DNA of 64,000 nt from Arthrobacter sp. MYb229 (GTDB lineage: Bacteria > Actinomycetota > Actinomycetes > Actinomycetales > Micrococcaceae). Below, piece after piece: positions 1-64,000 of the stretch. Numbering within the stretch: position 1 is the stretch's first letter; each line of letters starts with the position of its first letter. Made by a program: the position numbers and the translations under genes. The notes under the pieces are model-generated. The model did no database searches and was not told where the DNA came from. It saw nothing but the letters and a program-made list of their open reading frames with translations. The stretch spans positions 620,001-684,000 of the forward strand of contig NZ_PCPS01000002.1 of assembly GCF_002975405.1 (NCBI RefSeq), read 5' to 3'.

Positions 1-1134
1 TGGGCAGCGGCCATATTTCTGGCCGTCATGCTCCTCTGCCTCGTCGGCGATCCCGCAAGGTGGGGAGAATCCCTTGGCCCTGCACTCGTAGTCGCTGCCG
101 GAATTCTTGCCGTCGGGTTCGCCGTCCTTTCCGTACTGCAAGACCGTTTTCCGCGTGCGATCATGCTCATCGCAGCTCTGGGGATCTGTGCCTGGCTAAC
201 GCTTGAACTGCCGCATATTGCACTAGTTATCCCCCTGCTTTATTTTCTCGCGGGGGCAACTCGTGCCGGACACCGCACCTTCGCGTTGCTTAGCGCGGCG
301 GGCATCCTGCTCTTCGGCATGGCGCTACAGCTGATCCAGCGACAAACACCGGCAGAAATCTTCGATTATGAGCTGCTAGCCTTCGCCGCGCTGGCGCTGC
401 TGGCCGTTGCCTTCGGAGAACTGCGGGCAAACCGCAAGATCATGCGTGAGCATATGGAACAGCTTGAGCACGTTGCCCGCCGGGCGTCGAACGCGGAAAC
501 GGCACAGCAGCAGTTGTCCAAACGCGCACGGGTGACCTATCAGCTTCATGACGAGATTGCCCACAACCTTGCGGTGGCTTCGTTGCATACTAATGCTGCC
601 CTCGACTCCGAGCTGACCGATACCAGCACGGCTCTGCGCCTGATTCATGTGCGCCAAGCGGTGACCGGGGCGTTAACGGCCCTGCGCCGTACCTTCGATG
701 CCTTGGGGCATCAAGAACCTCCCGAGGAATTATCTGCCACCCTCGAAGATGTCGAACGGATTGCCGCCTCGCTGCGCGATGCCGGAATTGAGGTGAACAT
801 CCATAGTTCGGGGCTTGGGCAAACCGAGAATTTCCCGCAGCTAGCCATGCGGATTATCCGTGAGGCCGCCACAAACGCGGTTAAGCATGCGGATCCGAGC
901 GAAATAGTCATTTGGATCCGCGAGAACGATGACGAAAACGGGACTCCGCACTGGACCGTGTCGGTGCGCAACAACGGTGTTCCTAGGCCTAATCCGCAGG
1001 CCCGTCCCGGGCAGGGCCTGACCCGGTTGCGTACGGCAACCGAAGAGGACGGCGGAACCATAGAGTGGGGACGGCTGGGCTCGAACTACCTGCTGTCGGC
1101 AACCGTGCGCAAAGAAAATGACAAGAAATCATAG
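1..1134 (+). CDS. Sensor histidine kinase, 5'-truncated
   Basis: Membrane-bound histidine kinase of the HisKA_3 (NarL/LiaS-like) class. The first ATG in the window is at 28, but the frame is open back to base 1 with hydrophobic codons, so the true start lies upstream. Counting from that ATG, residues 1-130 form several membrane segments, 130-165 a linker helix, and the phospho-acceptor motif HDEIAHNLA has its His near residue 174. The N box of the ATPase domain (REAATNAVKHA) is near residue 288 and a GQGL G-box follows. No response regulator follows on this strand, so a partner, if adjacent, is upstream of the window. The family call is firm; the stimulus is unknown. Confidence 0.88.
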   Translation, partial: WAAAIFLAVMLLCLVGDPARWGESLGPALVVAAGILAVGFAVLSVLQDRFPRAIMLIAALGICAWLTLELPHIALVIPLLYFLAGATRAGHRTFALLSAAGILLFGMALQLIQRQTPAEIFDYELLAFAALALLAVAFGELRANRKIMREHMEQLEHVARRASNAETAQQQLSKRARVTYQLHDEIAHNLAVASLHTNAALDSELTDTSTALRLIHVRQAVTGALTALRRTFDALGHQEPPEELSATLEDVERIAASLRDAGIEVNIHSSGLGQTENFPQLAMRIIREAATNAVKHADPSEIVIWIRENDDENGTPHWTVSVRNNGVPRPNPQARPGQGLTRLRTATEEDGGTIEWGRLGSNYLLSATVRKENDKKS

Positions 1135-1334
1135 CTTCGCAGGCCCTGATTCGTAAGCCTGGTGTGCAGTAGGGCCCCGTAACCCGCCTTGTGCTTAGAG
1201 CACCTGGATCTTCCCTAGTGAGGCCCTAAGCAAAGTAGCTATAGCCGGGTTCGAAAACCGGGCGTAGAGTGAAGGCACCAAACGATGCGGCACTTGCGAC
1301 AGCGCGGGGCTCGCACACACTATGGGAGGTCGAG

Positions 1335-1499
1335 ATGGGCGATTTTCGGGCATACACCATGGAGGAACGGGCCACGTATTTGGCACCGTCTTGCGAGCGC
1401 TGCGGACAGCACCGGCATGTGGTGTGGGAAAAGGTCGAGGAAACCGAAACATATCTTCCACGCGATGCCGGATGCTCTAACGAGGCCTGCACCGCGTAG
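1335..1499 (+). CDS. Small Cys-rich (zinc-ribbon-like) protein, 54 aa
   Basis: This short gene is supported by a strong ribosome-binding site (GGAGGT at 1325-1330, four bases before the ATG) and by two paired-Cys motifs, CERC near residue 20 and CSNEAC at the C-terminus, which together could bind one zinc ion. The body is acidic and hydrophilic with no signal peptide. It stands alone between the kinase and the convergent transporter gene. I do not recognise the family. The frame is open further upstream to 1269, but only the 1335 start has a good ribosome-binding site. Confidence 0.5.
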   Translation: MGDFRAYTMEERATYLAPSCERCGQHRHVVWEKVEETETYLPRDAGCSNEACTA

Positions 1500-1621
1500 C
1501 GGATGATCATCCGAGGCGATTCGGTGCTTTTCCGCAGTGCCATTTCTTGTCGCACCGGCGCCGGGGCATCTCGTTGCGGTGCCAGGCCGGAGTATTTTCC
1601 GGCCCCGGGCATCTAGCGCAA

Positions 1622-2560
1622 TCATCCCCGGACCACCGGTGCGGGGGCCTTCGGGCGGCTCGGTCCGCTACCCCGCCAGCGCCGCTCGGCACGTGCGCCC
1701 CACCAGGTTGCAAAGAGCAGCACCGCGGCACCAGCGTATCCGAGGGTGCCGATGCGCTCCCCCGCGAGAAGCACCCCGACGAGCAGCGCCCATCCGGGTT
1801 CCGTGCCGAGCAGCATGCCCGCCCGTGATGCCGAGGTGTGCTTCGTCGCCCACAGCTGCCCGAGAAACGCGAAGATGGTGCAGCCGAGGCAGAGATAGCC
1901 AATGGTGAGCCAATTCGCGGCACCGAAGTCGGGAATGTGATCCAGCAGCGAACTTCCGCCCCACGCGGCAAAGATGGCCGCGCCAAATACGATCTCCATC
2001 GTGGTCAAGCCCAGCACGTCGGCGTTCTTGCCGACGGTGAACCGCGCCTCGGCCACACCGAGCAGGGCCCGCGTTGCCGCCGCGGCGAGCATCAGCCCAT
2101 CGCCGATGTTGAGCTCGGAAAAACTTTGCCCGCCCACGAGCAGCATGATCCCGATCAGGGCGAGCAGGATGCTTGCGACCAGCGAGGGGGAGAGCCGTCT
2201 TTTGGTGAGTGCGGATTCGAGGATCGGGGTGAGCAGGATGGACAGAGCGATGATGAGTCCCGCGTTTGTGGCGCTGGTGAGCGTGACCCCGATCGTCTCC
2301 AGAGCGATGGTCGCCGCGCGCAGCGTGCCCAGCGCCATGCCGGGAAGGGCCGAATCCCGGAGCCTGAATTGGGGACGGGACAGATGCACGCACAACAGGA
2401 TCGCGGCCGAGGGGAGGAACCGGGCGCACATCACCGCAGCTGCCGAGGAGGCCGCCGCCAGGTCTTGGGTTGCCAGATAGCTTCCGCCCCACATGATTGC
2501 GACGATCAGGAGTACCAGGTCGGGAAGGGCGCGGCGAAGGCGGGGAAAAGCGGAGGTCAT
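1622..2560 (-). CDS. DMT-superfamily (EamA) transporter
   Basis: Integral membrane exporter of the drug/metabolite transporter superfamily with about ten predicted membrane helices arranged as two EamA repeats. Recognisable segments are the N-terminal IMWGGSYLATQDL helix, typical of EamA proteins, and the final GYAGAAVLLFATWW helix. The start chosen at 2560 (MTSAFPRL) removes an 17-residue upstream extension with no family resemblance. It is divergently transcribed from a LysR regulator only about 70 bp away, which by the usual arrangement probably controls it. The substrate (amino acid, drug or metabolite) cannot be told from sequence. Confidence 0.88.
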   Translation of the reverse strand: MTSAFPRLRRALPDLVLLIVAIMWGGSYLATQDLAAASSAAAVMCARFLPSAAILLCVHLSRPQFRLRDSALPGMALGTLRAATIALETIGVTLTSATNAGLIIALSILLTPILESALTKRRLSPSLVASILLALIGIMLLVGGQSFSELNIGDGLMLAAAATRALLGVAEARFTVGKNADVLGLTTMEIVFGAAIFAAWGGSSLLDHIPDFGAANWLTIGYLCLGCTIFAFLGQLWATKHTSASRAGMLLGTEPGWALLVGVLLAGERIGTLGYAGAAVLLFATWWGARAERRWRGSGPSRPKAPAPVVRG

Positions 2561-2631
2561 GCTTTTACAGTAGAGAGGCATTCCATGCAGAACAACGGGC
2601 AGTATCTTCACTATCGCGTAAGCTGAGCTTC

Positions 2632-3561
2632 ATGGAAGTGCATCATCTTCGAACTCTTCGGGAACTCAGGGACCGGGGGTCGGTCACCGCCGTGGCGCAG
2701 GCGCTGCATCTGTCCCCGTCCGCCGTATCCCAACAGCTCGCTTCGCTGCAGCGGGGCGTTCAACTGCCGCTGACCGAGCAACGCGGCCGCGTGCTGGTGC
2801 TCACTCCCGCGGGCGAGCGGTTGGCGGATGCCGGCGGCGAGGTGCTCGAATCCCTGGCTCGCGCGGAGAACTCGGTGGCGGAGTATCTCTTGGCGCGCCG
2901 CGAGCCGGTTTCAGTCACCGCCTTCCACAGCGCCGGCCTGGCCTGGTTTCCGTCGCTGATCGCCAGCAGCCTGGCCGACCCCGATGGGCCGGCGGTGCGC
3001 TGCCGTGACGAGGGTGTGTCGATCAACGGTTTCATCGATTTGGTCGGCGACCACGATGTGGTGATCGCCCACCGCCCGCTGGCCTCGGACCCCTGGCCGG
3101 GCCAGCGGGTGCATGTCACTCCCGTGCTGCAGGAGCCGATCGACGTGGCGATCCACCGGGAGCATCCGCTGGCGAAACAGCAGACGGTGAGCCTGCCCGA
3201 TCTGGTGGGGGAGACCTGGGTCGCGGCCCATGAGGGCTTCGCGCTGGAGCCGCTCCTGGTCCAGGCGATGTTTGCCAGCGCTGGCACGCCGATCCAGATC
3301 ACGCACCGGGTGAATGAGTTCAATCTGGTGGCGGCCATTATCGCCGAGACGCGCATGGTGGGACTGCTGCCTCGGTACACCGGCTTGATCCCATACTTCC
3401 GCGAGCACGTGGTGCTGCGCCCGATCCAGTCACTCGCCCTGGGCCGGCATATCGACGTGCTGACGAGGCCCGAAGCGCAATCCCGGGTGAGCACACGCAG
3501 CGTGATCGAGCGCATTGTCAAAATTGCAGAGGAGACCCGCCGCCATGCCGAGGGCAGCTAG
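2632..3561 (+). CDS. LysR-family transcriptional regulator
   Basis: DNA-binding regulator of 309 residues. The N-terminal winged helix-turn-helix (residues 1-60, with HHLRTLRELRDRGSVTAVAQ and SPSAVSQQLASLQ) is followed by a LysR substrate-binding domain of type 2 periplasmic-binding fold. The start at 2632 (MEVHHLRTL) fits the family; an upstream in-frame extension to 2497 is ignored because it runs into the divergent gene. The adjacent divergent EamA transporter is its likely target. The effector is unknown. Confidence 0.9.
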   Translation: MEVHHLRTLRELRDRGSVTAVAQALHLSPSAVSQQLASLQRGVQLPLTEQRGRVLVLTPAGERLADAGGEVLESLARAENSVAEYLLARREPVSVTAFHSAGLAWFPSLIASSLADPDGPAVRCRDEGVSINGFIDLVGDHDVVIAHRPLASDPWPGQRVHVTPVLQEPIDVAIHREHPLAKQQTVSLPDLVGETWVAAHEGFALEPLLVQAMFASAGTPIQITHRVNEFNLVAAIIAETRMVGLLPRYTGLIPYFREHVVLRPIQSLALGRHIDVLTRPEAQSRVSTRSVIERIVKIAEETRRHAEGS

Positions 3562-3688
3562 AGAACTACGCCGACCCCGTGCGGAGCCGGGAAAACACGC
3601 TCAACGCACCGCGGAATTCAGCCGCGCAGTTTAGCGCTGGGTGCCGCGTCGCATAGAGTTAAAGCTGCGGTTAACGAAGGGACGCACC

Positions 3689-4507
3689 ATGGCCAAGAAA
3701 CGCTCAATTTGGGCCCGTATTTTCGGGATCGGCAAAGCCAACGCCAATGCGGCACTCGACGCGCTCGAAGATCCACAGAAGATGCTGGACCAGCAGGTCC
3801 GCGACTACACCAACAACATTGCCCAAGCCGAATCGGCGGTAGCCCAGACCATCGGCAATCTGCGCATGGCCGAGGACGACCAGGCCAAGGCGATGGAAGA
3901 GGTCAAGTCCTGGGGCAAGAAGGCGCTCGCGGCGTCGAATAAGGCCGAGGAGTTCTCCACTGCCGGGGACTCCACCAATGCGCAGAAGTTCAATCAGCTA
4001 GCCACCGTCGCGATTCAGCGCCAGATGGCGGCGGAGAAGAAGGTCAAGGACCTCGCTCCGCGCATCGCCTCCCAGCGCGAGGTGGTGGCCAAGCTCAAGG
4101 ACGGGCTGAACACCATGGGCGCCAAGCGCGTCGAACTTGTCGCCAAGCGTGATGAGCTCGTCGCTCGTGCCCGCAATGCGAAGACCCAGGGCCAGATGAT
4201 GGAGACCCTGAAGGCCTTGGACCTGAATGATCCAACCTCGGAGATCAGCCGCTTCGAGGATAAGATCCGCCAGGACGAAGCCAAGGTCCGCGGAGCTTCC
4301 GAACTTGCGGCCTCCTCGCTCGACTCGCAGTTCGCCGCACTAGAAGATTTAGGTGAAGAAACCGAGATCGAGGCCCGCCTTGCGGCGATGAAGGGCGAGC
4401 AGAACGTGCTCGATGAATCCCCAGCACCGCAAGCCGTTGAATCCCAGGCCCCGCAGATGTCTGAAATCGAGGCTCGGCTGGAAGCCATGAAGAAGAACCA
4501 AGCATAG
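3689..4507 (+). CDS. pspA: PspA/IM30-family membrane-stress protein
   Basis: Peripheral membrane protein of the PspA/Vipp1 (ESCRT-III-like) family, which assembles on the inner leaflet of the membrane and protects it under envelope stress. The 272-residue product has the N-terminal amphipathic start (MAKKRSIWARIFGIGKAN), then long charged coiled-coil helices, then a linker and a repeated short segment: EIEARLAAMK near residue 225 and EIEARLEAMKK at the C-terminus. The start at 3689 has an AAGGGA ribosome-binding site. The last 49 bp of the gene, including its stop codon, recur exactly at 5721-5769 (see repeats). Confidence 0.92.
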   Translation: MAKKRSIWARIFGIGKANANAALDALEDPQKMLDQQVRDYTNNIAQAESAVAQTIGNLRMAEDDQAKAMEEVKSWGKKALAASNKAEEFSTAGDSTNAQKFNQLATVAIQRQMAAEKKVKDLAPRIASQREVVAKLKDGLNTMGAKRVELVAKRDELVARARNAKTQGQMMETLKALDLNDPTSEISRFEDKIRQDEAKVRGASELAASSLDSQFAALEDLGEETEIEARLAAMKGEQNVLDESPAPQAVESQAPQMSEIEARLEAMKKNQA

Positions 4508-4508
4508 T
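4460..4508 (+). repeat. Direct repeat copy 1 (pspA 3' end)
   Basis: A 49-bp segment covering the last 16 codons of pspA, including the stop codon, and one further base. It is identical to 5721-5769. The two copies bracket a 1261-bp unit holding one unknown gene. This is the layout left by an element that integrates at the 3' end of a gene and restores that end. Confidence 0.9.
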
Positions 4509-4524
4509 AGTGCCAGAGAAATAA

Positions 4525-4564
4525 AGAGCGAGTCGGAGAACAAATTTGTTCTCCGACTCGCTCT
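4525..4564. terminator. Perfect 40-bp inverted repeat, bidirectional terminator
   Basis: A perfect palindrome just after pspA (GAGCGAGTCGGAGAAC arm and its complement around a central AAATTT) with T-rich sequence on the right and A-rich sequence on the left. It can end both pspA and the convergent gene at 4582-5253. It lies inside the unit bounded by the 49-bp repeats. Confidence 0.8.
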
Positions 4565-4581
4565 ATTTCTACCGCGGATGA

Positions 4582-5253
4582 TTATCGAATTAGTGATCCC
4601 CAAGCCGAGTAATACGGGGTGAAGTCAGTCTCTTCGCTACCGCGGTGATCAACGAATGTGTTTGAGTCTCCATGCGAACGGCCGATATAGAAGTGGTAGA
4701 AACCGCCATTGATTTGTCGGTCACGTACTATTTCCTTCATCTCTTCACTAGTTAAGATAAAGAAGAGAGCGTTACCCGTTTCGTCTTCTGCCGAGAGTAC
4801 GAAGGACTCGTAGCGCTCACTATCAACGTCTTCAGGGCGTGGAGTGTGCCACGCAGAAAAATTATCTGAGCTATCGAAGTAATTGCGGCTCGCAGCTAAA
4901 TAAAAGGCGTGTTCTGTTCCATCTTTTTCAACGATCCGCAATTTGTTGCTTCCCCGATTGCCATGGCCCTTTATTGAGACTTCGAGTCCTGCTTGCTTTA
5001 ACTTAGCAGCCAAGCTAGTGATCGCAACGGTACGTGTAGTTGGTACCTTTTCGGTTTCGTTGGTATCTTCAACAGGCATCTGGGTAGGAGCACCCGCAAG
5101 GTTTTCAAGAGCAACAATACGCTCGGTCAACTTTTGGATGAGATCGTCCTTTTCAGCGTCACGCTTCTGAAGCGTCTCGATGTTAAGTTCTGCCTTTATT
5201 GTCCGACCATATGTTTCAGTCAATGTGGTGAGAACTGCTTCGTTTAGATCCAT
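4582..5253 (-). CDS. Unrecognised protein with N-terminal coiled coil
   Basis: A 223-residue soluble protein that I do not recognise. Residues 1-55 are predicted coiled coil (LQKRDAEKDDLIQKLTERI). A low-complexity linker rich in Thr and Glu follows, then a globular C-terminal domain (about 75-223) with many aromatic residues. It has no signal peptide or membrane segment. A ribosome-binding site (AGGAAAG) precedes the ATG. Base composition and codon use are more A+T-rich than in neighbouring genes, pointing to transfer. It is the only gene in the unit between the pspA 3'-end repeats, so it is the cargo if that unit is mobile. A defence or restriction-like role is possible but no motif supports it. 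Confidence 0.75.
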   Translation of the reverse strand: MDLNEAVLTTLTETYGRTIKAELNIETLQKRDAEKDDLIQKLTERIVALENLAGAPTQMPVEDTNETEKVPTTRTVAITSLAAKLKQAGLEVSIKGHGNRGSNKLRIVEKDGTEHAFYLAASRNYFDSSDNFSAWHTPRPEDVDSERYESFVLSAEDETGNALFFILTSEEMKEIVRDRQINGGFYHFYIGRSHGDSNTFVDHRGSEETDFTPYYSAWGSLIR

Positions 5254-5720
5254 TATGCTTTCCTATCATCAAGATGCGGGACCATGTGAGCCGCTATCTG
5301 GTTACTATCTTGGCAGATAGAATCCTATCATTCAACCTCTATCAAGGGATTGAGGTTCTATCTTTTAGTCAACTTGACCTTAAAGTCCTAGTCGTATCAA
5401 TATTTGAGTAACGGTAAATCTTTTTATGCTGAGATAGGATTCCATCCGAGGCTGATGGAGCAATTTCTGACTAATAGAACGATCAGATTCAAAGTTCTAT
5501 CTAGATTTCTTGATTGAGTTTTCAGGCCTGCTTTGCACTTCAGGGGGAGAGTATTTACTGTATGACGTTGTCAATTTGGAGCTTCCGCGCGGAATCTAAA
5601 CGAGTATAGAAGTGCGACAACTGACAACGAGAAGGTCTAACGTATTGGCAGATTGCCATCAAAGAGTGTTGATCTGTGGTTGTTCATTCAACGATATGGC
5701 TGTTATTGGCGTCGGGTGCT
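5254..5720. other. A+T-rich non-coding segment with recurrent GTTCTATC-like motifs
   Basis: No convincing gene. The stretch carries several copies in both orientations of a short motif: GATAGAATCC near 5315, GGTTCTATC near 5349, GATAGGATTCC near 5433, AATAGAAC near 5475 and AGTTCTATC near 5498. There are also facing TTGTCA/TGACAA words near 5560-5630. They could be binding sites for a regulator or recombinase of the inserted unit; this is speculative. Confidence 0.35.
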
Positions 5721-5769
5721 TCTGAAATCGAGGCTCGGCTGGAAGCCATGAAGAAGAACCAAGCATAGT
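5721..5769 (+). repeat. Direct repeat copy 2 (pspA 3' end)
   Basis: Exact 49-bp match to 4460-4508, in the same orientation. Upstream of position 5721 the similarity to pspA stops abruptly. Confidence 0.9.
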
Positions 5770-5785
5770 CTTAAAATGAAAGCTG
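5769..5785 (+). repeat. 17-bp direct repeat, left flank of IS481-type element
   Basis: The word TCTTAAAATGAAAGCTG occurs here and again at 7383-7399, exactly bracketing the insertion sequence. It is probably the target-site duplication, somewhat long for an IS481-family element. Confidence 0.75.
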
Positions 5786-7382
5786 TCATGTCTGGAGACA
5801 TCGGTGACAAAACTGTATGAAGACATCAGTGACACTCGATGTCTCTAGACATCGGTGACACTAATCGTCGAGAGAACCGTTCTGGAATTTCGCTAACGCG
5901 TTCTTCAAACCCAGATATTTCAGCCCTGCCTCAAAGGGATACACATACTTAGCAACAAGTTCACCCTGCTGCGAAACCACCAGTAATTCACCATTGCCCC
6001 AGCGCACCCATACGATGGCGTTTCGCATGATTTTGCTGAAGTAAACCATGGTCCCGTCGATCACCAAGCAATTGTTCTTATTCATCTTCATCTGTTGCTC
6101 CCCAGCAACCCCGATTTGCGCAGCATGCAAAGTTGAACGCAGCCTCAGCGGTGCGGTAGGTACGGATACTTCCGGAACGGGAACGGGAATAGCTTCTCCG
6201 GCGGAAACCTTCTGCAAAGTCTGCCCCCTTTCAGAGAAATAGGCACGTGGTTTCGTGCTGTGCTTCTGCGCGTACTCTATGTCCGGTGCGGCAACAACCG
6301 GCATAGAAGTGTAAGCCTCATAAGGGGTGCAGCGCCCTTCCAGAGCTTGATGCGTCCGCTCGTGATTGTAGTACTGGTCAAACTCATCTAGTTGTTCCTG
6401 CAACATGGTGAGGTTATTGGCGTACTGAAGCTTGTTCAGTCGCTTGAACAACGTGCCATGCACTCGTTCGTTCTTTCCCTGCGTGGTGGGCCGACCAGGA
6501 CGGCTGGTAATAGTCGCGACGCCCAAACTGTTGGCATAGGCGACCAGTTGGCTGGTGATACCTTTACGAATCGGATTCAACGCCTCCCCGTTGTCAGTGA
6601 GTAACCGTTGAGGTATTCCATGCTTAGCGACGCCGTTCTTGAAGACTTTCAGTGCGTCATCGCTGTTCTCACTTCTGGCTGCAAGGGATGCGATCATCAG
6701 CCGGGAGTAGTCATCTTCGAGTTGAAACACCACGATTTTTCGCCCGTATTCCAGTGTGTATTCCGTGGCGTCTAGTTGCCAGCACGCGTTGGGCGTTGGG
6801 TACCGGAAGCGTTTATACGATGAGCGCGGCCGTTTCTCAGGTGCCGGAACAACTAGGCCGCGTTCCTGGAAAATTTTGGCGAGTGTGGCTGTGGATGGAG
6901 GATTCATGCCAAGCCGGTGCATGCGGTCATACACACTGATCGGTCCGTGATCCCACCCTGCTTCGTCCAAGGCTCTGCGTACCGCGACGGCCTGGTCTTT
7001 GACGGTTTCATTCGTCGCGTTGGGTGAGATTCTTGGACGTCGAGACTATGGTTCGAGGGCACTGTCGATTCCGTTGGTTCGTGCCCTTTTGAGGATCTTG
7101 TAGAACGTGTTCCTGGTGATTCCGTGTTCCTGGCAGAACACGGTGACTGCGCCACGAGGTGGGCCATCTGGCCATTGCGCGATGGCTAGGCGTATCGTCG
7201 AATTGACTGGATCATTACTATTCACACTTTCCAGTTCATCAGCCCACCTGAATGCCTAGGCATGCGGGTGGGCTGTGTGGTTTGAAAGCGTTAAAAATCC
7301 TTGGGAAGTGTCACCACTTAAATCTTGGATGTGTCACCGATGTCCTGAGGTAGAACTGTCACCGATGTCCCCAGAGAATACA
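5786..7382 (-). mobile_element. IS481-family insertion sequence
   Basis: About 1.6 kb between the 17-bp direct repeats. Both ends carry repeated ACATCGGTGACA words: three at the left (about 5798, 5822 and 5847, the middle one with one change) and two inverted copies at the right (about 7332-7345 and 7358-7370), as expected for transposase-binding terminal repeats. The outermost inverted pair is TCTGGAGACATCGGTGACA against TCTGGGGACATCGGTGACA. The exact terminal bases are uncertain by a few positions. It carries one transposase gene on the minus strand, interrupted by a stop codon. Confidence 0.85.
5861..7225 (-). pseudogene. IS481-family DDE transposase, interrupted by in-frame amber codon
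   Basis: Read from the GTG at 7225, the frame encodes an N-terminal helix-turn-helix (AQWPDGPPRGAVTVFC, then GITRNTFYKILKRAR), reaches a TAG at 7046-7048 (codon 60, before SRRPR), and continues in the same frame to 5861. The downstream part holds the catalytic core: LDATEY, LLTDNGEAL and the GKNERVHGT segment with the third acidic residue, plus a C-terminal beta-barrel-like tail. Without the stop the protein would be 454 residues, normal for the long IS481 group. A TTG at 6970 could start a product that keeps the catalytic triad but loses the DNA-binding domain. The element is probably inactive unless the stop is read through. Confidence 0.85.
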
Positions 7383-7399
7383 TCTTAAAATGAAAGCTG
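7383..7399 (+). repeat. 17-bp direct repeat, right flank of IS481-type element
   Basis: Second exact copy of TCTTAAAATGAAAGCTG. Its last bases run into the terminator of the next gene, which shows the element inserted at the edge of that terminator. Confidence 0.75.
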
Positions 7400-7443
7400 G
7401 CCTCGGGCCGACGCGGAGATCCGCTTCGGCCCGAGGCCAGCTT
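7394..7443 (-). terminator. Rho-independent terminator of the DUF4097 operon
   Basis: An 18-bp perfect stem (7394-7411 with 7426-7443) enclosing a smaller GCGGA/TCCGC hairpin. On the minus strand a T-rich run follows, so it ends transcription of the operon at 7465-10276. Confidence 0.85.
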
Positions 7444-7464
7444 CGTCTTACCGGAAGATTGCGC

Positions 7465-8328
7465 CTATTTCGTTGGCGTTGTCGCTTCCGCCCCGGGGCG
7501 CAAGACCACGTTCCCGGCCGAGACCTCAACCTGAACCTGGTGCTCCGAGGCGGAGCTGACGCTCAGGCCGTTCTCCACGCCGCCTGCCGAAACATCCTGG
7601 AGCACGTTGTATTCGGTATCCGGCAGGGTCAGCTGCAGCATCCCCGCGCTGACTTCTGCCTGGACGCTGCGCGGCGCGCTGCCAGTGAAGGTGCTGTCGA
7701 TGCGGCCGGCGGAAACATCGAAGTTCGCGCTCTGCACGTCAGCCATGTCGATATCGGTTTTCCCGGCTCCCAGTTCCACACTCAAGCCCTTGGCCGAGCC
7801 GGAAGCATCCAGGGTGCCGCCGCTCATCTCCATGACCAGATCGTTGAAGTTGCCATCGACCGAAAATTCTCCGGCGGACATCTTCAGATCCGCATCGAGC
7901 GTGCCTTCGTTGAGCGAACTAGGCAGCGTCAGCGTGACCTCGTTTTCATCCCAGTCGCAACCGGTGAAGCACCAGTCGCCCCAGTCGTTGGGCGAACTGA
8001 CCAGCAAGGTGCCGGCGTCGCGGCGGAGTTTCCATTCGCCGCTGCGTGCGCTGCGCACCTCCAGCGTTGCCTCGGGAACATTGGCGAAGAGCACGGTGAA
8101 CCTTCCGGCATCCGCGTCTACCTCCAGTGCGGTGACGCCCCCGGCGCCGACGCTCTGCGAGCTGCTGGAGTTGGCGAGGCTGTGTGAAGCACGCCAAGCC
8201 GAGGTGGCGATCACCCCGAGGATGACCAGTGCGCCGATGAGGCCCAGCACCAGGGTCAAGGTTTTCTTCGAACCGGCCGGTTGCGGATTCTGCGGTGCAA
8301 CCGGCGCGTTGATGGTTGGGGAGTTCAT
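7465..8328 (-). CDS. DUF4097-family membrane-anchored protein
   Basis: A 287-residue protein with a Pro-rich cytoplasmic N-terminus, one membrane helix (about residues 23-45, LTLVLGLIGALVILGVIA) and an extracytoplasmic DUF4097 domain. That domain is made of repeating short beta-strands with recurring SAG/SGG turns (MSAGEFSVDG, MSGGTLDASG, VSAGRIDS, VSAGMLQL), which suggests a beta-solenoid. Such proteins are often paired with envelope-stress two-component systems, and here its start overlaps the stop of the response regulator (ATGA at 8325-8328). It may be an envelope sensor or adhesin target of that system. Biochemical function is unknown. Confidence 0.85.
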   Translation of the reverse strand: MNSPTINAPVAPQNPQPAGSKKTLTLVLGLIGALVILGVIATSAWRASHSLANSSSSQSVGAGGVTALEVDADAGRFTVLFANVPEATLEVRSARSGEWKLRRDAGTLLVSSPNDWGDWCFTGCDWDENEVTLTLPSSLNEGTLDADLKMSAGEFSVDGNFNDLVMEMSGGTLDASGSAKGLSVELGAGKTDIDMADVQSANFDVSAGRIDSTFTGSAPRSVQAEVSAGMLQLTLPDTEYNVLQDVSAGGVENGLSVSSASEHQVQVEVSAGNVVLRPGAEATTPTK

Positions 8329-9014
8329 GGGTTTGTCCTGTCGCTGCGAGTGGTGCCCAGAGTTTGAATATGAGCCAGGGCGGCGAGCACACGCCGGTTT
8401 CCTGTCCCATCTGCCTCGAGTCCAAGCTTCTGGAAGATCGAGGTAATGTACTTTTCAACGCTTGCCTCCGAAAGGAACAGCAAGGCGGCAATGGCCTGAT
8501 TCGATTTGCCTTCGGCCAGCGCCGTCAGCACGCTGCGTTCCCTGTCGGTCAACCGTTGCATCCGGTCATCGTGATTGCGTCTGGTCAACAGCTGTGCCAC
8601 CACCTCTTGGTCGAGTACCGTGCCGCCACCGGCGATCTGCTCCAGCGAAGCAATGAACTCGGTGACATCCGCAACGCGGTCCTTGAGCAGGTAGCCCAGA
8701 CTTCCGGATTGCATGGAGATCAGCTCCGAAGCGTAGCGTTCCTCCACATACTGGGAGAGCACCAGCAACGGAAGTTGCGGGTAGTTCTTGCGTACCTCCA
8801 GCGCGGCGCGGATTCCCTCGTCGGTGTAGGTCGGAGGCAGCCGCACATCCAGGATGCAGATCTGCGGGAATGCTGATTCCTCGGCCTGGGCCAGGAAATC
8901 CATAAGTCCGCCGGTATCAGGCAGGTCCGCGACCACCTGATGCCCGGAGTGGTCCAGCAGCCTGACCAGGCCCTCGCGCAGGAGCACCGAGTCTTCGCAG
9001 ATTAGGACGCGCAT
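8325..9014 (-). CDS. LuxR-type response regulator
   Basis: A 229-residue response regulator of the NarL/LiaR type. The receiver domain has the phospho-acceptor Asp in CILDVRLPP (about residue 54), the switch Thr/Ser in LVLSQY and Lys in YLLKDRV. The C-terminal LuxR helix-turn-helix contains GKSNQAIAALLFLSEASVEKYITSIF. It overlaps the kinase gene upstream and the DUF4097 gene downstream, so the three form one operon. Its partner is the kinase at 9002-10276. Confidence 0.93.
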   Translation of the reverse strand: MRVLICEDSVLLREGLVRLLDHSGHQVVADLPDTGGLMDFLAQAEESAFPQICILDVRLPPTYTDEGIRAALEVRKNYPQLPLLVLSQYVEERYASELISMQSGSLGYLLKDRVADVTEFIASLEQIAGGGTVLDQEVVAQLLTRRNHDDRMQRLTDRERSVLTALAEGKSNQAIAALLFLSEASVEKYITSIFQKLGLEADGTGNRRVLAALAHIQTLGTTRSDRTNP

Positions 9015-10276
9015 GGCACGTTCACCTCCACCGCGGTCGGACCGCCTTGCGGGCTGTCAAGGCGCAGCGTGCCGCCGGCAGCCAGGACGCGGTTATTGAT
9101 CCCATCCAGTCCGCCGCCGGGCAGGATCTGCGCCCCGCCCACCCCGTTGTCTTCGATGCGCGCGAAGAGCCAGCGCCTGCCGGCCTCCTCGCGTTCGCGC
9201 ACCGTCACTCGGCAGGTCGCCGCCCGGGAATGCTTGGTCGAGTTGGTCAGCGCCTCGGCAATCGCGAAGTACACCGCCGATTCGCTGTCCCTCGGGTAGC
9301 GTCCGGAAAGCTGCACATCGAGTTGCACCGGGATATGGCTGCGTCCGGCTACCGCGGACAGGGCCGCATCCAATCCGCGGTCATCGAGCACCGAGGCGTA
9401 GATCCCGCGGGTGAGCTGGCGCAGCTCGGTAATCGCCGACTTGGTCGAGGCATGCGCCTCGGCGATCAGCTCCTTGGCCTGCGCCGGGTCCTTGTCGATC
9501 TGCTGATGGGCCAGGCCCAAGGTCATGCCCACCGAAACCAGCCGGGGCTGGACCCCGTCGTGCAGGTCGCGTTCGATGCGGGTGCGTTCCACCTCAGCGG
9601 CACGCACCGCGCCTTCACGCTGGACCGAACTGGTTCGCACCCGCTCGGTCATTGCGGATTCCCGGGCAATCGCGCCGATGATGGCGCAGGTGACCGCGCG
9701 GTGCAAGAAGGCCAGGCCGACTATCACCGCGGCACCCAAGAGGGTGAAGAGGAACAGCCAGGGGGCCTGGGAAGCCGGAACCAGCAGTCCGAAGGGACCA
9801 GTTACGGTGTCGGTGGCGCTCAGCGGAGCGAAGCCGACGATTGCGGTATGCACTGTCCACTGCAGCGCGCCGATCATCAGCGAGCCGAAGATGCAGGAGA
9901 GCACGAAGCTGCCAAAGGAGGCCCACATGCGTCCGCTGGCGAGGTTCCGGCCCAGGGAGCGAATGTACTCGCCGAACCCTTCGCGGCGTCGTGGACGCCA
10001 GGATAAGGTGGCGACGTTCAGGTCATAGAGCCCGGAGACGCGCTGTATTTCGAGCCAAGAGAGCCCGAAGAGCGCGTAGAGCAAGCCGATGAGCACGATG
10101 ATGCCGAATCCCAGGAGGAATATCAGCGCGGCACCTGCTGCGAGCCAGCCGAGCAAGAGCCAAGAGATGGCGGTGCCGACGCTGCCCAGAACTGCCAGGT
10201 GAAGAATCGTCAGTCCGATTCTCAACGGTGGCCGGACGGTGTTCTCGTCCGGGAGAAGCTTTGGTGATGAAGTCAT
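9002..10276 (-). CDS. Sensor histidine kinase with N-terminal membrane sensor domain
   Basis: A 424-residue kinase. The N-terminal 220 residues carry four or more membrane segments resembling the actinobacterial 'Sensor' domain. The HisKA_3 motif ERDLHDGVQPRL follows with its His near residue 240, then a HATPase domain with an N box (EALTNSTKHS) and a DNGVGG box. It is the first gene of the operon with the response regulator (13-nt overlap) and the DUF4097 protein. By analogy to LiaFSR-like modules it may sense envelope damage. The stimulus is inferred only. Confidence 0.92.
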   Translation of the reverse strand: MTSSPKLLPDENTVRPPLRIGLTILHLAVLGSVGTAISWLLLGWLAAGAALIFLLGFGIIVLIGLLYALFGLSWLEIQRVSGLYDLNVATLSWRPRRREGFGEYIRSLGRNLASGRMWASFGSFVLSCIFGSLMIGALQWTVHTAIVGFAPLSATDTVTGPFGLLVPASQAPWLFLFTLLGAAVIVGLAFLHRAVTCAIIGAIARESAMTERVRTSSVQREGAVRAAEVERTRIERDLHDGVQPRLVSVGMTLGLAHQQIDKDPAQAKELIAEAHASTKSAITELRQLTRGIYASVLDDRGLDAALSAVAGRSHIPVQLDVQLSGRYPRDSESAVYFAIAEALTNSTKHSRAATCRVTVREREEAGRRWLFARIEDNGVGGAQILPGGGLDGINNRVLAAGGTLRLDSPQGGPTAVEVNVPCAS

Positions 10277-10398
10277 AGCTCAACAGTATGCTGACGTGGC
10301 CGCCAGCAACATCGAGAGATCCGGAGAAGAAGGGTAGGGAAAACCCGAATGATTTTCTTGGGCTATCGCCAAAGCACTCGGGGGTGCAGGATGGATGC

Positions 10399-11016
10399 AT
10401 GGAAGCAAATGCGCAGAGTCCAGCAGCAGACAAGGCCAACTGGGAAGTGCTGCCGCTGACCGCGGATCGTTTTGCGGATTTCGCCTCGGTGGTCAATCCC
10501 GGCGGACGCGAGAAGCATTGCTGGTGCCTTTCGCATCGCCTGGGAGCCAAGGAAATTAAGCTGCTCGGTGCCGGGGATCGGGCAGCGGCAATGCGCGCTC
10601 TGAGCGCCGAGCCCATCGCGCCGGGAGTGGTGGCTTACCGGGATTCGGTACCGGTGGGCTGGTGCAGTATTTCCCCGCGGTCGCAGATCCCGCTGCTGGA
10701 GCGTTCGAAGCTCATTCGCCCGGTGGATGACCTGAAGGTGTGGAGCATTATCTGCGTTGTGGTCCGCAGCGGCTACCGCCGGCAAGGGGTAAGTACCGAA
10801 ATGCTAACCGGCGCCCTTCGGTACGCCCAGGCGCTCGGCGCGCCCGCGGTGGAAGCCTACCCGGTGGATCCCGAGGGGCGCATGGACCTCACCATGGCAT
10901 TTGTGGGGACGCGGAAAATGTTTGAGCGCGTGGGATTCGAGCTGATCGGGAGCACGGATGCGGTGGCCAGCCGGATGCCGCGGCTGATCATGCGAAAAGA
11001 CCTCACCGCGCATTGA
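10399..11016 (+). CDS. GNAT-family N-acetyltransferase
   Basis: A 205-residue acetyltransferase of the GNAT fold. The acetyl-CoA-binding segment is IICVVVRSGYRRQGVSTEML (residues about 113-132, with the R-x-x-G-x pattern). An unusual HCWCLSHR segment near residue 36 is seen in a subset of actinobacterial GNATs. The start at 10399 removes an upstream extension overlapping the divergent promoter region. It stands alone and the substrate is unknown. Confidence 0.85.
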   Translation: MEANAQSPAADKANWEVLPLTADRFADFASVVNPGGREKHCWCLSHRLGAKEIKLLGAGDRAAAMRALSAEPIAPGVVAYRDSVPVGWCSISPRSQIPLLERSKLIRPVDDLKVWSIICVVVRSGYRRQGVSTEMLTGALRYAQALGAPAVEAYPVDPEGRMDLTMAFVGTRKMFERVGFELIGSTDAVASRMPRLIMRKDLTAH

Positions 11017-11024
11017 GCCACCTG

Positions 11025-11783
11025 CTAGGCGGGGTTGACCAGCGCCTGCAGGCCGCGCAGGCCATCTTCATCCAGGCTGTGCTTGAAGTAGGAGGAGATG
11101 GCCGTCTTGGCCGCGTTCCCCGCGGTGGCGGGCTCGCCGGCGGCGATGGCGTCGAAGATGGCGCGGTCCAGGGCCACGACCTTCTTCATTTCACGCCGCT
11201 CGTTCTCCGAATGGCTCATTTGCTCATTCATGACGTTGAGGATGGCTCCCGATACCGCCTCGCCGCAGATCCGCAGCAACGCGTTGCCACTGGCCTCCCA
11301 GACGGCTGCGTGGAAATCCAGGTCGGCGCGGTTGAAGGAATCCGATCCGGTTCCCGCTTCCACCTCCATCCGTTCGATGGCGTCGCGCATCGCAGCCAGC
11401 TGTTCGGCGTTGTGCATGACCGCCGCCAATTGGCAGGCCGAGCTTTCCAGCACGATGCGGAACTGGACTAATTCGGAAAGCGACAAGGAGGCAATCCGCG
11501 CCATATTGGCAAAGGAGCGTCCGAGATTATCCGGCGAAACCGGCAGAACTATCGGGCCGCTGCGGCTGCCGGGCCGAGAAGCGATAAGCCCCTGGCTTTG
11601 CAATACGCGCAGTGCTTCGCGCACCGTTGGCCGGCTCACGGAGAATTGCACCATCAGCTCGCGTTCGCTGGGAAGGTGCTGCCCGGGCTCGATTTCCTTG
11701 GAAAGAATCGCCTCTTCGATTTGCTGCACAACTCGCTCGTAGGTCAATGTCGGCACGGCCGGCGTGAAAGTCAGCTTGCTCAT
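11025..11783 (-). CDS. FadR-subfamily GntR regulator (FCD domain)
   Basis: A 252-residue repressor-type regulator. The N-terminal GntR winged helix has EPGQHLPSERELMVQFSVSR and PTVREALRVLQSQGLI (residues 35-70). The C-terminal FCD ligand-binding domain contains metal-site-like residues in DLDFHAAVWEASGNALL. It is divergent from the importer operon starting at 11972, and a matching operator palindrome lies between them at 11876-11892. It therefore probably controls the importer and itself. The inducer is presumably a carboxylate from the catabolic pathway. Confidence 0.92.
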   Translation of the reverse strand: MSKLTFTPAVPTLTYERVVQQIEEAILSKEIEPGQHLPSERELMVQFSVSRPTVREALRVLQSQGLIASRPGSRSGPIVLPVSPDNLGRSFANMARIASLSLSELVQFRIVLESSACQLAAVMHNAEQLAAMRDAIERMEVEAGTGSDSFNRADLDFHAAVWEASGNALLRICGEAVSGAILNVMNEQMSHSENERREMKKVVALDRAIFDAIAAGEPATAGNAAKTAISSYFKHSLDEDGLRGLQALVNPA

Positions 11784-11875
11784 GTGGAGCCTTCCTTTGA
11801 TTGCGAGGATGAGTGCGTTATGGACAAAGCTAGCGCAGCTGCCCCGGCCGCGCGGTCTCCACCAAATATGTCGTT

Positions 11876-11892
11876 TACTGGTAAGACCAGAA
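11876..11892. promoter_or_regulatory. FadR-type operator before the ABC importer
   Basis: The sequence TACTGGTAAGACCAGAA matches in 14 of 17 positions the perfect palindrome TACTGGTCTGACCAGTA found before the aldehyde dehydrogenase operon. TGGT-N3-ACCA is the usual core of FCD-type GntR operators. It lies between the divergent regulator and importer genes. Confidence 0.6.
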
Positions 11893-11971
11893 AACTTAGT
11901 AGAAATATCAGCATATATGGTGTTGTATGGATCACATCACTCAGTTGTCACTTTGACCCGATGGAGATCTC

Positions 11972-13492
11972 ATGAGCGCGAAAAAGAATTACTGCCGATT
12001 GGCAGCGGCCGCAGTGGTTGGTTCCCTCGTCCTGACCGCCTGCTCGGCGGGATCCGGCGGAAATTCTTCGGAAGGCTCGGCGGAAAACACCTCGGTCACG
12101 GTGGCGCTGACCGGTGAACCGGTCAACCTCGACTTCACCACTACCGCAGGCGCCGCCATCCCGCAGGCCCTGATGTCCAACGTGTATGAAGGCCTGGTCG
12201 AGATCGACCAGGCAGGCAAGATCCAGCCGCTGCTCGCCGAGTCCTGGGAGCTGAGCAACGGCAACAAGACCTACACCTTCAAGCTTCGCGAGGGCGCAAC
12301 CTTCTCCAACGGCGAGGCCTTCACCGCCGAGGACGTCAAGTTCAGCATCGAACGCGTCCAGTCCGACGCCTGGGTCTCCAGCCTGAAGAAGAAGATGGAT
12401 ATCGTCGACTCGGTGGAGGTCAACAGCGACACCGAGGTCGCCATCACCCTCAAGCAGCCAAGCAATGCCTGGCTGTTCGATATGGGAACCCTGGTCGGCG
12501 CCATTTTCGATCCGAGCGGAGTCGATGACCTGGCGGGGACCGCCATCGGCACCGGCCCCTACGAGATCGACGCATGGAATCGCGGCCAGTCCATCGAGTT
12601 CGCGACCCGCGAGGACTACTGGGGCGAAGCTCCCACAGTGGAGAACGTCTCGCTGCGCTACTTCGCCGATGCGGTGGCCACTACCAACGCGCTGCAGTCC
12701 GGAGACGTGGATGTCGTCTACAACATGCAGTCCCCGGAGCTGCTCTCCAGCTTCGAGTCCGATGGCAAGTACCAGGTCCTCGACGGCACCTCAAACGGTG
12801 AAATCGTGCTGTCGATGAACAACAACATGGCCCCCTTCGACGACTTGCGGGTGCGCCAGGCGGTGATGCATGCCATCGACCGGCAGGCCGTGGTGGACAC
12901 CGCCTGGAACGGATACGGCACGGTGGTCGGCGGCCCGGTCCCGACCACCGACCCGTACTACGAAGATCTCAACGACGTCTACCCCTACGATCCGGCCAAG
13001 GCCGAGTCCCTGCTGGCGGAAGCCGGCGCCCAGGACCTGGATATCACCTTCACCGTCCCGACCCGCCCCTATGCCACGGCGGTCTCCGAAATTGTCGTCT
13101 CCCAGCTGGCGGACGTGGGAATCAACGCGAAAATCGAATCGGCGGAATTCCCTGCCGTCTGGCTGGACGAGGTCTTCACCAAGCAGGACTACCAGATGTC
13201 CGTGGTGCTGGCCGTGGAAAGCCGGGACGTGCTGGCCATGTTCAACAACCCGGACTACTACCTCGGCTATGACAACTCGAAGATCAAGGACCTCGCCGCC
13301 GAGGCCGACGCCGCCGATGAAGCCGGCTACGTGGACGGGATGAAGCAGGTGGTGCGCACCATCGTCGATGACGCGGCGGCAAACACCCTGTTCATCTTCC
13401 CGAACATCGTCGTTGCCAAGGCGGAGGTCACCGGAATCCCGGCGAACTCCGTGACCGAGGCGCTGGATCTGACCAACCTCGGCTGGAAGTAA
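11972..13492 (+). CDS. ABC importer substrate-binding lipoprotein (family 5)
   Basis: A 506-residue extracellular solute-binding protein of the peptide/nickel family (SBP_bac_5). The lipoprotein signal has its lipobox LTAC with the acylated Cys at residue 24, followed by a Gly/Ser-rich linker. Family segments include TYTFKLREGATFSNGEAFTAEDV and the AIDR motif. A GGAGAT ribosome-binding site precedes the ATG. It is the first gene of the importer operon, followed by two permeases, an ATPase fusion and an amidase. The amidase suggests that the ligand is an amide or peptide-like compound; this is inferred. Confidence 0.93.
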   Translation: MSAKKNYCRLAAAAVVGSLVLTACSAGSGGNSSEGSAENTSVTVALTGEPVNLDFTTTAGAAIPQALMSNVYEGLVEIDQAGKIQPLLAESWELSNGNKTYTFKLREGATFSNGEAFTAEDVKFSIERVQSDAWVSSLKKKMDIVDSVEVNSDTEVAITLKQPSNAWLFDMGTLVGAIFDPSGVDDLAGTAIGTGPYEIDAWNRGQSIEFATREDYWGEAPTVENVSLRYFADAVATTNALQSGDVDVVYNMQSPELLSSFESDGKYQVLDGTSNGEIVLSMNNNMAPFDDLRVRQAVMHAIDRQAVVDTAWNGYGTVVGGPVPTTDPYYEDLNDVYPYDPAKAESLLAEAGAQDLDITFTVPTRPYATAVSEIVVSQLADVGINAKIESAEFPAVWLDEVFTKQDYQMSVVLAVESRDVLAMFNNPDYYLGYDNSKIKDLAAEADAADEAGYVDGMKQVVRTIVDDAAANTLFIFPNIVVAKAEVTGIPANSVTEALDLTNLGWK

Positions 13493-13525
13493 TCCGCAGC
13501 AGCGCTTCGGCAGAGAGGAACGCAC

Positions 13526-14473
13526 TTGGGTATCCGATTACTGACTAACCTCGTGAGATTTGCTGTCACCTACGTGATTGCGACTGTCGCGGTGTTCTTC
13601 TTCATGCGCGCAATTCCCGGGGACCCGGCGCAGATCGCCTTGGGCGTGAACGCCAGCCCGGAACTGCTGGCCAAGACGCGAGCCGAGTTCGGCACCGACC
13701 GTCCGCTGATTGTGCAGTACTTCGACTGGGCGCTCGGGTTGCCGGCGGGGAACTTCGGCACCTCCTACGTCACCCGGCAGGATATCAGCCCGCTGATCAT
13801 CGACCGGGTCCAGGTGAGCCTGATCCTCGTGGTGCTGGCGATGCTTGTCGCGCTGCTGATCGCCGTGCCTTTCGGCACCTATGCAGCGGTCAAGCACCGC
13901 AACCCCAGCGGCATCATCATCAGCGGGGTCAGCCAGCTTGGCGTCGCGATTCCCAACTTCCTTGCGGGCATCTTGCTGGTGGTCGTCTTCGCCGTCGGGC
14001 TCGGCTGGCTGCCGGCCAACGGCTGGACGCCGCCGGGCGAGGACTTCGGCGATTTCCTGGCCCGCGTGTTCTTGCCCGTGCTCGCCCTGGCCTCGGTGCA
14101 GGGCGCGATCCTGACCCGCTACGTCCGCTCGGCGGTGATGGAGGTGATGAGCGAAGACTACCTGCGCACCGCACGGTCCAAGGGGCTGGGCAAGCTTGAA
14201 TCACTGGTCAAGCATGGCTTGCGCAATGCCTCCATCCCGGTGCTGACGGTGACCAGCGTGCAGCTGGCGGCGCTGATCATCGGCGCCGTGGTGATCGAAC
14301 GGGTCTTTGTCATCCCCGGTTTGGGATCGATGCTGCTGGACGCGGTAGGCAACCGCGACCTGCTCACGGTCCAGTCGGTGGTGATGGTGCTGGTGGCCAT
14401 CACGCTGATCATCAACCTGGTGGTGGACGTGCTCTACACGATCCTGGATCCCCGCATTCGAAAGGGAGCGTAA
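13526..14473 (+). CDS. ABC importer permease (DppB type)
   Basis: A 315-residue inner-membrane permease with six predicted helices. The N-terminal segment is RLLTNLVRFAVTYVIATVAV and the EAA-loop equivalent is YLRTARSKGLGKLESLVKHGL near residue 215. The start is TTG at 13526 with a GAGAGGAA ribosome-binding site; no upstream ATG fits. It overlaps the next permease by one base. Confidence 0.93.
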   Translation: MGIRLLTNLVRFAVTYVIATVAVFFFMRAIPGDPAQIALGVNASPELLAKTRAEFGTDRPLIVQYFDWALGLPAGNFGTSYVTRQDISPLIIDRVQVSLILVVLAMLVALLIAVPFGTYAAVKHRNPSGIIISGVSQLGVAIPNFLAGILLVVVFAVGLGWLPANGWTPPGEDFGDFLARVFLPVLALASVQGAILTRYVRSAVMEVMSEDYLRTARSKGLGKLESLVKHGLRNASIPVLTVTSVQLAALIIGAVVIERVFVIPGLGSMLLDAVGNRDLLTVQSVVMVLVAITLIINLVVDVLYTILDPRIRKGA

Positions 14474-15324
14474 TGGCTGCCGAACAAGTACTAGTCGAGA
14501 AAACCCGCCGCAAGCTTTCGCTCACGCTCATCGTGGGCGGATCATTGGTGGCAGTTGTGGTGCTCGCCGCCCTCGTCTCATTCTTTTGGACCCCTTACAA
14601 CCCGGTCCAGGCATTTCCCGCGGACCGCTTGCAAGGTTCCAGCGCCGCGCACCTGATGGGCACCGACCGCTACGGCCGGGACGTGTTCTCCGGGGTGCTC
14701 TACGGGGCGCGCATCACCTTGCTGGTCGGGCTGGTGGCCGTTGGCATCGCGCTGGTCATCGGCACGCCCTTGGGAATCCTCGCCGGAATGCGCGGCGGGA
14801 TCACCGAAGAGGTCACCATGCGCGGCGCGGATATCCTGCTGGCCTTCCCCGCCCTGCTGGTGGCCATCATGTTCGGTGCGGTCTTCGGCGCCAGCACGCT
14901 CACCGCGATGCTCGCCATCGGCATCGGCTCGATCCCCGGGTTCGCCCGCGTGGCCCGCAGCGGAACCCTGCAGGTGATGAGCACCGAATACATCATGGCC
15001 GCCAAGGCCTCCAGCCAGAGCGGCTGGAGAATTGCCCGGCGCCACGTGATGCCCAATATCGTGGGCATGGTGGTGGTGCAGTGCTCGGTTTCCTTCGCCA
15101 TCGCGGTGCTTGCCGAGGCGGCCCTGTCATTCCTTGGCTTGGGCACCCCGCCACCGGTTCCCTCCTGGGGGCGCATGCTGCAAGAATCCCAGCAGTTCCT
15201 TGGCACCTTCCCGATGCTGGCCGTCTGGCCAGGTGCCGCGATCGCCGTCGCGGTGCTCGGATTCACCCTGCTCGGCGACGGGCTACGCGACCGCTTTGAC
15301 CCGAAACTGAACGGAGAGCGCTGA
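14473..15324 (+). CDS. ABC importer permease (DppC type)
   Basis: A 283-residue permease pairing with the DppB-type subunit. It has a long N-terminal helix, the HLMGTDRYGRDVFSGVLYGAR segment typical of DppC proteins, and an EAA motif (EYIMAAKASSQSGWRIARRH) near residue 175. The ATG overlaps the stop of the preceding gene, so translation is coupled. Confidence 0.93.
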   Translation: MAAEQVLVEKTRRKLSLTLIVGGSLVAVVVLAALVSFFWTPYNPVQAFPADRLQGSSAAHLMGTDRYGRDVFSGVLYGARITLLVGLVAVGIALVIGTPLGILAGMRGGITEEVTMRGADILLAFPALLVAIMFGAVFGASTLTAMLAIGIGSIPGFARVARSGTLQVMSTEYIMAAKASSQSGWRIARRHVMPNIVGMVVVQCSVSFAIAVLAEAALSFLGLGTPPPVPSWGRMLQESQQFLGTFPMLAVWPGAAIAVAVLGFTLLGDGLRDRFDPKLNGER

Positions 15325-15326
15325 TC

Positions 15327-17105
15327 ATGGCGAAGCATGCAGAGGCCGCCACATTGCTGGAGGTCAAAAACCTGTCCATCGGCACCAAGACGCGCACCCT
15401 GGTCAGCGACTTCAACCTGAGCATGGCGCCCGGAGACCGGGTGGGCCTGATCGGGGAGTCCGGCTCGGGCAAGTCCATAACCACCTCGGCGCTGATGGGA
15501 TTGCTCCCCGAAGGGGTCACCGCGCAAGGCTCAATTCAGCTCGCGGGCTATGGAGGAAACCTCGTCGAGGCCAGCGATCGGGAATTGCAGAAGATCCGCG
15601 GCAAGGACATGGCCATGGTCTTCCAGGAGCCGTTGACCGCGTTGAATCCGCTGATGAAGGTCGGCCCGCAGGTCGCCGAGATCATGAGCAGCCACAAGAC
15701 CGTGCCCTCAAAGGCCGCGGCCCGCGCGCGGGCGGTGCAGATGCTGGAATCGGTGAAGCTCCCGGACCCGGAACGTGCGGCACGCTCCTACCCGCATCAG
15801 CTCTCCGGCGGCCAGCGGCAACGCGCCATGCTGGCGATGGCGCTGGCCAACAACCCGGGCCTGCTGCTCTGCGACGAACCGACCACCGCCCTGGACGTCA
15901 CCGTGCAACGCCAGGTGCTCGACCTGATCCTGGAATCGGTGACCGAGCGCGGCACCGGGCTGCTGTTCATAACCCACGACCTGTCGGTGGTGGCCAACGT
16001 CTGCGACCGGGTCCTGGTCATGAACAACGGACGGGTGGTGGAGGAAGGAAGCACCGAAGAGGTCTTCAGCAATCCGCAGCACCCGTACACCCGGGGACTT
16101 CTTGCCGCCTCCGATCTGGACGCCACCGACGCCCAGGGGCGCCTGTTCACCGTGGCCTCGGCCGCGGCATATGTGCCACCGAGCGTGCGGGAGGAGCCGG
16201 CCCCGGCGGAACGGGTCCCAGAAGAGCCGGTGGCGGCCCCTCCGGAGCCGGCCACCGTCGGCGAGGCGGAGCCAGCCGCGCAGGGGGAGCCTTCCGAAAA
16301 CCCGGTGATCAGTGTCGCGGACCTGCATCGGATCTACCCGGTGAGCCGTTCCACCCTCTTCGGCAAGCCCTCCGAGGTACACGCCCTGCGCGGGGTGTCC
16401 TTCGAGGTGGCCGCCGGACAGCGCTTCGGGGTGGTGGGCGAATCGGGTTCGGGCAAGTCGACGCTGCTTCGCATTCTGGCGGGCCTTGACCAGCCTTCCT
16501 CCGGCAGCGTGCAGGTCGCGGGAAACCAGGTCTCCGGAGCGAAGGAACGCGATCTGCTGCAATTGCGCCAGCAGCTGCAGATCGTCTTCCAAGACCCCAT
16601 GGGATCCCTGGACCCGCGGATGCGGGTCCGCGACATCATCGCCGAGCCGCTGCTCGCCCCGGGGCAAAAGGTGGACAGCGCCAAGCTGCGCAAACAGGTG
16701 GCCGAAATGCTCGGAGCCGTGGGGCTGCCGGCCGACGCGGCCGAACGCTTCCCGCACCAATTCTCCGGCGGGCAGCGCCAGCGCATTTCGATTGCCCGCG
16801 CGCTGATCTGCGAACCGCGGGTGCTCGTGGCCGACGAACCGGTGAGCGCCCTTGACGTCTCGGTTCGGGCGCAGGTGCTGAACCTGCTCTCCGACCTGGT
16901 GGATGACTACCAACTCACCTTGGTCTTCGTCTCCCACGATTTGGGGGTGGTGCGTTATATCTGCGACAACGTGGTGGTGATGAATGAGGGGCAGATTGTC
17001 GAAAGCGGCACCACCGAACAAATCTATGAGAACCCGCAGCACGAGTACACCCGGACACTGGTGAACTCCTCGATGTCCCTCCAAAACGAACTGGCACTGC
17101 GCTAG
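15327..17105 (+). CDS. ABC importer dual ATPase (DppD-DppF fusion)
   Basis: A 592-residue protein with two complete ABC ATPase domains, equivalent to fused DppD and DppF. The first has Walker A GESGSGKS (about residue 44), signature LSGGQRQR (about 160) and Walker B LLLCDEPTTALDV. The second has Walker A GESGSGKS (about 372), signature FSGGQRQR (about 479) and Walker B VLVADEPVSALDV. A Pro/Glu/Ala-rich linker (about 285-325) joins them. The fusion is common in actinobacterial importers. It lies two bases after the second permease. Confidence 0.94.
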   Translation: MAKHAEAATLLEVKNLSIGTKTRTLVSDFNLSMAPGDRVGLIGESGSGKSITTSALMGLLPEGVTAQGSIQLAGYGGNLVEASDRELQKIRGKDMAMVFQEPLTALNPLMKVGPQVAEIMSSHKTVPSKAAARARAVQMLESVKLPDPERAARSYPHQLSGGQRQRAMLAMALANNPGLLLCDEPTTALDVTVQRQVLDLILESVTERGTGLLFITHDLSVVANVCDRVLVMNNGRVVEEGSTEEVFSNPQHPYTRGLLAASDLDATDAQGRLFTVASAAAYVPPSVREEPAPAERVPEEPVAAPPEPATVGEAEPAAQGEPSENPVISVADLHRIYPVSRSTLFGKPSEVHALRGVSFEVAAGQRFGVVGESGSGKSTLLRILAGLDQPSSGSVQVAGNQVSGAKERDLLQLRQQLQIVFQDPMGSLDPRMRVRDIIAEPLLAPGQKVDSAKLRKQVAEMLGAVGLPADAAERFPHQFSGGQRQRISIARALICEPRVLVADEPVSALDVSVRAQVLNLLSDLVDDYQLTLVFVSHDLGVVRYICDNVVVMNEGQIVESGTTEQIYENPQHEYTRTLVNSSMSLQNELALR

Positions 17106-17133
17106 AAGCACTTGCGCATTTTGAAAGGTCCAG

Positions 17134-18549
17134 ATGTCTCAGCTATCCAAACGCACCACAGCGCTGCACCAGCTCTCCGCCCGCGAGCTCGGCCAGAGGT
17201 ATGCGGCCAAAGAGCTCTCCCCGGTCGACGTCGCCGAGGCGGTGATCACCCGGATCCAGGAACGCGAACCGGTGCTGAACGCCATGTATCAGTTCGATCC
17301 GGAAGACATTCGCCGCCAAGCCCGGATGAGTGAAAAACGTTGGGCAACCGGGCAGCAACGCGGTGCCCTGGATGGGGTGCCAGCCACGGTGAAGGAAAAC
17401 GTGGCCCGCGCGGGAATTCCCATGCCCTCGGGGACCGCGCTGGCCAATCCGAAGGTTCCCAGCGCCAACGCACCGATCACCGACCGGATTCTCGAAGCCG
17501 GATCGGTGATCCTCGGATCCACCACGATGCCGGACTGGGGCATGCTCTCCTCGGGCGTCTCGAGCCTGCACGGCATTTCGCGCAGCGCCTGGAATCCGGC
17601 GTGGACCACCGGCGGCTCCAGCGCCGGGGCCGGGTCGGCGGCCGCGGCAGGGTACGGTCCGCTCCATGTGGGAACGGACATTGGCGGTTCGATTCGGCTG
17701 CCCGGCGGCTGGCAGGGGCTGGCCACGCTCAAGCCGAGCGCCGGGCTGATTCCGCTGGATGCCCCGTATATCGGACGCGCCGCGGGACCTATGGGGCGCA
17801 CGGTGGATGACATCGCGGCGTTCATGTCCATTCTCGGCCAGCCAGACATCCGCGATTATTCCGCGCGCCCCTATGCGCCCATGGACTTCGAAAACCCGCG
17901 GGACAACGTGCGGGGTTTGAAGGTCGGGCTGCATACCGTGGCCAATGCCGGAGCCGAGGTCGATCCCGAGGTGCTTGCCGCCGTGCAAGCGGTCGCGGAG
18001 ACCTTCGCGGAAGCCGGGGCCAACGTGCAGCGGCTGGATCCGTTTATCGATCAAGGCATGCTGGACCGGCTCGACAAGTTCTGGCGCACCCGTTCCTGGG
18101 CCGACTACCGGGAGCTTTCCGAAGCAGACCAGGCGAAAGTCCTGGACTACATCGTGCGTTGGTGCGCCGGCGGCGCCGGATTTGATGGTGCGGACACCAT
18201 CCGGAACTTCGGCGCGATCGACCAGATGCAACGGGCCACGATCGCCGCGACCGCAGGCTTCGATCTGGTGATCTCCCCGGTCTCGCCGATGGCCGCCTTC
18301 CCCGCCGAGCAGCCGATGCCGGTGGTGGACCCGGATGCGACCATGAGCCACATCGCCTTCACCGTTCCGTACAACATGTCGGGCCAACCTGCTGCCACGG
18401 TCAATTGCGGGTTCACCGCCAACGGGCGGCCCATTGGGGTGCAGCTCTCCGCCCGGGTCGGCGCCGATGCCGATCTGCTGCGCGCGGCACGCTGGTATGA
18501 GGCGCATCGCCAGGCGCAGGCAACACCGAATTGGCTGGCCCTGGACTAG
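17134..18549 (+). CDS. Amidase-signature family hydrolase
   Basis: A 471-residue amidase-signature enzyme with the Ser-cisSer-Lys triad. The Lys lies in PATVKENVARAG near residue 87, the cis-Ser in TTGGSSAGAGSAAAAG near residue 160, and the nucleophile in GTDIGGSIRLPG near residue 188. It hydrolyses amides to a carboxylate plus ammonia or an amine. It is the last gene of the importer operon, 28 bp after the ATPase, so it probably acts on the imported compound. No signal peptide is present, so it works in the cytoplasm. The substrate is not determined. Confidence 0.92.
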   Translation: MSQLSKRTTALHQLSARELGQRYAAKELSPVDVAEAVITRIQEREPVLNAMYQFDPEDIRRQARMSEKRWATGQQRGALDGVPATVKENVARAGIPMPSGTALANPKVPSANAPITDRILEAGSVILGSTTMPDWGMLSSGVSSLHGISRSAWNPAWTTGGSSAGAGSAAAAGYGPLHVGTDIGGSIRLPGGWQGLATLKPSAGLIPLDAPYIGRAAGPMGRTVDDIAAFMSILGQPDIRDYSARPYAPMDFENPRDNVRGLKVGLHTVANAGAEVDPEVLAAVQAVAETFAEAGANVQRLDPFIDQGMLDRLDKFWRTRSWADYRELSEADQAKVLDYIVRWCAGGAGFDGADTIRNFGAIDQMQRATIAATAGFDLVISPVSPMAAFPAEQPMPVVDPDATMSHIAFTVPYNMSGQPAATVNCGFTANGRPIGVQLSARVGADADLLRAARWYEAHRQAQATPNWLALD

Positions 18550-18585
18550 GCCCACCGGGCACGGTCGAGCCTGCCCTTTGGGGGA

Positions 18586-19362
18586 TCAGGGCTCGGCCGG
18601 GCTGCCGAAGGAGGCCAAGGCGGCCAATGCTTCGCGCTCCTCGGCGCCCAGCAGATGCCCGTAGTATTCGAATAGGCTGCTGCGCGCCAGATGCTCCGCC
18701 AGATGTGCATCCTTTTGCTCGATGGCCGCAAACACCTCGGCGTGATGATCGATGGTGCGCAGCATCAGTGCATGGTCATCCGAGCTTTGCTCGATGCGCG
18801 AGGCGATGAGCTGTTCAATTGATTGGCGCACGGCTTCGCCGGAGATCTGCAACAAGGCATGGCCACTGGCCTTGGCGACGACATCATGGAAATCGAGGTC
18901 AGCTTCGCTGAAGGCCATTTGGCCCTGCAGGCGCGCGGCCCGCATGCGCGCCATCGCCTTTTCCAGCTGCAAGAGATCGGCATCCGTGCGCCTCGTCGCG
19001 GCGAGCGAGTTCGCCGAGGACTCCAGGGTCATGCGGTAGATGAGCAGATCGGCAAGGCTGGAGGCGGAAGTATGGGTGAGCCGGGTGATCATTTTGCGCA
19101 GCGGCGTGGCCGTAGGGGAAAGCACCACCGCTCCGCGCGGATCACCCGGGCGGGAGGCGATCATGCCGCTGCTTTCAAGCACCCGCATCGCTTCGCGCAC
19201 CGAGGACCGGCTGATCTGGAAACGGGTCACCAGTTCGCGCTCGCCGGGCAGGTGGTCGCCGATTTTCAGCTCCCCGGCGAGCACCTGATTCTCGATATGG
19301 CTGACAATCGCCTCGAAGGCGCGGGTCTTCGCCGCGGCCGGAGCTTCGGGTGTCTGCGGCAA
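18586..19362 (-). CDS. FadR-subfamily GntR regulator (FCD domain), second copy
   Basis: A 258-residue paralogue of the regulator at 11025-11783, with the same layout: GntR winged helix (GDHLPGERELVTRFQISR, SSVREAMRVLESSGMI) and FCD domain (DLDFHDVVAKASGHALL). The frame is open upstream to 19593, but a TTG at 19362 preceded by AAAGGA seven bases away is the best start. A run of nine G on the coding strand (plus-strand C at 19396-19404) lies just upstream. It follows the SDR gene on the same strand and probably belongs to the dehydrogenase operon. Confidence 0.88.
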   Translation of the reverse strand: MPQTPEAPAAAKTRAFEAIVSHIENQVLAGELKIGDHLPGERELVTRFQISRSSVREAMRVLESSGMIASRPGDPRGAVVLSPTATPLRKMITRLTHTSASSLADLLIYRMTLESSANSLAATRRTDADLLQLEKAMARMRAARLQGQMAFSEADLDFHDVVAKASGHALLQISGEAVRQSIEQLIASRIEQSSDDHALMLRTIDHHAEVFAAIEQKDAHLAEHLARSSLFEYYGHLLGAEEREALAALASFGSPAEP

Positions 19363-19418
19363 CTTAAAATCCTTTCCCTCAGGGTTCTCGCTGCACCCCC
19401 CCCCAGCTGGTGTGCAGG

Positions 19419-20189
19419 CTAATTTGGCGGGGTGAAGCGTCCGTCGATTGCGGTCCAGCCGCCGTCGACCGTCAGCACCGAGCCGGTGACAAAACTTGAG
19501 GCCGCCGAGGCCAGGTATACGATGGCCCCGGCCATTTCTTCGGGTTTGGCCCAGCGTCCCAGTGCGCTCTTCTCGGAATAGGCGTTGTACCACTGTTCGT
19601 TCGCCTTGATCTGGCTGGTCAGCGGGGTCTCCACAACGCCGGGGGCAATGACGTTAACGCGGACTGACTGGCCGCCGAACTCGGCCGCGGCGGTGCGCAC
19701 CAGCTGGACCAGCGCCGCCTTGGTGGCCGCGTAGACGCTCTGCCCGGGCTCGACGACCGTGGCGCGGATGGAGGCGATGCCGATAATCGACCCGCCGCCG
19801 TTGGCCGCCATCCGCGGGGCGAAGGCCTGGAGCAGTGCGAAGGAGGCGCGCAGGTTCAGATTCACCACGCGATCGAATTCCTCCATGGAGTAGTCCACGA
19901 TGCGCTTGCGAACGTTGGTGGCCGCGGTGAAAACCAGCGCGCTGATGTCGCTGTATTCGGCGGCTGCCGCCCGTACGGCCTGGAAATCCAGGACATCGAG
20001 TTCCAGCACGGAAGCGTTCGCGCCGAGTTCGCCGGCGGTGACCTGGACCGCTGCCAGGTCGCGATCGGCGCAGATGACCGCGGCGCCATGGGCGCCGAGG
20101 GCCAGCGCGGCCTCGCGGCCAATGCCGCTGCCTGCGCCAATCACCAGGACGCGGCGGCCGGAAAACTGAAACAACTGCGTGTAATCCAT
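19419..20189 (-). CDS. Short-chain dehydrogenase/reductase
   Basis: A 256-residue classical SDR. The Rossmann motif is GAGSGIG (residues 18-24), an Asp after beta-2 (CADRD) suggests NAD preference, and the active-site set is Ser in IGIASIRATV with YAATK (Tyr/Lys) near residue 153. The C-terminus keeps FVTGSVLTVDGGW. It converts an alcohol to a ketone or aldehyde or the reverse. It lies between the aldehyde dehydrogenase and the regulator in one operon, which suggests an alcohol, aldehyde, acid sequence. Confidence 0.92.
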   Translation of the reverse strand: MDYTQLFQFSGRRVLVIGAGSGIGREAALALGAHGAAVICADRDLAAVQVTAGELGANASVLELDVLDFQAVRAAAAEYSDISALVFTAATNVRKRIVDYSMEEFDRVVNLNLRASFALLQAFAPRMAANGGGSIIGIASIRATVVEPGQSVYAATKAALVQLVRTAAAEFGGQSVRVNVIAPGVVETPLTSQIKANEQWYNAYSEKSALGRWAKPEEMAGAIVYLASAASSFVTGSVLTVDGGWTAIDGRFTPPN

Positions 20190-20217
20190 CGATGAATCTT
20201 TCTCTGAGGACTGCTAG

Positions 20218-21666
20218 TTACGGCCTGATCATGGCCATGCGGGTCACGGTGAATTCTTCGATGGCGAAGCGCGGTCCCTCGCGGCCTATGCCCGAATCCT
20301 TGACCCCGCCATAGGGCATGATGTCGGAACGGAAGCCCGGAATTTCGTTGACTACCACCCCGCCGACTTCCAGCTCATCGATGGCCCGGAACGCGGTTTT
20401 CAGGCAGGTGCTGTAGATCGCCGCCTGCAGGCCATAGCGCGAATCATTGACCAGTTCGAAGGCGGTGTCCAGATCCGGGACACTGCGCAGGCAGATCACC
20501 GGCCCGAAAATTTCCTCGCACCACAGCTGCGCATCGGTGGGCACTCCGCTCATCACCGTGGGCCGGATGGCCCCGTCGCGCACCTCGCCGCCGCTCAGCA
20601 CCTGCGCGCCGCGTTCGACGGCGGCGGTGATCCAAGCCATGATGCGCTGGGTGGAGGCTTCATTGATCACCGGCGCCACGCGGGTGTCGGCCGAGCGGGG
20701 GTCGCCCACGATGACCTCGGAGATGCGGGCGAGCAGCTGCCGTTCAAATTCCTTGGCGATTTTCTGATCGAGGAGCACCCGCTGCACCGAGATGCAGGCC
20801 TGCCCATTGGCATAGAACCCACCGCGAAGCACCGCGTCCACCGCGTCCGGGATCACCGCGTCGGCGGCCACGATGAAGCCGGTGTTGGATCCCAGCTCGA
20901 GCACCGCCTTGCGTGGTGCCGCGTTTTTCGCGATCTGGTGGCCTACCGCGGCGGAGCCGGTGAAGGAGACGACGGCCGAGCGCGGGTCGTCGACGAGTAG
21001 CTCCCCGACCTCGATCCCGCCGGTGACTAGCTGCACCGCCGCGGCGCTGACCCGATGCTCGGCAAGCGCCTCGCGGATCAGGTGGACCGCCCACAGTGTG
21101 GCCAAAGGGGTGTTGGGGGCGGGCTTGAGAATGATGGGGCAGCCGGCGGCGAGGGCCGGAGCCAGCTTGTGGCTTGCCAGCAGCAGCGGGTAGTTGAATC
21201 CGGCGATGCCAATGACAATTCCTGCCGGCTTGCGGGTCCAGTAGCCGATCATTCCCGCACCGGATGGCTGAAGGTCCAGCGGGACCGTTTCGCCATGGGC
21301 GTGGGCGACCTCTTCGGCCGCCGCGGCCCAGGTAGTCAGGGTTCTTGCGACCTCAACGCGGCAGTCGACCAGCGGCTTGCCGGTTTCCAGCACCAGCAGG
21401 TTTTCCAGCTCTTCGCGATGGGCGGCGAGTTTCTCGTGGACCGCAAGCAGAATTGCCCGTCGGGTTCCGGTGCTCAGCCGCGCGATTTCCTTGGCGACTG
21501 CCTGCGCCGCATCGAGCGCTTGGCTCGCATGCTCGGTGGTGCCGACCGGAGCCTGGGCAACGATCGATGAATCGTAGGGGAAGACGACTGGTGCGGAGCT
21601 TTCGCACGGAACCCACGCGTCACCAATGGGCAAGCCATCCGGGAAGGCCTTTGAATAAGTGGACAC
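20218..21666 (-). CDS. NAD(P)-dependent aldehyde dehydrogenase
   Basis: A 482-residue aldehyde dehydrogenase. The general base Glu is in LELGSNTGF near residue 254 and the nucleophile Cys in GQACISVQR near residue 291. The dinucleotide region contains ILKPAPNTPLATL and SFTGSAAVG. It oxidises an aldehyde to the carboxylate. It is first in the operon with the SDR and the FadR-type regulator. A perfect operator palindrome sits 36 bp upstream of its start (21702-21720). The exact substrate is unknown; the SSADH/lactaldehyde dehydrogenase group is the closest in feel. Confidence 0.93.
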   Translation of the reverse strand: MSTYSKAFPDGLPIGDAWVPCESSAPVVFPYDSSIVAQAPVGTTEHASQALDAAQAVAKEIARLSTGTRRAILLAVHEKLAAHREELENLLVLETGKPLVDCRVEVARTLTTWAAAAEEVAHAHGETVPLDLQPSGAGMIGYWTRKPAGIVIGIAGFNYPLLLASHKLAPALAAGCPIILKPAPNTPLATLWAVHLIREALAEHRVSAAAVQLVTGGIEVGELLVDDPRSAVVSFTGSAAVGHQIAKNAAPRKAVLELGSNTGFIVAADAVIPDAVDAVLRGGFYANGQACISVQRVLLDQKIAKEFERQLLARISEVIVGDPRSADTRVAPVINEASTQRIMAWITAAVERGAQVLSGGEVRDGAIRPTVMSGVPTDAQLWCEEIFGPVICLRSVPDLDTAFELVNDSRYGLQAAIYSTCLKTAFRAIDELEVGGVVVNEIPGFRSDIMPYGGVKDSGIGREGPRFAIEEFTVTRMAMIRP

Positions 21667-21701
21667 CGTTCCTGCTTTCGCGTCGTCGACTATCAGAAGC
21701 T

Positions 21702-21720
21702 CTACTGGTCTGACCAGTAG
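21702..21720. promoter_or_regulatory. Perfect FadR-type operator palindrome
   Basis: CTACTGGTCTGACCAGTAG is a perfect 19-bp palindrome centred on 21711, in the region between the aldehyde dehydrogenase (minus) and the GntR gene (plus). Its core equals the site before the importer (11876-11892), so one or both FCD regulators probably act at both places. Confidence 0.7.
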
Positions 21721-21901
21721 ATGACCAAAGCTAATCAGTGATCTAGCTCGCAGTCAATGGATTTCGCCTAAATGGCACCAACTATTGCGAAAACTCCTAA
21801 ATTCATTGACATGTGGTGATGCACCGGGAACAGTGATTCTCACCAAATAACTTCTGGATACCAACAATCGCGGGCAACCGCCGGAGCACGAGGCGGTGAC
21901 G

Positions 21902-22540
21902 ATGACTTCCGAATGGCGGAGCAATGTCTCCCTGGCCCGGGAAACCGCGGGAGTAATCAGCGAACGCGTATTCTCCGGGCGCTACCATCCCGGACAGGTT
22001 CTTGCGCAGAGCAAGCTGTCCCAAGAGCTCGGCTTGAGCCGCACCCCCTTGCGGGAAGCCTTGAGCCTGCTTGAGCGAGAGGGAATCATCTGCATCGACG
22101 CGGGCGGCCGCGCGACGGTCCGGAGCATGGCCGGAAGCCAACTCCGCGAGGCGCTGGTCTTTCGCGAAGTGCTCGAATCCGCGGCGTGCAAAATGGTGTG
22201 CGGCCAACTGCCCGAAACGGTGCTGGATGATCTTCAGCGGTTGATCCAGCAGGCCCGCACCGGTGATCAACGCCCGATGTCCAGATTCCACCTGGCGCTT
22301 CTCGACGCTTCGGACAACAGCCACCTGCAATGTTTTTCAGGCTTGGTGCGGATGACCGAAGAAGTCATCCTTCCCGGCCTCGGACGGCACGGGCAGGCAT
22401 TTGAAAATTCGCTAACCGACTTAGCGAAGCTTGTCCTCGCCCTACGCGAAGGTGCTAGCGGCAGGGCTCTGCAGCACCTCTCCGAGTACTTCCAAAAGCA
22501 ACTAGCTCTCCTGGACAATCCTGAAAGGCATTCCCCGTGA
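21902..22540 (+). CDS. GntR-family regulator (FCD type)
   Basis: A third GntR regulator in the cluster, 212 residues. The winged helix contains YHPGQVLAQSKLSQELGLSR and TPLREALSLLEREGII. A compact FCD domain follows. The ATG at 21902 is preceded by GAGG at good spacing; a GTG six bases earlier is the alternative. Its stop overlaps the start of the next dehydrogenase gene (GTGA), so it is cotranscribed with and probably controls that gene. Confidence 0.88.
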   Translation: MTSEWRSNVSLARETAGVISERVFSGRYHPGQVLAQSKLSQELGLSRTPLREALSLLEREGIICIDAGGRATVRSMAGSQLREALVFREVLESAACKMVCGQLPETVLDDLQRLIQQARTGDQRPMSRFHLALLDASDNSHLQCFSGLVRMTEEVILPGLGRHGQAFENSLTDLAKLVLALREGASGRALQHLSEYFQKQLALLDNPERHSP

Positions 22541-23649
22541 AAACTTATAACATTGCAGCAATTCCCGGAGACGGCATCGGCCCCGAGGTCATGGACGGGT
22601 CGCTGAAAGTACTGGCCGCGGCCCAGCAGGCGTTTGGGTTTGCGCTTCAGCTGACCAAATATGAGGCGGGGGCACAGCATTACCTGCAGACCGGAGAATT
22701 ATGGGGCACCGAACTTGCCGAACAACTTCGCGGTCACGAGGCAATCCTTTTCGGCGCCATGGGCGACCCCGCGGTGGAACCCGGAATCCTCGAGCGCGGC
22801 TTCATCTTGGCGATGCGCCAGGAATTCGAGCAAGCCGTGAACCTGCGTCCGGTAAAGCTCTATCCGGGTGTGGCAACGCCCATCGCCGGGCTGACTCCCG
22901 AACGCTGCGATCTGGTGATCGTCCGGGAAAACACCGAGGGCGCCTATGTGGGCCAGGGGTCCACCATTCACGCAAACACCGAGCACACCGTGGCGGTGCA
23001 AGAATCGGTTAATACCCGTGCGGGCATCACACGAGTGGTCGAATACTCATTCAAATTAGCCGCCAGCCGGCGCGGAAAACTCACCCTGTGCCATAAGAAA
23101 AACATCCTCATCGAAGCCGGCAAGCTATGGCAGGAAGTGGTCACGCAGGTCGGGGCACGCTACCCGCAGGTCGAAGTGGACTATGTCCATGTAGACGCCA
23201 TGTGCTTCCACCTGCCGGTAGCCCCGGAACGATTCGACGTGGTGGTCACCGATAACCTGTTCGGCGATATCATCACCGACTTGGGTGCGGTGATCCAGGG
23301 CGGACTCGGTGTGGCAGCCAGCGCGAACCTGAACCTCGACGGATCGGCCCCGAGCATGTTCGAAGCCATCCACGGTTCGGCCCCAGACATCGCTGGCAAG
23401 GGGTGGGCTAATCCCGTCGGCGCCGTTTTGTCCGCGGCCATGCTGCTGGCGCATCTGGGCGAAACTCAAGCGGCACTGGCCGTCGAATCCGCCGCGGTGC
23501 ACGTACTCGGCGAACTCCCGGTGCTCGCCGGCCCGGATATGGGAATGGATACCACAGGGATCGCCGAGGCGATTGCGCTTCAGGTTTCGCAGGAGTTCGA
23601 GAAGGTGGGCGGCCACTCGGTGATGAACAGCCTGGCCGAGGTGCGCTGA
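22537..23649 (+). CDS. Isopropylmalate/tartrate-type beta-decarboxylating dehydrogenase
   Basis: A 370-residue member of the isocitrate/isopropylmalate dehydrogenase family. Seen are the IPGDGIGPEV start, the substrate Arg cluster in ERGFILAMRQEFEQAVNLRPVK, the Tyr in VRENTEGAYVG, the LCHKKNI segment with its Lys, the metal Asp pair in VVTDNLFGDIITD and the C-terminal HGSAPDIAGKG NAD loop. It could be a 3-isopropylmalate dehydrogenase or a D-malate/tartrate dehydrogenase. Its place in a regulated catabolic cluster, with no leu genes nearby, favours the catabolic type. The GTG start overlaps the GntR stop. Confidence 0.88.
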   Translation: MKTYNIAAIPGDGIGPEVMDGSLKVLAAAQQAFGFALQLTKYEAGAQHYLQTGELWGTELAEQLRGHEAILFGAMGDPAVEPGILERGFILAMRQEFEQAVNLRPVKLYPGVATPIAGLTPERCDLVIVRENTEGAYVGQGSTIHANTEHTVAVQESVNTRAGITRVVEYSFKLAASRRGKLTLCHKKNILIEAGKLWQEVVTQVGARYPQVEVDYVHVDAMCFHLPVAPERFDVVVTDNLFGDIITDLGAVIQGGLGVAASANLNLDGSAPSMFEAIHGSAPDIAGKGWANPVGAVLSAAMLLAHLGETQAALAVESAAVHVLGELPVLAGPDMGMDTTGIAEAIALQVSQEFEKVGGHSVMNSLAEVR

Positions 23650-23803
23650 GCGAGAATTGCGGACTCTCGCTGATCGTCAACCCGGGGCAGGCCTGCCTGG
23701 CGACTCGCGCGCACCAAGGCGAGCCCGAACGACATGTGGCGGTAAGGCTTCGTTTGCCGCTAGGTCATTGGCTGGTCAATTGCCGACGGTAGCGTAGCCA
23801 GTC

Positions 23804-24637
23804 ATGAGTCGGCTATTTGTAGCAATCGGGGATTCGTTCACCGAGGGTGTGGGGGACTGGGAACCTCGCCTGCCCAATGGGGTGCGTGGCTGGGCGGATC
23901 GAGTGGCTAAGCAGCTCTCCAAAGAAGATCCCGGGTGGCGCTACGCCAACCTTGCTATCCGCAGCCGCCGGCTGGATCGAATCATCGAAGAGCAGATCGA
24001 ACCGGCCCTTGCCATGAACCCGGATGTCATCAGCTTTTATGCCGGCGGAAATGACATTCTGGAGTTTCGCAAGGATCTGGATGCGGTGCTGGCAAATTAC
24101 ACTGCCGCGGTAGAGCGGCTGGCAACCTCCGGGGCCCAAATTTTGCTGTTTACCGGCTTCGACATCCCGGTGCACCCAATGCTTGCTCCGTTTAAGCGGC
24201 GCAACTGGAAATTCAACGATCGTGTCCGGGAGCTAGCACTTCAGCACGGTGACACGGTCACGTTGGTGGACTACTGGGAATGGGAGGTCTACAGGGATCG
24301 GCGCATGTGGGACGTCGACAAGCTGCATATGAATCGGGCCGGGCATCGCTACATGGCCATCAGGGTTTTAGAGATCCTGGGGGCCAACCATCAGCTTGCA
24401 TTCGAAGACTTCGGCGACATCGAGCGGGTATCTCCGGTGCAGGCGGTGCGTCGCGACGTGGAGTGGCTGCGCCAGTGGGTCCTGCCGATGTTCGGACGCA
24501 GAATTCGCGGGGTGACCTTGGGAGATGAGCTCGAACCGAGATGGCAGCAGCCGATACGTCCGGCGGACGGCATGAAGAAGCTATACCGCAAGGGGCTGCA
24601 GAAAAAGGCCAGGCGGCACGCCAAAACGCCGGATTAG
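23804..24637 (+). CDS. SGNH/GDSL-family hydrolase
   Basis: A 277-residue esterase-like protein of the SGNH fold. Block I is GDSFTEGVG (nucleophile Ser at residue 10), block III is AGGNDILE near residue 82, and block V is DKLHMNRAGH near residue 175 with the Asp/His pair. No signal peptide is seen, and the C-terminus is basic (KGLQKKARRHAKTPD). Widespread in Arthrobacter-like genomes; substrate unknown. It is a single gene followed by a terminator. Confidence 0.9.
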   Translation: MSRLFVAIGDSFTEGVGDWEPRLPNGVRGWADRVAKQLSKEDPGWRYANLAIRSRRLDRIIEEQIEPALAMNPDVISFYAGGNDILEFRKDLDAVLANYTAAVERLATSGAQILLFTGFDIPVHPMLAPFKRRNWKFNDRVRELALQHGDTVTLVDYWEWEVYRDRRMWDVDKLHMNRAGHRYMAIRVLEILGANHQLAFEDFGDIERVSPVQAVRRDVEWLRQWVLPMFGRRIRGVTLGDELEPRWQQPIRPADGMKKLYRKGLQKKARRHAKTPD

Positions 24638-24644
24638 CCAGATA

Positions 24645-24701
24645 AGCAAGCAGGGGTCCCGCCGCCGCCCCAACGGACCAGCGGCAGAACCCCTGCTTGC
24701 T
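24645..24701. terminator. Bidirectional terminator
   Basis: A 13-bp stem, AGCAAGCAGGGGT at 24645-24657 pairing with its complement at 24689-24701, lies between the convergent SGNH hydrolase and VOC genes. Confidence 0.75.
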
Positions 24702-24711
24702 GATTGTTGAA

Positions 24712-25134
24712 CTAGCCGCCAGGATTCTCCATGGCTTCTGGGCTCATCCATGCGATTTCCCAGACGTGGCCGTCGGGATCTTTCACGGCCGCTTGGTACA
24801 TTCCCGGGAACGGCTCGTCAGCCGCGCGGTAGATGCTCCCGCCGCCGGTCTGGGCATTGACTACGAACTCGTCCACGCCCTCCCGGGTGTCAGCCGAGAT
24901 GGCGTTGAGCGTCTCGCGGTGCGGTGCGCCCAGTGCGGGCACATCTCCATCGACCAGGAAGCTGGCAAAGAATTCCTGGACCAGCACCATCACGGTGATG
25001 TTATCGCTGATCATCCAGGAGGAAGCGTTCTCGTCAGAGAAGACCGGGTTCTTCTCGAACCCCAACGAAGCGTAGAAAGTGTCCGCCTTGGCTAGGTCAG
25101 CGGTGGGTAAATTGACGAAGATCATCCGGCTCAT
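24712..25134 (-). CDS. VOC (glyoxalase/extradiol) family protein
   Basis: A 140-residue single-module vicinal-oxygen-chelate protein with the paired beta-alpha-beta-beta-beta layout: MIFVNLPTADLAKADTFYASLGF at the N-terminus and KDPDGHVWEIAW at the C-terminus. The ATG at 25134 has a GAGGT ribosome-binding site seven bases away; a TTG six bases upstream is less likely. Members include glyoxalase I, fosfomycin-resistance enzymes and proteins of unknown role; nothing here decides between them. Confidence 0.87.
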   Translation of the reverse strand: MSRMIFVNLPTADLAKADTFYASLGFEKNPVFSDENASSWMISDNITVMVLVQEFFASFLVDGDVPALGAPHRETLNAISADTREGVDEFVVNAQTGGGSIYRAADEPFPGMYQAAVKDPDGHVWEIAWMSPEAMENPGG

Positions 25135-25260
25135 ACTCAATACCTCGTTCGGTTGGGGGAAAGGCGCTTAATGCGCCCGGCACTTACTTTGCCCTACCAA
25201 GTCACGCGGAACAAGAGGTAATGTATGCAAATTTTCGGGACGCAAATTGAGCCTTGATGC

Positions 25261-25301
25261 GAAACGGCCCCGATCCTCGTCACGAGGATCGGGGCCGTTT
25301 C
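25261..25301. terminator. Strong hairpin terminator
   Basis: A perfect 20-bp inverted repeat with a single central base (arms 25261-25280 and 25282-25301), GC-rich inside and ending in A and T runs. It sits after the thioesterase gene on the minus strand and also downstream-facing for plus-strand reading. Confidence 0.75.
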
Positions 25302-25343
25302 CACACCGCCAACCGGGTAATGGCTGAAGGCATCCGCTGGAAG

Positions 25344-25766
25344 TTAGATAAGAGCCTTGGTGATTTCCAGGGGAATACGGTCACGGGTGTAGGTGATGTG
25401 GTCATAGCCGTGTGGTTCTGGCTTGCCGTCTTCGCCGATGTTCACGAACACAATCTTCTCGATGGTCAGGATGGATTCCTGGGTGAAGATGTTGCGTACC
25501 TCGGCACGCAGCGTGACCGAGGTGCGACCGAAGTCGATGGCGGTCAGGCCCATCTCAATGAGGTCGCCTTCCTTGGCGGAAGCGATGAAGTTGATTTCGG
25601 ACATGAATTTGGTGACCACGTGCTTGTTGCCAAGCTGGATGATCGAGTAGATGGCCGCCTCTTCGTCGATCCAACGCAGCAAGCTTCCGCCGAACAGCGT
25701 GCCATTTGCATTGAGGTCTTCGGGGCGAACCCATTTGCGCGTATGAAAAGTAATACCCTTAGCCAT
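25344..25766 (-). CDS. Acyl-CoA thioesterase (hotdog fold, YciA type)
   Basis: A 140-residue hotdog thioesterase that hydrolyses acyl-CoA to acid and CoA in the cytoplasm. The family segment NANGTLFGGSLLRWIDEEAA contains the catalytic Asp and the following Glu, and the central helix and HVVTKFMSEINF strand match. It is a single-gene unit with its own terminator. Acyl specificity cannot be predicted. Confidence 0.9.
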   Translation of the reverse strand: MAKGITFHTRKWVRPEDLNANGTLFGGSLLRWIDEEAAIYSIIQLGNKHVVTKFMSEINFIASAKEGDLIEMGLTAIDFGRTSVTLRAEVRNIFTQESILTIEKIVFVNIGEDGKPEPHGYDHITYTRDRIPLEITKALI

Positions 25767-26007
25767 ACTGAAAATGCTAGGTCAGAATGGGAGTTAACGC
25801 TGTAAGGCCGTGCACATTGTCACCGAAAACACACTTTGCTCCACGGTAGGAGCCGCAGCAGCACCACCGCGGAATCGATCAGCTGGCATCGTTGAAGCTG
25901 CGCGGCCAGTCGCACTCCGAATTGAAAGATGCCAGCTGAGGTCGCTGTTGGTAGTCTCAAAACAGGTAGTAGGAAACTAATGGCGCCATAGGCAAAGGCA
26001 GGTGAAG

Positions 26008-27036
26008 ATGAACTATCCTTCGGAGGGGAATAACGAAACTATTCCTACCGACTTTGACGACGTCGAACAGCAGGTATCCACTGGTGCCCTAGAGCATCAA
26101 CGCATCGACGAGCTTCTCAAAGAGGCCCATGAACGCTATGCCGATGCGGATGACGGTCTGCTGGCCCACTACATCCCAATCCTCGGCCAAGCTGATCCGA
26201 ACCTGTTTGGCATTGCCATGTCCCACGTTCGCGGATCCGTGCATGAAGTTGGCGACTGCCGGCATCTCTTTTCCATCCAGTCAATCTCCAAGATGTTCGT
26301 CTACGCTTTGGTCGTGCAGGAGCATGGGCGCGAACTCGTGCGCGAGCGCATCGGGGTGAACAACACCGGGATGTCCTTCAACTCGGTGATGGCCGTTGAG
26401 CTGAATAATGGGCACCCGATGAATCCGATGGTGAACGCCGGAGCGATTGCCACCACTGAAATGATTCCCGGCAAGACCGCAGCGAAGAAGTGGGAGAACG
26501 TCAGGGAAGGGCTCTCGGCATTCGCCGGCCGCGCGCTGTCCCTGGATGACGAGGTCTACCACTCCGAGTCGCTGGCCAACGAACGAAACAAGGCTTTGGG
26601 CCGTTTGCTCAAGAGCTACGGGCGTCTCGAGGGGGACCCGTTGGATGCCGTGGATACATATACCAAGCAGTGTTCGCTGAATGTCACCGCCTACGACCTT
26701 GCCGTCATGGGCGCGACGCTGGCCGACGGCGGGGTTAACCCGGTGACCGGAAAACAGGTAGTTGATGCGGATGTCTGCCGTGACACCTTGGCCGCTGTGG
26801 CGTCGAACGGCCTCTACGAGCGTTCGGGCGAATGGCTCTTTGAAATCGGCATACCAGCCAAATCCGGAGTTTCCGGAGGCATCGTGGCTGTAGCGCCCGG
26901 CAAAGGCGCCATTGGCGCCTTTTCGCCACCCTTGGATATGGCTGGCAACTCGGTTCGGGCACAGCTGGCCATTGGGCAGCTTTCGCGCGCCATGGGGTTG
27001 AACCTATTTGCGTCGGCTCCGAATCTAGAACGCTGA
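26008..27036 (+). CDS. glsA: Glutaminase
   Basis: A 342-residue serine-dependent beta-lactamase-like glutaminase converting glutamine to glutamate and ammonia. The catalytic S-x-x-K motif is SIQSISKM near residue 91, with further family segments MNPMVNAGAIATTEMI and VSGGIVAVAPGKGAIG. The ATG at 26008 has AAAGG nine bases upstream; the GTG at 26002 is the alternative. An N-terminal extension of about 30 residues precedes the catalytic domain. Confidence 0.93.
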   Translation: MNYPSEGNNETIPTDFDDVEQQVSTGALEHQRIDELLKEAHERYADADDGLLAHYIPILGQADPNLFGIAMSHVRGSVHEVGDCRHLFSIQSISKMFVYALVVQEHGRELVRERIGVNNTGMSFNSVMAVELNNGHPMNPMVNAGAIATTEMIPGKTAAKKWENVREGLSAFAGRALSLDDEVYHSESLANERNKALGRLLKSYGRLEGDPLDAVDTYTKQCSLNVTAYDLAVMGATLADGGVNPVTGKQVVDADVCRDTLAAVASNGLYERSGEWLFEIGIPAKSGVSGGIVAVAPGKGAIGAFSPPLDMAGNSVRAQLAIGQLSRAMGLNLFASAPNLER

Positions 27037-27374
27037 CTTTAATTATTCGATGCGATGGCAACTCGATAAGGAGTTGTCTACTTGGCCAATAATTTATAGC
27101 CGGTTGGGTTAAATCAGCCAGGCAAACGGTGGCATGTGGAGTTTGGCTTTGAAATTTACTATCTCGATACCCTCTAAATGCTCTACTCAGCACCGAATAA
27201 CACGAGAACATTTGTTCGTGATTCAGATGGCGGGAGAAAACCCCGCGAGAAATCCTCGAGCTCGTCCGAAGCCAAGAAGTCTTCGCGCTAAAAGCAAGTT
27301 GAATTTGCTCCTAAATACGCTTTACTGAAGGTAGGTGCCATCGCAGGCACTCCTACTTTGAGGATGCGGAGCAT
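27037..27374. other. A+T-richer intergenic region before the exported-protein locus
   Basis: No supported gene. It presumably holds the promoter of the 27375-31492 locus. Just before the first gene, 27331-27356 can fold as GTAGGTGCC-ATCGCA-GGCACTCCTAC, a small hairpin that would sit in the mRNA leader. No known riboswitch class is recognised. Confidence 0.4.
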
Positions 27375-27929
27375 ATGAAGAAAGTAACCAAGGCGACTGT
27401 AGCGGCCGTTGCCGCGGGTGCCCTGTTGCTCGGCGGCGCCGGTACGGTGGCCCGTTGGCAATCACAGCAGACGGTAGACGCGGGCGTGGTTGAGACCGGC
27501 CATCTGAACCTGACTCTGGGCGCCGACGGCGTTTGGCAAGATGTCAGCAACGCGGCAGCGCCGGAGCCCTTCGATCCTGCAACGCAGCAGCTTGTGCCTG
27601 GCGATACGGTGACCTATAGCCAGACCGTCGCAATTGACGCCGAGGGCAAGAATATTGCCGGTGTCTTGAGCATTGCCGAAGCCGAGACCGTGTTGGGCGC
27701 GCTGGAGGGCTTTGTGACCGTGGGGCTTGAAGTTGACGCCTCGGCCACTGGCATCACGGAAGAACCTGACGGCACGCTGAGTTTTGCCGAGCCAGGTACC
27801 TACAACGTTCCGGTGTTGATTACCGTTGTCTTTGCTGAAGGCGCCGTAGGCGACACGCCGCCGTCAACCTATGACCAGCCTCTTGACTTGGGCGACCTGA
27901 CCTTGACTTTGGACCAAGTCCGCTCCTAG
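27375..27929 (+). CDS. Alternate-type signal peptide (SipW-dependent-like) exported protein A
   Basis: A 184-residue secreted protein. The signal has a Lys-rich start (MKKVTKATVAAVAAG), a Gly/Ala-rich core and a non-classical end, GTVARWQSQQTVDAG, where an aromatic residue follows the cleavage region. This is the pattern of alternate-type/SipW-dependent signal peptides seen in TasA and camelysin relatives. The mature part is acidic and rich in beta-forming residues, with the shared ETGHLNLTLG segment. It is the first gene of a locus with two matching peptidases, and probably a surface or fibre protein. Exact function unknown. Confidence 0.8.
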   Translation: MKKVTKATVAAVAAGALLLGGAGTVARWQSQQTVDAGVVETGHLNLTLGADGVWQDVSNAAAPEPFDPATQQLVPGDTVTYSQTVAIDAEGKNIAGVLSIAEAETVLGALEGFVTVGLEVDASATGITEEPDGTLSFAEPGTYNVPVLITVVFAEGAVGDTPPSTYDQPLDLGDLTLTLDQVRS

Positions 27930-27954
27930 GTAACGAACGCGGGATAGCCCCTAT

Positions 27955-28542
27955 ATGCCCAAGCCTCTGAAGTTTGCGTTGATAGCGGCCGTGCTTTTGG
28001 TGCTCGGACTCGGCGCCCAAGGTACGGTCGCTTCGTGGCGCGCAGAAAGCAGTGTGGATCCCGGAACGCTGCAGACCGGATCCTTGCAGTTGCTTGCCGG
28101 TGATGGGGTAAACGGTATGCAGCATTACCAGTTCTCGCAGCTCAGCAGCGGCAACCTTGTCCCGGGGCAATTCACGCAGGCGCCACTGGTGATCAGCAAT
28201 GGCGGCACCAGCGATCTGGGCTATCGGCTGGACGGAGCGGTCAACGCGGCAACTTCACCCACTGCCGCTGATATTGCCTTGTCCGAAGCAAGCCAGTTGC
28301 GCATTCATGCCGGTATGCCTGCCTCCGCTTGCGAAGCTGGGCAGCCGCTCTCTGGCGAGCAACTTTATGCAGGTTCGCTAGGGGATGCTGCGGAGTTTGC
28401 AGCGCCCAGACCGTTGCCGGCCGAAAGCGCTGGGGGCGAAGAAACCCTATGCGTGCGAGTCTCGCTTCCTGCTGGCGCGTCCCAGACAGCAGCCGGCGGG
28501 AAGCTGGAACTCAGGCTGGGCTTTGTCGGGCAGCAGCGATGA
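27955..28542 (+). CDS. Alternate-type signal peptide exported protein B
   Basis: A 195-residue secreted protein similar in plan to its upstream neighbour. The signal-like N-terminus is MPKPLKFALIAAVLLVLGLG followed by GTVASWRAESSVDPG, and the mature part starts with LQTGSLQLLAGDG. Two Cys (about residues 124 and 162) may form a disulphide. The stop overlaps the start of the peptidase gene that follows (ATGA at 28539-28542), so expression is coupled to it. The likely role is a TasA-like subunit; this is inferred. Confidence 0.78.
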   Translation: MPKPLKFALIAAVLLVLGLGAQGTVASWRAESSVDPGTLQTGSLQLLAGDGVNGMQHYQFSQLSSGNLVPGQFTQAPLVISNGGTSDLGYRLDGAVNAATSPTAADIALSEASQLRIHAGMPASACEAGQPLSGEQLYAGSLGDAAEFAAPRPLPAESAGGEETLCVRVSLPAGASQTAAGGKLELRLGFVGQQR

Positions 28543-29108
28543 CCGTGCAAACACGAGCGGAGCTCAGAAAAGAACGTGAAAAGACTGGCCTGTTTTGGTG
28601 GAGCGGACAACTTGCCTCTTGGTTTGCCCTCTTCGTTGTGCTGGCTTTGATCGCCGTCATGATCGTAATCCCAAAACTTGGCGGTGCCACAGCCTATACC
28701 GTGCTGACAGGTTCCATGCGGCCAGAGTTCCCTCCTGGGTCGTTAATCGTAGTGCGGCCTGCAGATACGGAAGAGATCCGGATTGGCGATGTGGTGACCT
28801 ACCAGCTGAAGTCCGGAGAGCCTGAGGTGGTGACCCACCGGATCGCCGCCGTTAGCTCGTCCTTGTCGGGGGAAATTCAATTCACGTTGCGCGGGGATGC
28901 AAACAACACCGATGACGATCCGGTAAGGCCAGAGCAGATCAGGGGCAAGCTCTGGTACTCGATGCCATTGCTCGGTTTCATCAATTCGGCCATTTCCGGC
29001 CAGCAGCGCACTTGGCTGACCTGGGCTGCCGCAGGGGGCCTGCTGGCCTACTCGATGATCATGTTCGCCGGAGCTTGGCGCGAGAATCAACGAAAGGAAC
29101 GGACATGA
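28539..29108 (+). CDS. SipW-type signal peptidase I (first)
   Basis: A 189-residue membrane peptidase of the ER/SipW class, which uses a Ser/His dyad instead of Ser/Lys. An N-terminal helix (about 25-45) precedes the catalytic Ser59 in LTGSMRPEFPPGS, His100 is in VVTHRIAAV, and the conserved GDANNTDDD box follows. A second helix lies near the C-terminus (about 160-178). Its start overlaps gene B and its stop overlaps the next gene by four bases each. It presumably cleaves the alternate-type signals of the adjacent exported proteins. Confidence 0.9.
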   Translation: MTVQTRAELRKEREKTGLFWWSGQLASWFALFVVLALIAVMIVIPKLGGATAYTVLTGSMRPEFPPGSLIVVRPADTEEIRIGDVVTYQLKSGEPEVVTHRIAAVSSSLSGEIQFTLRGDANNTDDDPVRPEQIRGKLWYSMPLLGFINSAISGQQRTWLTWAAAGGLLAYSMIMFAGAWRENQRKERT

Positions 29109-29782
29109 CTATTCGTCTTCACCCGGTCCTTTTGAAGGCCTCGGCCGCAGCGCTCATTGCATGTCTGAGTGCCGCTCCCGTCCATGCTCGGAGTGATCAA
29201 GATAGTGCCGGTGGCTTGAGCTATAGCAGTGATGGCAGGAATTTTTCACAGGCCCCACCGCCGCTGTTCGGCGGGGAGCCGGTTCTGGTGCCAGGCGATG
29301 AAGTCATTGGCGCACTGTGGATTCGCAACGACCGCGGCCTGGAGATAGAAGTTAGCGTGCAACCCAAGGATCCAGCAGCTCACACGCAAATCTATTTCGA
29401 GACAATCGGCTTGTCGCGCTTCCGGCTGGAACCGGAGGAATCGGTCAAAGTGGGACTGCGCATGGGGATGCCGGGGTCCGCGACGAACGGGTCGCAAGAT
29501 CAGGAAGAGCGTTCACTGCAGGTGCAGATCAACGCGGTCGAAATCGGCATAGGCAAGACACCGGAGCCCGAACCGTCGCAACCACCACGCGAAACCGACG
29601 CGCCCCCAGAAGCTCCTCCCGAAAAGAATACTCCGGATCAGCGCGATCAACTTAGCGATACGGGATTCAGCGGAGGGGTAATAGCATTGGGAATCGGTGC
29701 ATTGGCGGCTGGCTGTGCGGCCGTCATTCTCTCGTGGAGACAGAAACGAACTGAAGCAATAAGGGATGATGGCAAACGATGA
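29105..29782 (+). CDS. Exported protein with LSDTG wall-anchor-like C-terminus
   Basis: A 225-residue secreted protein. A classical signal peptide (about 1-28, ending near PVHARS) precedes an acidic beta-rich domain and a Pro/Glu-rich stalk (about 155-180). The C-terminus has LSDTG (residues 183-187), a hydrophobic helix and a basic RQKR tail, the layout of sortase-anchored proteins with Ser in place of Pro in LPxTG. It may anchor the locus products to the wall. It overlaps both neighbours by four bases. No sortase gene is in the window. Confidence 0.78.
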   Translation: MTIRLHPVLLKASAAALIACLSAAPVHARSDQDSAGGLSYSSDGRNFSQAPPPLFGGEPVLVPGDEVIGALWIRNDRGLEIEVSVQPKDPAAHTQIYFETIGLSRFRLEPEESVKVGLRMGMPGSATNGSQDQEERSLQVQINAVEIGIGKTPEPEPSQPPRETDAPPEAPPEKNTPDQRDQLSDTGFSGGVIALGIGALAAGCAAVILSWRQKRTEAIRDDGKR

Positions 29783-30354
29783 GCACCCGATCCATGCGTA
29801 TCAAGGCGATCCTGTCCATGGGAATTCTCGTGGGATTTGGCGCGGTCTCCACGTTGGCTGCGTGGACCGGCACCGCCACCGCGACCTCCAATATCAGTTC
29901 CGCTACTGTCGCCCTTGGAGTCGGCGCAACGGCAGGTGCAGCGAACGCAACTACCTATCAGATGCCTATTACCGGCAGTAATTTGTATCCGGGCACCAGC
30001 GCGGCATCCACGGTGGTTGTGAAAAATACGGGAACCATATCGGCTCCGTACACGGTTCAGGGAAAGATCACCGAATCAGGTGCTTCCACCCTGGGTGCGG
30101 GGCTGAACATCTCCGTCAAGATTGGCGCAACGATCAGCGGCAGCGGCACCAACGTCACGTGTTCAGGTGGAACGACCATAATCTCCAAGAGCGCCGGTGC
30201 GCAGTTCATCGGCTCATCGACTCCGCGCACTTTAGAATCTGGTGCCTCAGAGTCGCTTTGCATCCAATATGCTTTGCCGACAACAGCTGCCAACTCCCTG
30301 CAGGGCGCAACGACAAGCATTGGCCTGACCTTCACCTCAACGGTTGGTTCCTAG
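29779..30354 (+). CDS. Alternate-type signal peptide exported protein C (TasA-like)
   Basis: A 191-residue secreted protein with a SipW-type signal: basic start MSTRSMRIKAILSMG, a hydrophobic core, then STLAAWTGTATATSN, with a small residue and an aromatic after the cleavage region. The mature part is rich in Thr, Ser, Gly and Ala, with beta-strand periodicity and two Cys, typical of fibre or camelysin-like surface proteins. It is followed one base later by the second peptidase gene. It is the most TasA-like member of the locus. Confidence 0.8.
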   Translation: MSTRSMRIKAILSMGILVGFGAVSTLAAWTGTATATSNISSATVALGVGATAGAANATTYQMPITGSNLYPGTSAASTVVVKNTGTISAPYTVQGKITESGASTLGAGLNISVKIGATISGSGTNVTCSGGTTIISKSAGAQFIGSSTPRTLESGASESLCIQYALPTTAANSLQGATTSIGLTFTSTVGS

Positions 30355-30355
30355 C

Positions 30356-31492
30356 ATGGGGAATCATAAGTCCAAAAGGAATCGGGGCACGGGCCTCTCA
30401 GCATTCCAGCGGATCGTATTGAACGTAGGGGCGGCACTGGGTTCCCTATGCCTGATCATGACGGTCGCAACCATGATTTTTGGTCTAAAGCCCTTGATTT
30501 TTGCTTCCGGCTCCATGGAGCCGTCGATTCCGACGGGTTCCTTAGGGATCGCAGTGCCCACTGCTATCCACGAGATCAACCAGGACGAAATTGTCTCGGT
30601 GATAAATAGCGAAAATCAACGCATAACGCATCGGGTCGTCGAGAACTCAGATGCCGGTCTGGTGCTCAAGGGAGATTCCAACCCCATCCCAGATCTCGAA
30701 ATGTACCACGCGAGCACCGTCGATAAGCTTCTTCTCAGCATTCCTGTATTGGGCTATGCCGTTTCTTGGCTCAGCCAGCCTTGGGCATTTTTCCTCGGGG
30801 GACTGCTCTGTGCCTATCTGCTCTACATAGCCTTCGTTAGAAGCACCAACGATCGTGGAAGTGATCCTGGCAATACGAGTGAAGCAAGAAAGAACGCGTC
30901 CGAGATGCATGCCTCGGTCGAAGACGCAACCGGGTCGGCTCACAGATGGTCGAAACGCAAATCGATACGTGGGATCGCGGGCCTTGGTGCTCTTCTGCTC
31001 GTCAGCACGCTGATTGTCGGCACACCGAAGATCGAAATGACTCAGGCCGCCTTCGCGGGCAATGCGACGTCTACGTCATCGCCCGTTGCCGCCAGCGTGC
31101 CAGCGATCCCCGGCGCCCTGACCTGCACGACGGTTGGCGGCGTGCTGGGTGCCGCTACCAGTGCTGACGTGTCCTGGCCCGCGCCGGCTATGCCTGGTGG
31201 TGCTAAATATGCGGTTCGGGTGCAGTTCAACTCCGGTGAGGTTCGTTTTCTAAACGTCAACGCTGGCACTACTTCGGTGAGGTTCAGCGCCGGGCTGAGT
31301 CTGCTCGGAGCAATCCTCGGCACTGCCCAGACATTTGAAGTCAAGGTGCTCGTCGTGACAACAACTGATGGAGCTGCGGTCACCGAAATGGGCAGCAACA
31401 TCGGATGGTCCTCGCCGGTGGCTACGGCGCCGAAAACGACAATTCGATACCGGCCGGGAATTTTGCTGATCAACGATTTCTCGTGCGCGTAG
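30356..31492 (+). CDS. SipW-type signal peptidase fused to a substrate-like C-terminal domain
   Basis: A 378-residue protein in two parts. Residues 1-165 are a Ser/His signal peptidase: helix about 20-45, catalytic Ser53 in ASGSMEPSIPTGS, His92 in ITHRVV, a GDSNPIPD box and a second helix at 143-161. After a hydrophilic linker (165-202), residues 203-240 look like another alternate-type signal: basic RKSIRG, hydrophobic GLGALLLVSTLIVG, then EMTQAAFAGNATS. The remainder (240-378) is a beta-rich domain with a fibronectin-III feel (DVSWPAPAMPGGAKYAVRVQF). It looks like a peptidase joined to its own substrate. The enzyme call is firm; self-processing is inferred. Confidence 0.85.
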   Translation: MGNHKSKRNRGTGLSAFQRIVLNVGAALGSLCLIMTVATMIFGLKPLIFASGSMEPSIPTGSLGIAVPTAIHEINQDEIVSVINSENQRITHRVVENSDAGLVLKGDSNPIPDLEMYHASTVDKLLLSIPVLGYAVSWLSQPWAFFLGGLLCAYLLYIAFVRSTNDRGSDPGNTSEARKNASEMHASVEDATGSAHRWSKRKSIRGIAGLGALLLVSTLIVGTPKIEMTQAAFAGNATSTSSPVAASVPAIPGALTCTTVGGVLGAATSADVSWPAPAMPGGAKYAVRVQFNSGEVRFLNVNAGTTSVRFSAGLSLLGAILGTAQTFEVKVLVVTTTDGAAVTEMGSNIGWSSPVATAPKTTIRYRPGILLINDFSCA

Positions 31493-31526
31493 TCCGCCCA
31501 AACGCCACCCATGGGAAATCGGCGAA

Positions 31527-32132
31527 CTACACGAACTTTCGCTCAAACCCGGATAGCACGATTTCCAATCCGGCAGAGAAGGCCTTCGCCGGCCTGCCTT
31601 CTACATTCAAGCCGGCGTCCAAGGCGTCGCTAAATGCAGTAGATGCTTCGCTGCTCACTAGCCAGACTTCCTTGGGCGCGGCGGCATCCAACGCGGAGCC
31701 CAAGACAAACGAATCAATGATGGTGATCGCTTGCAGGCGTTCCTTGGGTGCAAATCCAGCCATGGCAAACGCTTCAGCCAGCGCTTCATAGACTCGCAGC
31801 GTCGTTTGGTCGCGGACCGTGTGGCTGGTGAAGAGCGGAATCAATTTTGGGTGCTTGGCGTAGGAGGCCCAATACTCCGTGGCGATCTGCCGAACTGCCT
31901 CCTGCCAATCAACCCGGTCCAGATCGGGTAGTTGAATTTCGGACATCGCGCGCCCGCGCATCAGCTCAATGATCCCGGCCTTGCCATCTACGTGGTTGTA
32001 GAGCGAAGATGCAGTCACCGAGAGTGCTTTGGCCAGATGCGGCAGGGTGAACTCACCATGTGCGTCGACAAGCTTGAGCGCGGCGTCGGCAATCGCAATT
32101 GCGCTGAGCTTTGGTTTCGACGGCCTAGCCAT
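31527..32132 (-). CDS. TetR-family regulator
   Basis: A 201-residue repressor. The N-terminal helix-turn-helix has FTLPHLAKALSVTASSLYNHVDGK (about residues 27-50), and a TetR_C-type ligand domain follows. It is divergent from the aguB-aguA pair, and two near-identical operators lie in the 140-bp gap, so it probably represses both directions. Its inducer would plausibly be agmatine or a related amine; this is inferred from the targets. Confidence 0.9.
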   Translation of the reverse strand: MARPSKPKLSAIAIADAALKLVDAHGEFTLPHLAKALSVTASSLYNHVDGKAGIIELMRGRAMSEIQLPDLDRVDWQEAVRQIATEYWASYAKHPKLIPLFTSHTVRDQTTLRVYEALAEAFAMAGFAPKERLQAITIIDSFVLGSALDAAAPKEVWLVSSEASTAFSDALDAGLNVEGRPAKAFSAGLEIVLSGFERKFV

Positions 32133-32181
32133 GCGGGCTTCCTTTGCTTCGAGACTCTTTGACTAGAGCATACACAGATTA

Positions 32182-32198
32182 AACGAAAATCATTCGTT
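32182..32198. promoter_or_regulatory. TetR operator 1
   Basis: AACGAA-AATCA-TTCGTT, an inverted repeat with a five-base spacer, close to the TetR gene start. It matches operator 2 in both arms. Confidence 0.7.
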
Positions 32199-32238
32199 AA
32201 ACTCCTTGATTTTGGATATGACTTAGGTCTAACCTGAA

Positions 32239-32255
32239 AACGAATAGCATTCGTT
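32239..32255. promoter_or_regulatory. TetR operator 2
   Basis: AACGAA-TAGCA-TTCGTT, with the same arms and spacer length as operator 1, 57 bp downstream and just before aguB. The pair suggests control of both divergent promoters by the TetR protein. Confidence 0.7.
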
Positions 32256-32276
32256 AAACATCCTGAGGTGACCCAA

Positions 32277-33254
32277 ATGCAAGAAGTCCTCGCCCTGAAT
32301 CCACCGGTCTCTCCGGCGCGTGCCGGAGAAAAAGTGCGTGGCGACATCACCGTTGCCCTAGTGCAGCACCGCTGGCATGAAGACCGCCAAGCCCTGGAAG
32401 CGGAGCTTGAAGATGGGATCCGGCGAGCGGCGAGCCATGGCGCACAAATCGTATTCCTGCCGGAACTGACGCTGAGCAAATACCCGGCTTTCAAAGTCCC
32501 GGATACGGCTGCCGCCGATGCGTCTGCCGAAGAGCTGCTGACCGGTCCAACTTTTACCTTCGCCGCGCAGATGGCCACCAAGCACCAGATCAACGTGCAT
32601 ATCTCCTTGTACCGCAAGGCGCCATCGCACGATGGCCTGGGGTTGAACACCGCGATTGTCGTGTCGCCGGAGGGCGAACTGGTGGCGACCACGAATAAGC
32701 TGCATATTCCGCGTACCGCCGGATACTACGAGGATAAATACTTCCGCGAAGGCCCCAACGAGGAGCCCTATCCGGTGCACCGCATCCCGGGCCTGAAAGA
32801 TCTGGCCATGGGACTGCCCACTTGCTGGGATGAGTGGTTCAGCGAACCACCGCGCATCTACTCGTTAGCCGGGGCCGACCTGCTGGCCTATCCTACGGCC
32901 ATCGGGTCTGAACCGGATCACCCGGATTTTGATACCGAACCGCTGTGGCGCCAAACCATTCTCGGCAATGGCATTGCCAACGGTCTTTTCATGGTCGTCC
33001 CTAACCGCTGGGGCGACGAAGGAGCGCTGACCTTCTACGGTTCCTCCTTCATCTCCGACCCGTATGGCCGGATTCTGGTCCGCGCCCCGCGCGATGAATC
33101 AGCGGTGCTGGTCGCGAGCCTGGACCTGGATGCCCGCCGGGACTGGCTGACGCTCTTCCCATTCCTGCGCACACGCCGCCCGGAAACCTACGCAGCCCTG
33201 ACCGAAGCGCGCGTTGAGAGCGGACTCGGGGAAGAAGAGCAGACTCGTGCCTAA
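32277..33254 (+). CDS. aguB: N-carbamoylputrescine amidase / carbon-nitrogen hydrolase
   Basis: A 325-residue nitrilase-superfamily hydrolase with the Glu-Lys-Cys triad: Glu in FLPELTLSKYP, Lys in NKLHIPRTAGYYEDKYF and Cys in GLPTCWDEWF. The HIPRTAGYYEDKYF segment and the adjoining agmatine deiminase point to N-carbamoylputrescine hydrolysis to putrescine, CO2 and ammonia. The ATG at 32277 has GAGGTGA five bases upstream; a GTG at 32268 is possible. It overlaps aguA. Confidence 0.9.
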   Translation: MQEVLALNPPVSPARAGEKVRGDITVALVQHRWHEDRQALEAELEDGIRRAASHGAQIVFLPELTLSKYPAFKVPDTAAADASAEELLTGPTFTFAAQMATKHQINVHISLYRKAPSHDGLGLNTAIVVSPEGELVATTNKLHIPRTAGYYEDKYFREGPNEEPYPVHRIPGLKDLAMGLPTCWDEWFSEPPRIYSLAGADLLAYPTAIGSEPDHPDFDTEPLWRQTILGNGIANGLFMVVPNRWGDEGALTFYGSSFISDPYGRILVRAPRDESAVLVASLDLDARRDWLTLFPFLRTRRPETYAALTEARVESGLGEEEQTRA

Positions 33255-34281
33255 CTACTTCATGCCCGCCGAAACTGCAGCCCATGAGCGGATCTTCATG
33301 GCTTTTCCAAGCGGAGGATACACCTTGGGGCAGAGCGAGGCGGAGGCGGAAGCCGCTCGTACGGCATGGTCCAACGTGGCCCGCGCGGTTGCCCGGTTTA
33401 CCCCGGTGACGATGATCGTTGATCCAGGCGCACTTGCCGATGCCGGCCGCCATCTCGGGGAATCCGTGGACTTCTCGGTACGCGCGTTGGATGATGCCTG
33501 GATGCGCGACATCGGTCCAACCTTCGTACGTGATGCCGCGGGTGAACTTTTTGCGGTGAACTGGAATTTCAACGGTTGGGGCGCCCAGGCATGGGCAAAC
33601 TGGGGAAAGGACAGCAAGATCGCGAGCGAAGTTGCCGCCTTGACCGAAACCAAGGTGCTGCGAGCGCTGATCACCAATGAAGGCGGCGGCATTCATGTGG
33701 ATGGGGAGGGCACCGTTTTGGCTACCCGCAGCGTCCAGCTGGACCCGGGACGCAACCCGGGGGCAACGGAAGCCGATATTGAAGTGGAATTTTCCCGGCT
33801 ACTCGGTGCCACGCAGACCATCTGGCTAGAGCGCGGGTTGACCCGTGACAACGAAGAATTCGGAACCCGTGGACACGTAGATATCGTGGCATGTTTCGCC
33901 GCGCCCGGAGTGGTGCTCTTCCACGACCAGCAGAACCGTGAGCACCCAGATTTTGCGGTCTCCCAGCAGGTGCGCCAGCAGCTTGAGTCTGCAGTTGACG
34001 CCAAGGGACGCAAGCTCACGCTCATTGCGGTGCCGGCCCCGACGGTGCTCACGGATACCGAGGGATGGGTTGATTACTCCTACATCAACCATCTGGTCAC
34101 CAACGCCGGAGTCATCGCCTGCACCTTTGGCGATCCGATGGATGCCCAGGCCCTGCAAGTATTGGCGGAGGCCTATCCTGGGCGGGAAGTGGTGGGAGTC
34201 GATGCCCGGGAGCTCTTTGCGCGCGGTGGCGGAATCCACTGCATCACTCAACAGCTGCCGGGGGCTAAACGCAAGGGTTAG
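33247..34281 (+). CDS. aguA: Agmatine deiminase
   Basis: A 344-residue member of the guanidine-modifying enzyme superfamily that converts agmatine to N-carbamoylputrescine and ammonia. Recognisable are MPAETAAHERIFMAFPS, the substrate-binding DDAWMRDIGPTF, NEGGGIHVDGEGT, the His of GTRGHVDIVACF and the catalytic Cys in GGGIHCITQQLPG at the C-terminus. The GTG start at 33247 overlaps the aguB stop. With aguB it completes agmatine to putrescine under the TetR regulator. Confidence 0.93.
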   Translation: MPNYFMPAETAAHERIFMAFPSGGYTLGQSEAEAEAARTAWSNVARAVARFTPVTMIVDPGALADAGRHLGESVDFSVRALDDAWMRDIGPTFVRDAAGELFAVNWNFNGWGAQAWANWGKDSKIASEVAALTETKVLRALITNEGGGIHVDGEGTVLATRSVQLDPGRNPGATEADIEVEFSRLLGATQTIWLERGLTRDNEEFGTRGHVDIVACFAAPGVVLFHDQQNREHPDFAVSQQVRQQLESAVDAKGRKLTLIAVPAPTVLTDTEGWVDYSYINHLVTNAGVIACTFGDPMDAQALQVLAEAYPGREVVGVDARELFARGGGIHCITQQLPGAKRKG

Positions 34282-35453
34282 TCCAGTCCGACCTGATGGC
34301 GCCGCTCCAGAAATACGGGGCGCGTGATTTTGCGGTTTGCGGCGAAAGTCGGCTCGGTGCTGCAGGCTCCGGTGGCCAGATCGGCCAGATGCTCGCCGAT
34401 GGCGGGCACAAACTTAAACCCATGTCCGCTAAATCCGGCGCCCACGGTGATCGGTCCGAAGCGATCCAAAATGAAGTCCTCGTCCTCGGTATTGGAGTAG
34501 GTGCAGGAGACCGTCTCAAAACGTTCGGGGTCCACACCAGGTAGCCAGCGTGCGGCATATGCCTGCAACGCCCGAATTTGTTCGTCCACGAGTTCATGCG
34601 GACGGGCATCCGGGTCAACTATGCGGCCCGAGCCGTGCCAGCCGACCTTGATTCCCTCGCCGGGGGTGTGCATTCCATAAATCGGACCGTAGACCGGGGA
34701 GCCGGTATCGCGGGCGGGGTCCAGCGAGTGGTTGAACCCGGGCCACCGTACCGGAAGCGGGGTTTGCGTGAAATGAACCGGGTGCTCTTCGGTGACATGG
34801 ATCCGTGGAAGGCTGATTGCTTCCCCAAGGAGCGACCGGGTCCATGCCCCGGCGGTCACGATGACATGGCGTGCGCGCAGGGTTGAGCTCCCCGCAGGGT
34901 CCTCCAGCTGGATGCTGACAAGTTCCTCGGAGATCACTTGCAGGGACGACACACGCCGAGTGTGGTGAATCGTGGCCCCGGAGTTCAACGCCAGACGTTG
35001 CAGTGTCGAAACGGCAAGATCGGCATTAATCTGACCACCTGCGGGAATATACAGAGCTTCGGTCTCAAATTTCATCCCGGCAAAACGTTCTTCGGCTTCG
35101 GCAATGCTCAGCGTCACGCAGTCGAATCCGGCCGCGCCAAGACTGCGCTGGATCTGGCGTTGCCCGGCTGGATCGCCGTGGTTCACCAACCCGGTGCGGT
35201 TTAGCAGCTCGGTGCCACCGGCCTGGGCAATCTCATCCCACAGGTGGTTCGCGCGTTGCAGCAACCGCACGTAGGGAGTTTCCGCGTAGGCCGGATTGAA
35301 GTTGCGGGTCGCCCCATGCGAGGCACCGTGCAGATGGCCCGGCGCGTACTGCTCGAGCAAGAGCACTTCGCGGCCGCGTGCAGCTAATGAGTGGGCGGCG
35401 GCCGAGCCCATCGCTCCGCCGCCAATGATCAGGTAGTCAACGTCGATACTCAC
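34278..35453 (-). CDS. FAD-dependent oxidoreductase, monomeric sarcosine oxidase family
   Basis: A 391-residue flavoenzyme of the MSOX/N-methyltryptophan oxidase family. The N-terminal FAD motif is DYLIIGGGAMGSAAAHSLA. A Cys near residue 317 in VSCTYSNTEDEDFILD matches the position of the covalent flavin link in MSOX, and GAGFSGHGFKFVPAIGE is a family hallmark. It oxidises secondary or tertiary amines with release of H2O2. The GTG start at 35453 begins the family N-terminus directly; the frame is open further upstream. It is convergent with aguA (4-nt overlap), so it may belong to amine use. Confidence 0.9.
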   Translation of the reverse strand: MSIDVDYLIIGGGAMGSAAAHSLAARGREVLLLEQYAPGHLHGASHGATRNFNPAYAETPYVRLLQRANHLWDEIAQAGGTELLNRTGLVNHGDPAGQRQIQRSLGAAGFDCVTLSIAEAEERFAGMKFETEALYIPAGGQINADLAVSTLQRLALNSGATIHHTRRVSSLQVISEELVSIQLEDPAGSSTLRARHVIVTAGAWTRSLLGEAISLPRIHVTEEHPVHFTQTPLPVRWPGFNHSLDPARDTGSPVYGPIYGMHTPGEGIKVGWHGSGRIVDPDARPHELVDEQIRALQAYAARWLPGVDPERFETVSCTYSNTEDEDFILDRFGPITVGAGFSGHGFKFVPAIGEHLADLATGACSTEPTFAANRKITRPVFLERRHQVGLD

Positions 35454-35571
35454 TAGACAAGCGTAGAACGAGGCAGCGCGGAATTCGTATTCTGCGGTCG
35501 TGCTCGGGTGCACTAACGTAAAGCAATAGGGCGCGACTGCGTTCGGCGCAGGAACTGGAAGGCAACAACTA

Positions 35572-36315
35572 TTGGATACGCTACAACTCGGCGCATTGCT
35601 CGGATTGTCCGCGGCCGTTTTTGTGGGGGCTTCTACACAACGAATCTCCGGCATGGGATTCGCGCTGGTTGCTTCACCATTTCTGGTGATGGTTCTCGGG
35701 CCGCACCACGGGGTCATGGTGGTCAACTTCCTCGGAGCCTGCAGCAGCTTGTTGATTCTGCTTCAGGTATTCAGGGACGTTGAGTATAAGAAGACCTTGC
35801 TGATGCTCGTTCCTGCGGTCGTCATGACTCTTCCCGGCGCCTGGGTTGCCTCGCGTTTAGGCGGCCCATGGCTCACCGTTGGGATTGCCCTGATGGTCAT
35901 CCTTGCCCTGGGTTCGAGCTTCCTGGTGCGCAACCTTCGTACCGCGCAAAGCAAGGGGTTGGCAATCGGGGCCGGCGCCGTTTCCGGATTCATGTCTGTT
36001 ACCGCCGGAGTATCAGGTCCGGCCATTGCGGGGTACGCGGTGGCCAGCCGATGGCCGCAGGCGAAATTCGCCATTTCGGTGCAACTGTATTTCTTTGTGC
36101 TGGCCGTCGCTTCTTTGCTGGCCAAGGGCGGAGCTCCTGAACTTCATTGGACGCAGTGGGTGAGCTGTCTCGTGGCGATGGTTGGGGGAATACTGCTGGG
36201 CAACTTCCTCGCTCCTAAAATTCCGGAGAGGTTTAGCCGCTTGTTCGTTATTCTCGTCGCGTTTGCCGGGGCCGTGACGCTGATGGTCAACGGGCTAACC
36301 CAGGCACTGGCGTAG
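35572..36315 (+). CDS. TSUP (TauE/SafE) family membrane transporter
   Basis: A 247-residue protein with about eight membrane helices, two repeats of the TauE/SafE fold and the typical segments RISGMGFALVASPFLV and GAVSGFMSVTAGVSGPAIAGY. The start is TTG at 35572 with GGAA upstream. Family members export sulfite, sulfoacetate or related anions; the substrate here is unknown. Confidence 0.9.
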   Translation: MDTLQLGALLGLSAAVFVGASTQRISGMGFALVASPFLVMVLGPHHGVMVVNFLGACSSLLILLQVFRDVEYKKTLLMLVPAVVMTLPGAWVASRLGGPWLTVGIALMVILALGSSFLVRNLRTAQSKGLAIGAGAVSGFMSVTAGVSGPAIAGYAVASRWPQAKFAISVQLYFFVLAVASLLAKGGAPELHWTQWVSCLVAMVGGILLGNFLAPKIPERFSRLFVILVAFAGAVTLMVNGLTQALA

Positions 36316-36358
36316 GCAGAAACTGGCTAAAAAGTCTATCAGTGAGATAATTGGTACC

Positions 36359-37615
36359 GTGCGGACCGATGAGAGCATTCAGAACCATGGCAAACCGGCC
36401 ACAGAACTAGACATTGAACGGCAGGCATTGTGGGCAGGCTTTATCTGTTCAATCCTAGGATTAATAGTCGGACTCATCCTGTTCGCAGGTAATCGTCCGG
36501 CCCTCGCCGGTGGGCTATCGGTAGGTGCCGTCGCAGCTTCAACCGGAGCGATCGCAGCAGCCCTGGCAAGTGCGGTGGCCTTTCGGCGGTTGCTGCTATC
36601 GCGCGAGCCGTGGCTCGCACGGATCCCCAGGTGGCGTCAGGCAGTCACCCTGATTGGGCTGGTATTGGTTCATGCAGCAAGCTCGGTGATGATCTTGATG
36701 GTGGCTTTCCACCTGATGCAGCAGGCGTTTTTCGGACTGCGTGTGGATATGCTTGCCGGGTCCTTGCTTGTCAGTGGCGCGACAGGGGTAAGCGCCTATC
36801 TGTGCTTGGTTGCCACGGCTCGGACAAATGCCGAAACTCTGTCGGTGGTTCTGGGTATCTTCATGGCCTCGGGTGTCGTCATCAGCATGCTGCTCGCCGA
36901 GGACCGAGGCTGGTGGCAGTCGATGTTCTCTTCCCTCGGCACCTATGACGCGGGGATTGGTTCCTTCTGGACATTCAATACCACGTTGGTGGTCTCCGGG
37001 CTCGTGCTGATGGCCTTTACCGAATTTATGACCAGAGATCTTGCAAAGCTCGCACGGACCTATAGGTGTCGCCCGAGCTTGGAGAAATACCGGATTGCAA
37101 AGTATCTGCGTCCGCGTCCCGGCGTTGTCCGCTGGTGCCTGTTGGCGGTGGCCGTTGGCGTTATTTTGATCGGGATAGTTCCGGTGAATGTTGCACCCGA
37201 GGTACACGCTACTTTTGTCCGTTTGGCGGCGGCCGGGATGATGCTGCTCCTGATGGGGACTACCGTGCTTCTTCCGGGGTATCCGGTGGTTTTCCATTTG
37301 ATGTCGCTGACGGCACTAGGAGCCCTATGGCTGTCCTTCTTGCTATGGCAGGAATGGAACTACTACAACCTCACCGGATTTGAACTTGCCGTGGTCGCAA
37401 TTCTCTTCACCTGGATCTCGGTGTTCATCCGTACAACTTCGGCACTGATCCACGACAAGAAACAGCAACTTCGCAAGGAAAAACGTGCGCGCAGACGTGC
37501 GCAGCGTGAACAGTTGGCCGGTGCGCAAGATCCGGCAGCCTCAAATATCGATCCGCATTTCAACCACGGCGAAATCCGTCGTAATGGTGAGGACGCAGGT
37601 TTCCAGAGTCGATAG
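36359..37615 (+). CDS. Polytopic membrane protein, family not identified
   Basis: A 418-residue protein with roughly ten membrane helices between residues 22 and 360, a basic C-terminal tail (KKQQLRKEKRARRRAQREQ near 365-385) and a hydrophilic end. No catalytic motif is visible. The starting codon is GTG at 36359. It is followed nine bases later by a GPP34 gene on the same strand, so the two may form a small operon concerned with membranes. The family is not recognised. Confidence 0.75.
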   Translation: MRTDESIQNHGKPATELDIERQALWAGFICSILGLIVGLILFAGNRPALAGGLSVGAVAASTGAIAAALASAVAFRRLLLSREPWLARIPRWRQAVTLIGLVLVHAASSVMILMVAFHLMQQAFFGLRVDMLAGSLLVSGATGVSAYLCLVATARTNAETLSVVLGIFMASGVVISMLLAEDRGWWQSMFSSLGTYDAGIGSFWTFNTTLVVSGLVLMAFTEFMTRDLAKLARTYRCRPSLEKYRIAKYLRPRPGVVRWCLLAVAVGVILIGIVPVNVAPEVHATFVRLAAAGMMLLLMGTTVLLPGYPVVFHLMSLTALGALWLSFLLWQEWNYYNLTGFELAVVAILFTWISVFIRTTSALIHDKKQQLRKEKRARRRAQREQLAGAQDPAASNIDPHFNHGEIRRNGEDAGFQSR

Positions 37616-37624
37616 CCTTGAAAT

Positions 37625-38278
37625 ATGTTGATCTCCGAGAAGCTGTATTTGCTACTGACCAAGGATGACGGCCGCCCCGAGACGGTGATGAGCTCTTATG
37701 GGTACGGGATGAACGCGGCGGTCATTGCCGACCTGATTCTGGGCGGACGAGTGGGCTTGACCGAAGACACGAATCCGCGCATCACAATCATCGGGGCGGG
37801 GCCAATCGGGGACCCGGTATTGGCGCATTCCCTGGACAGGCTCGAAGGCAAAGACGGCACAACCCTGGATTCGGCCGTTGCGATCAACCGACTGTGCAAT
37901 ATTCGCTTGGTAACAGATTCTTTAGCCAAGCAAGGACTCGTGGAACACGGAGAACGCAGCTTCTTTGGTCTGGGCAAGGGGAATGTGAAGGTACTGAACG
38001 GGCAGTTGGAACGCCAATTCCGTTTCGGGCTGCGGTCGGTGCTCCAGGGGCAACGGGAGGCCGAAACCCACGAGGCAACGCTGCTATCCATCTTGCAAGG
38101 CATGGGCGTGGTGCCTGATGTCCTAGCCGAGGAGATCGAACCGCTGAACACTGCAGAGGCCAAGCAACGGATCAAGGAAGTCGCCACGGACTCCCGTGCT
38201 GGGGACGCGGTACGCAAAGCGGTGGCAACGATGAACAGCGCGGTCGCCACGACCACCATCCTTCCGGGCTCTCGCTGA
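37625..38278 (+). CDS. GPP34 (GOLPH3/Vps74-like) phosphoprotein family protein
   Basis: A 217-residue bacterial member of the GPP34 family, related to eukaryotic GOLPH3, a phosphoinositide-binding protein. The N-terminus LISEKLYLLLTKDDGRP and GYGMNAAVIADLILGGRVGL are typical, as are ITIIGAGPIGDPVL and the all-helical C-terminal half. Actinobacterial members are common and of unknown role. The gene is overlapped on the opposite strand by the extended 3' end of a GntR regulator (37696-38943). Confidence 0.85.
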   Translation: MLISEKLYLLLTKDDGRPETVMSSYGYGMNAAVIADLILGGRVGLTEDTNPRITIIGAGPIGDPVLAHSLDRLEGKDGTTLDSAVAINRLCNIRLVTDSLAKQGLVEHGERSFFGLGKGNVKVLNGQLERQFRFGLRSVLQGQREAETHEATLLSILQGMGVVPDVLAEEIEPLNTAEAKQRIKEVATDSRAGDAVRKAVATMNSAVATTTILPGSR

Positions 38279-38943
38279 GAAGCCGGTAGCCATGCGGGCT
38301 GCTCGACCAAACCGGCTTGCATCACGACGTCCACGGTGGCTTGGAAGTGCTTGCGCAGCAGCACGCCGAGCTGCTGCGCATCGCGGGCCAGGGCCTCATC
38401 GAGAATATCTGCGTGCTCCTGCTCAACATCGCGCGCCACCGCCGCTTGTGACGGTGCGGCCCACCGGCGATAGAGCTCCGTGAAATTCGCCAAGTCGGTG
38501 GAGGGTTTCAGCCTCGGTTGGCACTCGCAGGGAGCCAAAAGCTGATGATGAAATTCGCGGTGCGCAACCGACCAGAGCGGGTTCACGCGATCCGGTTCTT
38601 CGGGTAGACGGCGTGGGGTTCGCGAAAGTTTATGGTGCGCGGCGATGAGCCCGGATTCCCAACCTACGGTTCCACGCTCCACGGCCAGCCGTGCCGCGAG
38701 CGCCTCGGTGGCACAGCGGAGCTCGGTAATATCTGCCAATTCTCCAAGGTTCAGATCTGGAACGAAAAATCCGCGATTGGTGCGGATGGCAACAAGGTAT
38801 TCACCGGCTAAACGAGTCAAGGACTCGCGAATGACGGTGGTGCTGGTGCTGAATTGCTCGGCTAACGTGGTGGGCTGCAAGCGATCTCCAGGAGACCAGA
38901 ATCCGTCCAGAATCGTACGGCGAATTCCTTCGAGCGAATGCAT
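37696..38943 (-). CDS. GntR-family regulator with 3' extension antisense to GPP34
   Basis: Residues 1-225 (about 38270-38943) form a normal GntR regulator: winged helix (GDRLQPTTLAEQFSTSTTVI, RESLTRLAGEYLV) and an FCD domain. No stop follows; the frame runs a further 190 codons through the antisense strand of the GPP34 gene to 37696, with low-complexity Ser/Arg/Pro-rich content typical of shadow coding. Either the natural stop was lost by mutation or the end overlaps genuinely. The regulator part is convincing, the tail is not. A palindrome at 39004-39016 lies upstream of its start. Confidence 0.75.
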   Translation of the reverse strand: MHSLEGIRRTILDGFWSPGDRLQPTTLAEQFSTSTTVIRESLTRLAGEYLVAIRTNRGFFVPDLNLGELADITELRCATEALAARLAVERGTVGWESGLIAAHHKLSRTPRRLPEEPDRVNPLWSVAHREFHHQLLAPCECQPRLKPSTDLANFTELYRRWAAPSQAAVARDVEQEHADILDEALARDAQQLGVLLRKHFQATVDVVMQAGLVEQPAWLPASQREPGRMVVVATALFIVATALRTASPARESVATSLIRCLASAVFSGSISSARTSGTTPMPCKMDSSVASWVSASRCPWSTDRSPKRNWRSNCPFSTFTFPLPRPKKLRSPCSTSPCLAKESVTKRILHSRLIATAESRVVPSLPSSLSRECANTGSPIGPAPMIVMRGFVSSVKPTRPPRIRSAMTAAFIPYP

Positions 38944-39003
38944 AGATGCCTTTGCCCCGCTGGCCTCTTTCTTATTGGCGAAACCTTGAGCGCAAAATCC
39001 AAG

Positions 39004-39016
39004 ATAATCAGATTAT
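39004..39016. promoter_or_regulatory. Candidate GntR operator
   Basis: ATAATC-A-GATTAT, a perfect 13-bp palindrome between the GntR gene (minus) and the type III polyketide synthase operon (plus). It could serve autoregulation or control of the synthase operon. It is short, so confidence is modest. Confidence 0.4.
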
Positions 39017-39116
39017 GTCTGGCTACTCAGAGTATTGAGCGATTTCGCTTCTTCGTGTTCCCCCTGTGTTTCGCTGCACCCTTTACGTAGCGTGGCGGTG
39101 GGCCTAGGCTCGGCTC

Positions 39117-40238
39117 ATGCCAGTGATGCTGCGTACTATCCAGACCGCCGTACCAGAAACGCTCCTTCGCCAGGACGAAGTTCGTGATGTCTTTGCGCTG
39201 CAACCTGGGTTGTCCCGTTTGGGTCAGCGGCTGATCGCTACCTCCTTCGATTCCTCGGCAATCAACACCCGCTACAGCTGCGTCAAAGACTTCGATGCCA
39301 AGCACCCTCCGGCGAACCCGTTGTTCTACGACGCAAGCACACAACTGCTGCATTCCCCGAGCACCGCCACCCGCAACCGCGAGTATGTGGCCCATGCCCC
39401 GGCCCTCTTTATCGGAGCCGCGCAGAAAGCCCTGGATGACTGCCCGGATCTGACGCCCGCGGACATCACCCACGTCATTACCGTCTCCTGCACCGGTTTT
39501 TACAACCCAGGACCGGATTACCAGATTGTGCGCGCGCTGGGCCTGAAGCCCAATACGGTGCGGCACCATCTGGGGTTCATGGGCTGTTATGCGGCTTTCC
39601 CTGCACTGCGTGCGGCTAAGGACTTTTGCCTCGCGGATCCGCAGGCGACGGTGCTGGTGGCCTGCGCGGAGCTGTGCACCCTGCATGTGCACAGCTCGAA
39701 CGACCCGGACACCATCATGGGTTCTGCGCTCTTTGCCGACGGAGCCGCGGCGGCAATCGTCACCGCACGCGGCGACAGCGGGTTGAGCATGGACGCCTTT
39801 GAAACGGTGCTCACCCCGGTCGGCGAAGAGGCCATGGCGTGGAATATCGGGGATGAAGGATTTGAGATGGTGCTCGGGACCTATGTTCCGCACATCATCG
39901 ATGAGCATATCAGCGGCGCCTTGGAACCGCTCTTCGCGAAGGCTTCCATCCCGGAGACAAGCTTTGCCCAGATCAAGCATTGGGGGATTCATCCCGGCGG
40001 ACGAGCGATCCTGGACCGCGTCCAGAATCGCCTCGAACTCAGCGATACCCAATTAGCACCTGCCCGCAAGGTCTTGGCCGAATACGGAAATATGTCCAGT
40101 GCGACGGTCCTATTCGTGCTCAAGGAAATCATGGATGATCGGCAAGCCAACTCGGGCGAACGAGTCTGCGCCATGGCCTTCGGTCCCGGACTGACCGTGG
40201 AAACCGGGCTGTTCACCCTGCACGGGGAGGCTGAATGA
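39117..40238 (+). CDS. Type III polyketide synthase
   Basis: A 373-residue chalcone/stilbene-synthase-like enzyme that condenses malonyl-CoA units onto an acyl-CoA starter. The catalytic triad is visible: Cys in HLGFMGCYAAFPALR near residue 157, His in HWGIHPGGRAI near 294 and Asn in YGNMSSATVLFVL near 325. The length is typical. It is the first of three overlapping genes with a methyltransferase and a FAD oxygenase, a known actinobacterial set for alkylpyrone, alkylresorcinol or related quinones. The exact product is unknown. Confidence 0.93.
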   Translation: MPVMLRTIQTAVPETLLRQDEVRDVFALQPGLSRLGQRLIATSFDSSAINTRYSCVKDFDAKHPPANPLFYDASTQLLHSPSTATRNREYVAHAPALFIGAAQKALDDCPDLTPADITHVITVSCTGFYNPGPDYQIVRALGLKPNTVRHHLGFMGCYAAFPALRAAKDFCLADPQATVLVACAELCTLHVHSSNDPDTIMGSALFADGAAAAIVTARGDSGLSMDAFETVLTPVGEEAMAWNIGDEGFEMVLGTYVPHIIDEHISGALEPLFAKASIPETSFAQIKHWGIHPGGRAILDRVQNRLELSDTQLAPARKVLAEYGNMSSATVLFVLKEIMDDRQANSGERVCAMAFGPGLTVETGLFTLHGEAE

Positions 40239-40948
40239 CGAGTCTGCGGCGCAGCATTGGAGTCGCAGAGGAAATGGATCGACCGGACTGCGACCCTACG
40301 TTGCTACGCCGGACCTACGCGCAGTTTCCGCTGGTAAATCGAGTTGTCGCCGGATGGCGCGGAAACTATGTGCGGTTCATCCGCCCGGTGCTGCGCCGCC
40401 GGCCCGAAACAAGAATTCTGGATGTGGGTTGCGGAGGCGGTGACCTCGCAATGAATCTGGCCCGCTGGGCGCTCGCCGATGGGCTTTCAACTCAGATCCT
40501 CGGGATAGATCCGGATCCGCGCGCCATCGGCTATGCCCGGCAGGCTATGCGCCGGGCGGCGCTACCGGAGGGCGTGGTGCAATTCCGTGAGACTACAAGT
40601 GCGCTGCTCGCCGCTGCCGGGGAGCAGTTCGACGTGGTGCTCTCGAATCACCTGCTGCATCACCTGGAAGCGCGCGAATTGCAGCAGCTGCAGGTGGACA
40701 CCGAATCGCTGTGCACCGGGATCGGCCTGCATAGCGATATTCGCCGCGCCCGAGCGGCGTTGCTGTTGTTCGGCACGGCTACGCTGCCGCTGGCCGGTAC
40801 CTCGCTGATCCGCCGCGACGGGCTGGTCTCCATCCGGCGCAGCTATACGTCAGCGGAACTGCGTCACCGGGCCAGGCCAGGCTGGGAGGTTCAGGCACAA
40901 CGGACTTACCGAAATGCGCTGCTCTGGAAGGCCGCCGGCAGTGGATGA
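40235..40948 (+). CDS. SAM-dependent methyltransferase of the polyketide operon
   Basis: A 237-residue class I methyltransferase. The SAM motif I is ILDVGCGGGDLAMNLA near residue 66, followed by GIDPDPRAIGYA and a post-motif FDVVLSNHLLHHL. It overlaps the polyketide synthase stop by four bases (ATGA) and the next gene's start. It most likely methylates the polyketide product on carbon or oxygen. Confidence 0.9.
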   Translation: MTSLRRSIGVAEEMDRPDCDPTLLRRTYAQFPLVNRVVAGWRGNYVRFIRPVLRRRPETRILDVGCGGGDLAMNLARWALADGLSTQILGIDPDPRAIGYARQAMRRAALPEGVVQFRETTSALLAAAGEQFDVVLSNHLLHHLEARELQQLQVDTESLCTGIGLHSDIRRARAALLLFGTATLPLAGTSLIRRDGLVSIRRSYTSAELRHRARPGWEVQAQRTYRNALLWKAAGSG

Positions 40949-42068
40949 GGTAGCGATCATCGGAGCCGGACCGGTGGGGCTGACCCTGGCGATCCTGCTG
41001 GCCCAACGCGGGCAGAAGGCCACGGTGTACGAGAAGCGCACCGAACTAGCCGGGCATTCACGGGCGATCGGTCTGCACCCACCGGCCCAGCGGATCCTTG
41101 AACTGGCGGGGCTCGGCCCGCGGGCGCAGGAAAGCGGAGTGCCGATCCGCCGCGGCATCGGAATGTCCGCGGGCCGCATCATCGGCACCATGGATTTCGC
41201 GGTGATCGGCGGGGACTACCCCTTCGTCTTGTCATTGCCCCAGCAGGTCACCGAGTCGCTGCTGCGCGAACGCCTGGCAGAGCTTGCCCCGGGGGCACTG
41301 GTGTCCGGGGCCGAGTTCTCCGGCCTTCTGGCGCAGTCGCCGGACGGGGTGGAATTCACCGCCGGCGGCACCGCGCACCGTGCCCGATGGCTGGTCGCGG
41401 CCGATGGAGTGAACTCTTCGGTGCGCAGGAGCCTAGGAGTTCCTTTCGCCGGGAAAGAGCTGCCCGACACCTACCTGATGGGAGATTTTCCGGATACCAC
41501 GCAGCTGCCCCATACCGCCGCCTTGTTTTTGCACCCGGCGGGGATTGTGGAATCTTTCCCCTTGCCGGGTTCTTTGCGGCGCTGGGTAGTGCGTGTGGAC
41601 GGCCAGGACCGCGGCGGCTCGGCCGCCGAGGTGGTTGATGCGCTCTGCCATCGGGTGGGTTTTGTGCTCGACGCCGCGAGCTGCACCATGCACAGCCGCT
41701 TCACTACCGCCAACCGGCAGGTTGCCTCGATGGTCCATGGGCGGGTGGTCATGCTCGGGGATGCCGCGCACCAGATCAGTCCCATTGGGGGACAGGGGCT
41801 CAGCTTGGGATTTGCCGACGCGCTGGAGCTGGCAGCTCGGTTGGCTTCCCACGCATCCCTGGCCGGTTTCTCCGAAACCCGATTGCAGGCCGCGCGCAAG
41901 GCGGGATCGCGTGCGCAGCTGAATATGATGCTGGGCCGGCCCTTGCCGCGATGGCTGGCCCCGGCACGCGATGTCCTGATTTCACGCCTGGCATCGAGCC
42001 AACGAATCCATGACGGTGCCGCCCGCAGCTTTACGATGACCGCACGTGGAGTTCCGCGAAGTAGCTGA
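40941..42068 (+). CDS. FAD-dependent monooxygenase of the polyketide operon
   Basis: A 375-residue class A flavin monooxygenase (p-hydroxybenzoate hydroxylase-like). The N-terminal motif is VAIIGAGPVGLTLAILLAQ, the DG motif is ARWLVAADGVNSSVRR and the second FAD motif is RVVMLGDAAHQISPIGGQGL. The GTG at 40941 has GGAAGG nine bases upstream and overlaps the methyltransferase stop. It probably hydroxylates the polyketide ring to a quinol or quinone. Confidence 0.92.
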   Translation: MDEVAIIGAGPVGLTLAILLAQRGQKATVYEKRTELAGHSRAIGLHPPAQRILELAGLGPRAQESGVPIRRGIGMSAGRIIGTMDFAVIGGDYPFVLSLPQQVTESLLRERLAELAPGALVSGAEFSGLLAQSPDGVEFTAGGTAHRARWLVAADGVNSSVRRSLGVPFAGKELPDTYLMGDFPDTTQLPHTAALFLHPAGIVESFPLPGSLRRWVVRVDGQDRGGSAAEVVDALCHRVGFVLDAASCTMHSRFTTANRQVASMVHGRVVMLGDAAHQISPIGGQGLSLGFADALELAARLASHASLAGFSETRLQAARKAGSRAQLNMMLGRPLPRWLAPARDVLISRLASSQRIHDGAARSFTMTARGVPRSS

Positions 42069-42182
42069 TGCGCGGGAGGGTGCCGCTGATTCTCTCCTTG
42101 GGGAGGGCTCCGGAGCAGCAAGCACCATGCGTGCCCAAACTCACCGCCAACTTCCAGTGGATACGTGAAACAATAGGTAGTA

Positions 42183-43478
42183 ATGACTTCCAGCGACTCC
42201 ACCACACTTTCCGCCGTTGAACGCAAGGCCCTGCGCACCGAGCAGGCCGCTGCCCAGCGCGCCCAGCAGCTGCGCATCTCCAAGTCCCGAGCCGAGGCCG
42301 AGGGCCGCGCCCAGGTCGTGCCAACGGCCGAAGGATGGAAACAGGAGATGGGCGCCGATGGCCGTCCAGAACTGCAGTTCGCCACCAAGCGCCGCGTCGC
42401 CCAGCCGCCAACGCACCTGGCGGACCTGAGCCTTGCCGAACGCCAAGCGAAGCTGAAGGAACTAGGCCTTCCGGCCTTCCGCGCCAAGCAGCTTTCGACG
42501 CACTACTTCACGCACTACACCACCGACCCGGAGAAGATGAGCGATCTTCCCAAGGAGCGCCGTGCGGAACTGGCCGAGGCCATGTTCCCGAAGCTGCTCA
42601 CCGAGGTCAAGCGACTGACCACCGATGACGGCAAGACCATCAAGTTCCTCTGGCGCCTGTTCGACGGTTCGCTGGTCGAGTCCGTGCTCATGCGCTACCC
42701 GGGCCGCATCACCCTATGCATCTCTTCGCAGTGCGGCTGCGGCATGAACTGCCCATTCTGCGCCACCGGACAGGCGGGGCTGACCCGCAACATGTCCACC
42801 GCGGAAATCCTGGACCAGATTGTCCAGGCGAACCGGGTGATCGCCGAAGGCGGCCTCGGTGGCCAGAAGCATCCGGACGAACGCGTGGGCAACATCGTGT
42901 TCATGGGCATGGGCGAGCCGCTGGCGAACTACAAGCGCGTGATGAACGCGGTGCACCGCATGGTTGCCGACGCCCCCGAAGGCCTGGGCATGAGCGCCCG
43001 CGGCATCACCATTTCCACCGTGGGTCTGGTGCCTGCCATCCGCAAGCTGACCGAAGAGAATGTGCCGGTCACCTTCGCGCTGTCGCTGCATGCCCCGGAC
43101 GATGAGCTTCGCGATGAGCTGATCCCGGTGAACTCACGCTGGAAGGTCGACGAGGCGCTGGACGCCGCGTTTGACTACTATGTGAAGACCGGACGCCGCG
43201 TCTCCATCGAGTACGCGCTGATCAAGGACATGAACGACCATGAGTGGCGTGCCGAGCTGCTGGCGAAGAAGCTCAACGCCCGCGGTCGCGGCTGGGTCCA
43301 TGTGAATCCGATTCCATTAAATCCGGTACCGGGCTCCATCTGGACCCGCAGCGAGAAGGACATCACCAGCAAGTTCGTGCGCCGCCTGGACAGCCTCGGC
43401 GTACCCACCACGCTGCGCGATACGCGCGGCAAAGAAATCGACGGCGCCTGCGGGCAGCTCGCAGCCGACGAAGACTAA
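42183..43478 (+). CDS. rlmN: 23S rRNA (adenine2503-C2)-methyltransferase
   Basis: A 431-residue radical-SAM enzyme that methylates A2503 of 23S rRNA (and A37 of some tRNAs). The [4Fe-4S] triad is CGMNCPFCATGQAG near residue 186. Other family segments are VFMGMGEPLANY, STVGLVPAIRKL, SLHAPDDELRDELIPVN and PFNPVPG-like PLNPVPGS. The C-terminal Cys is in DGACGQLAADED. An N-terminal extension of about 85 residues is rich in Ala and charged residues, as in related Actinobacteria. Confidence 0.96.
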   Translation: MTSSDSTTLSAVERKALRTEQAAAQRAQQLRISKSRAEAEGRAQVVPTAEGWKQEMGADGRPELQFATKRRVAQPPTHLADLSLAERQAKLKELGLPAFRAKQLSTHYFTHYTTDPEKMSDLPKERRAELAEAMFPKLLTEVKRLTTDDGKTIKFLWRLFDGSLVESVLMRYPGRITLCISSQCGCGMNCPFCATGQAGLTRNMSTAEILDQIVQANRVIAEGGLGGQKHPDERVGNIVFMGMGEPLANYKRVMNAVHRMVADAPEGLGMSARGITISTVGLVPAIRKLTEENVPVTFALSLHAPDDELRDELIPVNSRWKVDEALDAAFDYYVKTGRRVSIEYALIKDMNDHEWRAELLAKKLNARGRGWVHVNPIPLNPVPGSIWTRSEKDITSKFVRRLDSLGVPTTLRDTRGKEIDGACGQLAADED

Positions 43479-43492
43479 ACATCTGTGACTAG

Positions 43493-43534
43493 GGCCTTTG
43501 CTTCACGTGAAACACGTGGAGCAAGGGCCCTTTT
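43493..43534 (+). terminator. Terminator after rlmN
   Basis: A long hairpin with arms GGGCC(T)TTGCTTCACGTG and CACGTGGAGCAAGGGCCC around AAA, with one bulge, followed by TTTT. It ends rlmN transcription. Confidence 0.85.
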
Positions 43535-43690
43535 CGCGTTTAGGGGTGCCGGCAATCTGGCGCGCGGCCTGTCCGGAGACGCTATTTCTGGGTTCGCCGG
43601 TCGGGGCGGGCTCCGCGAACACCGGCAGCCGCTAAGACACAGGCGCCGACTCAGCAAGAGCAACCGCGGCCAAACCGGTAGGGTTCAGAT

Positions 43691-44179
43691 ATGGCCGTTT
43701 CAGACCCGCTCTTTTTAGACAAGACCAATCCCGAGTTGTGGAACTCCATGGGGAAGTTCTCCAACCAGCTTGCCAAGACCTACCGGGCAGCCGGCATCAG
43801 CGACCGGACAGCCGAACTGATCAACCTTCGGGTCTCGCAGATCAACGGCTGCGCCTACTGCCTCGACATGCACACGCGCAAGGCGCTGGAAGCCGGAGAG
43901 CGCATGCAGCGCATCGTCTTGCTCAGCACATGGGATGAATGCGGCGGACAGTTTGACGAGCTCGAATGCGCGGCCCTTGCCATCGCCGAGGCTGCCACGG
44001 ATCTGCCCTGCCCGGAGGAACGCATCGCCGCCGTAGCTTCGGCACGACTGCTGCTCACCGATGAACAGGTTGCCGCGATCCAGTGGATCGCGATTTCGAT
44101 GAACGCTTTTAATAGAATTTCCATCCTGTCCCGCCACCCGGTCAAGGAACGGGCGCTTGGAGCGGAGAACGCCCAGTGA
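43691..44179 (+). CDS. Carboxymuconolactone decarboxylase (AhpD-like) family protein
   Basis: A 162-residue all-helical protein of the CMD/AhpD family with the redox CxxC-x3-H motif CAYCLDMHTRKA near residues 54-61, as in AhpD-like peroxidase partners. It lacks a signal peptide. Its stop overlaps the aminotransferase start (ATG at 44176 by four bases). Probably a cytosolic peroxidase-type protein; the partner is not present here. Confidence 0.9.
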   Translation: MAVSDPLFLDKTNPELWNSMGKFSNQLAKTYRAAGISDRTAELINLRVSQINGCAYCLDMHTRKALEAGERMQRIVLLSTWDECGGQFDELECAALAIAEAATDLPCPEERIAAVASARLLLTDEQVAAIQWIAISMNAFNRISILSRHPVKERALGAENAQ

Positions 44180-45363
44180 AGGTATCTGCTCGCGGACAGG
44201 TGCCGCCCTTTGAAGTAATGCAGATTGTTGATTCGGTGGCCACCATGCGTTCGGCCGGACATGATGTGATCTCGCTCTGCGTCGGCGAACCCGGTGGCGG
44301 GGCACCGGCCGCGGTTAATGAATTGGCTTCGAAGCTCCACGCCGAACATGCGGATTTCGGGTACACCTCCACCACTGGCTTAGCCGCAACAAGGCAGGCG
44401 CTAGCCGAGCACTACCGCCTGACCTACGGGATAGAGATTCCCGCGAGGAACTTCGTCATGACTGCAGGTTCCTCGGGCGCATTCCAGCTCGCGTTCTTGG
44501 CGGCCTTTGATCAGGGAGATATCGTCGCATTGGCGCGGCCTGGGTACCCGGCCTACGCAAATATTCTGCAAGCCCTTGGGCTGCAAGTTGTTGACCTGCC
44601 CACCGGACCCGAGCAGCGTTTCCAGCCGACGGTGGAACTTCTCGAGGCGGCGAAGGCGCAACACGGACGCCTCGACGGGCTGGTGATAGCTTCGCCGAAT
44701 AACCCCACCGGCACCATGTTCAGCGCCGCGGAGCTTGAACGCCTTGCCTGCTGGTGCGAAGCCAATGGGGTGCGGCTGATCAGTGACGAGATCTATCACG
44801 GAATCGAGTTTGTTCCCGAACGCAGGGGCCATACCTCTTGGGAATACTCCCAGACCAGCATCGTCGTCTCGTCTTTTTCCAAATACTGGGGAATGACCGG
44901 CTGGCGTTTGGGCTGGATGATCGTCCCCGACGACATGCTCGCCGTGGTGGATGGCCTAGCTTCCAACCTTGCCCTTTGTGCGCCGGCGCCCGCGCAACGC
45001 GCCGTCCTGGCGGCCTTCGAACCAGCGAGTCTGAATGAAGCCGAGAGCCGGGTAGCCGAATTTGCGCGCACCCGTGAGTTGGTGCTCCGCAGCATGGAAA
45101 AGCTTGGCATCTCCCAGGCGGCCCCTGCCGATGGCGCGTTCTATCTCTACGGAAAACTGCGCCCGGCGGTGCTCGAAAAGTTTGGTTCGGCCTCTGGGTT
45201 CTGTGCCGCGGTCTTGGAAGAAACCCATGTGGCGCTCACCCCCGGCGGGGACTTTGACCCATTTGCGGGGCATCTCTTTATTCGGCTTTCTTTCGCAGCG
45301 GGCTACCATCGTGTCGCCGAAGCGCTGGATCGAATCGATGCATTCCTGAAAAGGAATATTTAG
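44176..45363 (+). CDS. Class I/II pyridoxal-phosphate aminotransferase
   Basis: A 395-residue fold-type I aminotransferase. The PLP Lys is in SSFSKYWGMTGWRLGW near residue 236. Also present are the SPNNPTGTMFS Asn segment, the SDEIYHGIEF Asp/Tyr segment and a C-terminal Arg in FIRLSFAAG. It is close in pattern to aspartate/alanine-type aminotransferases. The GTG start at 44176 overlaps the CMD gene. Substrate not assigned. Confidence 0.92.
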   Translation: MKVSARGQVPPFEVMQIVDSVATMRSAGHDVISLCVGEPGGGAPAAVNELASKLHAEHADFGYTSTTGLAATRQALAEHYRLTYGIEIPARNFVMTAGSSGAFQLAFLAAFDQGDIVALARPGYPAYANILQALGLQVVDLPTGPEQRFQPTVELLEAAKAQHGRLDGLVIASPNNPTGTMFSAAELERLACWCEANGVRLISDEIYHGIEFVPERRGHTSWEYSQTSIVVSSFSKYWGMTGWRLGWMIVPDDMLAVVDGLASNLALCAPAPAQRAVLAAFEPASLNEAESRVAEFARTRELVLRSMEKLGISQAAPADGAFYLYGKLRPAVLEKFGSASGFCAAVLEETHVALTPGGDFDPFAGHLFIRLSFAAGYHRVAEALDRIDAFLKRNI

Positions 45364-45430
45364 CAATGGGAGTTTATACACAGTTCGCCGTTGCGGAGCA
45401 ACGCGTTGAACAAGCAGGCCCGAAGCTGGG

Positions 45431-45832
45431 ATGAATCAAAGTCCGCCGCCCAGCTTGGAGTCCACCATGCGCGATCTACCGCTACCCGTTGAACACGAAT
45501 GCCTTGCCTGCTACCTCTATCGGGTAGCCGAGGACGTCCCCTGCGAAGGTTCGCTTCGCATGCTCAAATATTACCGAGACCATGCGGCACCCCGAGCCAC
45601 CGCGCTGGAACGCAAGATCAAGCTGCTGGGCGGATACTGCGATTGCGAGGTTCTCATGAACGCACTGCGGCCGGCTACCACCGAGGCGGTCAGAGCCATG
45701 GACCACGGGGCCGATTTGGTCTGCAAAGGGGTACGCCGCGGCTGCATTCAACCCTGCGAGCAGTGGTTGATACGCCGCGGCGTGCAATGGGCTGGCGGAC
45801 AATTCCGCAGCCGGGGTGCTAAAAGCTCTTAG
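45431..45832 (+). CDS. DUF2695-type protein
   Basis: A 133-residue Cys-rich cytosolic protein. The segment HECLACYLYRVAEDVPCEG and the later LLGGYCDCEVLMNAL with its Cys pair match the DUF2695 pattern, presumably metal-binding. A further Cys pair, GCIQPCEQW, is near the C-terminus. The function of the family is unknown. The ATG at 45431 overlaps the stop of a 22-codon open frame at 45366-45434; an internal ATG at 45467 is an alternative start. Confidence 0.75.
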   Translation: MNQSPPPSLESTMRDLPLPVEHECLACYLYRVAEDVPCEGSLRMLKYYRDHAAPRATALERKIKLLGGYCDCEVLMNALRPATTEAVRAMDHGADLVCKGVRRGCIQPCEQWLIRRGVQWAGGQFRSRGAKSS

Positions 45833-46554
45833 TCGTCGATTGCGTCAGACCGATTCGCTGCCTTCTTCTTGGACGCCATACGGGCCTTGAGAAGTTCCAC
45901 GAAGATCGGGATGACCGAAATCAGCACGATCAAGATGAAGATGATGTCTACGTTCTCTTCGATCCAGCTAATCTGGCCCAACCAGTAACCCAGCAGGGTT
46001 ACGCCGACACCCCAGAGCAGCGCGCCGACAAGATTGTAGAAAACGAAGGTCTTGTGGTTCATTTTGGCGACGCCGGCAATCACCGGCACGAAGGTACGAA
46101 CCACCGGGACGAAGCGTGCAAGGATGACCGCGCGTCCACCGAATCTCTCGAAGAATTCGTGCGCACGTTCCACGTTCGCCTGGGAAAAGAAACGAGAATC
46201 GGGCTTTTTGAAGATCGCGGGGCCAGATTTCTTACCTATGATGTAGCCCGTTTGGTCTCCGGCGAAGGCGCAAACGAAGATCGCGAGGGCAAAAAGCCAC
46301 AGCGAGATATCCAGAGTTCCCGAAGCAATCAACAGCCCCACGGTGAAGAGCATTGAATCCCCTGGCAGGAAGAACCCGACAAGCAATCCGGTCTCGGCAA
46401 AGACGATGCCGCACACCAGCAGCATGACCCATGGGCCTAAGGCTGGGTCGCGGAGGAAGACGTTGGGGTTCAACCAGTCGGGGAGAAACGCGGCTCCCAT
46501 GGTTGGTGTCCCGAACTCGGTCATAAGCGAGAGGAAAGGAGAAAGATCTAGCAC
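45829..46554 (-). CDS. DedA-family membrane protein
   Basis: A 241-residue inner-membrane protein of the DedA/SNARE-associated family with about five helices. Typical segments are FAETGLLVGFFLPGDSMLFTVG, CAFAGDQTGYIIGKKSGP and FERFGGRAVILARFVPVVRTFVPVIAG, with the conserved Arg and Pro. The family works in envelope homeostasis, probably by flipping undecaprenyl phosphate or phospholipids. The start is GTG at 46554. The gene is convergent with the DUF2695 gene (4-nt overlap). Confidence 0.93.
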   Translation of the reverse strand: MLDLSPFLSLMTEFGTPTMGAAFLPDWLNPNVFLRDPALGPWVMLLVCGIVFAETGLLVGFFLPGDSMLFTVGLLIASGTLDISLWLFALAIFVCAFAGDQTGYIIGKKSGPAIFKKPDSRFFSQANVERAHEFFERFGGRAVILARFVPVVRTFVPVIAGVAKMNHKTFVFYNLVGALLWGVGVTLLGYWLGQISWIEENVDIIFILIVLISVIPIFVELLKARMASKKKAANRSDAIDD

Positions 46555-46890
46555 GGTAAAAGACTACGGGAAATCACTGGGAGTTTCCCTGCACGTTAAT
46601 GCAGATCACAGACCGAAAGTGCGTGGAGAAACGCCGAAATTACATCCTGACAGGTGCTTACCGAACCTTTGCGCTAGCTGGCGCACAGGTGGAGTGTGGC
46701 GGCACAGCGCCAGAGCTTATCGGCAAGATCACAGCCAGCTCGTCCCTATGCTGGCACCGGGCGGGGCAATGTCTACCGAGGCGCCACCTCATTCGTCCGA
46801 GGTCAGGCGGGCGAGCATGACCCATGACAACCGTCATGGGCGGGACGTGACTTTCTACTCTGTGCACAGCACCGGAAATTTAGAAAAATA
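46555..46890. other. Intergenic region between DedA and the ABC exporter operon
   Basis: No supported gene. It must contain the divergent promoters of the DedA and ABC genes. A palindrome at 46821-46840 (CCCATGAC-AACC-GTCATGGG) lies 50 bp before the ABC operon. Confidence 0.5.
46821..46840. promoter_or_regulatory. Candidate response-regulator operator before ABC exporter
   Basis: CCCATGACAACCGTCATGGG is an eight-base inverted repeat with a four-base spacer. NarL/LiaR-type regulators bind such dyads, and the operon encodes one at 49684-50289, so autoregulation is plausible. Confidence 0.5.
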
Positions 46891-47814
46891 GTGAGTATGA
46901 AAACGCTGAACCGAACCGACGCTGTCACGCTGACGGGGCTTCACAAGACTTTCACGACACCCCGTACCAAGGTCGAAGCCGTTAAAGGCATCGATCTAAC
47001 CATTCACACCGGACAAATCGTCGCCCTGCTGGGGCCGAACGGTGCAGGGAAGACCACCACCGTGGACATGATCCTCGGGCTGACCGCGCCAACCGCAGGA
47101 ACTGCCCAGGTACTTGGCCTGGACCCGCACAAGGCGGTGTCCAGCGGCCGGGTCTCCGCAGTTTTGCAAACCGGCGGACTGCTTCGAGATATGACCGTCT
47201 ACGAAACGATCAAGGTCATCGCGTCCATGCACCAAGTTCATGGACGAATCGACGAAGTCATGGAACGAACCGGACTAACCCCGATCGCCAAGCGCCGCGT
47301 CGGCAAATGCTCCGGTGGTGAACAGCAACGAATCAAATTCGCTCTCGCGCTCCTGCCCAACCCAGATGTGTTGATCCTGGATGAGCCCACTGCGGGGATG
47401 GATGTGATGGCTCGCCGCGAATTTTGGAACACCATGCGCAACGAAGCCATCGACGGGCGAACCATCATCTTCGCAACCCACTACCTCGAAGAGGCACAAA
47501 ACTTCGCCGAACGCACCGTGCTGATCAGCCGCGGCACGGTGGTCGCAGACGGCGCAACAGAGCAATTACGGCAGATGATCTCCGGACGCAAGGTAGTCGC
47601 GACCATGCCGGACGCGCGAAGCATCGACCAGCTCATGAGCGAAGAAGCCAAGCCCGAGATCGAAGAGCGGTCAGGGATGCGGGTGACCTTTCGCTGCCAG
47701 GACTCGGACGGGCTGGCACGTGAACTTCTGACTCGGTATGGCGCCTATGATCTGGAGATCTCCGCGCCAAGCCTCGAAGACGCTTTTGTTCAGTTGACGG
47801 AGGACGCATCATGA
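46891..47814 (+). CDS. ABC exporter ATPase (DrrA/CcmA type)
   Basis: A 307-residue ATPase: Walker A GPNGAGKTT near residue 50, signature CSGGEQQR near 146 (Cys in place of Leu in LSGG), Walker B VLILDEPTAGMD and an H-loop FATHYLEEA. A C-terminal extension typical of DrrA-type multidrug or lipid exporters follows. The GTG at 46891 or the ATG at 46897 may start it; no clear ribosome-binding site decides. It heads a four-gene operon. Confidence 0.93.
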   Translation: MSMKTLNRTDAVTLTGLHKTFTTPRTKVEAVKGIDLTIHTGQIVALLGPNGAGKTTTVDMILGLTAPTAGTAQVLGLDPHKAVSSGRVSAVLQTGGLLRDMTVYETIKVIASMHQVHGRIDEVMERTGLTPIAKRRVGKCSGGEQQRIKFALALLPNPDVLILDEPTAGMDVMARREFWNTMRNEAIDGRTIIFATHYLEEAQNFAERTVLISRGTVVADGATEQLRQMISGRKVVATMPDARSIDQLMSEEAKPEIEERSGMRVTFRCQDSDGLARELLTRYGAYDLEISAPSLEDAFVQLTEDAS

Positions 47815-48566
47815 ATCCCACATATGTCGGTGTCGAGTTCACCCGACACATTCGAGATGGCTACAACCTGTTCTTCTCCCTGCTGATGCCTTCGGCAATG
47901 TACCTGCTCTTCGGCAATATCCCCAGCTACGGCGAGGAGGTCCTCGGACTGGGAAACGTGAAGTTCTACATCATGGCGTCCATGGCAGCCTACGGGGCCG
48001 CGATCTCGACGGTTGCCATCGCCGGCACCGTTGCTACCGAATCCATGCAGGGCTGGGGGCGGCAGATCGCCTTGACAAGAATGTCGCCGGCAACCTTCGT
48101 CTCCTCGAAGATGTTCGTGGCGACCACCATCGCGGCAATCTCCGCAGCCCTGGTCTACGCACTGGGTGCCGCAACGGGCGCCACCACCACCGAATGGTGG
48201 CTGTGGATCGCCGCCTTCGGCATCACGATGGTCGGTTCGCTGATGTTCGCTTGCTACGGCATCGGCGTTGGCATGCTCTTCAAATCCGAATCCGCGCTGG
48301 GCCTGGCCTCGGGGCTGATGGTGTTCTTCGCCTTCTTCGGCAACGTGTTCATGCCGCTGAGCGGCATGATGCTGGATATCGCACGCTTTACCCCGATGTA
48401 CGGGTATGTCGCGCTGGTACGTTTCCTGCAACTGCAAGATGTTCCAGCAGAAACCGGGTTCGCTCCGGATGCATTGTGGATCCCAGTGACTAATGTGGTG
48501 CTATGGGCAGCGTTCTTCGCAATCTTCGCCCTGATCGCAACGCGAAAGGCACGGGCACGACAGTGA
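47811..48566 (+). CDS. ABC-2 type exporter permease
   Basis: A 251-residue ABC-2 permease with six predicted helices and typical segments near NPTYVGVEFTRHIRD, ALTRMSPATF and GLASGLMVFFAFFGNVFMPLSGM. It pairs with the ATPase, whose gene it overlaps by four bases, and its stop overlaps the kinase start. The exported compound is unknown. Confidence 0.92.
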   Translation: MNPTYVGVEFTRHIRDGYNLFFSLLMPSAMYLLFGNIPSYGEEVLGLGNVKFYIMASMAAYGAAISTVAIAGTVATESMQGWGRQIALTRMSPATFVSSKMFVATTIAAISAALVYALGAATGATTTEWWLWIAAFGITMVGSLMFACYGIGVGMLFKSESALGLASGLMVFFAFFGNVFMPLSGMMLDIARFTPMYGYVALVRFLQLQDVPAETGFAPDALWIPVTNVVLWAAFFAIFALIATRKARARQ

Positions 48567-49687
48567 CCGAACGTAGTCAGGCACAGGCCGATGTAGACCG
48601 ATTCTGGAGCAGATTTGGCTGGTGGGTTTCGGGAGTGTGGATTATTTTCCTCATCTACCCGACGCTCACCCTGCTCCAGGAGGACTTCCCGGTGGCACTG
48701 CGGGTCATTGGACTGAGCCTGATTCTCGTGTACGCGGCCGCTTACCTTCGCGGCTACGGACGGTTCTCCTGGACGGTGGGCCACGGCGGCAGCAGCTCTT
48801 TCGAGGCCTATGCCTATTTCGGCACCATGGCAGCGATCATGTTTGCAAGTATTCCGATCCTGCACGATGGCGCGTTGGGGTTGCTGCCCTTTCTGACCTC
48901 ATATTCGGCTTTTCTGCTCAAGCGCAAGGTCATGTACGTGACCTACGCGGTGGCACTGATCCTGAGCTTCGGCCTTCCGTTGGCTTACGGAGTGTTCTTG
49001 CAACAGCTCTTCCTCACCGGGTTGAACGTGATGCTCATGGTCATTTACTTCGTCACCTCCGGGACGATCCGCAGGGCCGTAGCGGCAGACATGATCAAGG
49101 ATGAATTCCTGGTCCTTAGCGAGCAAGAACGAATGGCTCGCGACGTGCATGACGGGGTAGGCCATTCGTTGACCGCGCTGAACCTCAAGGCGCAGCTGGC
49201 CCTGCGGCTGCTGGACGAAGGCGAAGTGCAGAAAGCCCGAAGCGAGGTTGAACAGCTCAGCGAGCTGGCGCTCATGGCGCTCGATTCGGTGCGCACCACC
49301 GTGCATGGAATGGCCCGGGCCGATCTCGAAGGGGAACTTCAGGCCTTGGCGTGCGTGTGCGCCGACAGCGGCATCGAATTTAACGTCGTGGGCCGGGCGG
49401 AAGCCATCCCGCACGAACTGCGTTCGCACGTTTCGTGGATCGTGCGGGAATCGCTGACCAATGTGTTGCGCCATGCGCACGCCAGCGGGGTCTGGGTTAG
49501 CCTCTCGGAGCAAATGCTCAGTATCGATGATGACGGAGATGGCCTGCAGAATGCCAAGGAAGGCCATGGGCTACGCGGCATGCGTGAACGAGCCCGGCTT
49601 TTCGGAGCCAGCTGTACAGTGGGGGAGTCGAAGCTCGGCGGAACCAGCATTCGAATCGACTTCGGAACCACAGGAGTACATTCATGA
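48563..49687 (+). CDS. DesK/LiaS-type sensor histidine kinase
   Basis: A 374-residue kinase with five or six N-terminal membrane helices (about 18-165), a linker helix, HisKA_3 with the phospho-acceptor His in ARDVHDGVGHSLTALNLKAQ (about 196) and a HATPase domain (IVRESLTNVLRHAHASGVWV, DDDGDGL, GHGLRGMRERARLFGA). The GTG at 48563 overlaps the permease stop. It presumably senses a membrane signal relevant to the exporter. Confidence 0.92.
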   Translation: MTERSQAQADVDRFWSRFGWWVSGVWIIFLIYPTLTLLQEDFPVALRVIGLSLILVYAAAYLRGYGRFSWTVGHGGSSSFEAYAYFGTMAAIMFASIPILHDGALGLLPFLTSYSAFLLKRKVMYVTYAVALILSFGLPLAYGVFLQQLFLTGLNVMLMVIYFVTSGTIRRAVAADMIKDEFLVLSEQERMARDVHDGVGHSLTALNLKAQLALRLLDEGEVQKARSEVEQLSELALMALDSVRTTVHGMARADLEGELQALACVCADSGIEFNVVGRAEAIPHELRSHVSWIVRESLTNVLRHAHASGVWVSLSEQMLSIDDDGDGLQNAKEGHGLRGMRERARLFGASCTVGESKLGGTSIRIDFGTTGVHS

Positions 49688-50289
49688 TCAAGGTGTTGAT
49701 TGCCGATGACCAGCACCTGGTCCGCGGTGCGCTGGTGGCGCTGCTGAACATGGAACACGACCTTGAAGTGGTTGCCGAATGCTCCGACGGGGACGAGGTG
49801 CTGGACGCGGTGGCCGCGTACGCCCCGGACGTGGTGCTGCTCGATGTACAGATGCCGCGCATGGATGGACTCACGGCCGCCGGCCTGGTTCGCGCGAAGC
49901 ATCCGCAGGTCAAGGTGCTGATCGTGACCACCTTCGACCGTCCGGGATATTTCAGGCAGGCATTCGAGGTCGGAGCCCATGGCTTCCTTGTCAAGGACGC
50001 CTCGCCCGCCGAATTAGCCGACGCGGTGCGCCGGGTGCAGGCCGGAGGCAAGGTCATCGACCCGCAGCTTGCCATGCTGTCGGTTGAATCCGCGAGCAAC
50101 CCGCTGACCGATCGGGAACGCGAGGTCCTGGGGCTCGCGGCGGCCGGGAGCCCGGTCTCCAGGATTGCCCAGGAAATACATCTGTCGGTCGGTACCGTGC
50201 GCAACCACCTGTCGAATGCGATCGGCAAGACCGACGGGTCGAATCGGATCGAGGCCGCACGCATTGCCCAGGAACGCGGTTGGATCTAG
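49684..50289 (+). CDS. LuxR-type response regulator (DesR/LiaR type)
   Basis: A 201-residue response regulator: receiver Asp in DVVLLDVQMPRMDG (about residue 54), Thr in IVTTFDRPG, Lys in GFLVKDASPAEL, and a LuxR helix-turn-helix with AAAGSPVSRIAQEIHLSVGTVRNHLSNAI. It overlaps the kinase gene by four bases and its stop overlaps the convergent DUF456 gene. It probably controls its own operon through the dyad at 46821-46840. Confidence 0.93.
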   Translation: MIKVLIADDQHLVRGALVALLNMEHDLEVVAECSDGDEVLDAVAAYAPDVVLLDVQMPRMDGLTAAGLVRAKHPQVKVLIVTTFDRPGYFRQAFEVGAHGFLVKDASPAELADAVRRVQAGGKVIDPQLAMLSVESASNPLTDREREVLGLAAAGSPVSRIAQEIHLSVGTVRNHLSNAIGKTDGSNRIEAARIAQERGWI

Positions 50290-50786
50290 CGGGTCGCGAA
50301 GTGGGTGATCAGGCCGATGACCCAGATGGATGTGGCCAGCAGGACGCAGCCGAACTCTACAATGATTCCGATGCCCATGGCCTTCAAGGTCGCCCAGGAA
50401 GAGGCTAAGGCGCCACCGAACTTGCGGTGACGAGCAGCCTCGCCGAGGAACAGCCCCACCGCGAAGCCGAGGAACAGGCCCACCACCGGAATGAGGATGG
50501 CGCCGGCGATCGCACCGAGCAACCCCCAGAAGATCGATCCTTTGGGGATCTGATGCTGTTTGAGCTTGCGTCCGGTCAGTACCGCGGATGCCGACCAGCC
50601 TAAGGCGGCGATCAGCATGCCGAGTCCCGCCGCCCACCAGGAAGCGCCGGATCCCAGTAGCCAGCCCCATCCGAGCAGCGTCAAAATAGTGAGCAAGGAG
50701 CCGGGAAGTACCGGAATGATGGTTCCCAAGGCAGAAACGATCAGCAGTAATCCGGCAATAATGGTGTAAATAATCTGTGCATCCAC
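50286..50786 (-). CDS. DUF456-family membrane protein
   Basis: A 166-residue protein with four or five membrane helices and Gly-rich segments IIAGLLLIVSALGTIIPVLPG and AIAGAILIPVVGLFLGFAVGLFLGE characteristic of DUF456, which is widely conserved in Actinobacteria and of unknown function. It overlaps the stop of the convergent response regulator by four bases. Confidence 0.87.
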   Translation of the reverse strand: MDAQIIYTIIAGLLLIVSALGTIIPVLPGSLLTILTLLGWGWLLGSGASWWAAGLGMLIAALGWSASAVLTGRKLKQHQIPKGSIFWGLLGAIAGAILIPVVGLFLGFAVGLFLGEAARHRKFGGALASSWATLKAMGIGIIVEFGCVLLATSIWVIGLITHFATR

Positions 50787-50853
50787 ACCCTTAGTGTGGC
50801 ACGGTGAGCTTGAGAATAACTTTTGGGCGCGTGCAGGATTTTTGAGGTGTTTG

Positions 50854-51666
50854 ATGAGTCAGCAACAGCAGGGCCGCATCGGTGTCGAGATCAGCAGCAA
50901 CGTAGCCACGGTGAGCCTGGATAATTCGAAGCAGCACAACGCGCTGACCAAAGACATGTGTCTGCAACTCGTCGGCGCGTTTGCCGGGCTCTCTGCAAAT
51001 CCCGAGGTCGCTGCCATCGTGGTGACCGGGGCCGGAACGAACTTCAGTGCCGGCATCGCCATCGATCAAATGAATCTGGTGCTCTTTGACAAGCCCAGCG
51101 GAGACGGACTGGTTAACCACTTTGATCTGGTGGACCATGCGATTACCAACTGCCCCAAACCGACCATCGCGGTGGTGCGCGGCAATTGCTTCGGAGGGGC
51201 ATGGCAGCTGGCGGCCGCTTGCGACGTCCAGCTGGCGGCGGACAATACCCGTCTGGCTATTACCCCGGCCAAGGTGGGGTTGGTGTTTCCCCGGCCTGGC
51301 ATCGAACGCCTGGTGCAAACGGTAGGCCGGAGCCGCGCAAAATACCTGCTGTTCAGCGGCGCCGGAATCAGCATGCAGGAAGCCTCCGATTGGGGCTTGT
51401 TTACCCGGGTTGTCCCAGAAGAAAAACTGGAAGGCGAGGCGGCGACCCTGATCTTCCAAATGTCAGCCAATTCGAACTTTTCGATTCAGCACACCAAGGA
51501 AGCCATCTCACTGACCGGTGAAGGAAAACCGGATCCATTGCTTGATGCCTACTGGGAGGAGCTGTGGAGGGACAACGCGCACAGCGAGGATCTCAAGGAA
51601 GGCCGAGCGGCTTTTGCCGCCAAACGCCGCCCAGAATTCAACTGGCGCTTCGAGGGGACCAACTAG
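50854..51666 (+). CDS. Enoyl-CoA hydratase/isomerase family protein
   Basis: A 270-residue crotonase-fold protein. The oxyanion-hole segments are VTGAGTNFSAGIAIDQ (Ala/Gly pair) and the later AVVRGNCFGGAWQLAAACDVQLAA with its Gly pair. It lacks the paired catalytic Glu residues of classic hydratases in obvious form, so it may be an isomerase or other crotonase activity. The ATG at 50854 has GAGGTG upstream. It sits beside a convergent acyl-CoA ligase, so fatty or aromatic acid metabolism is likely. Confidence 0.88.
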   Translation: MSQQQQGRIGVEISSNVATVSLDNSKQHNALTKDMCLQLVGAFAGLSANPEVAAIVVTGAGTNFSAGIAIDQMNLVLFDKPSGDGLVNHFDLVDHAITNCPKPTIAVVRGNCFGGAWQLAAACDVQLAADNTRLAITPAKVGLVFPRPGIERLVQTVGRSRAKYLLFSGAGISMQEASDWGLFTRVVPEEKLEGEAATLIFQMSANSNFSIQHTKEAISLTGEGKPDPLLDAYWEELWRDNAHSEDLKEGRAAFAAKRRPEFNWRFEGTN

Positions 51667-51701
51667 CGGCGCAGCTCGCTGCTGGAAGCGTGCGCCCGTA
51701 G

Positions 51702-53249
51702 CTAGCCGCTGTGCTTGGCTACCAGCTCGCGTTTGAGAATCTTCCCGCTGGGGCCGAGCGGGAATTCTTTCACGATCTCAATGTGCCTTGGGTACTTGTA
51801 GGCAGCGATCTGTTCGCTGACCCATTGGCCGATACTTTCCGGGTTCAGGGTCGACCCGGGTTCCAGCGTGATCGAGGCCGCGACTTCCTGTCCGTGCTTT
51901 GCATGTGGAATGCCGTACACGGCCGCGTTGGAGATCTCCGGATGGCTGACCAGCACTTCCTCCACCTCGCGTGGGTATACGTTGTACCCGTTGCGCAACA
52001 CCATATCCTTGGTGCGGTCCATGATGCGCAGATAGTCTTCTGCATCTTTCGTGCCTAGGTCTCCGGTGCGGAACCACCCATCCACGACGGCCTCGGCGGT
52101 CGCATCCGGGCGGTTGAGATATCCGGAGAACAGGTTGTGTCCGCGGATCACCAGCTCTCCCAGCTCTCCGCGGGGAAGCAAACGGATTTCGTTCGGATAG
52201 GCAGGGTCGGCGATTTCCACTTCGACTCCCCAGATGGGGGTGCCGATAGTTCCGGGGCGAGGCTCGCGCCCCAAATGGTTGAAGGTGGCGGCCGGTGAGG
52301 TTTCGGTCAGTCCGTACGCCTCATGGATTCGAGCTCCGAAACGCGCCTCGAAGGCGTTCAGGACCGCTACCGGCAGCGACGCACCGCCGGAGACCGCATA
52401 GCGTAGCTTGGTTGCTTTATCGCTGCGTTGCTTGCCGGCTTCCAACAGTGCGACGTACATGGTGGGGACGCCAAAGAACAAGTCGATTTCCTGGTCCAAG
52501 ACTAGGTCCAGGGCATCTTTCGCGGTGAATTTCGGAAGCAATACGAGTTCGGCACCGGCGCGGAATCCGGTGTTGAGCACGGCCGTTTGGCCGAAGGTAT
52601 GGAACAGCGGCAAGCCGCCGAAGAGCTTATCGCCTGGGCGCATATCGATGGTTTCCAACAACAATGTGCTGGTCTGTTCGATTAACGCTAGATGGGTGCC
52701 GAGGGCGCCCTTGGGCGTGCCGGTGGTACCGGAGGTGTAGAGGATCGTGGCGATATTCTCCGGATGCTGTGGCTCATAGGTCCTGACGGGATCCGCGCTC
52801 GCCGCGCGGTCTTCCAAGCGGTCGGTTTCCAACTCCGGCGGTGCCAAGACGCTGAGGACTTTGGCGCCGGCCAGTTCGGCTCCGGCTGCGCCTTCGCCTA
52901 GCAGGGGAGCGGCACAAATCAGCAGCTTGGCCGCGGAATCTTCGAGTACGTAGGCGATCTCCTGCTTCTTCAGCAACGCGTGGATGGGCACTGCAATAGC
53001 TCCCAAGGAAAGGATCGCGTAGTACACCCGGGCGAAGTCGGTGACATTGGGAATGAGCACCGCCACGCGGTCTTCCTGTTGGATTCCGAGATCGCGCAAG
53101 GCTCCAGCATAGGCGCGGGTCTCATCCCAAAGCTGGCTGTAAGTGGTGCTTTGGCCGCTCATGGTGATCGCGTTCTGATCCCCATAGCGCGCGGCGCTTT
53201 CGGCCAAGATGGCCGCCACCGACATGGTCAGGTTTGAGTTCGAACGCAT
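51702..53249 (-). CDS. Acyl-CoA synthetase (AMP-binding family)
   Basis: A 515-residue AMP-forming acyl-CoA ligase. The ATP motif TILYTSGTTGTPKGALGTH is near residue 168, the A5 segment YGLTETSPAA near 300, the A7 segment DGWFRTGDLG and the A10 Lys in GPSGKILKRELV at the C-terminus. It activates fatty or aromatic acids to acyl-CoA. AGGAG precedes the GTG at 53252 and the ATG at 53249 equally; the ATG is used here. The chain length is unknown. Confidence 0.92.
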   Translation of the reverse strand: MRSNSNLTMSVAAILAESAARYGDQNAITMSGQSTTYSQLWDETRAYAGALRDLGIQQEDRVAVLIPNVTDFARVYYAILSLGAIAVPIHALLKKQEIAYVLEDSAAKLLICAAPLLGEGAAGAELAGAKVLSVLAPPELETDRLEDRAASADPVRTYEPQHPENIATILYTSGTTGTPKGALGTHLALIEQTSTLLLETIDMRPGDKLFGGLPLFHTFGQTAVLNTGFRAGAELVLLPKFTAKDALDLVLDQEIDLFFGVPTMYVALLEAGKQRSDKATKLRYAVSGGASLPVAVLNAFEARFGARIHEAYGLTETSPAATFNHLGREPRPGTIGTPIWGVEVEIADPAYPNEIRLLPRGELGELVIRGHNLFSGYLNRPDATAEAVVDGWFRTGDLGTKDAEDYLRIMDRTKDMVLRNGYNVYPREVEEVLVSHPEISNAAVYGIPHAKHGQEVAASITLEPGSTLNPESIGQWVSEQIAAYKYPRHIEIVKEFPLGPSGKILKRELVAKHSG

Positions 53250-53469
53250 CACGCAGGGCTCCTAGGATCAACAGCTAAAACTTAGTGAGGTGGATCACTC
53301 TACAAGCCTAATGGAACTTCGTGTCAAATTAGGGCACTAAGTTTCATTTTACGTTTGCCACTTTCTTAGAGAGGTCTTGACCCTTGCTGGCCGTAGCCAT
53401 TGAATAGACTGCACGGTCGTTTTAGACTCAGCGTGTCATCACTGACAACTCGCAATCTAAGGGAGCACC

Positions 53470-54240
53470 ATGTCGACGCCAGAATTTCCACCGGGATCTC
53501 CGTGTTGGATCGATTTATTGACTAAGGACATCGAGGCTGCCAAGACCTTCTATTCGCAACTCTTTGGGTGGAGCTATGTCGTGGGGGATGAGGAAACCTA
53601 TGGTGGTTACACCACGGCCGCCATCGACGGGCTCCCTGTCGCGGGGATTATGAAAAACGATCCGGACAATGGCTTCCCCGACGTATGGAGCACTTACCTG
53701 CGTGTTGCGGACATCGACGCGGCGGTAGACCAAGTCCAAGCGCATCAGGGGCTTGTCTACATGCCGCCTATGGAAGTGCCCGAACAGGGGAAAATGGCGA
53801 TGATTGGCGACCCCTCGGGCCTCGGAGTGGGACTCTGGCAGGCCGGCGGCCATCCCGGCTATCAGAAGATGGGGGAGCAAGGCACCCCGGTGTGGCATGA
53901 GCTGCACACCACCAAATTCGAAACCTCAACAAAGTTCTATCGCGAAGCGCTGGATTGGGATCTGGAGGTGATGAGCGACAGCGACGAGTTCCGCTATCAG
54001 ACGCTCGGCGCCGGAAGAGATGCAAAGGCCGGCGTGATGGACATCGCGCATTTCGAGGACCCGAAGCTCGCCGGTTGGAAGGTGTATTTTGCGGTGGAGG
54101 ACACCGATCAAACGGTGGCCGAGGCCATTGCCGCCGGCGGCGCGGAAGTCAGCCCGGCCATGGATTCGGACTTCGGCAGGCTCGCGGTCATCGCGGATCC
54201 CACCGGTGCCGAGTTCTATGTCATCCAGGCCAACGGCTAA
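53470..54240 (+). CDS. Two-module VOC family protein
   Basis: A 256-residue protein of two tandem vicinal-oxygen-chelate modules: PPGSPCWIDLLTKDIEAAKTF at residue 5 and QGTPVWHELHTTKFETSTKF near 135, each followed by a FYVIQ- or GVGLWQ-type end. The arrangement is typical of actinobacterial glyoxalase-like proteins. The reaction is not known; it is a single gene. Confidence 0.9.
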   Translation: MSTPEFPPGSPCWIDLLTKDIEAAKTFYSQLFGWSYVVGDEETYGGYTTAAIDGLPVAGIMKNDPDNGFPDVWSTYLRVADIDAAVDQVQAHQGLVYMPPMEVPEQGKMAMIGDPSGLGVGLWQAGGHPGYQKMGEQGTPVWHELHTTKFETSTKFYREALDWDLEVMSDSDEFRYQTLGAGRDAKAGVMDIAHFEDPKLAGWKVYFAVEDTDQTVAEAIAAGGAEVSPAMDSDFGRLAVIADPTGAEFYVIQANG

Positions 54241-54365
54241 GGGCGGACCGATTGCTCCGGATGCGGTGAAAATTTTCTTGCTGATTGCGTATCCATCCAA
54301 CGAATCGCTTCATGGCGTGTGGAAATGGTGCGATTTGGCGAGTCGTTCCACGTAAGCTCGGGTAC

Positions 54366-55355
54366 ATGCAACAACGACTTCTTGGACGCACCAACCGCAC
54401 CGTTTCCGTCATTGGCCTGGGCACCTGGCAGCTGGGCGCCGACTGGGGAGCGGTGGACGAAACCGAAGCTCAGTCGGTGCTCGACGCCGCCTACGCCGAG
54501 GGCGTCAGCTTCTTCGACACCGCAGATGTCTACGGGGACGGACGCAGCGAGCAGCTCATCGGCCGCTGGCTGCGGGCCAACCCGCAGGCCGAGGTCACGG
54601 TGGCCACGAAGATGGGCCGCCGCGTGGAGCAGGTGCCCGAAGCCTATAACCTGGAGGCCTTCCGCGCGTGGAACGATCGTTCCCGCGCCAACCTGGGGGT
54701 GGACACCCTCGACCTGGTGCAGCTGCATTGCCCGCCTACGCCGGTGTACTCCACCGATGCGGTCTACGATGCGCTGGACACCATGGTGGACGAGGGGCGG
54801 ATGCGCTCCTACGGGGTCTCGGTGGAGACAGTTGATGAAGCGTTGAGCGCTATCGCCCGTCCGAATATCGCCACCGTGCAGATCATCGTTAATGCCTTCA
54901 GGCACAAACCGCTGGAGCAGGTGCTGCCCGCGGCCCGCAAAGCAGGAGTCGGCATCATTGCCCGCGTCCCGCTGGCCAGCGGGCTGCTGACCAACCGCTA
55001 CACGCCGCAGACGAAGTTCGCCGCAGATGACCACCGCAGCTTCAACCGCGACGGCTCGGCCTTCGACGTGGGCGAGACCTTCTCCGGGGTTGACTACACC
55101 ACCGGGCTGCAAGCCGCCGAGCAGTTCGCGCAGCTGGCCGCCGCCGAGGCGCCGCAGGCGACCAGCGCCCAGGTAGCCCTGGCTTGGCTGGCCGCCCAAG
55201 AAGGCATCAGCTCCATCATCCCCGGGGCCCGCAATGCGGACCAGGCCCGGGCGAATGCCGCCGCCGGGTCGCTGCAGCTCTCTGAGGGCTTCAACGCCGC
55301 GGTGCGCGAACTGTACGACACGAAGCTGCGCGCGCAGATCCACCCACGCTGGTAG
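54366..55355 (+). CDS. Aldo/keto reductase
   Basis: A 329-residue (beta/alpha)8 barrel reductase. The tetrad is visible: Asp and Tyr in FFDTADVYGDGRSEQLIG (about residues 49-55), Lys in VATKMGRR (about 81) and His in LVQLHCPP (about 120). The NADPH end is GARNADQARANAAAG. Start at 54366 (MQQRLLGRTN) is the family start; further upstream codons have no resemblance. It reduces an aldehyde or ketone; substrate unknown. Confidence 0.93.
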   Translation: MQQRLLGRTNRTVSVIGLGTWQLGADWGAVDETEAQSVLDAAYAEGVSFFDTADVYGDGRSEQLIGRWLRANPQAEVTVATKMGRRVEQVPEAYNLEAFRAWNDRSRANLGVDTLDLVQLHCPPTPVYSTDAVYDALDTMVDEGRMRSYGVSVETVDEALSAIARPNIATVQIIVNAFRHKPLEQVLPAARKAGVGIIARVPLASGLLTNRYTPQTKFAADDHRSFNRDGSAFDVGETFSGVDYTTGLQAAEQFAQLAAAEAPQATSAQVALAWLAAQEGISSIIPGARNADQARANAAAGSLQLSEGFNAAVRELYDTKLRAQIHPRW

Positions 55356-55359
55356 CCGC

Positions 55360-57969
55360 CTAGCTCGGTGCCCCGATGCCGATCGTGGCACCGAGGCGCA
55401 CCGGCTCGGCCGGGCGGTGCTGCCCGCGTTCGGGAATATAGCTGAGCTCCTCGTCCTTCTGGTCCGGGGCATTGACGAAGGAGCGGAAGCGGCGCAGCTT
55501 CTCCGGATCCGCGAGCGTGGCCGCCCATTCGTCCTGGTAGTTGCCCACATGCGTTTCCATCGCGGCTTCAAGCTCCGCGCCCAGGCCCAGCGAGTCCTCG
55601 ACCACCACGGCCTTGACATGCTCGATGCCGCCGTCCAGATCCTGCATCCAATGCGCGGTGCGCTGCAGCCGGTCCGCGGTGCGGATGTAGTACATCAGAT
55701 AGCGGTCGATGTAGCGCAGCAGCGTGGCATCGTCGAGTCCACCGGCTAGCAGCTGGGCGTGGGCGGGGTTCGCTCCGCCGTTGCCGCCCACATACAGGTT
55801 CCAGCCCTCGGCGGTGGCGATCACTCCGACGTCCTTGGCCCTGGCCTCGGCGCATTCGCGCGCACAGCCCGAGACGCCCATCTTGAACTTGTGCGGGGCG
55901 CGCAGCCCGCGGTAGCGCAGCTCCATCTCGATGCCCATGGCTACAGAGTCCAGCATGCCGTAGCGGCACCAGGAGGAGCCGACGCAGGTTTTCACATTGC
56001 GCAGCGACTTGCCGTAGGCCTGGCCGGACTCGAATCCGGCGTCCACCAGCTCCTTCCAGATCTCCGGCAGCTGCTCCAGCCGGGCGCCGAACATGTCGAT
56101 GCGCAGCCCGCCGGTGAGCTTGGTGTACAGGTTGTACTTCGCCGCCACGGCGGCGATGACGCCGAGCTTTTCCGGGGTGATTTCCCCGCCCGGGATGCGC
56201 GGGACCACCGAATAGGTGCCGTCCTTCTGCATATTGGCCATCACCCGGTCGTTGGTGTCCTGCGCGCCGGCCAGTCCCGCTTCCATCGGGTGGCCCGAGG
56301 TCTGGGAGGCGAGCACCGAGGCGATGACCGGTTTGCAGATGTCGCAGCCCGCACCTTTCCCGAAGCGCTCCATGATCTGCGGGTAGCTGGTCAGCCCGGC
56401 CAGGCGCACGGCCTCGAAGAGCTGGGCGCGGGACAGCTCGAAGTGCTCGCACATCGCCGCGGAGACCTCGGCGCCGTTCTTGAGCATCTCGGCTTCCATC
56501 AGCTTCTTGAGCATCGGCACGCAGGAACCGCACTGGGTGCCGGCGCGGGTGCAGCCCTTGAGCTCGGAAAGCTTGGTGACCGGCTCGCTGCCTTCGCAGC
56601 TTCCGCAGCCGCCCACGGCGTCGCGGATCGACCCGGCGCTGACATTGTTGCAGGAGCAGAGCACCGCGTCATCGGGCAGCTCACCCTGCGGCGCCTCGCC
56701 GCCCAAAGCGCTGAGGTAGGCACCTGGTTCGCCGGGCAGCTCGCGGCCCAGCAGCGGGCGCAGCGACTGGTAGGGGGTGGCGTCGCCGACGAAAATGCCG
56801 CCGAGCAGCACCTTGGCATCGGAAGAGACCACGACCTTCTGGTAGAGCCCGCGCGGAGCATCAGCATAGACGACCTCCAGCGCGCCTTCGGTGCGGGCGA
56901 AGCCGTCGCCGAAGCTTGCCACGTCCACCCCGGAGAGCTTGAGTTTGGTGGCGGTATCGAAGCCGGCGAACTCGGCGGTTCCGCCCTGCAGCCTTTCGGC
57001 CACGACCTCGGCCATGGCGTTGGCCGGCGCCACCAGGCCGATGCACAGCCCCTCGAAGTTCGCGACCTCGCCGATGGCGTAGACGTTCGGGATCGCGGTG
57101 GCGCAGCCGGCGTCGATCTCGATGCCGCCGCGCGGGCCGATGCCGAAGCGCGGCTGGCTGCTTTCCGAAGCATCGAGCGCCGCGTTGTAGTTGCGGGCAA
57201 TTTCATCGCGGGGCCGCACCCCGATGGACACGATGACCATATCCGCGTCGATGGTGCGCTCGTCGGCCATCAGCACCCCGCAGACCAGCCCGGTTTCTGC
57301 GCTGGTGAGAATCTGGCTGGGGAACACTCCGCCGTGCACGGTGAATCCGGTGTCGGCGATGAGCCGCCCCATGGCCTGGCCGGCGCCCTCATCGAGCTGG
57401 GTGCCCATCAGCCATTTGCCGCCGTCGATCACCACCGCTTCGGCGCCCAGCGCCTGCGCGCCGGCTGCGGCCTCCAGGCCGAGCAGGCCGCCACCGATGG
57501 TGGCCACCACCGGGGCGCGGCCCAGGGATTCGGTGAGCTCGCGGACCTGCTCGGCAATGGCCCAGACGTCCTCCAGGGTGCGGTAGACGTGGGTGTGCTC
57601 GGCTCCCGGAATCGGGAGAGTGGCGGCATTCGAACCGGTGGCCAGGACCAGCTGGTCGTACTCGAAGCTGCGCCCGTCGGCGGTGCGCACGGTTTGCTTG
57701 ATGCTGTCCAGCTCGGTGACCGCTGCACCGGTTTCGAGGGTGACATGAGCGCGTTCCCAAAGCTCAACCTCACCGAGGGTCAGGTCGACTCCGGGGTTGG
57801 TCAATGCCTGGGAGAGGGCCACCCGGTCGTAGGGAATGTGTGTTTCTTCGGTGAGCACGGTGATGTGCAGGTCGCTTGGCTCGCGGTTTGAAATGGCCTG
57901 CGTGAAGCGGTGCGCGGCGGGGCCACCGCCAACCACCACAATGCGGCGGGATCCATGTGCTGTGCCCAT
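55360..57969 (-). CDS. nirB: Nitrite reductase [NAD(P)H] large subunit
   Basis: An 869-residue assimilatory nitrite reductase that carries out the six-electron reduction of nitrite to ammonia. In order: an N-terminal FAD/NAD pyridine-nucleotide oxidoreductase (GGGPAAHRF, VVATIGGGLLGLEAAAGA, NVYAIGEVANF), a BFD-like [2Fe-2S] domain near residue 438 (CSCNNVSAG, GCGSCEG, TQCGSC) and a second Cys pair near 541, a ferredoxin-like half-domain, and siroheme/[4Fe-4S] Cys motifs TCVGSSWCRYG (about 660) and GCARECAEARAKD (about 701). It is transcribed away from nirD across a 360-bp shared region. Confidence 0.96.
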   Translation of the reverse strand: MGTAHGSRRIVVVGGGPAAHRFTQAISNREPSDLHITVLTEETHIPYDRVALSQALTNPGVDLTLGEVELWERAHVTLETGAAVTELDSIKQTVRTADGRSFEYDQLVLATGSNAATLPIPGAEHTHVYRTLEDVWAIAEQVRELTESLGRAPVVATIGGGLLGLEAAAGAQALGAEAVVIDGGKWLMGTQLDEGAGQAMGRLIADTGFTVHGGVFPSQILTSAETGLVCGVLMADERTIDADMVIVSIGVRPRDEIARNYNAALDASESSQPRFGIGPRGGIEIDAGCATAIPNVYAIGEVANFEGLCIGLVAPANAMAEVVAERLQGGTAEFAGFDTATKLKLSGVDVASFGDGFARTEGALEVVYADAPRGLYQKVVVSSDAKVLLGGIFVGDATPYQSLRPLLGRELPGEPGAYLSALGGEAPQGELPDDAVLCSCNNVSAGSIRDAVGGCGSCEGSEPVTKLSELKGCTRAGTQCGSCVPMLKKLMEAEMLKNGAEVSAAMCEHFELSRAQLFEAVRLAGLTSYPQIMERFGKGAGCDICKPVIASVLASQTSGHPMEAGLAGAQDTNDRVMANMQKDGTYSVVPRIPGGEITPEKLGVIAAVAAKYNLYTKLTGGLRIDMFGARLEQLPEIWKELVDAGFESGQAYGKSLRNVKTCVGSSWCRYGMLDSVAMGIEMELRYRGLRAPHKFKMGVSGCARECAEARAKDVGVIATAEGWNLYVGGNGGANPAHAQLLAGGLDDATLLRYIDRYLMYYIRTADRLQRTAHWMQDLDGGIEHVKAVVVEDSLGLGAELEAAMETHVGNYQDEWAATLADPEKLRRFRSFVNAPDQKDEELSYIPERGQHRPAEPVRLGATIGIGAPS

Positions 57970-58038
57970 GATGAAACTCGACTTTCGCTCGAAAAGATCA
58001 GTGCTCGTTGGTGAATGATCCCAGCTTAGAAAGTCAGT

Positions 58039-58065
58039 TTTGCGCCGCAATTACCCTTATGTTTC
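58039..58065. promoter_or_regulatory. Candidate GlnR site between nirB and nirD
   Basis: Read on the minus strand the region has GAAAC-N6-GTAAT-N6-GCAAA, three spaced half-sites at 58065-58061, 58054-58050 and 58043-58039. GlnR boxes in Actinobacteria are alternating GTNAC and GAAAC half-sites with six-base gaps, and nitrite assimilation genes are standard GlnR targets. It is a near match, not exact. Confidence 0.45.
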
Positions 58066-58329
58066 GGGGGCCACAATTTTCTCCACCACCCAAAAAATAG
58101 CCGGTGAGAAGCGCGAAATATGTTGGAATCAAAACTGGTGCTCCGCACGGCGTTTCCTCGAAGAGTCGCGTAAAGATCCTTGATATTCCGGGAGGGATCG
58201 GGGGCTCACCTTGGTTGCGCTACGCGGTGAAGCAGGCTTTACCGAGGCGGAACAGCAGTACGCACGGCGCGAAACATTGGAGTTCTAAGCTCGAACTATC
58301 GAAGGCACCCAGTTGAAAGGAGCGCAGTG

Positions 58330-58707
58330 ATGAGCGCTGTAGTCGAAGAGTATGTATTAGACATTCCAACCAACCTCGCGTCGGTCTGCCGACCGGAGGA
58401 CCTGGAACCAGGGTGGGGAGAAAGCGCCCTGCTCGATGGCCGGCAAATCGCGTTGTTCCGCACCGAATCCGGGGACTTCTTCGCGGCCTCGCATCACTGC
58501 CCGAACAGCGGCGCGAAGGTGATGGCTCGCGGGATTCTCGGCGATACCATCATTGACGGCCAGCGCGTGCCGACGGTCGCCTGCCCGCTGCACAAGGAAA
58601 TCTATCGATTGGATTCCGGGCAGTGCCTCAGCGCCGAGGAGACGCCGCTTCCGGTGTATCACCTGGTCGAACACGAAGGCCAGCTGTGGACGGGAGCACA
58701 GCGATGA
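58330..58707 (+). CDS. nirD: Nitrite reductase [NAD(P)H] small subunit, Rieske-like
   Basis: A 125-residue protein of the NirD/Rieske fold that partners NirB. The second cluster loop is VACPLHKEIYRL; the first is SHHCPNSGAKV, where the canonical CxH is replaced by CPN, so a complete [2Fe-2S] ligand set is missing, as in many NirD proteins. GAAAGGAG lies seven bases before the ATG at 58330. It is divergent from nirB, an unusual layout, and followed by a coupled 39-codon frame. Confidence 0.9.
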   Translation: MSAVVEEYVLDIPTNLASVCRPEDLEPGWGESALLDGRQIALFRTESGDFFAASHHCPNSGAKVMARGILGDTIIDGQRVPTVACPLHKEIYRLDSGQCLSAEETPLPVYHLVEHEGQLWTGAQR

Positions 58708-58823
58708 GCGGCAACACGGAAGCTTCAGCCAGTATTGAACACGCAGCTTGGCAGGGCTGGCTCGAGACTGTCCCGGAATCGGGGATAGCAACTGCCACAC
58801 CGATAATGGAGAAGGCGGCATAG
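58704..58823 (+). CDS. Small open frame coupled to nirD, 39 aa
   Basis: Starts with ATG overlapping the nirD stop (ATGA) and encodes MSGNTEASASIEHAAWQ... ending EKAA, a plain hydrophilic peptide with no motif, then a terminator follows. It may be a real small protein or a remnant of a longer gene after nirD. Coupling is seen; function is unknown. Confidence 0.4.
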   Translation: MSGNTEASASIEHAAWQGWLETVPESGIATATPIMEKAA

Positions 58824-58832
58824 CCGCCGGCA

Positions 58833-58876
58833 AGCCGTTGCCGAGGTCAGGAAACTGACCTCGGCAACGGCTTTTA
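58833..58876 (+). terminator. Terminator after nirD
   Basis: An 18-bp perfect stem (58833-58850 with 58855-58872), loop GAAA, followed by TTTT. It ends the nirD unit. Confidence 0.88.
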
Positions 58877-59278
58877 AAGCTCCATCTAGTAGCAGTGCCC
58901 CTGAGCTTGGAGCATTCAGCGAATCAATCCGAAGGCGCAGAGCCCTCCTGCGGCCCGGGGAATCCGCGCTAGTGGCCAGCTCGGATCACGTCGGTTCGGG
59001 GAACTCGATCCTTTGGTTCTGTGGACGTTCGATCCGGCAATCTGCGCTGTAGCCTCGATGCGCCACGGTCGGTTCGCTGCCGCCTGTGCAAGTCGCTGTC
59101 CAAGATGGTGGAAACTTTCAGAGGGTCTTTGCCTTCGATGCGCGTACTTATCGAGTCGCAGCAAGGCGGACTAAGCTTGGCGGTATAAGCAAAGCTAAGG
59201 AAGCGGACCTTCATGGTGAAACCACCGCGAAGGGAAAGCCTCACCACCTCGTGACCGCATCGAATGCAGGTGGAGCGA
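58877..59278. other. Region without a supported gene after the nirD terminator
   Basis: About 400 bp with no convincing coding signal; a short open plus-strand frame at 59086-59286 lacks a ribosome-binding site and any recognisable sequence. It may be remnant DNA of the mobile segment that follows. Confidence 0.5.
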
Positions 59279-59503
59279 ATGAGTGAAGATCTTGCCAAAC
59301 TGGTTGACCGCGGTGACATCGTTGCGGCCGTTCGCGCAGCTCAAGGATTAACACCGGAGCGTGTTAGGCCGCTGCTATTCGGCGGCGGTTTCATGAAAGA
59401 TTCGAAACCTTATGCTGAGTTCATTTCTCGTTGGTATCAGTCTTTGTCGAGTGCTAATCTCGCGCCGGAAATTTTCAAGTCAAGTGAGACCACTAAGTCT
59501 TAG
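59279..59503 (+). CDS. Unrecognised small protein, 74 aa
   Basis: Start ATG at 59279 has GGTGGAG five bases upstream. The product MSEDLAKLVDRGDIVAAVRA... is hydrophilic, helical in appearance and unknown to me. Its stop overlaps the stop of the convergent transposase fragment. It lies in a debris-rich stretch, so it may be a cargo gene or a fragment. Confidence 0.5.
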   Translation: MSEDLAKLVDRGDIVAAVRAAQGLTPERVRPLLFGGGFMKDSKPYAEFISRWYQSLSSANLAPEIFKSSETTKS

Positions 59504-59811
59504 GCCAACATCTTTTCTCCTTCTTCCTGCTTGATCGGTTCGTTAATCCAAGCCGCTTCAGGCAGCAACATTTTCTTCGGGAGCCGGTTCTTTCCAAACC
59601 GTTCAGGATGCTCCGCCCATGCCTTTTCCAACGCCGCTAGGCGTTGGTCATCCACGTGCCCAGTCATCCCGAAATGCACGTCGGCAGGAGTATGAAAACC
59701 CAATCCTGATTGGCGATGCTCAGTGTTATACGCATGAACAAACCGGCCCATAAAATCCCTGGCGTGCTCCAAGGAACCGAACCGCTCAGGAAATACCGGC
59801 ATATACTTCAA
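59500..59811 (-). pseudogene. IS3-type transposase C-terminal fragment (left arm)
   Basis: A 103-residue C-terminal part of an integrase-core transposase. The frame begins within SESWFKTLKYMPVFPERFG, the region around the third catalytic acidic residue, followed by HAYNTEHRQSGLGFHTPADVHFGM, typical of the IS3-family end. It stops at 59500. The upstream catalytic domain is missing, and the break point coincides with a palindrome, beyond which a related fragment runs in the opposite direction. Confidence 0.8.
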
Positions 59812-59825
59812 AGTCTTAAACCACG

Positions 59826-59862
59826 ACTCTGAGTATCCCGAATTCGGGATAACTCAGAGTCG
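59826..59862. repeat. Palindromic junction between two transposase tails
   Basis: ACTCTGAGTATCCCGAATTCGGGATAACTCAGAGT-like sequence, an inverted repeat centred on CCCGAATTCGGG with one bulged base, lies between the two transposase fragments. Each arm continues into the coding sequence of its fragment, so it is a head-to-head joint. Confidence 0.75.
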
Positions 59863-59874
59863 CTTTTCAAGACC

Positions 59875-60177
59875 ATGAAGTATGGGCCTACGTTCCCCGA
59901 ACGGTTCGCATCGCTAGGGGGTGCAAGGGAGTTCAGGAACGAATTCGTTCAGTGGTACAACCATGCTCATCAGCATTCGGGTATTGGTCTGCATACGCCT
60001 GCAAACGTTCACTACGGGCTGGCTGACGCGGTGGCTGCGAAGCGTTCGCAGGCCCTGGCTGCGGCTCGTGCAAGGCATCCTGAACGGTTTAGTACCTCTA
60101 ATGATCCGAGACTCCTCGCGCTGCCGGAAGCTGCATGGATCAACAACCCGCAGGACCGGCTAGCTCAGGCTGCTTGA
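59875..60177 (+). pseudogene. IS3-type transposase C-terminal fragment (right arm)
   Basis: A 100-residue counterpart of the left arm, on the other strand: SESLFKTMKYGPTFPERFASL, then QWYNHAHQHSGIGLHTPANVHYGLAD and a similar PEAAWINNP end. The two arms are clearly homologous but differ at many residues, so they came from related but distinct elements and not from a single recent inversion. The upstream catalytic domain is missing here too. Confidence 0.8.
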
Positions 60178-60582
60178 GAGCTAATTAAACTCGTGTTGGT
60201 ACCGTTTGACTTGAAAAATTCCGAGGCCGGTTTCTCGTGAAGGTTTGTGTGCGAACTTTCCATCTGAGATGTGATGGTTGTTGGCATCGATAACCGGCGT
60301 GATGGGCTCCTTGGTGACATTACGTGTTCGTTCTTGTGGTCTTCGGGTGCGGTCAGTGCGCTCGGCGGCGAAACATGAGCAACCCCAAATAATCAATACG
60401 ACGACCGAGCCGCCGAACGTTTGCAGCCAAGTCCTCAGCGACCAGAAGCGATTAATATCCACATCAAGAATCAGCGATCCAAGCTAACCACCAGCGATGG
60501 CGTCGACAACACCCAGTACAAGGGTGTCAAGTAGCTCTCCGATCAGAAAGGCCAGTACCGATTCGGTACTGGCCTTCTTTCA
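60178..60582. other. Region without a supported gene after the transposase tails
   Basis: About 400 bp. A minus-strand frame at 60181-60462 encodes one hydrophobic segment but lacks a ribosome-binding site. A plus-strand open frame ends at about 60532 just before a terminator, with KNQRSKLTTSDGVDNTQYKG near its end, which could be the tail of a lost gene. Confidence 0.4.
60548..60576. terminator. Bidirectional terminator
   Basis: A 14-bp perfect stem with a single central base (arms 60548-60561 and 60563-60576) followed by TTCTTTC on the plus strand and CTTTC on the minus strand. It can end the minus-strand operon at 60583-61881. Confidence 0.8.
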
Positions 60583-60852
60583 TCACTGCGGGTTAGAACT
60601 CGCGGCTCTGTTCTTTCGCTTAACCATCCACGCCATGGCTATGATGGCCGCACCAGCGAGAGCGAGCACTGGCGATCCCCAAAGCGCGAAGCTCTCAAAA
60701 GCAGTGTTTTCTCCACTGCCGCCAGCCTCTAGCCGTTGGATCTCGGCTGGGGTGAGAACTGCCATGTTATACCAAGTGAATAGAACGACCCCGATGATCA
60801 AAAGCAAGGAACCAATAATTAGGCCCCACACATTTCGCTGACTTTTACGCAT
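60583..60852 (-). CDS. Small two-helix membrane protein
   Basis: An 89-residue protein with two hydrophobic helices (about 9-31 and 58-76), a basic C-terminus (KRKNRAASSNPQ) and a short polar loop. It is 12 bp after the DUF2599 protein gene on the same strand, so the two are probably cotranscribed. Family unknown to me. Confidence 0.75.
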   Translation of the reverse strand: MRKSQRNVWGLIIGSLLLIIGVVLFTWYNMAVLTPAEIQRLEAGGSGENTAFESFALWGSPVLALAGAAIIAMAWMVKRKNRAASSNPQ

Positions 60853-60864
60853 GTTACTTACTTT

Positions 60865-61881
60865 CTATAAAGGGTTGCACAGAGCCCGAAGCATCCGTGC
60901 GTAGCTCACTTTCGGACGCCAAGTATCCAGATTCCAACTCTTTTTGAGCGGGTCCCTAAGACGAACCGCGTCAATATGGCAGTACAGCTGATCTCGCATC
61001 GACGCAGTTTCTTCACGAGTACCAGGGGTTTTCGAGTTCATCTCATAATAGAACGCCTTACGAATTGATCCGTACAAGGCAGGTCCGAACAAAAGCCAAA
61101 CGTTGGCTCTGCCCCACTGCGTCGGGTAAACCTCCAAAGTGTAGCCCTTGTACTTCTTGTTATAGGCCGTCCAGGAAGTCTTTGCGATCAAAGCCTTGCC
61201 GACCCATGGATCAGCTACAACCGGGTAGACTACTGATTCATTCCGGTCGACGATTTGTGTGAACGAATGCCCATCAATTATGTACCGTGTGGAGATTTCG
61301 CGACCAGAAGCATCCCGGGCCCAGGGAGCAGCTACACCGCCGATGAATACGCCCTCATCGATCACGGCGATCGCACCGTCTTCTTGCAGCTCGAGCTTCG
61401 CCTGTATAGGTAGATCCAGCTTATAAGTGAACTCGTGTGGGCTTTCCTTAGCGCTCAGCACTGTGTTGATTCGCACTGAACTCGCTTCAATTGGCTCCAC
61501 TACGACATCAACCCCGTCTCCGCCGAATACAGCCGTTCCTGAGTTGAGCGTCTTTCCGCGCTTCGACACACCGGCTTGCTGAGGTAGAGAGATGCCGATC
61601 GAAGATTCTGTACCTTCGGCACTGTCCGTCTGGATCTCGATGAGCTCATCTCGCATGAGAGGAATCGACAAAGAGTCACCTGAGGTGTCAGAACTCAGGG
61701 TGATTTCATCACGTAGTACTTGTGCATCTGTTTCCGGCGCAGGCAGCTCGTCAGGGGTGGCTGCTTTAACCGCTTTTGCAACTTGCTCGGAAGGGTTTTC
61801 TGCAGCGTACGCGACAGAGGGGAAAAGAAGTGCAGAAACTACTGCACCCGCAATTCCTGCAGTAACCAGTCGTTTTCCCAT
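60865..61881 (-). CDS. Secreted protein with C-terminal DUF2599-like domain
   Basis: A 338-residue secreted protein. The signal peptide MGKRLVTAGIAGAVVSALLFPSVAYA has an AYA-AE cleavage site near residue 27. A beta-rich middle domain follows (VVYPVVADPWVGK near 218 ends it), then the C-terminal part from about 230 has YKGYTLEVYPTQWGRANVWL, which matches the DUF2599 pattern seen in many actinobacterial exported proteins. Its role is unknown; a secreted toxin-like or surface role is possible. It is the first gene of a two-gene unit. Confidence 0.85.
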   Translation of the reverse strand: MGKRLVTAGIAGAVVSALLFPSVAYAAENPSEQVAKAVKAATPDELPAPETDAQVLRDEITLSSDTSGDSLSIPLMRDELIEIQTDSAEGTESSIGISLPQQAGVSKRGKTLNSGTAVFGGDGVDVVVEPIEASSVRINTVLSAKESPHEFTYKLDLPIQAKLELQEDGAIAVIDEGVFIGGVAAPWARDASGREISTRYIIDGHSFTQIVDRNESVVYPVVADPWVGKALIAKTSWTAYNKKYKGYTLEVYPTQWGRANVWLLFGPALYGSIRKAFYYEMNSKTPGTREETASMRDQLYCHIDAVRLRDPLKKSWNLDTWRPKVSYARMLRALCNPL

Positions 61882-62157
61882 AATTTGCCTTATCTAGGGT
61901 GAGAAGCTGAAATTAACTGCGACCAATTTATCAAACAGAATTTTGATAATCAAAGAATCGTCCTAGCGCAACAGATTTGAGAACATAATTACGTCATAGG
62001 TAGTTGGAATTTACATCTTATGTAGTATTGGAGAGCCGGCAGCGTTCCGAGGAATAAAAACGATCGCTGACCTCACTATTGGGATGAGTCGCTTGTTCTT
62101 TAGGCATGCAGCAAAACTTATTAGGCATACGCCTGACTGTTCTGTCCTAAATTGGGC
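61882..62157. other. A+T-richer promoter region
   Basis: No supported gene. It should contain the promoter of the minus-strand DUF2599 gene and perhaps that of the plus-strand interrupted gene at 62158. No known motif beyond a low G+C content is obvious. Confidence 0.4.
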
Positions 62158-62445
62158 ATGGCCGCGTCAGAAGAAGTTAATGACCTTGGCTAGCCGGGCG
62201 CAGAGGCCGGTGGTTGGTTCGCACAGGCATACCTCACTGAGATCGCCGATGTAGAGAATGCCGAATACATAGGTGCAGAAATGTCCACCGAATCTAAGCG
62301 GCAAGTCATTTGCTACCTTGCGCAGTCCATTGACAGTACGGACATTTCCACCTGGGCAACGAGTCCGGAAGAGCCGTTGGACAAGGGGCAATTGAATAAC
62401 TGGCAGAAGATTGCTCGGAAACTTCGAGAAGTTTCCACGCTGTAG
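62158..62445 (+). pseudogene. Small gene interrupted by an in-frame amber codon
   Basis: From ATG at 62158 the frame reads MAASEEVNDLG, meets TAG at 62191-62193 (codon 12), and continues in the same frame for another 83 codons to a TAG at 62443-62445. The second part, from PGAEAGGWFAQAYLTEIADV to NNWQKIARKLREVSTL, has the look of a real protein: amphipathic helices and strong protein-like codon use. No start codon follows the stop within the frame until an ATG near codon 38. I do not recognise the family. Read as a nonsense-broken gene. Confidence 0.6.
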
Positions 62446-62559
62446 TGATGCGAGATCAAATTCGACTGACGGATTTCGCGAGGCCCACCCAAGCTCGTCG
62501 GCGAAGGCAAGGGATCTTTCAACCGCTCAGCCGGTATCCGGTTTCGGATCAGGCGGTCT

Positions 62560-64000
62560 TCACGCCGGAACTGGCGTCTTGAGCAGCGCTTCGATCACCG
62601 CGCGGCAGCCGCCGCAACCGGTGCCTGCCCGGCAGGACTCGCCCACTTCGGCCACCGTGGCGCACCCTGCCTCCACCGCATGGGCCACCTGGCCGTGGGT
62701 GGCTCCGGAGCAACGGCAGAGCTGGTCATCCGGTCCCGGTGCCCCCGCAGGTTCCAGCATTCCGGGATCATCAAGCCGCAGCAGCGTCGAACGGTCCGCG
62801 GGCAGCGTGCTGCCTCGTTCGTAGCTGAGCACCAGTTCCGCGCTGGTTCTCGGCAGGCCCATGGCGAGGAATCCGGTGAGCACTCCCGCTTGCGATACCA
62901 TTTTCAGATATTTGCCCTCTGCCGGATCGGCGAAGACGGTGACCTGGCTGCCGGACTCGTCCCAAAGCCCGGCGGCGATGTCTCCGCCCGCGGTCAGCTC
63001 AAGGCCTTGGCCCTTGAGCATCAGGACATCCGAGGATTCCAGGGACGGAGGTGCGAGGCTGATCGGATCGTGCAGGCTTGGGTCGGCCGGTCCCGGAGCC
63101 GGGGTGCTGAGCATATATTGGGCCAACCAGCCTGCTTGAGCCCAGCCAGGGGCGAGCAGGCCCACCGGCGCTTGGCCGGCGACCTCGGCGCAGTCGCCGA
63201 TGGCGAAGATGCGATGTTCGATGTCCGCGGCGAGATATTCGTTGGTCTTGATTCCGCGGTTGACCGCTAGCCCGCAGCTGGAGGCCAGCTCGGTGCGCGC
63301 ACGCACTCCGGTGGACAGCACCAGGGCCGCTCCTTCGATGATGCCGTGGGTTTGCGTGACCAGTCCGGTGAATCCGGTTTCATCCTTCTGGATTCCGGTG
63401 GCGCGAGCCTCGGAAATCACCTCGACACCGGCGGCGCGCAGGCTGCGGATCAGCAATGTGCCGCCGTCGGCATCCACCACCCGTCCCAAGGGGGCCGGCC
63501 CGTGGTGGATCAGCACCGGCCGATGCCCGGCTTCGGCCATGGCCAGCGCCGCTTCGATGCCCAGGACTCCGCCGCCGAGCACCAGCACCCGGCCGTTGCC
63601 CTGCAAAACCTTGTTGAGGTTCATCGCGTCTTCCAGGGTGCGCAGTGCGAGCACACCGTGGGGGAGCTGGGCCTCGGAATGCGGGTCGAAGTTCAACCCG
63701 TTCAGCGCGGGGATCGTTGGCCGGGCGCCGGTGGCGAAGACCAGCCGGTCGTAGCTCAGCGGATCGGCGTCTTCGAGCAGAACCTGGCGGCGGGAGCGGT
63801 CGACGCGCTTCACGGTGCGGCCCAATTGCAGGACAACCCCGGCGTTGCGCAAGCGGGTTTCATCGACCATGCCCAGGTGCTCGGCGCGGGTGGCGCCGAC
63901 GGCCAGCTCCGCGAGCAGCACGCGGTTGTAGGCCAGGTGCTTTTCGGATGACACCACGATCAGCTCTATGGTTCCGGCGGTCACTGCGGGCAGCAGTCCC
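62560..64000 (-). CDS. FAD-dependent oxidoreductase with BFD-like domain, 5'-truncated
   Basis: Pyridine-nucleotide-disulphide oxidoreductase related to the N-terminal part of NirB and to NasB-type assimilatory electron carriers. It has GGGVLGIEAALAMAEAG, GARPTIPALNG, AIGDCAEVAGQAP and at the C-terminus a BFD-like [2Fe-2S] motif: LCRCSG near the end, then ESCRAGTGCGGC. The first start-like codon is GTG at 63984, but the frame is open to base 64000 and the N-terminal FAD glycine motif is missing, so the gene begins beyond the window. It probably donates electrons to nitrate or nitrite reductase. It lies 3.7 kb beyond nirD, separated by mobile debris. Confidence 0.85.
   Translation of the reverse strand, partial: GLLPAVTAGTIELIVVSSEKHLAYNRVLLAELAVGATRAEHLGMVDETRLRNAGVVLQLGRTVKRVDRSRRQVLLEDADPLSYDRLVFATGARPTIPALNGLNFDPHSEAQLPHGVLALRTLEDAMNLNKVLQGNGRVLVLGGGVLGIEAALAMAEAGHRPVLIHHGPAPLGRVVDADGGTLLIRSLRAAGVEVISEARATGIQKDETGFTGLVTQTHGIIEGAALVLSTGVRARTELASSCGLAVNRGIKTNEYLAADIEHRIFAIGDCAEVAGQAPVGLLAPGWAQAGWLAQYMLSTPAPGPADPSLHDPISLAPPSLESSDVLMLKGQGLELTAGGDIAAGLWDESGSQVTVFADPAEGKYLKMVSQAGVLTGFLAMGLPRTSAELVLSYERGSTLPADRSTLLRLDDPGMLEPAGAPGPDDQLCRCSGATHGQVAHAVEAGCATVAEVGESCRAGTGCGGCRAVIEALLKTPVPA

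Follow-up and report, generated by a model that had tools for sequence, protein, structure and literature searches.

A SipW-type export locus of Actinomycetota with two signal peptidases, one of them fused to a predicted alternate-signal passenger

The second signal peptidase of a compact export locus in Arthrobacter sp. MYb229 continues, in a single open frame, into non-peptidase sequence (residues ~166–378) made up of a linker, then a further export signal, then a beta domain. We analysed a 64,000-nucleotide stretch of contig NZ_PCPS01000002.1 (the window), in which positions 27375–31492 hold six open reading frames on the forward strand encoding two ER-type SipW-like signal peptidases (P3 and P6), three alternate-signal proteins (P1, P2 and P5) and one LSDTG protein (P4). 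The peptidase–passenger fusion in gene 6 is our main point and was absent from the initial annotation. The SipW/TasA-type fibre systems in the literature covered are those of Firmicutes, and no such fusion or actinobacterial locus appears among the matches listed in our literature search, which covered mainly open-access papers. We regard the locus as a variant form of the SipW/TasA-type system, an ordered two-peptidase arrangement that occurs across several actinobacterial families and whose second enzyme usually bears cargo with the kind of signal that such enzymes cut. Were this cargo cleaved, the protein would be a natural enzyme–substrate fusion, a direct readout of which peptidase cuts which signal, and it would show how a fibre could start at the membrane.

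Table 1. Features of the locus in window coordinates; a slash within a motif marks the predicted cut.
Feature	Position	Strand	Basis
P1, alternate-signal exported protein, 184 aa, ...GTVA/RW	27375..27929	+	TIGR04089 125.7 bits; motif position
P2, alternate-signal exported protein, 195 aa, ...GTVA/SW	27955..28542	+	TIGR04088
P3, ER-type SipW-like signal peptidase, Ser59/His100, 189 aa, without extension	28539..29108	+	TIGR02228
P4, 225 aa, ordinary-looking signal and C-terminal LSDTG	29105..29782	+	sequence
P5, alternate-signal protein, apparently TasA/BsaA-like, 191 aa, ...STLA/AW	29779..30354	+	relatives' families, model
P6, signal peptidase with a C-terminally fused alternate-signal passenger, 378 aa	30356..31492	+	single open frame
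P6 membrane helix 1, residues 16–42	30401..30481	+	AlphaFold2 model
P6 S26 catalytic domain, residues 45–129, Ser53, His92	30488..30742	+	SPC-C match, invariance
P6 membrane helix 2, residues 142–160	30779..30835	+	AlphaFold2 model
P6 disordered variable linker, residues 166–204, predicted cytoplasmic	30851..30967	+	pLDDT <50
P6 helix 203–221, h-region of internal signal	30962..31018	+	AlphaFold2 model, hydropathy
P6 internal SipW-type motif T229-Q-A-A-F233 (TQA/AF)	31040..31054	+	predicted cut; conservation
P6 predicted released passenger, residues 232–378, Fn3-like, Cys257/Cys377	31049..31489	+	model, Fn3 matches

Gene 6 encodes a peptidase–passenger fusion

The fusion is intact in 11 other same-genus relatives, out of 12 with the six-gene cluster. 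Behind the S26 domain, which matches human SPC-C (7p2q, E 9.2e-5), the linker is the fastest-changing part in three of five pairs compared, and the internal signal that follows reaches a hydropathy peak of 2.17 with basic residues ahead of it. T229, A231, A232 and F233 are invariant in 12/12 same-genus genomes, as are C257 and C377. The AlphaFold2 model of the passenger is of middling confidence (pLDDT 52–77 per block) and its structure search returns Fn3-type rows with Z up to 7.9; the window passenger has no match to PF00041, which 3 of 17 alignment members do match (best E 6e-5). We did not adopt a separate internal translation start for the passenger, as a start codon with a ribosome-site-like stretch was found at no conserved place in 12 genomes, 5 of which have some start codon and Shine-Dalgarno-like stretch ahead of the passenger at differing places.

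Across relatives the extension belongs to one peptidase type. C-terminal tails of at least 120 residues occur in 38 of 56 distinct P6-type peptidases versus none of 64 P3-type ones (identical domains counted once, rows below 60 bits dropped), five of the latter having tails of 71–115 residues with the motif not at the right place. The 38 include 14 of Glutamicibacter type (L021–L031, L037, L046, L048). Of 31 non-redundant fusions, 23 have the pattern [ST]xAx[FWY] behind the third membrane segment versus 2.34 expected by shuffling, a comparison whose P value is far too small because the fusion sequences are related; windows placed at helices 1 and 2 contain it in 2/31 and 1/31. The eight fusions that lack it are two LPXTG-type fusions with ordinary AxA signals, one with loss of the segment, and variants with sites such as STEAAM and GTFAAL.

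The same domain also exists as a separate gene. Several related loci encode it as an alternate-signal protein of its own within the cluster, and in Prescottella (L052) this gene and that of the peptidase share four bases. At least two cysteines are present in 35/35 fused and 9/9 hand-picked stand-alone passengers, with first-to-last spacings of 78–121 and 93–116 residues respectively; L112, L115 and L105, which appears to have lost its third membrane segment, had been set aside from the 38 beforehand. By hhalign, the stand-alone passengers match the Glutamicibacter-type fused passengers with a probability of 97.5 (E 8.6e-12) and the other fused passengers with 95.4 (E 2e-8).

Gene content, order and recurrence of the locus

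The initial annotation had described six same-strand genes, mostly with four-base overlaps, peptidases with Ser59/His100 and Ser53/His92, and an LSDTG protein, all of which agree with the reading-frame coordinates and residue positions. Three of the five junctions are four-base overlaps; genes 1 and 2 are 25 bases apart and genes 5 and 6 one base, a gap that would change with an alternative TTG start of gene 6 at 30344. Matches in a promoter and terminator scan were not above those in shuffles (1 versus 2.1 expected, 5 versus 4.4).

Both peptidases exceed the TIGR02228 cut-off of 51.85 bits (P3 84.5, P6 53.3), and they are the only ER-type peptidases in the genome that do so. Each stays below the cut-off of Pfam Peptidase_S26 (22.9; P3 21.5, P6 12.2) and does not reach the Bacillus SipW equivalog NF046067 (190 bits; P3 73.7, P6 43.7). 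P3-type and P6-type enzymes fall in two separate clades in a quick tree in which 43 of 90 forks are open and which leaves out five Glutamicibacter loci and low-scoring rows. The motifs GTVARW, GTVASW and STLAAW lie at the ends of the signal h-regions of P1, P2 and P5, as had been proposed. P1 lies above the NCBIfam cut-offs of both TIGR04089 (125.7 versus 60 bits) and TIGR04088 (20.4 versus 19), and P2 above that of TIGR04088 (24.5 versus 19) but below that of TIGR04089 (32.5 versus 60); P4 has no family above cut-off in Pfam or NCBIfam, LPXTG models included, and P5 matches no NCBIfam family, TIGR04088 and TIGR04089 included, and no TasA or camelysin family in either collection. By eye, P4 has a signal ending VHA/R; its LSDTG motif starts at residue 183 and is followed by a membrane segment and a basic tail, and P4 is the candidate wall-anchored member. 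The one sortase in the genome above the PF04203 cut-off lies outside the locus.

The six-gene cluster, with its order kept, recurs in 12 of 17 other same-genus genomes searched, gene 6 being interrupted by a stop in one (G009), so the arrangement is not due to chance. A search of genome contigs with P0006 alone detected no relative; the family alignment found 61 loci. Eight loci (L038–L045), whose contigs have equal lengths to those of L022, L023, L026, L027 and L029–L032, were taken as repeats of these and dropped before counting. The order P1, P3, P5, P6 is shared by 35 of the 36 dual-peptidase loci examined, and the two-peptidase layout is also present in Nocardioides, Rhodococcus, Williamsia, Dietzia and others; we therefore reject the earlier view that the layout and gene order are unusual. 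A class survey gave at least 27 of 296, a lower bound because at most 11 candidates were scored per genome. We did not take locus L048, from Sporosarcina, as a sign of spread to Firmicutes, since its scaffold stretch has 55–67% G+C and looks like a contaminant; the counts of 36 loci and of 38 and 31 fusions still include it, as does the tree.

Proposed processing and alternative readings

The findings support the initial annotation's proposal of an alternate-signal export module of SipW type, probably with a wall-anchored member. Its further suggestion, that each substrate subset has a peptidase of its own, agrees with co-occurrence in counts that ignore kinship: where a P3-type peptidase is present, 46 of 52 loci also encode a P1-type protein, versus 2 of 14 where it is absent, and P5-type proteins accompany P6-type peptidases at 44 of 50 loci but occur at 3 of 16 that lack one. 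It is most likely that each peptidase serves its own substrates, although the P5-type proteins at three P3-only loci and the P1-type proteins at two P3-less loci mean that the split is not strict.

On balance we lean towards a dual export module of SipW type in Actinomycetota, in which P3 would process P1 and P2, and P6 would process P5 and the passenger on its own C-terminus, with fibre assembly as the outcome. P6 is predicted to cross the membrane three times, with its N-terminus inside, the catalytic domain outside and the linker inside, such that the internal alternate signal would export the Fn3-like domain. A cut at TQA/AF would free the passenger, the cutter being P6 in cis or in trans, or P3. 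One study reports Phe at P2' of TasA and poor cleavage by E. coli LepB (PMC10269814), and another places the TasA donor strand at residues 28–38, F29 included (PMC9674648). By analogy, the N-terminal strand (AF...) that a cut would expose on P5, and perhaps the one on the passenger too, could enter donor-strand assembly; the passenger would be a minor subunit that starts or caps the fibre or serves as an adhesin, and P4 would be the wall anchor. We put forward only tentatively the narrower idea that P6 is self-processing, cutting its own internal SipW-type signal so that the passenger starts or caps the P5 fibre, with Actinobacteria swapping passengers and keeping the enzyme. If so, every P6 molecule would supply one initiator where the main fibre subunit matures, and passenger exchange would alter tip specificity while the export machine stays.

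Fibre assembly itself may be doubted, and it is possible, if not the reading we would choose, that what the module exports are individual surface or secreted proteins, such as adhesins or binding domains, and that it builds no fibre. P4, the passenger and the large passengers elsewhere resemble ordinary surface domains, and the window P5 itself matches no fibre family. Certain P5 relatives do, however: among the 22 rows of the P5 alignment, TIGR04088 is matched at E<=0.1 by 12, TIGR04090 (BsaA) by 4 and NF046066 (TasA) by 3. The P5 profile also gives a weak match to the archaeal bundling protein AbpX (E 0.025, not significant alone) that begins at the aromatic residue two past the predicted cut. 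A beta-sandwich model of P5 aligns with TasA 5of1 at Z 7.9 (rmsd 3.3, 131 aligned), a score that unrelated jelly rolls equal, and we did not identify P5 as TasA by fold because this match does not rise above them. P5 thus looks TasA/BsaA-like from its relatives' family matches and weakly so by fold, which makes the fibre reading plausible.

A cut within P6 can be questioned separately. The third segment may stay uncut, leaving the Fn3-like domain tethered outside the cell membrane beside the active site as a SipA-like platform for substrate docking or assembly; we think this rather unlikely. Among the VIA rows for the peptidase domain, S. pyogenes SipA comes first (Z 10.8 over 89 residues), level with LepB and SPC-C, and an uncut fusion would fix both a 1:1 ratio and a location. 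Yet T229 and A231, at -3 and -1, are invariant although the preceding linker varies freely, and in homologous stand-alone domains a motif of this kind follows an ordinary signal at the N-terminus.

We consider it improbable that P6 is a degraded or regulatory copy with all cutting done by P3. Its TIGR02228 score is barely above the cut-off, but Ser53 and His92 are invariant in 12/12 same-genus genomes and, together with Gly106-Asp107, in 17/17 aligned sequences, and 14 of 50 P6 loci have no P3-type enzyme in the stretch fetched, nine of these 14 with P5-type substrates. The stop between peptidase and passenger in G009 and the missing segment of L105 could hint at a sequencing or gene-calling artefact, an explanation to which we give practically no credence as the junction is open in 12 same-genus genomes (window included) and in Nocardioides, Rhodococcus and Williamsia.

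Comparison with known systems

The dual module that we favour has in common with tapA-sipW-tasA of Bacillus subtilis an ER-type peptidase encoded next to alternate-signal substrates whose second residue past the cut is aromatic, and perhaps a jelly-roll fibre subunit; it differs in its two peptidase clades, gene order, LSDTG protein, peptidase–cargo fusion and scores short of NF046067. Export and polymerisation of BsaA in Clostridium perfringens require SipW (PMC7395162). With that system the locus shares matches of 4 of the 22 P5-alignment rows to the BsaA model, whereas sipW-bsaABCRSD, as described there, has one sipW, no fusion and regulators in the operon, and the six window genes include no regulators. 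Among the alternate-signal proteins, P1 belongs to both TIGR04088 and TIGR04089 and P2 to TIGR04088, families that we take to describe N-terminal signals, whereas the locus has the same kind of signal inside a peptidase as well. P6 shares the S26 fold and, putatively, a link to a surface polymer with Streptococcus SipA, which is not known to carry a fused passenger. By its title, 4n31 is S. pyogenes SipA, a signal peptidase homologue essential for pilus polymerisation. In contrast to SipA, P6 keeps the Ser/His dyad.

The six-gene locus and the composite peptidase P6

The six same-strand genes proposed in the initial annotation lie on the plus strand at 27375-31492 of the window, and the catalytic residues of the signal peptidases P3 (Ser59/His100) and P6 (Ser53/His92), the three alternate-signal ends of the exported proteins P1, P2 and P5 and the LSDTG motif of P4 all agree with that reading. 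Four-base overlaps occur at three of the five gene junctions; genes 1 and 2 are spaced by 25 bases and genes 5 and 6 by one base. Family models placed P1 above cut-off for both TIGR04089 and TIGR04088, P2 above that for TIGR04088 and P3 and P6 above that for TIGR02228; no family scored above cut-off for P4 or P5 in these searches. Both ER-type peptidases above the TIGR02228 cut-off in the 4.0 Mb genome map to this locus, to which TIGR04089 matches are also confined (P1 and, below cut-off, P2), and one sortase is located elsewhere in the genome.

P6 has 378 residues, double the size of P3, and its predicted model (mean pLDDT 69.1, pTM 0.41) is divided as tabulated. The N-terminal part resembles human SPC-C (7p2q, E 9.2e-5) and also SipA/LepB (Z about 10), and the C-terminal part resembles Fn3-type domains (Z up to 7.9), with PF00041 hitting 3 of the 17 aligned rows. 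We are confident that P6 combines a peptidase with an alternate-signal, Fn3-like domain, a kind of fusion not named in the literature among the matches listed. Across the fused Glutamicibacter proteins, no conserved position ahead of the passenger holds a start codon accompanied by a ribosome-site-like stretch.

Predicted segments of P6
Segment	Residues	Basis
Helix	16-42	predicted model
S26 domain, predicted well	45-129	predicted model
Helix	142-160	predicted model
Disordered linker	166-204	predicted model
Helix before T-Q-A-A-F motif	203-221	predicted model
All-beta domain	256-377	predicted model

The predicted internal signal motif

Downstream of the third helix, the T-Q-A-A-F motif agrees at -3, -1, +1 and +2 with the stand-alone signals GTVA/RW, GTVA/SW and STLA/AW (slash, predicted cut), and T229, A231, A232 and F233 are invariant in all 12 aligned fused Glutamicibacter proteins. 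TasA shows the same pattern in TWA/AF, where the aromatic residue at P2' is described as hindering the ordinary E. coli signal peptidase (PMC10269814). Among 31 non-redundant fusions, [ST]xAx[FWY] follows the third membrane segment in 23, against 2.34 expected by shuffling, and windows set at helix 1 and at helix 2 of the same fusions gave two occurrences and one; the fraction is the useful figure, since relatedness among the rows makes the calculated probability far too small. The eight fusions without the motif come from loci L048, L053, L055, L057, L101, L105, L112 and L115. In L112 and L115 the fusion partner of the P6-type peptidase is an LPXTG-type protein bearing an ordinary AxA signal, in place of the Fn3-like passenger, and a passenger-like ORF adjoins each. 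The P6 passenger is probably cut; that P6 itself cuts it is a more tentative proposal.

Separate passengers and the history of the fusion

In other loci (L033, L034, L035, L036, L052, L113, L114, L056 and L058) a passenger-kind domain, complete with an alternate signal, has a small gene to itself in the same cluster, which adjoins the peptidase gene or sits about one gene off (in L052 with a four-base overlap). All 35 fused passengers in the count have at least two Cys, exactly two in 34, with a spacing of 78-121; all nine separate passengers selected have at least two, comparably spaced at 93-116. Profile alignment matched the separate passengers to the Glutamicibacter-type fused set (probability 97.5, E 8.6e-12) and to the other fused passengers (95.4, E 2e-8), scores to which the included signal motif adds. 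The passenger looks like a substrate joined at some point to the peptidase.

A tail of at least 120 residues past the peptidase domain was found in 38 of 56 distinct P6-type peptidases in the collected set (14 of the 38 being Glutamicibacter-type) and in 0 of 64 P3-type peptidases, five of which have 71-115. A P6-type domain at E<=1e-20 occurs in at least 27 of 296 genomes drawn from the class, the window's own included, a lower bound as the best 11 candidates per genome were scored and a count in which some rows fall on the P3 side of the tree. In that quick, unrooted tree of 93 rows, a single branch separates the two types (SH-aLRT 96). A minimum of four changes of fusion state is required across the P6 rows, for which we infer one old fusion with a few later separations as the simplest history. 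Mean pairwise identity among the 12 fused Glutamicibacter proteins is 63% for the peptidase part and 42% for the passenger, and of the 10 pairs whose peptidases share 70% identity or more, 4 have passengers at most 40% identical, as if passengers had been exchanged.

Several individual loci differ. L103, L104, L106 (second copy) and L108 carry larger fused passengers (about 285-330 residues) of different make-up, with TEAYF or TSAVW as motif. A 1203-residue ORF of Actinokineospora enzanensis (L095, 6737-10348), beginning with an S26 peptidase domain followed by a long extracellular-looking part, is possibly an independent peptidase-cargo fusion. In L034 (5120-6381) the peptidase's second membrane helix apparently falls within the following ORF, which is in a different frame, and is joined there to an LPXTG-type protein, either a frameshift or a real arrangement. 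In L032 (genome G009), whose genes are homologous to those at 27375-31492, an in-frame TAG separates the peptidase part of the P6 homologue from the passenger; P5 there is 89.5% identical to that of the window and neighbouring genes 31-72%, which suggests local recombination.

Locus layout, proposed substrates and possible fibres

The initial annotation called the two-peptidase layout unusual; instead, the order P1...P3...P5-P6 recurs in 35 of 36 loci holding both types, among them loci of Nocardioides, Marmoricola, Rhodococcus, Prescottella, Williamsia, Dietzia and Glutamicibacter/Arthrobacter. The exception, L110, differs only in the gene before P6, for which P2 gives a better score than P5. 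Because P6 was used to collect the loci, its presence in them follows from the search, and its neighbours are the result. Of 50 P6 loci, 36 have P3, 12 form a second P6 subgroup lacking it and two belong to the first subgroup, their absence of P3 referring to the stretch fetched. Whole or partial modules are tandemly repeated in L104, L106 and L055. A Glutamicibacter-like six-gene locus on a Sporosarcina beigongshangi scaffold assigned to Bacillota (L048; stretch 55-67% G+C) is probably a contaminant.

The proposed assignment of one peptidase per substrate subset holds as a tendency, not strictly, since P1-type proteins track P3 (46 of 52 loci with it vs 2 of 14 without) and P5-type proteins track P6 (44 of 50 vs 3 of 16), in raw counts that ignore kinship.

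Several lines of evidence make a fibre plausible. At E<=0.1, a 22-row P5 alignment gave 12 rows matching TIGR04088, four BsaA and three TasA; the window P5 itself matched none of these models. The P5 profile weakly matches the archaeal bundling protein AbpX (E 0.025), starting at the aromatic residue two past the predicted cut, and the P5 model superposes on TasA (5of1) with 131 residues aligned and a Z of 7.9, level with unrelated jelly rolls. We would put the chances that the six-gene unit builds fibres at roughly even. In TasA the donor strand is reported as residues 28-38, taking in F29 (PMC9674648); in C. perfringens, BsaA export and polymerisation are reported to need SipW (PMC7395162), and SipW processing is described for TasA, CalY and CapP alike in B. 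cereus (PMC13082335).
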